Positions 1-38,435 of a stretch of 38,435 nt of DNA are shown in pieces (position 1 is the stretch's first letter; every line of letters begins with the position of its first letter). The DNA is taken from contig JAESPD010000035.1 of assembly GCA_016756855.1 (NCBI GenBank), positions 1 to 38,435 on the forward strand. Reading direction: 5' to 3'. The notes below the pieces were generated by a model. That model was not told the origin of the DNA, made no database searches, and was given only the letters and a program-made list of their open reading frames with translations. Made by a program: the position numbers and the translations under genes. This DNA is from a gamma proteobacterium endosymbiont of Lamellibrachia anaximandri (lineage in GTDB: Bacteria > Pseudomonadota > Gammaproteobacteria > Chromatiales > Chromatiaceae).

Positions 1-483
1 ACTATCTGGCTTCGTCCAGGTTCGTCACCAGCGTTTCAACCAGTCAATACAAAAGTCGATTACCCTCAACCACTACGACGGGTCAAATATCACGACAGCG
101 AAACTGGCAAAACCTTCAACTTTCTGACCAACAATTTTACTATCCCAGCACAGACAGTAGCCGAACTCTATCGTTATCGGTGGCAGGTAGAACTCTTTTT
201 CAAATGGATCAAACAGCACCTGAGAATCAAATCTTTTTTCGGAACCACAGAGAATGCAGTAAAGAGCCAGATCTGGATTGCCATCTCGGTCTACGTGCTC
301 GTAGCCATCATCAAAAAACGTCTCAAGCTAGAAACAGAACTCTACACAATTCTACAGATTTTGAGCCTTACTCTTTTCGAGAAAACCCCATTGGATCAGT
401 TGCTTATGAAATCCGATTGCAAAAGTGAAGAATGCGCCATGGATAACCAATTGAATTTATTCGATTTAACGTTGGGACACTAG
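1..483 (+). CDS. IS4-family transposase, C-terminal part (5' end outside window)
   Basis: This reading frame is open from the first base of the window to a TAG stop and gives about 160 residues of a DDE transposase. The segment encoded at 169-213 shows the IS4-family signature Y-(2)-R-(3)-E-(6)-K exactly (YRYRWQVELFFKWIK). Its Glu is the third catalytic acidic residue. The two catalytic Asp residues would lie upstream, outside the window. The protein ends in a hydrophilic LNLFDLTLGH tail. The sequence is more AT-rich than the ftsX gene next to it, as expected of an insertion element. I could not identify the right terminal inverted repeat or a target duplication, so the element boundary between 484 and about 600 is open. 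Whether the copy is intact cannot be judged from this end. Confidence 0.85.
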   Translation, partial: TIWLRPGSSPAFQPVNTKVDYPQPLRRVKYHDSETGKTFNFLTNNFTIPAQTVAELYRYRWQVELFFKWIKQHLRIKSFFGTTENAVKSQIWIAISVYVLVAIIKKRLKLETELYTILQILSLTLFEKTPLDQLLMKSDCKSEECAMDNQLNLFDLTLGH

Positions 484-609
484 TGATTCTATACGTTATT
501 ATTCATGGGATCACTAATAAATAGTTGACTGTGGCGGAGCACTGATGTATGGACGTCTCCACAGGAGGGCATGCAGCACTCTCAATAATTTGAGTAGATC
601 CTCTCGGTA

Positions 610-1572
610 CTAACTTGGCTCAATCGCACTCAAATGCCGCCCCACCGCAATCCAGGAGCCTAGCAAGCCCAGCCCGGCGCTGCCGGCAAGCAACAGCAGG
701 GTGGTGGTGATATCCAGAGACGAGAGGTCGAAGGCGCTCTGGTAGAGCATCGCCAGTTGCGCCACCGGGCCACTGATGAGCAGGATGGAGATGGCGACCA
801 GCAGCCAGGCGATGATGCCGCCGAAGAGACCGTACCAGAGGCCGGTGTAGAGGAAGGGACGGCGGATAAAACCGTTGGTGGCGCCGATCAGTTTGGTGAT
901 TTCGATTTCGGCATGCCGGTTCTGGATCTCCAGACGTATCGTGTTGCCGATGATCAGCAACACCGCCAGCCCCAGCAGGGTGGCGAGTACCAGCACCGCC
1001 CGCTGGGCGATTTCGGTGATCGCCTGCAGACGCCGTACCCACTGCAGGTCGAGCTGAACGATATCGGTCTCAGGCAGCAGGCCGAGTTCACGTACCAGCA
1101 ACTGGGCCGTCTCGGGTGTACTGTATTCGTCCTTTGGCAGGATCACCAGCAGAGCGGGCAGCGGGTTACTGTCGAGGGTCTCCAGGGCGTCTCCAAAGCC
1201 GCTCAGACGTCGAAACTCCGCCATTGCCGATGCCTTGGAGATGACCTGAATCGATTTGATGCGCTGGTGCAGACGGAGTTTTTTGCTTAGTGCTGCCGCC
1301 TGTTTGTCGCTGATCTCCTGCTTCAGGAAGAGGGAGATGCTGGCGCCACTCTCCCAGCCGCCGCTGACGTTCTGCAGGTTGTTGAGCATCACGTGCAGGC
1401 CGATGGGCAGTGCCAGGGCGATGCCGATAACAGCGGCGGTCATCAGGGTGCCCAGGGGGGCGTGGGTGAGTCGTCCCAGGCTGGCCAAGGCCACTTGAAG
1501 ATGGCGCTGCAGCCAGATATCGGGACGAAATCCCGGACGGCGCCGCATCGGATTGTTACGCCCCTTGCTCAT
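610..1572 (-). CDS. ftsX: Cell division protein FtsX (ABC transporter-like membrane subunit)
   Basis: This 320-aa inner-membrane protein is the partner of FtsE. In known systems FtsEX at the septum activates peptidoglycan hydrolases through a periplasmic loop and signals to the divisome. The sequence shows the expected plan. There is an N-terminal cytoplasmic stretch rich in Arg and a first membrane segment near residues 40-65 (TLMTAAVIGIALALPIGL). A periplasmic domain of about 110 residues follows. Three more hydrophobic segments make up the C-terminal half (AVLVLATLLGLAVLLIIG and later). Length is close to E. coli FtsX (about 350 aa). The start codon overlaps the end of ftsE by 4 bp (ATGA), which indicates translational coupling. 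The usual downstream neighbour, rpoH, is missing; an IS4-type transposase fragment follows on the opposite strand. Confidence 0.95.
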   Translation of the reverse strand: MSKGRNNPMRRRPGFRPDIWLQRHLQVALASLGRLTHAPLGTLMTAAVIGIALALPIGLHVMLNNLQNVSGGWESGASISLFLKQEISDKQAAALSKKLRLHQRIKSIQVISKASAMAEFRRLSGFGDALETLDSNPLPALLVILPKDEYSTPETAQLLVRELGLLPETDIVQLDLQWVRRLQAITEIAQRAVLVLATLLGLAVLLIIGNTIRLEIQNRHAEIEITKLIGATNGFIRRPFLYTGLWYGLFGGIIAWLLVAISILLISGPVAQLAMLYQSAFDLSSLDITTTLLLLAGSAGLGLLGSWIAVGRHLSAIEPS

Positions 1573-2240
1573 TCCGTCTTCCCGGTGTCCTGCACCAGCT
1601 GGCCGTTGTGCAGGGTGAGGATGCGCTTGTCCATGCGGGAGATCAGGTCGAGATCATGGGTGGCGATGAGCAGGGTGACGCCGACCTGATTGAACCATCC
1701 GAACAGTTCCATTATCTCCTGGGAGAGTTTCGGATCCAGATTGCCGGTGGGTTCGTCCGCCAGCACCAGTGGGGGTTTGCTCACCACCGCGCGGGCGATG
1801 CCGACTCGCTGCTGTTCACCACCGGAGAGGGTGATCGGTGCGGCTTTCTCTTTGTTCAGCAGTCCGACCTTGTCCAGTGCGGCGCGTACACGGCGGGAGA
1901 TCTCCTTGTATCCCATGCCCGAGACCACCAACGGCAGCGCCACATTGTCGAAGACGGTACGGTCGTTCAGCAGCCGGTGGTCCTGGAAGATCATCCCCAC
2001 CTCGCGCCGATGGTAGGGAATCTGACTGTTCTTCAGGCGGGTGAGGTTGCGGTCGTTGACGTGCACCTGGCCGCCGCTGGAACGTTCCAACAGGCCGATC
2101 AGTTTAAGCAGCGTACTCTTGCCTGCGCCTGAGTGGCCCGTGAGGAAGACCATCTCTCCCGCTTCGATACGAAAACTGACGCCGGCCAGGCCGGTATGTC
2201 CGCCGGGGTAGCGCTTGCTGACGTTATCGAAGTGAATCAT
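1569..2240 (-). CDS. ftsE: Cell division ATP-binding protein FtsE
   Basis: This 223-aa ABC-type ATPase drives the FtsEX complex at the division septum. All nucleotide-binding motifs are present in order: Walker [10 protein letters not shown] near residue 35, the Q-loop in MIFQDHRLL, the signature [14 protein letters not shown] near residue 138, Walker [13 protein letters not shown], and the switch His in IATHDLD. Length is the family norm (about 222 aa). It lies 5 bp downstream of ftsY and overlaps ftsX by 4 bp, so ftsY-ftsE-ftsX form one transcription unit, as in most gammaproteobacteria. Confidence 0.97.
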
Positions 2241-2245
2241 CTGAT

Positions 2246-3232
2246 CTATTGCTCGAACAGGGCGTCCACAAACTCTTTGGCATCGAACTCCCGCAGGTCT
2301 TCGATCGCCTCGCCGACGCCGATAAAGCGGATCGGTACCTTCACCTTGTCGGCGATGGCGAAGATCACGCCGCCCTTTGCGGTGCCGTCCAGTTTGGTGA
2401 TGACGATGCCGCTCAGGCCTACCGTCTCGTTGAACTGCACCGCCTGGTTGACCGCATTCTGCCCTGTGCCCGCATCGACCACCAGCAGTACTTCGTGGGG
2501 CGAGGAGGGGTCGATCTTCTTCATCACCCGGGCGATCTTGGCCAGTTCGTCCATCAGATTGGTCTTTGTGTGGAGGCGTCCGGCGGTGTCGGCGATCAGT
2601 ACATCGATCCTTCTGGCTGTGGCGGCCTTCAGGGCATCGAAGATGACCGATGCGGAGTCGGCGCCGGTGTGCTGGGCGATCACCGGTACCTCGTTGCGTT
2701 CGCCCCAGGCTTGCAACTGCTCCACGGCGGCGGCGCGAAAGGTATCGCCGGCGGCAAGCATTACGCTCTCGCCGTCCATCTGGAGCTTGCGCGCCAGCTT
2801 GCCGATGGTGGTGGTCTTGCCGGCACCGTTGATGCCGACCATCAGCACCACCAGGGGTTTACCCTGTTCCGCTTTTGCCTGGGGGGTATCGTTGGCTTGC
2901 AGAATGTCGAGTAGTTGCGCCTTGAGAAGACGGCTCAACGCCTCGGGATCGGCGAGTTCCTTGCGTTTTACCCGCCCGGTCAGATCATCGATGATGCGGC
3001 TGGTGGCATCGACGCCCACATCTGCGGTGAGTAGTAGGGTCTCCAGGTCCTCCAGCAGTTCGTCATCAATGGTCTTGCGGCCCAGTACCAGGTCGGCGAG
3101 GCCGTCGGTAAGGTTGTGGCGGGTGCGCGCAAGACGCTCTTTGAGACGCGAGAAGAGACCCTGTTTCTCTTGTGGTGACGGTTCGGGTATTGCCGCCTGC
3201 TCCGCTTTTTTCTTCTTTCCAAATCCGAACAT
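2246..3232 (-). CDS. ftsY: Signal recognition particle receptor FtsY
   Basis: FtsY is the membrane-associated SRP receptor GTPase that docks ribosome-SRP complexes at the Sec translocon. I chose the start at 3232 (MFGFGKKKKAEQ), giving about 328 aa. A purine-rich AGGAAAA lies about 8 bases upstream, and the lysine-rich N terminus is typical of the membrane-targeting end. A longer open frame reaching 3391 adds 53 residues with no family resemblance. The NG domain shows G1 GINGAGKTTT, the insertion-box region, G3 DTAGR, and TKLDGTAKGG (G4). The acidic A domain of E. coli FtsY is almost absent, so this is a short-type FtsY. It is first in the ftsYEX unit and divergent from the M16 peptidase genes. 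Confidence 0.96.
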   Translation of the reverse strand: MFGFGKKKKAEQAAIPEPSPQEKQGLFSRLKERLARTRHNLTDGLADLVLGRKTIDDELLEDLETLLLTADVGVDATSRIIDDLTGRVKRKELADPEALSRLLKAQLLDILQANDTPQAKAEQGKPLVVLMVGINGAGKTTTIGKLARKLQMDGESVMLAAGDTFRAAAVEQLQAWGERNEVPVIAQHTGADSASVIFDALKAATARRIDVLIADTAGRLHTKTNLMDELAKIARVMKKIDPSSPHEVLLVVDAGTGQNAVNQAVQFNETVGLSGIVITKLDGTAKGGVIFAIADKVKVPIRFIGVGEAIEDLREFDAKEFVDALFEQ

Positions 3233-3488
3233 GTAAGAGGTTTTCCTGCTTGGTGTGAGGAACTCTATCGGTTCTCTGCACTCATAATTTTCTGTTTGGA
3301 CAATCCCGGCAAGCTTTGGAACAATGCCACCAGGATATAAATCAACAAATACAAAAGGAAGTACCGAACGGCTCCGATTGAGTTGTTCCACACTTTACGA
3401 ACGGACATTCTTACAAGCCGACAACTGCATGTAAAACAGATTTACCCTGTTTTTATCTGCTTTTGTGGCTGGCACAGAGGTTTTATTG

Positions 3489-4853
3489 ATGAATCGACTG
3501 CTTTTTGCTGCGGCACTGACACTCTCTTTGAGTGCCCTGGTGGTACAGGCCCAAGTCCATGAACACCAACTGGAAAATGGTCTCAAGGTAATTGTGAAAG
3601 AGGACCACCGGGCGCCGATTGTGGTCTCCCAGGTTTGGTACAAGGTCGGTTCCAGCTACGAACATGGTGGTATAACAGGTGTCTCCCATGTGCTGGAACA
3701 TATGATGTTCAAGGGGACTGAAATGCACCCGCCGGGAGAGTTTTCCCGAATCATTGCCGCCAACGGCGGCAGCGAGAATGCCTTCACCGGCCGCGACTAC
3801 ACCGCCTATTTCCAGACCATGTCGAAGGATCGTCTGCATGTCTCCTTTGAGTTGGAGGCGGATCGCATGCGCAATCTGACCCTGCCAGCAGAAGAGTTCG
3901 CCAAAGAGGTTGAGGTGGTGAAGGAGGAGCGCCGCATGCGCACCGAGGACAAACCTCAGTCCCTCACCTATGAGCAGTTCAATGCGGGTGCCTATGAAGC
4001 CTCCCCCTATCGCATCCCCGTTATCGGCTGGATGTCAGATCTGGATGCGATGCAGGTGGAGGATCTGCAGGCCTGGTATCGCAAATGGTATGCACCGAAC
4101 AACGCTACCCTGGTGGTGGTGGGCGATGTTGAACCCAAGGCGGTATTCGCCTTGGCGGAAAAGCATTTTGGCCCATTGAAGGCGGAAAAGGTCGATCAGC
4201 CCAAACCTCGCACCGAGCCGAAACAGCGCGGCATCAAACGTTTCGTGGTCAAAGCGCCTGCGCGGCAGCCCTATGTTCTGCTGGGTTATAAGACACCGGT
4301 GATCGGCAAGGCGGATGCGGCATGGGAACCCTATGCGCTGGAGATGCTCTCCTATGTATTGGACGGTGGCAGCAGCGCCCGGCTGACCCGCAACCTGATC
4401 CGTGGCAGCAAGAATGCCGCAGCGGTGGATGCGGACTACAGTGCCTTCTCTCGTCTGCCTGGTATGTTGATGCTGGATGCCACGCCGGTGCCGGGTAAGG
4501 ATATCGCCAAGATCGAGGCGGAACTTCGGGCCGAGGTGGAGCGATTCAAGACCGAGCTGGTCAGTGAGGATGAGCTGGCCCGGGTGCGTAACCAGATCGT
4601 TGCGGCCAAGGTGTTCGAGAAGGATTCGGTCTTCTATCAGGCAATGCTGATCGGGCGCCTGGAGACGGTGGGGCTCGACTGGCGACTGGCGGATGAGTAT
4701 GTGGGTCATCTGAAGGCAGTCACGGCCGAGCAGGTCCAGCAGGTGGCCCGGAAGTATCTGATCGAAGACAATTTGAGTGTGGCGAAACTCGATCCCCAAC
4801 CGATGGATGAGGTGAAACAGCGTGGCGCTGCTGGAGGTCGACATGGAAAGTAA
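3489..4853 (+). CDS. Zinc-dependent M16 family peptidase (catalytic subunit), periplasmic
   Basis: This is an M16B-type zinc peptidase (pitrilysin/processing-peptidase family) of about 454 aa, probably periplasmic. It starts with a clear signal peptide (MNRLLFAAALTLSLSALVVQAQ). The start at 3489 has AGAGG 8 bases upstream; an ATG 24 bp earlier lacks this. The inverted zinc motif HxxEH is intact (SHVLEHMMFKG, about residue 72 of the mature frame). The downstream Glu-rich helix (EVEVVKEERRMRTED) supplies the third zinc ligand and the usual arginine-rich signature. The second M16 domain (about 200-440) lacks a zinc site, as normal. The gene overlaps the next M16 gene by 11 bp. Adjacent catalytic and non-catalytic M16 genes beside ftsY and rsmD match PA0371/PA0372 of P. 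aeruginosa. The substrate is unknown. Confidence 0.92.
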   Translation: MNRLLFAAALTLSLSALVVQAQVHEHQLENGLKVIVKEDHRAPIVVSQVWYKVGSSYEHGGITGVSHVLEHMMFKGTEMHPPGEFSRIIAANGGSENAFTGRDYTAYFQTMSKDRLHVSFELEADRMRNLTLPAEEFAKEVEVVKEERRMRTEDKPQSLTYEQFNAGAYEASPYRIPVIGWMSDLDAMQVEDLQAWYRKWYAPNNATLVVVGDVEPKAVFALAEKHFGPLKAEKVDQPKPRTEPKQRGIKRFVVKAPARQPYVLLGYKTPVIGKADAAWEPYALEMLSYVLDGGSSARLTRNLIRGSKNAAAVDADYSAFSRLPGMLMLDATPVPGKDIAKIEAELRAEVERFKTELVSEDELARVRNQIVAAKVFEKDSVFYQAMLIGRLETVGLDWRLADEYVGHLKAVTAEQVQQVARKYLIEDNLSVAKLDPQPMDEVKQRGAAGGRHGK

Positions 4854-6162
4854 GTTTATTTCGAAACTGTTGCTGCTGACCCTGGGTTGGCTGCTCTCCG
4901 GCAGTCTGCTGGCAGGGCCGGTCATACAGACCTGGCAGACCGCAAACGGCACCAAGGTGCTCTACGTTCCTGCCCCTGAGATACCCATGGTCGACGTGCG
5001 GGTGGTTTTCGATGCGGGTAGCGCCCGCGACGGAGGTAATCTGGGTGTGACCTCTCTGACCAATACCCTGCTCACTGAAGGGGCGGGTGATTGGAGTGCA
5101 AATGAGATTTCCGAGCGGTTGGAGAATGTAGGTTCCAGTCTGGATACGGCTTCTCTGCGCGATATGGCCTGGGCATCGGTGCGCAGTCTCACCGAACAGA
5201 ATGCGCTGAATACGACACTGGATACCCTGGCGGCGGTGCTGGCTCAGCCACGGTTCAACACGGAAGATCTGGAGCGGGAACGGCAGGCAACCCTCGCCAG
5301 TCTGCTGCAGGATGAACAGTCGCCGGGCACTACCGGCAAGAAGCGGCTCTATCACCTGGTTTATGGCGATCACCCCTATGCGACCGATTCGGAAGGCACC
5401 ACCGCATCGGTGAAGGCGCTGACCCGCAAGGAGATCGTGGCCACCTACAAACGGCTCTATGTAGCGCGTAATGCACTGGTCGCCATTGTGGGTGCAGTGG
5501 ATCGCGGGCAGGCGGAAGCGATTGCAGAACGGGTGGTCGGTGGGTTGAAGCCCGGTAAGCATTCACCGAAGCTGCCGCCGGTTCCTGTACTTGAGAAGGC
5601 GGTGGTGGAAACTATCGAGTTTCCCTCCGCCCAATCCCATATCTATGTGGGTCAGCCGGGTATCCGGCGGGGTGACCCAGACTACTTTCCCCTCTATGTC
5701 GGCAACCACATCCTGGGTGGCAGCGGACTGGTCTCACTGCTGAGTGAAGAGGTGCGGGAGAAGCGGGGACTCGCCTACAGTGTCTACAGCTATTTTCTGC
5801 TGATGCGCCAGCCTGGCCTGTTTCAAATGGGGTTGCAGACCAAGAACTCGCAAGCGCAGCAGGCATTGCAGGTATTGACCGATACCCTGCAGCGGTTTGT
5901 CGAGGATGGGCCGACGAAAGCGCAGTTGACAGCAGCCAAGCAGAACATCACCGGAGGGTTCCCTCTGCGTATTTCATCCAACAGCAAGATCGTGGAGTAC
6001 CTGGCGGTGATCGGTTTCTATAACCTGCCTCTGGACTATCTCGACGCCTTCACCGGGAAGATCGAGGCGGTGACGGCTGACCAGATTCGCAGTGCGTTCC
6101 GTCGGCGGGTGCATCCGGATCGGATGGTGACGGTGAGGGTTGGGAAGAAGGACGAAACCTGA
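4843..6162 (+). CDS. M16 family peptidase-like protein, non-catalytic partner subunit
   Basis: This secreted M16B-like protein of about 439 aa lacks the catalytic site. A signal peptide is visible (LLLLTLGWLLSGSLLAGP). Start 4843 is preferred because GGAGG lies 5 bases upstream, inside the end of the preceding gene. Where the preceding protein has HVLEH, this one reads TSLTNTLLTEG, so both zinc His residues and the catalytic Glu are missing. The rest of the fold is recognisable, including the second-domain segment with LSEEVREKRGLAYSVYSY, which carries the R/Y pair conserved in M16 substrate-binding domains. By analogy with mitochondrial processing peptidase alpha/beta and bacterial M16B pairs, it probably forms a heterodimer with the upstream subunit and helps bind substrate. 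That pairing is inference. Confidence 0.9.
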   Translation: MESKFISKLLLLTLGWLLSGSLLAGPVIQTWQTANGTKVLYVPAPEIPMVDVRVVFDAGSARDGGNLGVTSLTNTLLTEGAGDWSANEISERLENVGSSLDTASLRDMAWASVRSLTEQNALNTTLDTLAAVLAQPRFNTEDLERERQATLASLLQDEQSPGTTGKKRLYHLVYGDHPYATDSEGTTASVKALTRKEIVATYKRLYVARNALVAIVGAVDRGQAEAIAERVVGGLKPGKHSPKLPPVPVLEKAVVETIEFPSAQSHIYVGQPGIRRGDPDYFPLYVGNHILGGSGLVSLLSEEVREKRGLAYSVYSYFLLMRQPGLFQMGLQTKNSQAQQALQVLTDTLQRFVEDGPTKAQLTAAKQNITGGFPLRISSNSKIVEYLAVIGFYNLPLDYLDAFTGKIEAVTADQIRSAFRRRVHPDRMVTVRVGKKDET

Positions 6163-6165
6163 AAT

Positions 6166-6257
6166 GTGTAGGCTTGATCAAGCGTAGCGGATCGGGCATG
6201 GTTGAATTTCTGAACGCACAGGGTTGCAGGTTCCGCTACGCTTGAACCGGCCTACAC
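6166..6257. repeat. REP-like palindromic intergenic repeat, copy A
   Basis: About 92 bp fill the gap between the M16 pair and rsmD. The left arm begins GTGTAGGC and contains TCAAGCGTAGCGGA. The right arm is its imperfect reverse complement, containing TCCGCTACGCTTGA and ending GCCTACAC. About 34 bp of unpaired sequence separate them. A second copy with the same arms in swapped order lies at 28363-28452. The pattern fits a REP/BIME-type or MITE-like interspersed element. It may act as a transcript-stabilising or terminating hairpin between the two genes. Confidence 0.85.
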
Positions 6258-6262
6258 TATTT

Positions 6263-6838
6263 ATGCCAAAAAGATCCTCCAACAAGGTGCGCATCATCGG
6301 CGGCGTACATCGCGGCAGGAAACTCGATTTCCCTGACCTGCCTGGCCTGCGGCCTACCGGCGACCGGGTTCGTGAAACCCTCTTCAACTGGCTGCAGCCG
6401 CTGATTCCAGGGGTGCGCTGCCTGGATCTGTTTGCAGGCAGTGGTGCACTGGGGCTGGAGGCGGCCTCCCGTGGCGCCGGCGAGGTGGTGATGCTGGATG
6501 CCGCTGTCGCCGTTACGCGGCAGCTGGAGGCCAACCGTTCTCTGCTGCAGCTGGATCGGCTTGAGATCATCCGTGCCGATGCCCTGGCATGGTTGGCAGA
6601 GCAGCGGCCATCCCGCCCCTTCGACCTGGTCTTTCTCGATCCCCCCTTTGCCGCTGACCTGCTGGCAGAGAGTTGCCGCCTGTTGCAGTCGCATGGTTGG
6701 TTGGCAGACAATGCCCGGATCTATCTTGAGGATGATGCCGGGCGAGCACTTCCAGTGCTGCCGGAGGGGTGGGAGTTGCTCAAAGAGAAGAGGGCGGGGC
6801 AGGTCCGATATGGGCTGGCACGCTTTTCACTTCATTGA
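6263..6838 (+). CDS. rsmD: 16S rRNA (guanine(966)-N(2))-methyltransferase RsmD
   Basis: RsmD uses S-adenosylmethionine to methylate G966 of 16S rRNA during 30S assembly. The frame gives about 191 aa from ATG 6263 (MPKRSSNKVRIIGGVHRG). An ATG 39 bp upstream lies inside the palindromic repeat and is not credible. Visible family features are IIGGxxRGRKL at the N terminus, RPTGDRVRETLFNWL, the SAM-binding motif I LDLFAGSGALGLEAASRGA, and the catalytic motif LDPPF (N/D-PP-Y/F) near residue 130. Its place between the ftsY region and coaD is standard for gammaproteobacteria. Confidence 0.96.
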   Translation: MPKRSSNKVRIIGGVHRGRKLDFPDLPGLRPTGDRVRETLFNWLQPLIPGVRCLDLFAGSGALGLEAASRGAGEVVMLDAAVAVTRQLEANRSLLQLDRLEIIRADALAWLAEQRPSRPFDLVFLDPPFAADLLAESCRLLQSHGWLADNARIYLEDDAGRALPVLPEGWELLKEKRAGQVRYGLARFSLH

Positions 6839-6905
6839 GGAGTAGCGGCTGACAAATATCATTCCTTTCATGGGTTTCTGCTACTATCATCTTATTTTGA
6901 AATAA

Positions 6906-7393
<488 letters not shown>

Positions 7394-7394
<1 letters not shown>

Positions 7395-7427
7395 CACTGG
7401 TTGATCGGGAAGATCGATAGTGTTTTT
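7394..7427 (+). terminator. Probable rho-independent terminator after coaD
   Basis: ACACT (7394-7398) pairs with AGTGT (7419-7423). An inner stem TTGATC/GATCGA closes on a GGGAA loop, and a run of five T follows (7423-7427). It starts at the coaD stop codon. The small internal loop lowers confidence. Confidence 0.6.
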
Positions 7428-7462
7428 CAGAGGCGAACTCGCTAGAATCCATTTCATTTTAA

Positions 7463-9422
<1,960 letters not shown>

Positions 9423-9664
9423 TACCCAGCCATGCAGACGCACCAGCCCCTCTCCACGATCAGGTCGTGAGTGTCGCGGCGGGATGCCGTTGCTGCAACA
9501 CTCTGGTCGGCTATTGGTGGTGTTAAGGAAGCCATTAGACGACTATCAACGGGTAAATTGTTCAAATATGAGGAATTTGCCATTGAATTTAGAGAGAAAA
9601 TAGCCCAAGCTCAGGCTGTAAACCTATTCAAAAGATTATTCCACGGAAACGAGAGATCAAGAGA

Positions 9665-9964
9665 ATGAAGAAAACCACCACGATGTTGAAAGCTGCTGCT
9701 CTGGTTCTGACTCTGGGCCTGGTTGCCGGTTGCGCCACCACTGCTGATGTTCAGTCGGCGCGTGATGCTGCTGCCAAGGCACAGGAGACTGCCGATGCCG
9801 CTATGAGGGCTGCTCGTGCTGCGGAGCTCGATGCCGCTTCTGCCCAAGGTTCTGCTGATGCTGCCATGAACAAGGCCGACGACGCCACTGCTGCTGCGAA
9901 AGAGTGCAACGAGCGTTGCAGTCGCATGTCAGAGAAGGGCATGGCCGACGCAATGGCCAAGTAA
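9665..9964 (+). CDS. Lpp/OprI-like alanine-rich outer-membrane lipoprotein
   Basis: This 99-aa protein starts with a lipoprotein signal peptide (TMLKAAALVLTLGLVAGC). The lipobox LVAGC puts the lipidated Cys at residue 23. The mature part is a long alanine-rich heptad helix (SARDAAAKAQETADAAMRAA and onward), as in Lpp and OprI, which form trimeric coiled coils. It ends in lysine (ADAMAK). In E. coli the C-terminal Lys of Lpp is the residue that L,D-transpeptidases join to peptidoglycan. The convergent neighbour is such an enzyme, so this protein may be covalently anchored; that is inference. Two Cys near the C terminus (KECNERCSRM) are unusual for Lpp and might form a disulfide. A strong terminator follows. 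Confidence 0.88.
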   Translation: MKKTTTMLKAAALVLTLGLVAGCATTADVQSARDAAAKAQETADAAMRAARAAELDAASAQGSADAAMNKADDATAAAKECNERCSRMSEKGMADAMAK

Positions 9965-10016
9965 GCAGTTCGTTTTCGGACAGCTTCTCTGGAGCCGCAG
10001 GGCTTCAGAGTGGAAG

Positions 10017-10048
10017 ACCCGGCTGGAGTGATCCAGACCGGGTTTTTT
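10017..10048 (+). terminator. Rho-independent terminator after the Lpp-like gene
   Basis: ACCCGG-CTGGA (10017-10027) pairs with TCCAG-A-CCGGGT, with a GTGA loop and one bulged A, then TTTTTT. It lies 52 bp after the lipoprotein stop and 5 bp before the end of the convergent L,D-transpeptidase gene. It may also serve that gene, though the other strand has no clear T run. Confidence 0.88.
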
Positions 10049-10052
10049 GTTA

Positions 10053-10958
10053 CTACTCCCAGAGCGTGAGTTCTTCGGGGATTCCATTTTGCTGCCCCCC
10101 GATCTCCTGCAGCGTATTCCAATCCGGTTTTCTTGAATCCTGGCCGAGTTTGTTGAGCATGGCGGCGACCAGACCGGTGAAGTTTTGCCCCTTTTCCCCA
10201 AGCTCTTCACTTAGGGGCGGATAGACCTGTAAGAACAGTTTGCCATTCAACCAGCCCGCCTTGTAAGGCTGGTTGATAATGCGTACAGGCGTGTCTTTGG
10301 GAACTTCGGAGAAAAAGCTGGATATATCTTCAGGGTAGAGTCTTATGCAGCCGTGGCTGACCCGCAGGCCTACGCCGTAGGGTTTATTGGTGCCGTGCAG
10401 GAGATAACCTGGCATGCCAAGGTAAAGAGCGTAACCGCCCAAGGGGTTGTCTGGACCGGGAGGGACGACCGGTGGCAGCGGATCGCCCTTTTCTTCATGT
10501 TCCTGGAGTATCGATTCCGGCACCACCCATGCCGGATCCTTCTTTTTCCTGATGATGTGGGTGTCGCCGGTCGGTGTGTTCCAACCCTCGCGACCTATGC
10601 CCAAAGGAAAAGTCATCACCTCATTCCGCGCCTCCGGATAGTAGTAGAGGCGCATCTCAGCCAGGTTGATGACTACGCCGCTGCGAGGTCCTGGGGGCAG
10701 TATGTATTGCTGTGGAACCAGGATCTGGCTCCCCTCTTTCGGTAGCCAAGGGTCGACCTTCGGATTGGCAATCCTGATCTGCCTGAAGCCAAGGTCATAT
10801 TTTCGGGCGATATCGGACAAGGTATCTTCATACCTGGCCTCCAGTTCGATTACCTCGCCCACGATGTCATCGCCGTTTTCCGGCAACGGCAGCGTCAGGG
10901 AAAAGACCAGTCCAGGGTAAGGCAGGAGGGCCGTGAGCAACAGTAGGAATCGGGTCAT
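10053..10958 (-). CDS. L,D-transpeptidase (ErfK/YbiS family) with LysM domain
   Basis: This 301-aa periplasmic enzyme has a signal peptide (MTRFLLLLTALLPYPGLVFS). A LysM-like peptidoglycan-binding segment covers about residues 40-85 (YEDTLSDIARKYDLGFRQIR...VPQQYILPPG). The YkuD catalytic domain covers about 90-235. The active-site motif HGTN...SHGCIRLYPED is complete, with the catalytic Cys in SHGC near residue 205. Family members cross-link peptidoglycan 3-3 or attach Lpp lysine to it. The convergent Lpp-like gene ending in Lys suggests the attachment role, which is not proven. The length matches YbiS/ErfK-type proteins (about 300 aa). It is divergent from the hybrid kinase gene. Confidence 0.94.
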   Translation of the reverse strand: MTRFLLLLTALLPYPGLVFSLTLPLPENGDDIVGEVIELEARYEDTLSDIARKYDLGFRQIRIANPKVDPWLPKEGSQILVPQQYILPPGPRSGVVINLAEMRLYYYPEARNEVMTFPLGIGREGWNTPTGDTHIIRKKKDPAWVVPESILQEHEEKGDPLPPVVPPGPDNPLGGYALYLGMPGYLLHGTNKPYGVGLRVSHGCIRLYPEDISSFFSEVPKDTPVRIINQPYKAGWLNGKLFLQVYPPLSEELGEKGQNFTGLVAAMLNKLGQDSRKPDWNTLQEIGGQQNGIPEELTLWE

Positions 10959-11022
10959 TTTCAGTTGTCGAATGACGATGATAATTTCGGTATGGTGCTA
11001 TTCTACCCGAGATATATCGGTA

Positions 11023-11052
11023 TTGGATCAGACTGGGTAGTTTCTGTATAAA
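11023..11052 (+). promoter_or_regulatory. Candidate sigma-70 promoter of the hybrid kinase gene
   Basis: TTGGAT (11023-11028), an 18-bp spacer and TATAAA (11047-11052) lie 47 bp before the start codon. A strong ribosome site GGGAGG follows near 11085. No experimental support; the -35 matches 4 of 6. Confidence 0.5.
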
Positions 11053-11099
11053 ATATCCATGTATCGATAAGAACTAAAATTGACGGGAGGATCGCCAGG

Positions 11100-14000
11100 A
11101 TGCGTCCATGGATTGGGTTGGTATTCGGATTACTGCTGTTGAGTCCCCTCTCGCTATTGGCCGAGACGGATCATTCCCAAGCGTTGAGAATCGGCTACCG
11201 GCTGGATAGTGCACCGGTGCAGTTCCGTAATGAGCGGGGCGAGGCTGATGGAGCGCTCATTGACCTTTGGCGTCTCTGGTCCGCCGAATCGGGTGTGCCC
11301 CTGCGTTTTGTCGGTGGTTACAATAAAGCGACGCAGGAGATGTTGGTCTCCGGCCAGGTTGATGTGCTCGCCGGTCTGTTCGAGAGCGGCAAGCGGGCTG
11401 AACGGATGGATTTTTCCACGCCGATCCTTAGCAGTCCTTACTACCTTTTTTACCATCCGGTTCTGGGTCACCTGCAGAGCATAGATGACCTGAAGGGACT
11501 CCCGGTTGGGGTGACCCGGGGCAGCTTTCACGAACAATATCTGCGGGAACACTATCCCGCGCTGAAACTGGACCTCTACGACGGCTATCAGGATCTTTTC
11601 AAGGCAGCACTTGACCAGCGTGTCCGGGCCTTCGTTACTCAGCCGAGCTACCTGCAGCGCTATCTGAAGAAAATCGATTCGCCGGAAATGTTCGGCCGAT
11701 TGCGTAAGCCTCTCTATACCCGCGCCTACAAGGCGGCGGTGTCGAAAGGCGGTGTATCCCTGCTGGAAAAGGTCAATCGCTATCTCGATGAACTGAGTAC
11801 TGAGGATCGGGCCGCCATCAGCCAGCGCTGGTTTGGTGTCGATGATCCCGCAGTGGATCAAACGGTGAAACTCGACCTGACTCCCGAAGAGCAGGACTGG
11901 TTGGCCCATCACCCGGTGATCGATATCGGTGTTGATGGAAACTGGCCGCCTATCGATTTTATGGATAGTAATAGTACTCATAGTGGAATCGTTGCAGAGT
12001 ACCTGGAACATATGGGTGCCATCCTTGATGTTGAGTTCAGGGTCTCTCCCGGACCCACCTTCAAACAGATGCTGGACCGGGTTCGTCAGGGTGAACTCAA
12101 GGTGGCTGCTTCCGTGGTCAGGACTGATGAGCGAGCTAAAGACCTGCTGTTTACCCAACCTTTTTTCACCGTACTCAAAGCGATAGTGATCCGCAGTGAT
12201 ACGGAAGGGATAAAAAACAAAGAGGGTCTGAAAGGACAAACTGTGGCAGTGGAGGATGGTTTCTCAACCATGCGGCAGTTGCAGAATCAGCATCCCGGTA
12301 TCACCCTGAAACTGTTCAAATCCACGGCGGATGCCCTTAAGGCCGTTTCCTGGGGAGATGCAGATGCCTATGTGGGTAACCGCTCCGTCGCCCAGTGGCT
12401 GATCCGGCAGGAGCAGTTGAGTAACCTGAAGTTTTCCGGGGATCCGGGGTTGGGTCCTGCGCCGCAGCGCTTTGCTGTCCATCGGGAATCTGAATGGGCG
12501 CCATTGGTGGTGATTCTCGACAAGGCGTTAGCTTCCATCGGTGTTGATGAACAGCTGCGGATTATGCAGAAGTGGCTGGGGGTGAAGGCCGAAGCCAAAG
12601 TCCCCGCACGGCAGCTTAATCTGACTCAGCAGGAAAAACAGTGGCTGGACGAACATCCCAAGATTCGCCTCGGCATTGATGCCGCCTGGCCGCCGATTGA
12701 GATGGTGGATGACAAGGGTCAACACCAAGGCATCACTGCGGACTATATGAAAATATTTGGTGAGAGCCTCGGTCTGGAAATTTCGATCTCTCCTGGATTG
12801 AGCTGGCCGCAAGTACTGGAGGGAACCAAACGCCATGAAATCGATCTGCTCCCCGCTCTTGTGGAGACAGAGGCTCGGCGGGAGTATCTGAATTTCACCA
12901 AACCCTATCTTGATTTTTCCTTTGTCATATTCAACCGTGAACGAGCGCATTTCGTTGGGGGGTTGGAAGACTTGGTGGGAAAACGAGTCGCCGTGGAACA
13001 GGGTTATGTGACCCAGGAGTATCTCGAACGGGACTATCCGCAGCTACAACTGGTATTAATGGAAAATACCCAGGCGGGCTTGGAAAGTCTCTCTCTTGGG
13101 CAGGTCGATGCCTATGTCGGCAACCTGGCGGTGGGCAGCTTTATCATCAATCGTGAAGGACTGAGCAACATCAAGGTAGCGGCTCCGACGCCCTACGATT
13201 ACGCGCTCAGTATCGGCGTGCGCAAGGATTGGCCGGAACTGGTGCCGATTCTGCAGAAGGTGCTGGATAGTCTGACGCCGGAGGAGCGTACGGCAATTCG
13301 GCAGAAATGGCTGGCTATTCGTTATGCGCTGCAGGTTGACTACACGCTGTTGTGGAAAGTAATTGCAGTTGCTGTCGTGATACTTGCGTTTGTCCTGCTC
13401 TGGCTGTTTCAGACGCGAAGACGGCAACGAATATTGCAGCGTAGCGAAGAGCAGTTGAAAACGATCCTCAATACCATTCCCCTGGCGATCGTTGTCAGTG
13501 ATTTTCAGGGCAGGATCCTGGTCGCCAATCCCCACTCTTCCGCTGAGATTGAAACGGATGGCAGCAGCCTGGTGGGCCGTAACATGGCCGAGTTCTACCT
13601 GCATGCTGAAGACCGGGATTTAGTCATCGCAGAGATCAGGGAGCGGGGCAGTATCCTGGGGCGGAATCTGCGTTTTCGTACAGATAAGGGTCACATCATA
13701 GAGGGGCTGCTCTCGGCCATACCGATCCGTTTTGGCGACAGGATTGCCAACCTCGGAATCCTGGTCAATCTCACTGAGCGGGTGAAGATGGAGCGAGAGT
13801 TGGCTGAGGCAAAAAAGCAGGCTGAAGCGGCGAATCGATTCAAGAGTGATTTTCTCGCCAACATGAGCCACGAGATCCGCACCCCCATGAATGCCATCAT
13901 CGGCATGAGCCACTTGACCCTGCAGACCGACCTCACCGCAAAACAGTTCGATTATGTGGAGAAGATACGTTTTTCTGCCTACAACCTGCTCGGCATCATC

Positions 14001-16079
14001 AACGACATCCTTGATTTCTCCAAGATCGAGGCGGGCAAACTGGATATCGAAGAGACCAACTTCAATCTGGATGATGTGCTGGAGAATCTTGCCGGCATGG
14101 TCAATATGAAAGCCGAAGAGAAGGGGCTGGAGATACTCTTCAAAAGGGATGTCACAGCGCCCAGCGCCCTTATTGGAGACCCACTCCGATTGGGACAGAT
14201 TCTGGTGAATCTGGTGCAAAACGCAATCAAGTTCACCCGCCAGGGAGAGGTGATTGTCGGCGTGGAACTGGTGAAGCAACACCGCAAACATCTGCGGCTG
14301 GGATTCTCCGTTACCGATACAGGCATAGGTATAGATGAGGAACGTATTCCTCATCTGTTTGATGCCTTTGTTCAGGCGGACAGTTCAACCACTCGCGAGC
14401 ATGGAGGCACCGGCCTGGGGTTGAGCATCTGCCGACAGCTAGTTGGTCTGATGGGGGGTGAGATCTCTGTCGAGAGCAAGGTGGGTGCAGGTAGCCGATT
14501 CCAGTTTGTACTCGATTTTGGTCGCCAGGAGGGGGGTTCAAGCCGGCTGTTCGAACCCGACCCGGATCTGCAAGGCATGCGGGTTCTGCTGGTGGATGAC
14601 AACCCGGCGGCGCAGAACATCCTGCGGGAGATGCTGGCCTCGTTCTCATTCGACGTGAATGTCGTGGGATCGGCAGCGGCGGCCTATGAGGCACTGCTGG
14701 AAGCCGGTGCACGGGAGTTGCCGGAGCCGCTCCCATACGATCTTGTGGTGATGGATTGGCGAATGCCGGAAATCAATGGCATCGATGCGACGCGCCATAT
14801 AAAAAATCATCTGGAGTTGATAGAGCAGCCGCGTTTTATCCTGATTACCGCCTTTGGGCGGGAAGAGGTGCTGCAGCAGGCGGAGATGATCGGCTTCGAT
14901 GGCGTGCTGATCAAACCCATCAATCCCTCCACGTTTTTCGACACCATTGTGTCGGCATTTCGCAATGAGCGGGGGCGTCAGCGCGTCAGGTCTTCTATTG
15001 CATCTGAGGTCAAACGACTCAAAGGCAAAGTGCTGCTGGTAGAGGACAACAGCATCAATCAGCAGGTGGCGAGGGACTTGCTGGAGAGTTTTGGACTGCT
15101 GGTGGTGATTGCTGAAGATGGCGAGGTTGCAGTTCAGCAGGTGCAGGAGACGGATTTTGACCTGGTTTTTATGGATGTGCAGATGCCTGTGATGGATGGA
15201 TATGAGGCGACCAGCGCCATCCGCGCCAAGCCGGAGTTCGAGAAATTACCGATAATCGCCATGACCGCCCATGCAATGGTTGGGGATCGCGAACGTTGTC
15301 TGGCGGCAGGCATGGATGACTATCTGTCGAAGCCGATCAACCCGGAAACGTTGTTTGAGATGCTGAAACTATGGCTCGATGGTGAGGTTCAACAGCAACA
15401 GGAAAGGTTATCTTACGGTGCTGACGAGGGCATTACCCTGCCTGCGCAGTTGACGGGCATAGAGCTGGCGTGGGGGCTGCAGCGGGTAGGTGGGAATCGT
15501 GTTTTATACATCAAACTTCTGGGAGATTTTCAGCGCAAGTACCAGGGATGCTGCAGAGTATTGACTGGCTTTCTGGAAGCTGGGGACACAGTCTCTTCCA
15601 GACGCTATGCCCATACCCTTCAGGGGGTTGCAGGCAATATCGGTGCCAAAGCGTTGCAGGAGGCGGCAAGGAAGCTGGAAGAGGCGATCCGACAGGATGA
15701 CATTCAGGATCAACCACGGCTCATCGAGCAGTTGTGTGAGTCCGCCAAAACGGTTTTTGAAGGACTGGCTTCTTGCGTGAGTCAGTGGGAGAAGGCGGGG
15801 CAGGAGACTGAGGCCGGGCAGGAAAAAGAATTTATTTCCATTTCAGAGATAGGGGGTATACTGCGAAAAATGTCCCGTCTGCTGCAAGAGGGGGATTCGG
15901 AAGCGGGTCTATCGTTGCAGCCAATGGCAGCCTTTGCCCGCACAGAGCCGGAGATGGCGAGACAGATCGATTTATTGCGCGGGCAGATCGATGAGTATGA
16001 ATTCGATGAGGCTCTGGTTACCGTGAACCAGATCGCTGAATGGTTAGAGATCCCTTTACACAGAGAGCGAGTAGAGTGA
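11100..16079 (+). CDS. BvgS-like hybrid sensor histidine kinase with three periplasmic binding domains
   Basis: This is a 1659-aa phosphorelay sensor. Domain order: signal peptide (1-21); three tandem SBP_bac_3 (Venus-flytrap) domains at about 28-250, 272-500 and 518-742; a membrane helix ([21 protein letters not shown], about 752-772); PAS (about 785-890); HisKA with H924 in [14 protein letters not shown]; HATPase (N-box [17 protein letters not shown]); receiver 1 with D1219 (VVMDWRMP); receiver 2 with D1359 (FMDVQMP); and an HPt domain with H1505 ([13 protein letters not shown]). Typical BvgS has two flytrap domains, so the third is extra. Domains 2 and 3 are each introduced by a similar linker (LTxxExxWLxxHPxIxxGxD). 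The ligand is unknown; amino acids or related small molecules are usual. The stop overlaps the next gene by 4 bp, so the HD-GYP regulator is its likely output. Confidence 0.95.
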
Positions 16080-17167
16080 GTGAGTCAAAACCCAGAATTC
16101 TGATCGTTGACGACGAGAGTTTCTACCTCGATGTACTGGTAAATCTGCTGAATGGTGAGTATCGGCTCTCGATAGCCAAAGATGGTGAGCAGGCGCTGAA
16201 ACGGGCAGGCAGTGCCACCCCTCCCGATCTTATTTTGCTTGATGTACTCATGCCGCAGATGGATGGCTACGAAGTTTGTCACCGCCTCAAGGCTGACGAA
16301 AGAACGGCCAACATCCCAGTGGTCTTTCTCACCGTAAAAGGCGAGGTGGATGACGAGATCCGGGGGTTTGAGCTGGGTGCTGTAGATTACATCACCAAGC
16401 CTATGAGTCCGCCGATCGTGCGCTCAAGGGTCAAGACCCATCTGGCACTCGCTCAGGCGCGTCATGTGCTGGAGAATCAAAACCAAGTGCTGGAACAGCG
16501 GATCCGCGAACGCACCATGGAGATCTCCCGAACCCAGGATGTGGCCATCTTCTGCATGGCCTCCCTGGCGGAGACCCGGGACAACGAAACAGGTAACCAC
16601 ATTCGTCGTACCCAGCACTATATACGACTGCTGTCAGAATATCTCAAGGATCATCCCAGGTTTCGGTCGCATCTCGATGATGCGACCATTGACCTGCTGT
16701 TCAAGTCGGCGCCGCTGCACGATATCGGTAAGGTCGGTGTGCCGGACCGGATTCTGCTCAAGCCCACCTCACTTGACCCCGACGAGTGGGATGAGATGAA
16801 ACGTCATCCTCAGTATGGCTATGATGCCCTGTTACGGGCCGAAGAGGAGTTGGGCGGTTCCAGTTTTCTGCGGGTGGCCAGGGAGATTGCGCTGACACAT
16901 CATGAACATTGGGACGGCAGTGGTTATCCTGCAGGATTGCGAGGGGATAATATTCCAGTGGCCGGACGCCTTATGGCGCTGGCGGATGTCTACGATGCGC
17001 TGATCAGTCGCCGGATATATAAAGAGCCATATTCCCATGAGTCTGCGGTGGAAATCATTCTGCAGGAGCGTGGTGCCCATTTCGATCCGGCGGCGGTGGA
17101 TGCGTTTGAGCATCTGCAGGATGAGTTTCACCGGATTGCGCAGGAGTTTTCCGACCGGGAGGTATGA
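16076..17167 (+). CDS. Response regulator with HD-GYP cyclic-di-GMP phosphodiesterase domain
   Basis: This is a two-domain, RpfG-like regulator of 363 aa. The receiver covers about residues 1-120, with the acidic pocket VDDES and phospho-accepting Asp in [16 protein letters not shown] coiled linker follows (about 125-150), then the HD-GYP domain. That domain shows [24 protein letters not shown] and ALADVYDAL, so the metal-binding His/Asp and the GYP signature are intact and hydrolysis of cyclic-di-GMP is expected. The start is taken as GTG 16076, which overlaps the kinase stop (GTGA). An ATG at 16040 would add 12 residues unlike a receiver N terminus. Coupling to the kinase suggests that a periplasmic signal controls cyclic-di-GMP level and so motility or attachment. 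Confidence 0.93.
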
Positions 17168-17187
17168 GTGTTTCCTTAGGAAACACT
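17167..17187 (+). terminator. Perfect hairpin after the HD-GYP gene (possible terminator or stability stem)
   Basis: AGTGTTTCC (17167-17175) and GGAAACACT (17179-17187) form a 9-bp stem with a TTA loop, beginning at the last base of the stop codon. There is no T run after it; a C-rich stretch follows instead. It could protect the 3' end or cause pausing, and it is not a standard intrinsic terminator. Confidence 0.5.
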
Positions 17188-17297
17188 CCCCAACCAGACT
17201 CCCACAGGAACACCCACTCCCCACGGCCCCCCCCTTCAAATAACGCCAAAACCCCTTTTTTACCAGCGATTGCTGAAAAACTTTTCAACATCCTCCC

Positions 17298-17324
17298 TAA
17301 AGAAAGACCTTCCAGGGCCGATAG
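17298..17324 (+). promoter_or_regulatory. FliA (sigma-28) promoter upstream of cheY
   Basis: TAAAGAAA (17298-17305), an 11-bp spacer and GCCGATAG (17317-17324) match the flagellar consensus TAAAGTTT-N11-GCCGATAA at 13 of 16 positions with exact spacing. It lies 108 bp before the cheY start and would drive the chemotaxis cluster with the late flagellar genes. The 265-bp gap between the HD-GYP gene and cheY otherwise holds only the hairpin above and a C-rich stretch. Confidence 0.88.
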
Positions 17325-17432
17325 CCTGCATGAACCCAAGGTGTTGCCGGGACGGATTTCTGTCCTAAATTGCCGGAAAAAGGCTATTCAAGGTAACCCT
17401 GAAAATTTTTATGCCTATCCAGGAGAAACAGC

Positions 17433-17795
17433 ATGGCAAGCATTCTTGCAGTTGATGATTCGGCCTCCATGCGCCAGATGGTGCCCTTTACCTTGAAAGG
17501 TGCAGGATTTGATGTTGTTGAAGCAGTCGATGGTGTCGATGCCTTGAGCAAAGCCAAAGGCCAGAGCTTCAATCTCGTTATTACTGACGTCAACATGCCT
17601 AACATGGATGGAATCAGTCTGATCAAGGAGCTTAGGGGCCTGCCGGCTTTCAAATTTACGCCTCTTTTGATGCTGACCACCGAGTCAGGAAACGATAAAA
17701 AACAGCAGGGAAAGATGGCAGGGGCGACGGGTTGGATCGTCAAGCCTTTTAATCCAGATCAGTTGCTTGCGACGGTTAAGAAGGTATTGGGCTAA
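17433..17795 (+). CDS. cheY: Chemotaxis response regulator CheY
   Basis: This single-domain receiver of 120 aa takes phosphate from CheA and binds the flagellar switch. The acidic pair D8-D9, phospho-accepting D52 (ITDVNMPNMDG), the switch Thr in MLTTES and the Lys in IVKPFNPDQL are all present. There is no output domain. The ribosome site CCAGGAGAA is strong. It is the first gene after the FliA promoter and lies 44 bp before cheA. Confidence 0.94.
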   Translation: MASILAVDDSASMRQMVPFTLKGAGFDVVEAVDGVDALSKAKGQSFNLVITDVNMPNMDGISLIKELRGLPAFKFTPLLMLTTESGNDKKQQGKMAGATGWIVKPFNPDQLLATVKKVLG

Positions 17796-17839
17796 GCGCC
17801 CGTGCCAGTAATCACTGTCAACAAGAGGGAGGGGTTTTC

Positions 17840-19951
17840 ATGTCGATAGACATGGCGCAATTCCATCAGGTCTTCTTCGAAGAGAGTTTTGAAGGCCTCG
17901 ATATCATGGAGTCCGGGTTGCTCAATATGGATCCGGGAACCGTTGATGATGAGGAGATCAACTCGATCTTTCGTGCCGCCCATTCCATAAAGGGAGGCAG
18001 TGGCACCTTCGGATTCAACGATATCTCCAGTTTCACCCATATCATGGAGACGCTGCTGGACGAGATGCGGGATGGCCGCCGTCCGGTTACCCCCGAGGCT
18101 GTCGATGCCTTGCTTCGGTCGGTGGATGTACTGCGTGACATGCTGGCTGCCACCAGTGATGACGGTGAAGTGGATGAGGAGAGGGTTCAGGAGCAGAAGA
18201 CTGAACTGGAACAGATCCTCAACGGTAAACCAGGAGAGGCTGCGACGGATGTCGGTGCAGCCGATGCGGCGACGCAGCCGGTTGGAGGCGTCGAGGTCAG
18301 GCCAATTGGCTGGCATATCGTATTCCGACCGCTTCCCCATATGCTGCGTACCGGAAACGATCCGCTGCGCATCATTCGTGAACTGGCGGAATTGGGTGAT
18401 CTCAAGTCCGAAGGTGACATCAGCGCCCTGCCGGCGCTCTCCAGTTATGAACCGGAAGACAGTTATCTCTCCTGGGATCTGCATCTTCACGGTGAGGTGG
18501 AGAAACAGGCAATCGACGATATCTTCGACTGGGTCGAGGATGATTGCGAATTGATTATTATGCCGTTACTGCCTGAGGGTGAACCTGAGGTGGCAATGGT
18601 TTCGGCGACAACTGCGCCCGCAGCCAGTGAACCGGAGGCGCCAGCCGTACAGGCTGCGCCACCACCGGTGGAGCGACGCAGTAAGAACGATCGGCGTTCC
18701 AGTAAGGATCGCCGCACCAACGATCGCCGTAAGACTGGCAGCAGCAGTGGCGGCGGTTCCATTCGTGTCGAAATCTCCAAGATCGACGCCCTCATCAATA
18801 TGGTCGGTGAACTGGTCATTACCCAGTCGATGCTGAGCATGCTGGGTGAGGATTTCGAAATGGACAGGCTGGAACGTCTCAATGACGGTCTGGCACAGCT
18901 TGAGCGCCACACCCGTGAATTGCAGGAGAGTGTGATGCAGGTGCGCATGTTGCCCATCAGTTTCACCTTCAGCCGCTTTCCCCGGTTGGTGCATGACCTG
19001 AGCAGCAAGCTTGGCAAGAAGATCGAACTGAAGATGACCGGCGAGAACACCGAGGTGGACAAGACGGTGATCGAAAAGATCGGTGATCCGCTGGTGCATC
19101 TGGTGCGTAACAGCCTCGATCACGGCATCGAGATGCCCGAAGAGCGGCTTGCCGCAGGTAAGCCTGAGACCGGAACTATCAATCTCAGCGCCTCCCATAA
19201 AGGGGGCAATATCGTCATCGAGATTCGCGACGATGGCCAGGGCCTGAACCGAGACAAGATCGAAGAGAAGGCGATCGAAAAAGGGATCATCGATGAAGAT
19301 CACAACCTCTCCGACCAGCAGATATATGAACTGATCTTTGCAGCAGGCTTCTCCACCGCCGACGTGGTGAGTGATGTCTCCGGTCGTGGCGTCGGCATGG
19401 ATGTGGTGCGCAGGAACATCAATGAGCTGGGGGGCGGCATCGAGATTGAGTCCGATCCCGGTAAGGGTTCGGCGATAATCATCCGTCTGCCGCTGACGCT
19501 GGCCATTCTCGATGGCCAGACAGTGACCGTGGCGGATGAGACCTACATCGTGCCCCTGGTCTCCATTATCGAATCGATCCAGGTGAAGACGGATCAGATC
19601 AACCGGGTGGCGGGCAAGGGTGAGACCTTCAAACTTCGGGACGAGTTTCTGCCTATCCTGCGCCTGCATGAACTTTTCGGTATCGAAAACCCCAAGGCCT
19701 CAAGTTTGGAAGAGGGGCTGTTGGTGGTTGTGGAAGGTGATGGCCGTCACTGCGGCCTCTTCGTGGATGACCTGCTTGGACAGCAGCAGGTGGTGATCAA
19801 ATCTCTGGAGGCCAACTACCAGCGTGTGGATGGTATCTCCGGTGCGACCATCCTTGGTGATGGTTCAGTGGCCCTGATCCTGGATATCCCCGGCCTGCTG
19901 CGTCTGGCGGCCGAGACCGGAGCGGACGGCGCTGCGAAACAGACTGCCTGA
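17840..19951 (+). CDS. cheA: Chemotaxis histidine kinase CheA
   Basis: This 703-aa cytoplasmic kinase is coupled to receptors by CheW. P1 (HPt) covers about 1-110 with phosphorylated H48 in FRAAHSIKGGSGTFGF. A middle domain (about 150-245, GWHIVFRPLPHML...) is probably the P2-type response-regulator docking region. A basic linker full of RRxxxDRR repeats (about 277-300) precedes the P3 dimerisation helices (about 310-370). The P4 ATPase shows LVRNSLDHGIE, DDGQGL and GRGVGMDVV. The P5 CheW-like domain ends the protein (about 560-695). All catalytic motifs look intact. It is preceded by AGGGAGGGG and followed by cheW after 15 bp. Confidence 0.96.
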   Translation: MSIDMAQFHQVFFEESFEGLDIMESGLLNMDPGTVDDEEINSIFRAAHSIKGGSGTFGFNDISSFTHIMETLLDEMRDGRRPVTPEAVDALLRSVDVLRDMLAATSDDGEVDEERVQEQKTELEQILNGKPGEAATDVGAADAATQPVGGVEVRPIGWHIVFRPLPHMLRTGNDPLRIIRELAELGDLKSEGDISALPALSSYEPEDSYLSWDLHLHGEVEKQAIDDIFDWVEDDCELIIMPLLPEGEPEVAMVSATTAPAASEPEAPAVQAAPPPVERRSKNDRRSSKDRRTNDRRKTGSSSGGGSIRVEISKIDALINMVGELVITQSMLSMLGEDFEMDRLERLNDGLAQLERHTRELQESVMQVRMLPISFTFSRFPRLVHDLSSKLGKKIELKMTGENTEVDKTVIEKIGDPLVHLVRNSLDHGIEMPEERLAAGKPETGTINLSASHKGGNIVIEIRDDGQGLNRDKIEEKAIEKGIIDEDHNLSDQQIYELIFAAGFSTADVVSDVSGRGVGMDVVRRNINELGGGIEIESDPGKGSAIIIRLPLTLAILDGQTVTVADETYIVPLVSIIESIQVKTDQINRVAGKGETFKLRDEFLPILRLHELFGIENPKASSLEEGLLVVVEGDGRHCGLFVDDLLGQQQVVIKSLEANYQRVDGISGATILGDGSVALILDIPGLLRLAAETGADGAAKQTA

Positions 19952-19966
19952 TAGAGAGACATTGAG

Positions 19967-20476
19967 ATGAATGAACCTCAAGCAAAGATTGAAGCGGCAC
20001 TGGAAAACCAGGGCGATGAGTACCTGACCTTCCGACTCGGTGATGAGGATTACGGTGTCGACATCCTGCGGGTGCAGGAGATTCGCGGATGGGAAACGGC
20101 CACCCGCATCCCCAACTCGCCGGGATATGTAAAGGGCGTGGTCAATATGCGTGGCTCCATTGTGCCGATCTTCGACATGCGGCAGCGATTGGGGATGGAG
20201 GTGCGTCCCTACAGTAAAAATACGGTGGTCATAGTGCTGCGGGTAAAGAGTGATAGAGGTGAGCGCAATATGGGCGTGGTGGTGGATGAGGTCTCCGATG
20301 TCCTCAGTACCCAGAAAGACCGCATCCGCAACACACCGGAATTCGGCGGCGGCATTGCAACCGATTATATCTCCGGCCTGGCGGATGCCGGCGGCAAGAT
20401 GATCATGCTCCTGGATGTGGACAAGCTACTCAACCAGGGCGAACAGACGGAATCAGAGAATGAGGACGCCGCTTGA
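19967..20476 (+). CDS. cheW: Chemotaxis coupling protein CheW (first copy)
   Basis: This 169-aa CheW-domain protein links receptors to CheA. Characteristic blocks are FRLGDEDYGVDILRVQEIRG, IPNSPGYVKGVVNMRGSIVPIFDM and the conserved NMRG turn, followed by VVDEVSDVL. It is closely related to the second CheW at 26003 (same length, same motif order), so the cluster has two coupling proteins. It lies directly after cheA and 31 bp before the first receptor. Confidence 0.95.
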   Translation: MNEPQAKIEAALENQGDEYLTFRLGDEDYGVDILRVQEIRGWETATRIPNSPGYVKGVVNMRGSIVPIFDMRQRLGMEVRPYSKNTVVIVLRVKSDRGERNMGVVVDEVSDVLSTQKDRIRNTPEFGGGIATDYISGLADAGGKMIMLLDVDKLLNQGEQTESENEDAA

Positions 20477-20507
20477 AGCGGGTCACGGATATCGCGGGAG
20501 ATAGACA

Positions 20508-22895
20508 GTGAAGATTAACCAGCCTGTTACCAACAATGAACGTCAGATGAAACCGGGCAGCATCCTGGTTTCCAAGACTGATCTCAAAGGCGTCATTACC
20601 TACTGCAACAAGGATTTTGTTGAAATCAGTGGATTCAGCCGGAAAGAGTTGTATGGAAAAAGCCATAATATTGTGCGGCATCCTGATATGCCGCCCCAGG
20701 CCTTTCAGGATCTCTGGGACACCAGTAAAGCCGGCAAGCCCTGGACCGGCATCGTAAAGAATCGTTGCAAGAATGGAGACTACTACTGGGTTAAGGCAAA
20801 TGTAACGCCGCTGCGCACCAATGGCCGGGTCACCGAATACATGTCGGTGCGTACCCCGCCGACGCGTGAGGAGATTGCGGCTGTTGAGCCGCTCTACCGT
20901 GACCTGCTGGCAGACAGTAAAAAAGACCTGGCACCCAAAGGGCTGGCGAAGCTGAGTGCAGGTTTCAAGCGGCTGAGCATCAGGTTCCTGCTTACCGGCA
21001 CTGTTTTACTTACCGCGCTTATGTTCGGTTTGCTGGCAGGCATGATTTTTATGGGTGTTCCCCAAGTGCTGATCTACGGGTTGCTCGGGATCGTGGCGGC
21101 TGCCACCCTCGTTTTCGGTCTGGCACTGACCTCTTATGTCACCAAGCCTATGGTTTATGTCCAGGAGAAGCTGAACCAGATCAGCGAGGGCAACTATTTC
21201 GACTGGGTCGAGACCGATCGCAACGATGAGATAGGGAGGATGATTCAGACGCTAAAATCGACCCAGATCAAACTTGGGTTCGATGTCATGGATGCCCGTG
21301 AAACGGCGAATGATGCGATTCGTCTGCAGGAGGCGCTCAATAACAGCTCGACCAGTATCACGGTTTCGGACAAAGACAACATCCTGATCTTCATGAACAA
21401 GTCGGCCCATCGGCGGTTTGATGAATTGGGGGAGAATATTCGCAGCCAGGGCAAACCATTTGATACCGATGAGTTGATTGGTACCAGTCTGGCCGATTTC
21501 TTTCCCGATGAGACCCTGGCAGAGATGTACCGGAGCCAGCTTACCGATACCCGCACCAGTCGCTTCGATGCCTGGGGCCACAACTTCAAACTGATTACCA
21601 GTCCGGTCTACGATAGCGATGGCGACTATCAGGGGCGTGTGACCCAGTGGATCGAGATTACCAATGAGCTGAAGGTTGAAAAAGAGATCGACAGTATCGT
21701 GATGGCCGCCAAAGGTGGTGATCTTACGCAGCGTATCTCCATGGAGGGCAAGAGCGGTTTCTTTGAGGATCTGGGACGGGGCATCAATGAACTGATCGAG
21801 GCTACCAGTGATGTGTTTGGTGATATTGCCAGCGCCATGCAGAGCATGGCTGCGGGTGACCTGACCAACCCCATCCGTCGTGATTACGCCGGGACTTATG
21901 GCGCGGTGAAAAACAACGTCAATGAGACCATCTCCAATCTGGAGGAGACGATTGTCAAACTGCGGGAGTCCGCAGATGTCATCACCACGGCTGCGGGTGA
22001 GATCTCTTCCGGCAACAACAACCTGTCGGCGCGTACCGAACAGCAGGCGAGTAGTCTGGAAGAGACGGCCTCCAGTATGGAAGAGCTGACGAGCACCGTA
22101 CGTAACAATGCCGATAACGCCCAGCAGGCGAACCAGTTGGCAAGCAGTGCCAGACAGACGGCCGAGCATGGCGGTGATGTGGTAAGTCGCGCAGTTCAGG
22201 CAATGGATGCCATCAATACTTCCAGCAACAAGATTGCCGAGATCATTGGTGTCATCGACGAGATCGCCTTCCAGACCAATCTGCTGGCCCTGAATGCCTC
22301 CGTCGAGGCCGCCCGTGCCGGTGAGCAGGGCAGGGGGTTTGCCGTGGTCGCCACTGAAGTGCGTAATCTTGCAGGCCGCAGTGCCACGGCGGCAAAAGAG
22401 ATCAAAGAGTTGATTCAGGACAGTGCGGGCAAAGTGAAAAACGGCGCGGAACTGGTCAATGAGTCGGGCGAAACCCTTCAGGAGATCGTCAACAGCGTGA
22501 AGAAAGTGGGCGATATCATCTCCGAGATCGCCGCCGCCAGCCAGGAACAGTCTGCGGGCATCGATCAGGTCAATCAGGCGGTCACCAGTATGGATGAAGT
22601 GACCCAGCAAAACGCTGCCCTGGCAGAACAGACTTCGGCGGCTGCCGCCTCCATGAGCGAAAAGGCTCAGGATATGGATGGCATGATGAACTTCTTCAAG
22701 GTGAATGGCGGAAGCCGTATGACTGCCGCAAGAGAGCCGTCAGCGCACACGAAACCTGTGGCTATGGTTAGGAGAGCGACGCCAGCACCCAAGCCTGTGC
22801 CGAGTGTTAAGCCAGCAGCGCAGGCAGCGCCCAGCAGCGTTACCCAAATCACTCCGGTAGCGGAGGGTGAAGGGGATGAGTGGGAAGAGTTCTGA
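20508..22895 (+). CDS. Aer-like methyl-accepting chemotaxis protein with PAS domains and C-terminal EWEEF tether
   Basis: This 795-aa receptor starts at GTG 20508, with GGGAG 7 bases upstream. An N-terminal PAS domain of the Aer/redox type covers about 10-125 ([45 protein letters not shown]). Two close membrane helices follow (about 160-205) with almost no periplasmic part. Then come a HAMP (about 205-260), a second PAS (about 275-395), more HAMP-like helices (about 400-480) and the signalling hairpin, with its tip around residue 595 ([20 protein letters not shown]). The last residues DEWEEF match the [N/D/E]WExF pentapeptide that recruits CheR and CheB. Sensing is therefore probably intracellular, perhaps of redox or oxygen through a flavin; the cofactor is inferred from family only. 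Confidence 0.93.
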
Positions 22896-22936
22896 TTGTG
22901 TGGGTATGGGAATTGCCTGTTGAGAGAATCAGCTGA

Positions 22937-25900
22937 ATGAAGATAAACGAACCGAATAGCGGAAAAGAGATCCCCATGCCAGACGATATGATTATCGTCT
23001 CCAGGACCGATCTCAAGGGCATGATCACCTATGCCGACAGTGCATTTGTGGAGATGGCGGGCTTCAGTGAGGCTGAATTGGTCGGCAAGAACCACAATAT
23101 CATTCGGCATCCCGATGTGCCTGCCGCAGCGTTTGAGGATCTATGGGTAACCATACAGGCAGGCAACCCCTGGACCGGTATCGTAAAAAACCGTTCCAAG
23201 AACGGCGACCACTATTGGGTGAAGGCCAATGTGATTCCAATCTTTGAGCATGGGCATGTCAAAGAGTATATGTCGGTGCGCACCAAGCCGACTCAGGATG
23301 AGGTGCGGGGTGCCGAGTCACTCTATGCAGCGATCAATGGTGGCTCCTTTAAGGGTGACGGACTTTTGACCCGTATGTTCAAGTCCCTGTTTAATCTGCC
23401 CCTGCTGAAGAAGTTCTATCTGGTGATGGCATTCATGGCGGTCAGTTTTCTTGTATCCGGTCTGGTTGCCTGGTTACCGATGCATGAGGCTGAAGCGCAG
23501 TGGCACGGGTATCAGGCTGAGGTCGCCGAAAGACAGTCGCTGTTGTCGGAGATGAAGTCCCAGTTCGGTTATGGCGGGGCGATTCATAATTTCAAGAACT
23601 ATGTGCTACGGGGCGCGCAGAAGTATGCGGATCGCTTCAAAACCAACCATCAGTCTCTGCTTGTCGCGCTGGATCAGTATGGCCGCTTGAAAGGGCTGGC
23701 GGAGGATGAGCGAACGGCGTTGGCAGCTATTCGCAGTGTTGCTGATAACTATCGGGTTATGCTCGACAAGATCCAACCGATGGTGGTGGGGCAGGCATCT
23801 GCCGTTGCCATCGACAAGATGGTAAAGGTCAGTGATAAACCTGCGCTTGAGGGTTTCGGTGTACTCAATGCCGCATACGAAAAGATGACGGCTGCCCGCA
23901 CTGGAACGTTGGGAGAGACTATCGGTTTCGGCAAGTTGATTTCATCAGCCATGCCGCCGGCTGGTTTTGTAATCCTGGCGCTGTTTTTCTACCTTGCCCT
24001 GCAGCGTGGCGTGCTGAAACCGTTACAGGCCTCACAGGACTATCTGCGACGCATCGCTGAAGGACACTATGCCGATGATATCGAACTTCGTCGCGGGGAT
24101 GAGATTGGGGATCTCTATCGTGGCATCAAGTCGATGCAGACGAAGCTGGGCTATGACGTGAACGAGGCGCGTGAACGGGCCGAGAGCGCCGCCCGTATCG
24201 AAACTGCGCTGGATAATGTCTCAAGCTGCGTGATGATGGCCGATAACGATCGCAACATCTTCTATATGAACAAAGCAGTCAAGACGCTGTTTAAAGAGGC
24301 GGAAGAGGATATCCGCAAAGATCTTACGGAGTTCGATGCCGACCGTTTGCTGGGCGCCAGTATCGATGCCTTCCATAAACACCCCGGGCACCAGGCGAAG
24401 ATGCTTGCAACTCTTTCCCAGACACATAAGTCAGAGTTGGTGGTGGGTGGCCGCACCATGCGTATCGTCGCCAATCCGGTTATTGCGGAAGATGGCAAAC
24501 GTCTGGGTACAGCGGTGGAGTGGAGTGACCGTACCGAAGAGGTGGCAGTCGAGGGTGAGCTGGAGAATATCGTGGCAGCTACCCTGCATGGTGACTTGTC
24601 GCAACGGGTCAAACTGGAAAACAAGACGGGTTTTTTCAAGCATCTGGGAAAGGGCATCAATGCTTTGATCGACCAGATAAACAGTGTCTTCAATGATGTT
24701 GCCGTCACCATGCAGCGGGTCTCCAACGGAGATCTGAGTGAGCGGATCAATAGCCAATACAGCGGTACTTTTGGTGAGGTGAAGGATAACGTCAATGAGA
24801 CCATGGATAATCTGCGCAGCATAATTACAGAGCTGCGGGATTCGATGGATGTGGTGCGAACGGCTTCAGGTGAAATTTCATCAGGTAATAACAGCCTCTC
24901 CAGCCGTACCGAGCAACAGGCCAGCAGTCTCGAAGAGACCGCCTCCAGCATGGAAGAGTTGACTGGCACTGTACGTAACAACGCTGACAATGCCCAGCAG
25001 GCAAACCAGCTTGCAGAAAGCGCCGGAAAAGCCGCAGAGAAAGGGGGTGAGGTGGTACAGCGGGCAGTGGTGGCAATGGATGAAATCAATGAGGCCAGCA
25101 ACAGGATTGCCGAGATCATCGGCGTGATCGATGAGATCGCCTTCCAGACCAATCTGCTGGCGCTGAACGCCTCTGTCGAGGCAGCCAGGGCAGGTGAACA
25201 GGGACGGGGTTTTGCAGTGGTCGCAACCGAGGTGCGCAACCTTGCCGGCCGCAGTGCCACTGCCGCTAAAGAGATAAAGGCGTTGATTCAGGATAGCGCG
25301 CACAAAGTACAGATCGGTTCTGAGTTGGTCAATGAGTCAGGTGAGACCCTTGGCGAGATCGTTAACGGTGTCAAGAAGGTGGGAGACATCGTCTCGGAGA
25401 TTGCCGCCTCGAGTCAGGAGCAGGCGACAGGTATAGATCAGGTCAACCAGACGGTGACCAGCATGGATGAGATGACTCAGCAGAATGCCGCGCTGGCTGA
25501 AGAGACCTCTGCCGCTGCCTCATCCATGAGGGATAAGGCCCAGGAGATGGATGGTCTGATGAACTTCTTCAACCTCGATATTAAAGCGCAGGCAGAAGTG
25601 GCTCATAGCGTGAATCATGCCGACTTTGATTTTCATGCAGCCAGAGCGGCTCACCTCTCATGGAAGATGCAGCTGCGGGAGTTTCTCGATGGCAATAAAA
25701 GCATGAGCAATGATGAGGCGGTATCCCATCGTGATTGCGCGCTGGGAAAATGGCTCTACGGTTTTGCCATGGCAGAGTATGGCCATATTCAGCAGATGCA
25801 GGAGATGGAACGGTTGCATGAAGAGATGCACGGCATCATCAAGGGTGTGGTTTCGCTGAAGAATGCCGGATCCATGGTAGAGGCTGAAGAAGCCTATAGC

Positions 25901-25969
25901 GGCATCGGGCCGCTATCCGAACAGATCGTGCATCTACTTAAACAGGTAGAGGATCAGGTGGATGTTTGA
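22937..25969 (+). CDS. Methyl-accepting chemotaxis protein with PAS, periplasmic helical domain and C-terminal CZB zinc domain
   Basis: This 1010-aa receptor is paralogous to the one just upstream. It has an Aer-like PAS (about 10-130), TM1 (about 157-178), a helical periplasmic region (about 180-330) containing [18 protein letters not shown]2 (about 335-358), HAMP, a second PAS (about 420-540), further HAMP segments and a signalling hairpin nearly identical to that of its neighbour. After the hairpin is a CZB (chemoreceptor zinc-binding) domain. [23 protein letters not shown] and the following His residues (LHEEMHG) supply the 3His/1Cys site. CZB domains are known to sense zinc or hypochlorous acid. 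It lacks the EWEEF tail. The arrangement suggests tandem duplication followed by gain of extra domains. Confidence 0.93.
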
Positions 25970-26002
25970 TCGATCGATACAACAGGTTTTCAGGAGAGTG
26001 AA

Positions 26003-26512
26003 ATGACCCCGGCTGAAACAACAGTGAGTGAAGCAGGAACATCTGCCGGAGTGGGTGGTCAGTATCTCAGCTTCACGCTCGGTGGAGAGGATTATGGTGT
26101 GGACATCCTGCGGGTGCAGGAGATCAAGGGTTGGGAGGCGGTTCGTCCGCTTCCTGATACGCCGGACTATGTAAAAGGTGTGCTGGACCTGCGCGGAAAG
26201 ATTGTGCCGATTATCGATCTGCGAACCCGTCTCAAGCTTGATCATGCCGAATATACACCGACTACGGTAACCATTGTTTTGACTGTGGAGAGTGAGCGCG
26301 GGCAGAACTTTGTCGGCATTGTTGTTGACGGTGTTTCAGATGTGCTCGATGTGCCGGGAGATGATGTACGAGCCGCGCCTGATCTGGGTGCCCACATCAA
26401 TACAAAATACATCATAGGCATGGTTACCCAGGGTGAGCGTATGGTTGTGCTGCTGGATGTCGACAGGCTTTTTAATCCTGATGAATTAGGATTGCCGGCA
26501 AGTATTGGTTAA
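26003..26512 (+). CDS. cheW: Chemotaxis coupling protein CheW (second copy)
   Basis: This 169-aa CheW-domain protein has LGGEDYGVDILRVQEIKG, LPDTPDYVKGVLDLRGKIVPIIDLRTRL and VVDGVSDVLDV. It has the same length and motif order as the first CheW, so it is a paralogue. It has a good ribosome site (CAGGAGAG) and sits between the CZB receptor and the ParA-like gene. In systems with ParC, a CheW-domain protein (ParP) joins the ATPase to the array. This one has no extra N-terminal region, so it is more likely an ordinary CheW. Confidence 0.94.
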   Translation: MTPAETTVSEAGTSAGVGGQYLSFTLGGEDYGVDILRVQEIKGWEAVRPLPDTPDYVKGVLDLRGKIVPIIDLRTRLKLDHAEYTPTTVTIVLTVESERGQNFVGIVVDGVSDVLDVPGDDVRAAPDLGAHINTKYIIGMVTQGERMVVLLDVDRLFNPDELGLPASIG

Positions 26513-26559
26513 GTATCGTGCCGTGAAAGCGAAGAGACGGAATAGGAGTGTTTTGATTC

Positions 26560-27318
26560 ATGCGCCGGATTGCAGTCATCAACCAGAAGGGTGGGGTGGG
26601 AAAGACCACGATTACCACCAATCTGGGGCATGCGCTGGCCCTGCTCGGGCATCGTGTCACTGTGATCGATCTGGATCCGCAAGGTCAGCTGGCGGCGAGT
26701 TTCGGTATCTTCCGGCCACCTTCAAAAGGTATCGACCAAGTGCTACTGGAAACGCTGGATATCGAATCCGTCCGAGTCAATGCCAGGGATCTGGTGACGT
26801 TGATACCTGCTGGAAACAGGTTGCACAAAGTGGAAGAGTTGCACGAAGGTGGAGCAGCGCGCGCACGCTTGTTACAAACCGCGTTGCAGGGAAATCTGCA
26901 GGATCAGGCCTTCGTGCTATATGACTGTCCGCCCTCTTCCGGAATGTTGGTGGCGAATGCAGTATTTGCGGCAGATGAGGTGTTGATACCGGTCACTGGA
27001 GACTATCTCTCTCTCAACGGCTTGGCAAAAATGATGGCAACACTGAAAAAATTTGAGCCCTTTTTGGAAAAACCCCTGCAACAGTGGATTGAGCTAAGTC
27101 GTTTGATTCCGCGTCGGCGGCTTGCCAAAGAGGTACAGGCCAAGGTGCTTGAACATTTTCCGGGACGTGTGTTGGCGACGCCGATTCGTGAGGCGGCGGT
27201 GATGGCGGAGTGCCCAGGCGCGGGGCGGACGATCTTTGAATACAGAGGTTCAAGTCGCTCGGCAAAAGAATTCAACTTACTCGCACAGGATGTAGTTGAG
27301 AGGAGAACCATGCAATGA
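26560..27318 (+). CDS. ParA/MinD-family ATPase of the chemotaxis cluster (ParC-like)
   Basis: This 252-aa protein begins with the deviant Walker A motif QKGGVGKTTITTNLGHAL. Switch I follows as DLDPQGQLAASFG, and the Walker B region is LYDCPPSSGMLVANAV. It closely fits the ParA-like proteins found inside chemotaxis operons (Vibrio ParC, P. aeruginosa PA1462), which place chemosensory arrays at the cell pole or distribute them at division. No parB or parS lies nearby, which argues against a plasmid or chromosome partition role. It overlaps the next STAS gene by 4 bp (ATGA). Confidence 0.9.
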   Translation: MRRIAVINQKGGVGKTTITTNLGHALALLGHRVTVIDLDPQGQLAASFGIFRPPSKGIDQVLLETLDIESVRVNARDLVTLIPAGNRLHKVEELHEGGAARARLLQTALQGNLQDQAFVLYDCPPSSGMLVANAVFAADEVLIPVTGDYLSLNGLAKMMATLKKFEPFLEKPLQQWIELSRLIPRRRLAKEVQAKVLEHFPGRVLATPIREAAVMAECPGAGRTIFEYRGSSRSAKEFNLLAQDVVERRTMQ

Positions 27319-27743
27319 CGACACGGAAAAACAGTAGTGGCCCGGTAATGAATCATGACCCATTTCAGGAAATGGGGACGTCAGCAGAATCGGCGGATGA
27401 CGGGGTGGGATTGAATGCTACTTCCCCTGCCGCTGAAGTAACAGCGCTTGATGCCAAAGAGAATATTGTGACATTGGGCGAAAGCCTGACCATACAGGAA
27501 GTGGCCGGTATGCTGGAAACATTGAGACGATCGCTTGAGCTGGGTGGCACAGTGACCCTGAATGCAGGGGACCTCGACCAAGTGGATGGTGCAGGCATTC
27601 AACTGTTATGTACCTTCGTGAAAGAGGCAGTGAATCAACATATCGAAGTAAAGTGGTCTGCAACAGCTGAGAAGCTGCAATCCGCAGCTGAACTGTTGGG
27701 ATTGCTTGAAGTCTTGAATCTGCCAATAAAACAAGCGGCATGA
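27315..27743 (+). CDS. STAS-domain protein without phospho-acceptor serine
   Basis: This 142-aa protein has a low-complexity N-terminal tail (about 1-50) and a STAS domain (about 50-138: NIVTLGESLTIQEV...GTVTLNAGDLDQVDGAGIQLL). At the place where anti-sigma antagonists have DSSGL with a phosphorylated Ser, this protein has DGAGI, so it cannot be regulated by that phosphorylation. Similar non-phosphorylatable STAS proteins occur in che operons next to CheY, CheA and ParA; their role is not settled. Translation is coupled to the ParA-like gene by ATGA overlap with AGGAGA upstream. Confidence 0.85.
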   Translation: MTTRKNSSGPVMNHDPFQEMGTSAESADDGVGLNATSPAAEVTALDAKENIVTLGESLTIQEVAGMLETLRRSLELGGTVTLNAGDLDQVDGAGIQLLCTFVKEAVNQHIEVKWSATAEKLQSAAELLGLLEVLNLPIKQAA

Positions 27744-27767
27744 ATAGATGGGGATCGGAGAAACCTG

Positions 27768-28334
27768 ATGAATAAAACAGCAATAGCGCCATCGACGGCG
27801 AAGCAACCTGATCTGGACTGGAGTCAGGTGCGGGAAACAATGCGCATGCTTAACCTCGCAGTTGCTCAGATCGATATGGCGATGCGGGAAGGTGAGGAGT
27901 CGATTCAAACGCTCAGTGAATCTTTTACCTCAATGATCTCCAGCGTGAGCGCCATTGCGCAAACCGCCGGTCAGTTACAGTGCCGGGATGAAAATGCCGG
28001 TGTGATAGCCATAATCGAGCAGGAAGGGGCGGATGTATCAGCCAAGATGCAGGCAAGCATTATGGCATTCCAGTTTTACGATAAACTTTCGCAGCGGCTC
28101 TCCCATGTGAACCATGCACTTGAGGCGTTGGGGGAGCTGGTGGGTGATCAGGGCAGGCTCTATAACCCCAATGAGTGGACCGGTCTGCAGGGAAAAATCA
28201 GATCGCGCTACAGCATGCGTGAAGAACAGGAGATGTTTGACGCCCTGCTGGCAGGCGCCACCATAGAACAGGCGCTGCAGATGGGGATAGAGGCGATGCA
28301 TGAGGCAGAGGACGATGATATCGAACTGTTTTAA
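27768..28334 (+). CDS. CheZ-like protein (putative CheY-P phosphatase) with C-terminal IELF tail
   Basis: This is a helical 188-aa protein with no membrane segment. Residues 101-109 read FQFYDKLSQ. D105 and Q109 have the same i/i+4 spacing as the CheZ catalytic pair (E. coli D143 and Q147 in QDLTGQ), and the surrounding helix is similar in character. The C terminus is acidic and ends DDDIELF. E. coli CheZ also ends in an acidic amphipathic peptide (DDLLDSLGF) that binds CheY. No other cheZ candidate is present in this cluster. Overall similarity to CheZ is low by eye, so the function is a hypothesis. The same tail type ends CheD and the short receptor at 31216. Confidence 0.6.
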   Translation: MNKTAIAPSTAKQPDLDWSQVRETMRMLNLAVAQIDMAMREGEESIQTLSESFTSMISSVSAIAQTAGQLQCRDENAGVIAIIEQEGADVSAKMQASIMAFQFYDKLSQRLSHVNHALEALGELVGDQGRLYNPNEWTGLQGKIRSRYSMREEQEMFDALLAGATIEQALQMGIEAMHEAEDDDIELF

Positions 28335-28362
28335 AACGCCACCGACCTGCTGACCAAGACAT

Positions 28363-28452
28363 TGTAGGCCGGTTCAAGCGTAGCGGAACCCGAAATCCAT
28401 GTGCTCTCTCTATCCGGAAACGCCAGATCCGCTATGCTTGATCTGGCCTACG
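28363..28452. repeat. REP-like palindromic intergenic repeat, copy B
   Basis: This is a second copy of the repeat at 6166-6257, in the opposite arm order. It runs from TGTAGGCCGGTTCAAGCGTA through AGATCCGCTATGCTTGATC to GGCCTACG. It lies inside the chemotaxis cluster between the CheZ-like gene and cheR. An open frame upstream of cheR runs through it and is not a real N terminus. The hairpin may tune expression of the genes after it. Confidence 0.85.
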
Positions 28453-28502
28453 CGCTAATCCAGAAAAATAATGTCATAAAATTGTTGAAGGACCATACAG
28501 TA

Positions 28503-29339
28503 ATGCGCGATCGAGAGTTTGAGTTTACCCAAAAGGATTTCGAGTTTTTACGCGGAATTGCGAACCAGCGTACCGGTATAGTCGTCTCCGATGATAAATT
28601 CGATATGTTCTATTCCCGGCTATCGCGGCGGGTACGCAAACTGGGGATGGCAACCTTCAGTGAATATTGCGATCTTATCCGCGCTAACCAGGATGGAGAT
28701 GAAATGGTGGAGTTGGTCAACTCCATTACGACCAATCTCACTGCGTTTTTTCGCGAAAACCACCACTTTGAGTATCTTGCCGATACAGTGATTCCGGAGT
28801 TACTGGCGAAAAATTCAGCAGAGAGGAATATTCGTATCTGGTCTGCCGGTTGTTCTACCGGCGAAGAACCCTATTCACTCTCCATTACCCTGAATGAAGT
28901 CCTGGCGCAGGTTGCAGGATGGGATGTGAAGGTTCTTGCTACCGATATTGACTCCAATGTACTCGCTCGTGCTGCGAGTGGCGTCTATCCGATGGAAAGG
29001 GTCAATGGGTTGGACAATGCGCGCCTGCGGCGCTGGTTTCAGAAGGGCAAAGGGGAGCATGGCGGCAAGGTCAGGTTGAAACCTGAGGTTCGCAGACTGA
29101 TCGAATTTGGCCAACTGAACCTGATGCAGAAATGGTCGATTGATTCGCCCAAGGATGTGATCTTCTGCCGCAACGTGATTATCTATTTTGATAAGGAGTC
29201 AAAGATTAAGTTGATTGAGCGTTATGCCGATAACCTGAAAGTGGGTGGTTATCTTTTTATTGGACACTCTGAATCACTGTTCAAACTCACGGATCGTTTT
29301 GAATTGATAGGCCAGACAATCTATCGAAAGGTAAAATAG
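28503..29339 (+). CDS. cheR: Chemotaxis protein methyltransferase CheR
   Basis: CheR methylates receptor glutamates with S-adenosylmethionine. The start at 28503 (MRDREFEFTQKDFEFLRG) has GAAGGA about 10 bases upstream; a longer frame runs back through the palindromic repeat. The 278-aa protein shows the N-terminal helical domain, TTNLTAFFREN, the SAM motif WSAGCSTGEEPYS, ATDIDSNVLARAASGVYP and IFCRNVIIYFD near the end. It is followed 7 bp later by cheD. A receptor with the EWEEF tether is encoded in the same cluster. Confidence 0.96.
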   Translation: MRDREFEFTQKDFEFLRGIANQRTGIVVSDDKFDMFYSRLSRRVRKLGMATFSEYCDLIRANQDGDEMVELVNSITTNLTAFFRENHHFEYLADTVIPELLAKNSAERNIRIWSAGCSTGEEPYSLSITLNEVLAQVAGWDVKVLATDIDSNVLARAASGVYPMERVNGLDNARLRRWFQKGKGEHGGKVRLKPEVRRLIEFGQLNLMQKWSIDSPKDVIFCRNVIIYFDKESKIKLIERYADNLKVGGYLFIGHSESLFKLTDRFELIGQTIYRKVK

Positions 29340-29346
29340 CAGGGAC

Positions 29347-29973
29347 ATGATGCATAAGGAACTGACCAGTTCTCTACCGGGGTTTGAGACAATCAACCGG
29401 TATTGGGATCGAAATCATAAGATGCCGGCGGCGAAGATTCTGCCGGGAGAATATTATGTGACGACCAATGACGAGATCATCACCACGGTATTGGGTTCCT
29501 GCGTTTCGGCGTGTATTTGGGACACTGTTTTCGGTATCGGTGGTATGAATCATTTCATGCTGCCTCTGAGTGACAGTGGTTCCTGGGGCGGCAGTGATCT
29601 TGTGAGCACCTCCACCCGGTATGGAAACTACGCCATGGAGCATATGATCAATGACATTTTGCGTCACGGTGGGCACCGTCCCAATCTGTCAGTGAAGATC
29701 TTTGGGGGTGGCAAGATCATCAGCGGAATGTCAGATGTTGGAGAGAAAAATATCCAGTTCATCCGTGAATATATTGAGCAGGAACAGTTAAATCTTCTGG
29801 GTGAGGATGTCGGTGATATCTACCCCAGAAAGGTTGTTTTCTATCCCGCCAGCGGCAGGGTTAGAATTAAGAAACTCAAACATATGCACAACGATACAGT
29901 AGTCAAGCGCGAGGTTGCCTATCAGCACGATATCGAAGAAGCACCTGTGGTGGGAGAGGTGGAGCTTTTCTGA
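29347..29973 (+). CDS. cheD: Chemoreceptor glutamine deamidase CheD with C-terminal VELF tail
   Basis: CheD deamidates receptor glutamines to glutamates. The 208-aa protein has the catalytic set in the spacing of Thermotoga CheD: T46, C52 (TVLGSCVSACIWD) and H69 (GGMNHFMLP). IFGGGKII and GDIYPRKVVFYPASGRV are also typical. It is longer than minimal CheD at the C terminus and ends GEVELF, a tail also found on the receptor at 31216 and nearly so on the CheZ-like protein. Two ATGs (29347 and 29350) are possible. The second has better spacing from AGGGA. Confidence 0.94.
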   Translation: MMHKELTSSLPGFETINRYWDRNHKMPAAKILPGEYYVTTNDEIITTVLGSCVSACIWDTVFGIGGMNHFMLPLSDSGSWGGSDLVSTSTRYGNYAMEHMINDILRHGGHRPNLSVKIFGGGKIISGMSDVGEKNIQFIREYIEQEQLNLLGEDVGDIYPRKVVFYPASGRVRIKKLKHMHNDTVVKREVAYQHDIEEAPVVGEVELF

Positions 29974-30036
29974 TGTGTGATGATTGGGATCTGTTTACAA
30001 ACGAGAAGGTTTGGTTGTAGTGATGGAAGAAAAATC

Positions 30037-31107
30037 ATGATCAAGGTTCTGGTAGTGGATGATTCAGCACTGGTGCGCCAGTTGTTGACATCAATCCTGA
30101 GTGAAGATCCCGGGATCGAAGTGGTTGGAAGTGCCGCCGATCCTTTTGTGGCGCGTGAAAAGATAAAGAAGCTGAACCCTGACGTTTTGACGCTTGATGT
30201 CGAGATGCCGCGTATGGACGGTGTTACATTTCTCGGCAATCTGATGCGTCTGCGTCCAATGCCGGTGGTGATGGTCTCCACCCTGACGGAACAGGGTGCG
30301 GACGTGACGCTGCGTGCGCTTGAGGCGGGTGCAGTGGATTTTGTTTCCAAGCCGAAGCTGGATGTGGCTCATGAGTTGCCCGAGTATTCGGAAGAGATCA
30401 TCGGCAAGGTCAAGACGGCGGCCAAGGCCAGGGTGCGGGCACTGGAACGGCGAGCTGCCAATAAAACCAGTGTCACGGAAAAATTGAGTGCCGATGCAGT
30501 GCTTTCCAAGCCTGTGATAAAAAAACATTTCCGCACAACGGACAGAATCATCGGTATCGGTTCATCCACCGGCGGTACGGAGGCGATCAAGGACGTAGTG
30601 CGGGATCTGCCGCCGGATATGCCGGGTATCGTGATATCACAGCATATTCCCGAAGCATTCAGTGGTCCGTTTGCCCAGCGGGTCAACAGCATTACTGCTC
30701 TGACCGTGGTCGAAGCCACTGATGGTCAACAGGTTTTGCAGGGGCATGTCTATATCGCCCCGGGTAACCGTCATCTCATCATACAGCGGGATGGTGCACG
30801 ATATATCTGCAAGCTGAACGATGGTCCTCCTGTCAATCGCCACAAGCCGTCTGTAGATGTCATGTTTCGCTCTCTTTCCCAGAATGCTGGCGCCAATGCC
30901 ATCGCCGTTATGTTGACCGGCATGGGGGATGACGGGGCTGCAGGGATGGGAGAGATGAGGCAGGCAGGTTCTCCAACCATCGCACAGGATGAGAGGACGA
31001 GCGTTGTTTGGGGCATGCCTGGGGAGGCAGTAAAGCGGGGGTTTGTGAAGGAAGTCCTTTCGTTAAACAAGATCGGAAAACGCCTGCAAGAGTTGAGTTC
31101 AGAGTAG
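30037..31107 (+). CDS. cheB: Chemotaxis response regulator protein-glutamate methylesterase CheB
   Basis: CheB removes receptor methyl groups and is activated by CheA. The frame gives 356 aa from ATG 30037 ([17 protein letters not shown]). An upstream in-frame ATG at 29977 adds 20 residues not found in the family. The receiver domain has D54 ([12 protein letters not shown]). A linker of about 45 residues follows, then the methylesterase with S177 ([11 protein letters not shown]), H203 ([13 protein letters not shown]) and D299 ([13 protein letters not shown]). There is no terminal receptor-tether peptide. A FliA promoter follows it before the next receptor. Confidence 0.96.
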
Positions 31108-31120
31108 TGTCAACAGTCCC

Positions 31121-31147
31121 TAAGGTTTTTCCCGGTCTTGCCGATAA
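31121..31147 (+). promoter_or_regulatory. FliA (sigma-28) promoter upstream of the short receptor gene
   Basis: TAAGGTTT (31121-31128), an 11-bp spacer and GCCGATAA (31140-31147) match the consensus TAAAGTTT-N11-GCCGATAA at 15 of 16 positions. It lies in the 108-bp gap after cheB, 69 bp before the receptor start. This makes the last receptor and the two STAS genes a separate flagellar-class unit. Confidence 0.92.
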
Positions 31148-31215
31148 GTGGTTAAGAGCCCGGCAAGTCAAACCATCTGTATCGGGTCGCGTGTTTTGAA
31201 ACTGGGCTTTGTAGA

Positions 31216-32427
31216 GTGAAATTCGAATACCTGAAAACCCATTGGATACCCTATCTGGCAAGTGTGGTGCTGTTTGCCGCCGTGCTTGCGCTGGGTTCAG
31301 GCTGGTTTGAAGCGGGGGCTCTTCTGATGCTGATGGCCTTATGGGGGGTGCAGCACCACCGGCTCTATCAAGATGATCGGAACAAGGCACTAGCCCTGAG
31401 CGCAACTGAAGGTGGATCCGCACTGACCACAGAAATGCAGGGGTTGGCCGATGATCTGCAAACCGGTGTCGGTGGTTTGACGGGGGCTCTGGAGAATGAG
31501 TTGAGCCAGATTCGAGCGCTGGTTGGCGATGCCGTCGGTACCCTGCAAGGCAGCTTCAATGGCATAAACGATCAGTCCCAGGCCCAGTTGGACATGGTTC
31601 AGGCGATGCTGGCCAATGTCGCGGACAATATCGAAAATGAGAGTGGACGGGTGTCGTTTGCGGAATTTGCCCAGGAGACTGACAAGGTTCTGCGGTTTTT
31701 CGTCACTCATGTTGTCGAGATCAGCCAAAACACCATTTATATGGTGGAAACCATCGAGGATATGGCAACTCAGATGGATAGGGCCGATGCGCTGTTGAAC
31801 GATGTCAAGATGATTGCCAATCAGACCAACCTGCTGGCGCTGAATGCGGCCATAGAAGCGGCTCGTGCCGGAGAGGCGGGACGGGGGTTTGCGGTGGTGG
31901 CCGACGAGGTGCGCAAGCTCTCACAGCGTTCGAACCGTTTCAACGACGAGATACGTGAGGTCATTGTCGGCTCCCGCGATAGTATTTCCGAGGCCAAAGA
32001 TTCGGTGGCAAAGCTTGCCTCTAAGGATATGACTTTTGCGATTCAGTCTAAATCCAAGGTTGATGAGATGATGGAGCAGATCGGCCAGATGAATGAAAGC
32101 ACGGCTTTGCATCTTTCTCAGGTCTCCGAGATGTCGGGACGGATCAACTACCTGGTGGGCGATGCGGTACGCTCGTTGCAGTTTGAAGACATAGTCCGGC
32201 AGTTGGCGGGTTATAGTGAACACCATATTGGGCGACTGAATGAGATTTTCAGGCGTGTACAGTCTGACATTGATGGCATGATGCAGGATCCGGCTGGCAG
32301 TGCTGAGACATTTGCAGTGAAAATGGGGCAGTTGCGGGTCATGGTCCATGAAGAGTTCTCGCAGGAACAGGCTCATAAGCCGGTGGATCAGACATCCATG
32401 GACGAGGGTGAGGTTGAGTTATTTTAG
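31216..32427 (+). CDS. Short methyl-accepting chemotaxis protein with CheZ-like QFEDIVRQ helix and VELF tail
   Basis: This 403-aa receptor-like protein starts at GTG 31216 with a weak ribosome site. Two adjacent N-terminal membrane helices (about 12-28 and 32-46) leave no periplasmic sensor. A coiled coil leads to the signalling tip near residue 205 ([18 protein letters not shown]). After the hairpin, residues 319-329 read [12 protein letters not shown]325 and Q329 have the spacing of the CheZ catalytic pair. The protein ends GEVELF. Family knowledge supports receptor coupling to CheW and CheA. The phosphatase-like part is my inference. With no input domain it may report on membrane or array state, or work through its tail. 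It has its own FliA promoter. Confidence 0.88.
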
Positions 32428-32484
32428 TGTTGACGGATCTGGGTAGCAGGTCCGTCGGCTGACAGATGTATTGGTTGGAAAGTT

Positions 32485-32805
32485 ATGGCAATTATTACAA
32501 AAATTTCAGGTGATGGACGACTTGTCCGGATATCGATCAATGGGCGGTTTGATTTTTCGCAGCATGCGAATTTTCGCAATGCCTATACGATAGAGGATGC
32601 CCCTTACTGCCGTTATGAGATCGATTTGTCGAATGTCCCCTACATGGATAGTTCCGCTTTGGGCATGTTGCTGGTGCTGCGCGAGCGTGCGGGTGGGCAT
32701 ACAGCGGATATTACGCTGATTGGTTTCAATGATGAAATCGAACAGATTCTGAGCATCTCGCGTTTTGAAAATCTTTTTAAACTGGAAAGACCCCAGGCAG
32801 CTTAG
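32485..32805 (+). CDS. STAS-domain protein (anti-sigma-factor antagonist type), first of a tandem pair
   Basis: This 106-aa stand-alone STAS domain contains GRFDFSQHANFRNAY, YEIDLSNVPYMDSSALGMLL and the usual final helix. S56 in MDSSALG aligns with the phosphorylated Ser58 of SpoIIAA, so switching by phosphorylation is possible. No serine kinase (RsbW/SpoIIAB type) or PP2C phosphatase is encoded in the window. It follows the short receptor and precedes a paralogue by 20 bp. Confidence 0.92.
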   Translation: MAIITKISGDGRLVRISINGRFDFSQHANFRNAYTIEDAPYCRYEIDLSNVPYMDSSALGMLLVLRERAGGHTADITLIGFNDEIEQILSISRFENLFKLERPQAA

Positions 32806-32825
32806 GCCGGGTTAAAGGAGGACAT

Positions 32826-33131
32826 ATGTCGATCAGCAAGTCTATTTCAAGTGACGGATCAAAGGTGACGATTGCCGTTGCCGGAAGGTTTGATTTTTCA
32901 ACTCACCAGGATTTCATCAAGGCCTACAAGGAACAGCCAAAAGGTGAGAAGGAATATATCGTGGATCTCTCCCACGCAGAATATATGGACAGCTCCGCGA
33001 TGGGGATGTTGCTGCAGTTGCGGGAGCATAGCAGTAAAAAGCCGGGCAGTGTGGTGCTGATAAATGGTAATGAAGCGATCCAGGATATCCTGAGAATTGC
33101 CAATTTTTCCTCCTTGTTCACCATCCAGTAA
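32826..33131 (+). CDS. STAS-domain protein (anti-sigma-factor antagonist type), second of a tandem pair
   Basis: This 101-aa STAS domain is clearly a duplicate of the preceding gene. It has GRFDFSTHQDFIKAY, YIVDLSHAEYMDSSAMGMLL and acceptor S56. The ribosome site AAAGGAGG is the strongest in the cluster, suggesting this protein is made in larger amount than its neighbour. It is the last gene of the chemotaxis cluster. No convincing terminator follows; GGAAA/TTTCC at about 33145-33165 is only a weak hairpin. Confidence 0.92.
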   Translation: MSISKSISSDGSKVTIAVAGRFDFSTHQDFIKAYKEQPKGEKEYIVDLSHAEYMDSSAMGMLLQLREHSSKKPGSVVLINGNEAIQDILRIANFSSLFTIQ

Positions 33132-33203
33132 TTTTAATCCGACTGGAAACCTGGCGAATCTTTCCGGTATCCTTGCGGCAATTTTTTAGCAGGATATCTG
33201 ATC

Positions 33204-34295
33204 ATGGGATTTAAATGCGGCATCGTGGGCCTGCCGAATGTCGGCAAGTCCACCCTCTTCAATGCACTGACCAAAGCGACTATTGCGGCGGAAAACTATC
33301 CGTTCTGCACTATCGATCCCAATGTAGGGGTGGTTCCGTTGCCTGACTCACGGCTCGATGTGATTGCCGAAATCGTCAAGCCGCAAAACATTCTTCCTAC
33401 CACGATGCAATTTGTCGATATTGCCGGCCTGGTTGCCGGGGCCTCCAAAGGTGAAGGATTGGGAAATAAATTCCTGGCAAATATCCGCGAGACCGACGCC
33501 ATCGCCCAAGTCGTGCGCTGTTTTGAGAATGACGACGTGGTCCATGTCGCCGGCAAGATCGATCCACTGGCAGATATTGAGGTAATCAATACGGAATTGG
33601 CGCTGGCCGATCTCGAATCCGTAGAGAAGGCGTTGGACAAAACTGCCCGCCAGGCGAAGGCCGGAGATAAAAAGATAGTGGCACGCAAGGCGCTGTTGGA
33701 GCGCGTTCGTGATCACCTGGATGAAGGTCATTCGGTACGCTCCATGACGCTTTCGGACGATGAGTTGCTGGAACTGCGGGATCTGTTTCTGCTCACCATC
33801 AAGCCGGTGTTCTACATCGCCAACGTCGATGAAGAGGGCTTCGAGAACAACCCGCATCTGGACAGTGTTCGTGAGCTTGCAGAAGCCGAGGGTGCCGATG
33901 TGGTGCCTGTCTGTGCTGCCATCGAAGCGGAGATCGTAGAGCTGGACGAGGAAGACCGGGAGGCGTTTCTGACGGATTTGGGCCTGGATGAGCCGGGACT
34001 GAATCGGGTGGTGCGGGCTGGCTATCATCTCCTGGGTCTGGAGACCTACTTCACTGCCGGTGAGAAAGAGGTGCGGGCCTGGACTATCTCTGCCAGTGCG
34101 ACGGCGCCCCAGGCGGCCGGCGTGATTCACACCGACTTTGAGCGGGGTTTCATACGCGCCGAGGTCGTTGCCTACGACGATTTTGTCGAGTTCAGGGGCG
34201 AACAGGGCGCCAGAGATGCCGGGCGACTGCGCTCGGAAGGCAAGGAGTATGTGGTCAAGGATGGGGATGTCATCCACTTCCGGTTTAATGTCTGA
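33204..34295 (+). CDS. ychF: Ribosome-binding ATPase YchF (OLA1 family)
   Basis: This 363-aa P-loop protein has the G domain first (G1 [15 protein letters not shown]3 [20 protein letters not shown]). The G4 position reads NVDE instead of NKxD, the change that gives this family its ATP preference. A coiled-coil insertion (about 125-200) and a C-terminal TGS domain (about 275-363, [18 protein letters not shown]) complete the family plan. Its length equals E. coli YchF. It is a housekeeping gene that marks the end of the chemotaxis cluster. It is usually found near pth and rplY, which are not in this window. Confidence 0.97.
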
Positions 34296-34319
34296 AAAAT
34301 GTCAGCAGGCCCTGGGCAG

Positions 34320-34348
34320 TTGACATGATTTGGTTGCATCAGTATTCT
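34320..34348 (+). promoter_or_regulatory. Sigma-70 promoter of the tRNA gene
   Basis: A perfect -35 TTGACA (34320-34325), a 17-bp spacer and TATTCT (34343-34348) lie 35 bp upstream of the tRNA. The bases after the -10 (CCGGGGC) form a GC-rich discriminator, as in stable-RNA promoters under stringent control. Confidence 0.85.
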
Positions 34349-34383
34349 TCCGGGGCTTCGCAGTGTTCTGCGGCAATAAAATT

Positions 34384-34460
34384 GGCAAGGTAGCTCAGTT
34401 GGTTAGAGCACCGCACTCATAATGCGGGGGTCGGCAGTTCAAATCTGCCCCTTGCTACCA
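34384..34460 (+). tRNA. tRNA with CAT anticodon (elongator Met, or Ile2 if lysidine-modified)
   Basis: This 77-nt tRNA has encoded CCA. The acceptor stem is GGCAAGG with CCTTGCT (G-U at pair 1) and discriminator A. The D arm is AGCTCAGTTGGTTAGAGCA. The anticodon stem CCGCA/TGCGG encloses the loop CTCATAA. The T arm is GGCAG-TTCAAAT-CTGCC. A first base pair G-U with TTGGTT in the D loop rules out the initiator type. Elongator Met and Ile(CAT) share this anticodon before modification, and I cannot separate them with certainty. Confidence 0.96.
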
Positions 34461-34475
34461 TATTTTCAATGACTT

Positions 34476-34506
34476 ACGGCTGCTTCGGCGGCCGTTTTCA
34501 TTTTTT
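34476..34506 (+). terminator. Rho-independent terminator of the tRNA gene
   Basis: ACGGCTGC (34476-34483) pairs with GCGGCCGT (34488-34495) around a TTCG tetraloop, with one T-G mismatch. TTTTCATTTTTT follows. It lies 15 bp after the tRNA 3' end. Confidence 0.88.
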
Positions 34507-35165
34507 GTGTGACGGGCCGAAGAATCGGTGTCGTTTCGCATTTTCCCTTCCGGGCCTGAAAGGACCTGGGCTGTCTCGTTGTTCCCCCCTGCCCATTGGT
34601 GATCGATCAGACGGTCGCGCTGCAAACCAGGTAGTGCCCTTTCTGATCAGAGGGCTTTCGCCTGGCGTTGCTTCGCGGGTCTCGGGGATCCACCAGACAG
34701 GCCCTAACGGCAGGCCTGGCGCAAGATTCCCTTATCCCTTTCGAACGCCGCCAGCACCCCCTGGTAGGAGAGGGGCGTATTGATGGTGGATTGAACCCCA
34801 TATTTCAACAGCAGCGAACTCGCTTGTCGTTGCGGCTGCGGACTCAATGATGTCGATCTGGAGCTGATCGGTGTGATTGAAGTGATATGCGGCGCTACCA
34901 ATGAAAATCGGCTACTATGGGTCTGAATCGTGAATTAAAGGGGCGCAGCAATGGGCCATGGGTACGTCTTTGGCGACCAGATCGATACACTGCTGGTGGC
35001 GACTTCTCGCCGCACACACCCTATTTATCCCGTCTCCAGCTTGCCTGCTGAAAACAATTTCCTTTTAATTATGCTTGGGCGGTCCTGTAGGGCTGATCAG
35101 TTCAGCAGGCATTTGTCTGCTGTGCGCAGCATGTGTGGATAAATGCTTAGATGTTATATGGAAAA
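34507..35165. other. Long intergenic stretch without a recognised gene
   Basis: About 660 bp separate the tRNA terminator from the first accessory gene. Short minus-strand frames at 34607-34901 overlap each other and show no family resemblance. They could be the decayed end of an older gene. A short plus-strand frame begins at 34951 after AAAGGGG but runs into a palindromic region and stops after 63 codons. The right end holds the inverted repeats listed separately. This stretch looks like the junction where conserved chromosome gives way to accessory DNA next to a tRNA. Confidence 0.6.
35023..35143. repeat. Nested inverted repeats before the membrane-protein gene
   Basis: Outer arms ATTTATCC (35023-35030) and GGATAAAT (35136-35143) enclose perfect 10-bp arms GCCTGCTGAA (35043-35052) and TTCAGCAGGC (35101-35110). 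A third hairpin TGCTG-TGCG-CAGCA lies near 35119-35132. A single-stranded form could fold into a long cruciform. The block ends 22 bp before the likely start of the next gene. It may be a small palindromic element, a recombination site or a transcript structure; I cannot assign it to a family. Confidence 0.7.
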
Positions 35166-35735
35166 ATGGAACAAGAAATTGAAATATACAAATTATTGAA
35201 ACAGGAAATCCACCATCGAGATCAGTTGGTTTGGAAGACCAGAAACTGGTCCATTCTTGTGGCTGGCGGAACTATAGCTATATGTTTAGATGCCTTTGCA
35301 TCAGAGCCAAAAACATTTGCAACAATAAGCAATCCGTATTTAATTAGTGAAATTGTCATTACAGGTGGTTCAATAATTAATTTATTCTTTTGGTACATTT
35401 CTTCTGCAATCGTGAGAGGAATAATACAAAAGGGCGCATATTTATACTGTCTAGAAAAAAAGCTAGGAATAAACAATGGCTGGGAGGCTTGGATTTTCAA
35501 ATGCCAAACAAAAATAGGCATTGATTTGCCATCATTATTTGAGGATGTTCAATTTTATATATCTGCCGGACTTTTACTTCTATTGGCAATTCTAAATGCA
35601 TACTATGAATCTGAGTTGTCATTAATATATGCATGCGCTCTATTTTTATTAATCGGATCGTTTTATAAGGCTATGGAGAACAGCTATAGAAACAAGGCGC
35701 TAAAAGATGCAAAAAGTTACTTTGATATCACATGA
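35166..35735 (+). CDS. Small multi-pass membrane protein of unknown function
   Basis: The frame gives 189 aa from ATG 35166; an ATG 15 bp earlier has no ribosome site. The N terminus is a charged amphipathic helix (EQEIEIYKLLKQEIHHRDQL). Four hydrophobic stretches follow, near residues 25-43, 58-82, 122-142 and 146-163. A polar tail ends the protein (ENSYRNKALKDAKSYFDIT). I do not recognise the family. The helix-then-membrane layout recalls small membrane proteins seen in conflict islands and gene cassettes, but I see no diagnostic motif. The gene is strongly AT-rich compared with the chemotaxis genes, which suggests transfer. Confidence 0.75.
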   Translation: MEQEIEIYKLLKQEIHHRDQLVWKTRNWSILVAGGTIAICLDAFASEPKTFATISNPYLISEIVITGGSIINLFFWYISSAIVRGIIQKGAYLYCLEKKLGINNGWEAWIFKCQTKIGIDLPSLFEDVQFYISAGLLLLLAILNAYYESELSLIYACALFLLIGSFYKAMENSYRNKALKDAKSYFDIT

Positions 35736-35807
35736 AAATTAAATCAATTGTGTTCATTCCGTTCTTCAGACGCGTTACCACACGCTACACATTCGGCCGT
35801 TATGTGA
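35728..35807. repeat. attC-like imperfect palindrome between two accessory genes
   Basis: The pair TCACATGA (35728-35735) and TTATGTGA (35800-35807) encloses AATTGTGT (35746-35753) and ACACATT (35787-35793), which pair with one unpaired T. A central GCGT/ACGC hairpin lies between them. The order of two nested imperfect arms with an extra base, a CGGCCGTTATGTG right end and a single gene on each side resembles integron attC sites. The left end lacks the AAC expected opposite GTT. The resemblance is therefore partial. Confidence 0.35.
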
Positions 35808-35836
35808 GTGCATGAGTAAAAAATGAGGTAAAGGAA

Positions 35837-36646
35837 ATGTCAATCTACGATTCAACTACTACTTGGCTGACTGGATATGTTCCTTACGATAGTGCCAGTC
35901 CTGACCAAAATGGTTACTTGGCGATGATGGATATTAATCGTGCTGTTGGCTATGCGCTTTTTAGACCGAAAACCATGACGGATACGGATTATTTAGAATT
36001 AAAGTTTGGTGGAGGGAACGCTGGGCTAATTGGAAGATCGACTGGCAAAAGGAGAGTAACGGCTGGAGAATATAGGTCCTTTCTACATGAACTGATGCAT
36101 GTTCTAGGGTTTCGCCATGAGCAATACCATACTTCTTACCCATGGGCGCAGCCCGATTTTGATAATCTTGTAAACGGGTTGACAACATCAGGTTTATTTA
36201 GTGCATCAGTAAACGGATTTTTAGACAATAACAACATAATGATGGCTAAAGGGCTAATGAAATATGCGGGCTGGACAATACCGTTTCAGCTATTTAGAGA
36301 GCTGAAAACCGGTTGTGAAGCTAGAAATAATCAAGTTGGGAACGTGTTTAGCACGGACATGGATACAAACTCAATTATGATGTATACGCCTTATCGCTCA
36401 TTGTTTGAACATCATAAAACAGAAAATTTCCTTACAGGTCGAATATCAAATGTTCAGGCGTCCCTGCAAGTCTCTGGCTCCTGTTTAACCCAAGAGGACG
36501 TGGATGGATTAAAAGCCGCGTATCCAAAACCGACTGGCGCAGGGGTATTTACTTTGAGCTCAGCTGACAATGGAAAGATTCAATCTGAAGCATCGAGTGC
36601 TAGCAGTTGGAATATTAAGCGAAAAATATTATCTTCAAACTGGTAA
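35837..36646 (+). CDS. Astacin-type (M12A-like) zinc metallopeptidase without signal peptide
   Basis: This 269-aa protein carries the complete metzincin motif HELMHVLGFRHE (H84, E85, H88, H94, E95) of the astacin form HExxHxxGxxHE. A Met-turn SIMMY follows at 179-183, with Met and the zinc-ligand Tyr of astacins. The catalytic domain ends with LTQEDVDGLKAAYP, as in astacin-like enzymes, and two Cys (near 160 and 216) could pair. There is no signal peptide and no recognisable propeptide, so it is either cytoplasmic, delivered by a dedicated secretion system, or truncated at the 5' end. About 40 C-terminal residues lie beyond the catalytic domain. The gene is AT-rich, with ribosome site AGGTAAAGGAA. 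The next gene encodes an ankyrin/Imm26-like protein. Confidence 0.85.
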   Translation: MSIYDSTTTWLTGYVPYDSASPDQNGYLAMMDINRAVGYALFRPKTMTDTDYLELKFGGGNAGLIGRSTGKRRVTAGEYRSFLHELMHVLGFRHEQYHTSYPWAQPDFDNLVNGLTTSGLFSASVNGFLDNNNIMMAKGLMKYAGWTIPFQLFRELKTGCEARNNQVGNVFSTDMDTNSIMMYTPYRSLFEHHKTENFLTGRISNVQASLQVSGSCLTQEDVDGLKAAYPKPTGAGVFTLSSADNGKIQSEASSASSWNIKRKILSSNW

Positions 36647-36699
36647 ATAGCACAGTGGAGTCAAAACGGCTTTACATCTCCATTACAATGAAACAATGG

Positions 36700-36752
36700 G
36701 GGACAGGTCGCGGATTTTCAGCAGGTGGCCATAATAAAGCTTGGTCTGTCCC
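36700..36752. repeat. Short inverted repeat (GGGACAG/CTGTCCC) between the peptidase and ankyrin genes
   Basis: GGGACAG (36700-36706) and CTGTCCC (36746-36752) flank 39 bp containing GTCGCGGATTTTCAGC. A GGGGACAGGTCGCG-type start is familiar from small interspersed palindromes in gammaproteobacterial genomes. I have only this one copy in the window. It may act as a hairpin terminator for the peptidase gene, although no T run follows. Confidence 0.5.
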
Positions 36753-36822
36753 TATTAATCGCACTGCGGATAAATTCTTATATATTAGAGAATATGTGTT
36801 TTTGCGTGGAAAAGTGGCTTGA

Positions 36823-38250
36823 ATGACTAATAATGAAAGACTTTTTGAAGCATGTGAATCGGGGCATCTTAATGAAGTGATGAGTCTGATAGCGCCGAGA
36901 TTCTTATTTTTCAGCCTCTCGCCAACGGTCCAGATAAATATTACTGATAAGGACGGTAATGCTCCGCTGCACATCGCCTCAAAGAATGGCCACAATACAA
37001 TCGTTAAGATACTCATTGACAAAGGCGCTGATGTAAATCGCACGAACAAGAATGGAGACACCCCACTGAATTGGGCATTAATCAAAGGCCATGATGATAT
37101 TGCTGAGTTTATCATTGGAAAAGGTGCTGATATCAATGCCGTAAATAAACATGCTAATCCCCCACTACACAAGGCTCTGGAGTTTAAACGCAGAAACATT
37201 GCAGAACTGCTTATTAACAAAGGTGCTGATGTGAACGCGGTGGATAGGAATGGCAAGACCGCGCTTCTGTGGGCATCGATGCATGGCTTTGAGGATATTG
37301 TAAAACTTGTCTTACAAGAAGGTGCAGATTTAAATACATCTGACAAGTATGGTAATACTCCGGTCTACATGGCATCGAGGGGTGGCCACAAAAATATCGA
37401 AAATCACCTTGTTAACAAAGGTGCAGTTGTAGAGAGTAAAATTAAAGACGCTGTGGAAGAAGAGATGCCTCTGCCTAATGAGCATAACTCTGGTGGAGAC
37501 GTGTTTATGATGCCTATTGAAGACGGTCTCTTTGGTGCGTGTCGAGTGATTCGTAGAGGCGACCCAGCCAAACGACATCTGAATGATTGGATGGAAGTAA
37601 CGGAAAATGGCGTTCTCGTTACCCTGACAGCTTGGATGGGAACTTCGCAACCAGATATTTCCGAACCAAAACTGAGAGAGCCGTTGCGCAAGACCTTCGG
37701 GAATTGGAATGGTGAAACCGAATTAATTTGGGTTACAAAACCACTTCCCGCTGAGTTCAAATGCATCGGAAAGTTACAGCCAACCGCTGAAGAATTGAAA
37801 CTGAATAGTAACGAAAATTCAGGTTGGTATTGGCTTTTGGATATGGTTTCAGAACAATGCAAGTGTGAAAAAGAAAGCAAAAAAGGAGATGCAACTAAAA
37901 TCGATCCTAACATAAAAGAAACAGTGATTACTGAGTATTTAGATGAAACACTTTTTTACGCATCAGAAGGTGGAAATCTTGCAGAAATCACTGCTGCACT
38001 CCATGGGGGAGCTAATTCCAATGCTCATAATGGAATAAATACCGCACTAATGATGGCTGCACGAAATGGCCATATAGAAGCATTAAAGCTTCTTCTTGAT
38101 GCAGGTGCTGACCCAAACATTACGAATAGTGCTGGAGATACTGCACTCCGATGGGCAGGTGAGAACTCTGATGTTACAGAAATACTTCAGGATGTTACTG
38201 ACTTAACAAAGGGAAAATCCATTTTTGAATTTCCTCTTATGAAACAATAA
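36823..38250 (+). CDS. Ankyrin-repeat protein with an internal Imm26-like domain
   Basis: This 475-aa protein has three parts. Residues about 1-215 hold one degenerate and five good ankyrin repeats (for example GNAPLHIASKNGHNTIVKIL, GKTALLWASMHGFEDIVKLV), each ending in a G-A-D-x-N-type loop. Residues about 220-365 form a different domain starting GGDVFMMPIEDGLFGACRVI. That start resembles immunity protein 26 (GDvfxIPLpdGxygxgRVl); the later part (LIWVTKPLPAEFKCIGKL) fits the same family loosely. Residues about 370-470 hold two to three more ankyrin repeats. There is no signal peptide, so it is probably cytoplasmic. Ankyrin and Imm26 domains both occur as immunity proteins in polymorphic toxin loci. 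A protective role against the upstream peptidase is possible but unproven. Confidence 0.82.
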   Translation: MTNNERLFEACESGHLNEVMSLIAPRFLFFSLSPTVQINITDKDGNAPLHIASKNGHNTIVKILIDKGADVNRTNKNGDTPLNWALIKGHDDIAEFIIGKGADINAVNKHANPPLHKALEFKRRNIAELLINKGADVNAVDRNGKTALLWASMHGFEDIVKLVLQEGADLNTSDKYGNTPVYMASRGGHKNIENHLVNKGAVVESKIKDAVEEEMPLPNEHNSGGDVFMMPIEDGLFGACRVIRRGDPAKRHLNDWMEVTENGVLVTLTAWMGTSQPDISEPKLREPLRKTFGNWNGETELIWVTKPLPAEFKCIGKLQPTAEELKLNSNENSGWYWLLDMVSEQCKCEKESKKGDATKIDPNIKETVITEYLDETLFYASEGGNLAEITAALHGGANSNAHNGINTALMMAARNGHIEALKLLLDAGADPNITNSAGDTALRWAGENSDVTEILQDVTDLTKGKSIFEFPLMKQ

Positions 38251-38366
38251 GGTAACTACTCACCCCCCCACCATCCAGATTAACAAACTTGCACCAATAG
38301 AAGCTTGGCAACATAGCTTTCTGATTCTATGCTGTTGATCCAATGCGATGCAAAGGATCAAAGATC

Positions 38367-38435
38367 ATGAGCAGCTATTTTGGATCAAAGGCCACCTCCG
38401 GTCTATGCCAACCCATCATCGCCCTGATGCCACCG
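38367..38435 (+). CDS. Partial: N terminus of a probable phage-type DNA adenine methylase
   Basis: The frame starts at ATG 38367 with AAAGGA about 9 bases upstream and is open to the window edge, giving 23 residues (MSSYFGSKATSGLCQPIIAL, then MPP). The pattern YFGSKAxSGLxQPIIALMPPH is one I know from D12-class/phage-type adenine-specific DNA methylases. There the next residues would be YIETHLGGGA, the SAM motif. Too little is present to be certain. A methylase here would fit a prophage or mobile island continuing to the right. The 116 bp before it hold no other gene. Confidence 0.6.
   Translation, partial: MSSYFGSKATSGLCQPIIALMPP

Follow-up and report, generated by a model that had tools for sequence, protein, structure and literature searches.

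According to excerpts of PMC7184735, the E. coli system descends from the F7 chemosensory system, and F7 clusters of stages 1 and 2 contain no cheZ of their own. F7 systems include McpA-like (CttP) receptors with a conserved C terminus. In the same excerpts, this tail is already described as conserved and important, with an unclear role, and in 2020 the original function of F7, what McpA does and the significance of its tail were all still open. A valine in the tail blocks CheR binding, and P. aeruginosa McpA, which carries this valine, bound none of four CheRs in an earlier study cited there, excluding CheR as its partner. McpA is an array receptor (excerpts of PMC9855816). In Bacillus subtilis, CheD function is tied to phospho-CheY, with CheC as the go-between (excerpts of PMC3513319).

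We analysed a window (the whole stretch of DNA, 38,435 nucleotides) whose chemotaxis cluster is F7-type and whose short receptor (sMCP) is McpA-like. The sMCP is a short MCP encoded after cheB in an F7 cluster and has a conserved non-aromatic C terminus, and is thus a receptor of the kind described in the excerpts of PMC7184735; no HAMP or sensor domain was matched in it. The sequence-only reading had claimed that three proteins of this cluster share an acidic-[VI]ELF end, and the ORF ends in the window bear this out, as the CheZ-like protein (CheZL) ends EAEDDDIELF, CheD ends VVGEVELF and the sMCP ends DEGEVELF, all on the forward strand (Table 1). A fourth match to the ELF pattern, on C144, was rejected as an 8-codon frame. 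The CheD has the features of a deamidase, with a PF03975 match, Cys52 in LGSC and His69 in HFMLP, the two residues being what we take to be the catalytic pair. The NCBIfam NF010013 match extends to its last residue.

Table 1. Features of the F7-type cluster in the window
Feature	Position	Strand	Basis
F7 CheY with W at position 106 (E. coli numbering), proposed docking partner	17433..17795	+	named from sequence
Receptor MCP1 end GDEWEEF, known type of CheR/CheB pentapeptide, distinct from ELF tails	22872..22895	+	
CheZL, 188 aa	27768..28334	+	AF2 helical hairpin; no fitting family match
CheZL QFYDKLSQ, residues 102-109, CheZ-type active-site signature	28071..28094	+	
CheZL C-terminal tail DDDIELF plus stop	28311..28334	+	
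CheD receptor glutamine deamidase, 208 aa	29347..29973	+	PF03975 1.8e-28; NF010013 4.7e-82
CheD C-terminal tail GEVELF plus stop	29953..29973	+	
sMCP, 403 aa, MCP signalling domain	31216..32427	+	domain match; F7/McpA by gene order and tail
sMCP QFEDIVRQ, residues 322-329, CheZ-type active-site signature	32179..32202	+	
sMCP C-terminal tail GEVELF plus stop	32407..32427	+	

Conservation of the tail was assessed in 162 che loci, drawn from two sets, with the strict tail defined as [IV]-[ED]-L-F-COOH or a close variant, matches of 40 bits or less dropped and identical proteins counted once. The strict tail was present on 61/61 McpA-like receptors, 30/32 CheZ-like proteins and 107 of the 159 distinct CheDs, or 127/159 when up to four extra residues were allowed. 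It was nearly confined to these families, being carried by no CheA (0/96), CheB (0/147), CheR (0/154) or CheY (0/59) and by a single CheW-type protein (1/143). A loose C-terminal pattern, applied to 2698 ORFs no shorter than 90 aa from the 162 related loci (ORFs lying more than 40% inside annotated ORFs were dropped), found 117 CheDs, 63 short receptors, 29 CheZ-like proteins and two others; the strict pattern matched 12 of 7533 other ORFs no shorter than 60 aa (0.16%), a set that includes spurious frames. Restriction of the tail to close relatives was ruled out by its presence in CheDs with 51-98% identity to the query, in most of the class-wide set of 120 loci and in McpA C termini down to 9% identity. 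The tails are genuine, highly conserved and rare outside these families, and they are not due to chance.

The tails also co-occur. Where both genes were in view, 55 loci had the tail on CheD and receptor together, seven had it on the receptor only, and none had it on CheD but not on the receptor. With up to four residues permitted after the tail, 129 loci had a tailed and 31 an untailed CheD, counts that omit L206 and L215, which have no CheD above 40 bits. The loci are not fully independent, because some look like one record (L056/L138, L052/L154 and L048/L144). The homologue comparison proposed in the sequence-only reading thus found tails that are conserved in all three families, rather than freely varying or confined to one.

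The CheZ-like protein and the McpA-like receptors have a second feature in common, an invariant QF-x-D-x-x-x-Q that corresponds to the CheZ active-site signature. In CheZL the residues Q102, F103, D105 and Q109 were invariant in 33/33 CheZLs, and the equivalent Q, F, D and Q of the sMCP in 62/62. Across 28 McpA C termini, reaching down to 9% identity with that of the window, the sole invariant columns were those of Q, F, D and Q in the signature and the C-terminal F. Among the 164 distinct MCPs found by the hairpin pattern, which make up the whole survey, the tail was present on 52/52 with QFxDxxxQ and 0/112 without it. In this genome, where 19 of 20 MCP loci were read (all save L019), one McpA copy has QVDDMSRQ in place of the QF motif, and one motif-less receptor ends NTELF. 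In genome G107, a 162-codon ORF that ends 68 bases before the F7 cheY combines a QFHDMATQ helix with the tail SPVTQSEMDAGSIDLF and has no receptor hairpin. CheY adjoins the tailed receptor in L066, L120, L141, L160 and L311.

Profile comparison weakly links McpA and CheZ, in both directions. With hhalign, the McpA C-terminal part matched canonical CheZ at E 4e-5 with the D and Q in register, sMCP QFEDIVRQ falling on CheZ DFQDLTGQ, compared with 0.069 for the best of 60 column shuffles and 0.3 for ordinary MCP C termini. A McpA C-terminal profile matched canonical CheZ proteins, three read directly (L343, L345 and L346) and two identified by coordinates. In the other direction, the Pfam CheZ model gave matches to McpA-like proteins of two other genomes (3.4e-6, 6.7e-5 and 4.3e-4), all below the cut-off (best 27.8 against 30.7 bits); six of the seven sub-cut-off matches were examined. 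Helical similarity is part of this signal, because sMCP residues 1-284 also scored (6.6e-4 against CheZ and 2.1e-3 against CheZL), as did ordinary MCP C termini against CheZL (1.3e-3).

CheZL itself lies below detection by the CheZ model. Searches of Pfam, NCBIfam and PDB sequences returned no fitting family, the Pfam CheZ model did not match, and the PDB sequence matches, mostly coiled coils, were rejected as chance. CheZ phosphatases are four-helix bundles built from two hairpins; the AF2 model of CheZL is a helical hairpin (H19-68/H77-126, pLDDT 75, pTM 0.56), for which none of 407 Foldseek matches reached E 0.001 and no CheZ fold appeared among the best 50 of the 407. Direct hhalign of the CheZL profile with CheZ was not significant (E 0.47). 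The same comparison with the C-terminal region of the sMCP gave E 2.9e-12, indicating homology, so that the earlier description of the three carriers as unrelated in fold stands for CheD but not for CheZL and this region of the receptor.

The parallel drawn earlier with the tail of E. coli CheZ proves closer than first claimed, because CheZL and the receptor both bear the CheZ active-site signature. As in E. coli-type (F6) CheZ, a D-x-x-x-Q preceded by F lies on a helix and is followed by a linker and an acidic C-terminal peptide ending in Phe. The systems differ in that the McpA site is on a receptor helix and in the tail itself, which is ELF-type in the tail carriers, where the C-terminal LxSLGF CheY-binding helix is absent; the canonical CheZ of this genome ends DDVDDLLSSLGF.

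We favour, with moderate confidence, a scheme in which the tail docks the F7 CheY, McpA and CheZL dephosphorylate CheY, CheD is coupled directly and a tailed cyclase serves as output. The [DE]-[IV]-[ED]-L-F tail would be a docking peptide for this response regulator, acting on its flexible linker much as the acidic LGF tail of E. coli CheZ does. The helix-borne QF-x-D-x-x-x-Q site of CheZL and McpA would most likely dephosphorylate the phospho-CheY held by the tail. The deamidase activity or receptor binding of tailed CheD may answer directly to phospho-CheY; the likeness to B. subtilis would then be the tie between CheD and phospho-CheY, and the difference that CheD bears the peptide itself, CheC not having been found in this genome (in a search without CheX). 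A diguanylate cyclase of this genome, unlinked to the cluster, also bears the tail (homologues were taken only above an E 1e-60 cut) and would be an output of the F7 CheY. The tail is therefore not confined to the cluster. Response regulator C24, which ends EGDIELF, is counted as a single case because the tail was missing in all 10 related proteins read (the eleventh, L262, was left out). We count against the scheme the behaviour of S. oneidensis McpA-GFP, which on overproduction enhances swimming as untagged McpA does (excerpts of PMC9855816).

The choice of partner rests on gene neighbourhoods. CheY was of the W106 type in 28/28 tailed-CheD loci that had CheY in view (28 of the 129 tailed loci). 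In three loci with an E. coli-type CheY (Y106) and a CheZ ending LGF, CheD was untailed in all three, no F7 CheY was found in the stretch read upstream of cheA, and no McpA match was found in their genomes; the 23 genomes searched genome-wide were a hand-picked, non-random set. These loci retain CheA, CheW, CheR and CheB, and one also ParA. CheA, CheW, CheR and CheB are thus disfavoured as partner, since CheD is untailed where all four persist with F6-type CheY and CheZ, and we infer that the list narrows towards the F7 CheY. One shared partner, as first proposed, remains the simplest reading given the co-occurring tails, with a shorter list of candidates. Having this partner does not by itself impose the tail, because W106 CheY also stands beside an untailed CheD in 11 loci, two of which retain an internal GEVELF. 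On the docking face, F7 and F6 CheY differ at positions 91, 92, 94, 95, 99, 106 and 119, F7 CheY having mostly K94 and K95 and always W106, and F6 CheY having Q94, I95 and Y106. This surface was rejected as a discriminator: CheYs of untailed loci largely have the F7 face, which therefore does not single out tail binders and is no proof of docking.

In a more specific version, put forward only tentatively, McpA-like proteins would be mainly CheZ-type phosphatases, rather than receptors, in the flagellar (F6) array that drain F7 phospho-CheY and so link both systems, with CheD reading phospho-CheY by its tail without CheC and the tailed cyclase leading to c-di-GMP output. Such an arrangement would give ancestral F7 systems both the phosphatase that they lack and an output.

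An unlikely alternative is that the tail is an address label to the array or a polar scaffold (CheA P2, CheW, ParA or a hub of the FimV/HubP type) and does not act at CheY directly. The tailed cyclase outside the cluster and the ParA-like gene within it would fit such a label, as would the placement of DgcP, another diguanylate cyclase, by FimV (excerpts of PMC7033161). Against it, the same source states that DgcP localization needs its GGDEF domain. A FimV hub argued through DgcP was rejected, as DgcP is a different protein from the tailed cyclase. McpA is, moreover, already an array receptor, CheD lacks the tail in the three F6-type loci where CheA, CheW, CheR and CheB stay (and ParA in one), and a label does not explain why tail and phosphatase motif go together (52/52).

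It is quite improbable that the tails are diverged CheR/CheB-binding pentapeptides (NWETF, GWEEF). Both are short C-terminal motifs with Phe on chemoreceptors, position, terminal Phe and acidic residues recall the EWEEF of the neighbouring receptor, and cheR and cheB lie within the operon. The ELF tails lack the aromatic second position, though, and the two kinds never mix: x-[HFYW]-x-x-[HFYW] ends 109/128 MCP1-type receptors but 0/159 CheDs, 0/61 sMCPs and 0/32 CheZLs, whereas the ELF pattern ends 0/128 MCP1-type receptors. The failure of P. aeruginosa McpA to bind CheR (excerpts of PMC7184735) points the same way.

A C-terminal degron or PDZ/protease ligand setting protein turnover is very improbable. 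Hydrophobic free C termini are common protease signals, but 20 further distinct CheDs carry one to four residues after the motif (ELFD, ELFG and ELFGK among them), an indication that the motif can do without a free carboxylate, although the looser pattern that allows this also matches 3/147 CheBs by chance; the tie to the CheZ signature would again be unexplained. We give virtually no credence to coincidence or a beta-clamp-like motif: a protein of this genome, presumably a DNA polymerase, ends NQMDLF, near the beta-clamp motif QxxLF, but that motif requires Q at its first position, where more than 80% of tailed CheDs, sMCPs and CheZLs have D or E and Q is outside the four commonest residues save in about 3% of CheZLs, and coincidence does not fit a tail that recurs throughout a class in a small number of chemosensory families and is specific to them.

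The finding of this tail on CheD, on CheZL and on a family of diguanylate cyclases is new; the excerpts of PMC7184735 contain no report of it on these proteins, nor of a CheZ signature in McpA. With one peptide occurring on a receptor, on CheD, on a CheZ-like protein and on a cyclase, and with the receptor also bearing a CheZ-type site, these proteins fit into a single testable scheme.

The sequence-only reading had claimed that the CheZ-like protein, CheD and the short receptor of the chemotaxis cluster share an acidic [VI]ELF tail at the C-terminus, and our survey, covering 42 CheD loci in named genomes as well as 120 CheD regions in other genomes of the class, showed that this ELF tail is real and specific. 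Among distinct proteins, a strict tail pattern was matched by 61/61 short receptors, 30/32 CheZ-like proteins and 107/159 CheDs (127/159 allowing up to four extra residues), compared with 0/96 CheA, 0/147 CheB, 0/154 CheR, 0/59 CheY and 1/46 CheW2-type proteins. A loose pattern applied to 2698 ORFs matched 117 CheDs, 63 short receptors and 29 CheZ-like proteins; just two other ORFs matched, a diguanylate cyclase and, by chance, a CheW. In tailed proteins the last residue is nearly always F, preceded by L (in a minority F), mostly E or D at -3, I or V at -4 and a mostly acidic residue at -5. Position -6 is mostly occupied by G in CheDs and receptors, and by D in CheZ-like proteins. The upstream linker is partly conserved within CheD, and likewise within receptors.

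The tails also co-occur. With both genes in view, CheD and receptor were both tailed at 55 loci, the receptor alone at seven and CheD alone at none. When one tail drifts, that of its neighbour can drift too: at locus L120 both CheD and the receptor end in ITFF, and in genome G133 the receptor and a cyclase end in VTLF, yet CheD in VELF. The ELF tail and the aromatic pentapeptide keep to different families; the latter ends 109/128 MCP1-type receptors and none of the CheD, short receptor or CheZ-like proteins. Three STAS proteins encoded upstream of the CheZ-like gene have ends (see table) that fit either a variant tail or the pattern of the CheR pentapeptide.

The gammaproteobacterial genome to which the window belongs is 4.26 Mb in size, and the CheD of the window (contig C135) shares 96-98% identity with the CheDs of four tubeworm endosymbionts. 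The gene order, 5' to 3', is cheY, cheA, cheW, MCP1, MCP2, cheW, parA, STAS, CheZ-like, cheR, cheD, cheB, short receptor, STAS, STAS; ten cluster proteins were compared with Pfam, and CheY, CheA, CheW and ParA were named from their own sequences. MCP1 ends in GDEWEEF, the known CheR/CheB pentapeptide type, and the short receptor is McpA-like. The order is similar to that of the stage-1 F7 system of Ortega et al. (2020; PMC7184735), but with additional parA and CheZ-like genes, STAS genes placed elsewhere and, unlike that system, no serine phosphatase seen among the window ORFs read. By eye, ankyrin-like repeats are present in a protein near the window end.

Features described in the text and their C-termini (G000, genome of the window; C, contig; L, locus or stretch read)
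Feature	Location	C-terminus	Remarks
CheZ-like protein	window 27768-28334 (+)	ELF tail
Short receptor	window 31216-32427 (+)	ELF tail	McpA-like
Ankyrin-like protein	window 36823-38250
McpA-like receptor	G000:C151	EGEVQLF	QFEDIVNQ
McpA-like receptor	G000:C57	SGDVDLF	QVDDMSRQ
Diguanylate cyclase	G000:C120:45279-46337 (L228, L263, L270)	SGEIDLF
Response regulator	G000:C24:36158-37378 (L222, L271)	EGDIELF	long C-terminal part
Cyclase	L160:9221-10273	tail present	adjoins cheB
Magnetococcales receptor	L066:518-2005	GIDLF, NIELF (consecutive)	YTM..E stretch resembling that of the CheZ-like protein; then cheY
162-codon ORF	G107:C1, about 3734827-3735315 (L335)	McpA-type tail	QFHDMATQ
STAS protein	L043:3745-4524	AWGLF
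STAS protein	L050:3998-4567	GYGFF
STAS protein	L058:2249-2980	AFGFF
DNA polymerase	G000:C120:55258 (L229)	NQMDLF

Further tail carriers were identified in the window's own genome and elsewhere. A search of 143 genomes gave four homologues of the C120 cyclase above E 1e-60, at 35-40% identity, and all four keep its tail (one carries an additional F). The tail of the C24 response regulator was present in 0/10 related proteins read. In contrast to the tails, the end of a DNA polymerase, presumably of family B, resembles a beta-clamp motif.

The CheZ-like protein and the short receptor also have in common the signature QF-x-D-x-x-x-Q, invariant in 33/33 and 62/62 proteins, respectively. The active site of CheZ reads DFQDLTGQ, and AXXFQ adjoining DXXXQ has been published as a CheZ signature (PMC7750401). 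Profile comparison aligned the receptor helix with the CheZ helix, F, D and Q in register (E 4e-5; best of 60 shuffles, 0.069), and with the CheZ-like protein (E 2.9e-12), values to be read with caution given 6.6e-4 for the rest of the receptor against CheZ and 1.3e-3 for ordinary MCP C-termini against the CheZ-like protein; the latter compared directly with CheZ gave 0.47. In the reverse direction, an McpA C-terminal profile matched canonical CheZ. In two genomes, McpA-like proteins gave matches to the Pfam CheZ model that fell short of its cut-off. Six of seven places with such matches were examined: three encode proteins that combine QFQDxxxQ with a tail of the ELF or FF type (the hairpin string searched for is missing from one of them, L303), one encodes an ordinary MCP, and two hold nothing similar. 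The tail was present in 52/52 MCPs with the signature and 0/112 without it. The Q, F, D and Q of the signature and the final Phe are the sole invariant residues in a set of 28 highly diverse McpA C-termini. The CheZ-like protein and divergent McpA-like receptors (L120, L160, L204, L302, L311) share a second conserved stretch, around Y[ST]M..E, which follows the active-site helix and precedes the tail linker.

Conservation of the McpA tail has been published, with its function left unexplained (PMC7184735). Our searches of the openly licensed literature turned up no paper that describes a CheZ site in McpA or places the tail on CheD, on a CheZ-like protein or on a cyclase; the main text of two pentapeptide papers (PMC7698151, PMC7390727) mentions neither McpA nor CheD.

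Three loci (L164, L188, L192) hold a canonical CheY (Tyr at E. coli position 106, Y106) and a CheZ with the LGF tail, and CheD is tailless in 3/3, L192 still retaining the upstream linker and an EWEEF receptor. In the stretches read, no F7 CheY (W106) was found on the upstream side of cheA. At E 0.001, McpA had no match in these three genomes or in G224, where CheD is tailless but F7 CheY is present; the other 19 of the 23 chosen genomes matched, all with tailed CheD. The best match in G099 and G275 was a tailed CheZ-like protein, and in G107 a short ORF ending 68 bases upstream of F7 cheY. This ORF has the QFHDMATQ helix and a McpA-type tail, lacks the receptor hairpin, and looks like a remnant of McpA whose receptor part is gone. 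It should be noted that the converse fails: McpA accompanies tailless CheD in L167, L176, L209, L211 and genome G314 (L165/L311), and W106 CheY accompanies untailed CheD at 11 loci, two with an internal GEVELF.

Where CheY was in view, tailed-CheD loci carried a W106 CheY in 28/28 cases, two also showing another regulator, and CheYs adjoining canonical CheZ were Y106 in 29/29. These CheY types fit a CheY-docking tail, and we infer that CheY is the partner; the main rival is that the tail binds a scaffold instead. As a CheY-docking peptide, the ELF tail would correspond, in F7 systems, to the LGF tail of CheZ, carried on a linker whose low confidence and lack of secondary structure in both AF2 models suggest flexibility. 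In both McpA and the CheZ-like protein, the tail would serve to deliver phospho-CheY to the D/Q site. In B. subtilis, CheC makes the tie between CheD and phospho-CheY (PMC3513319), and a search for CheC in the window's own genome found none. On CheD, the tail would couple phospho-CheY to deamidation or to receptor binding.
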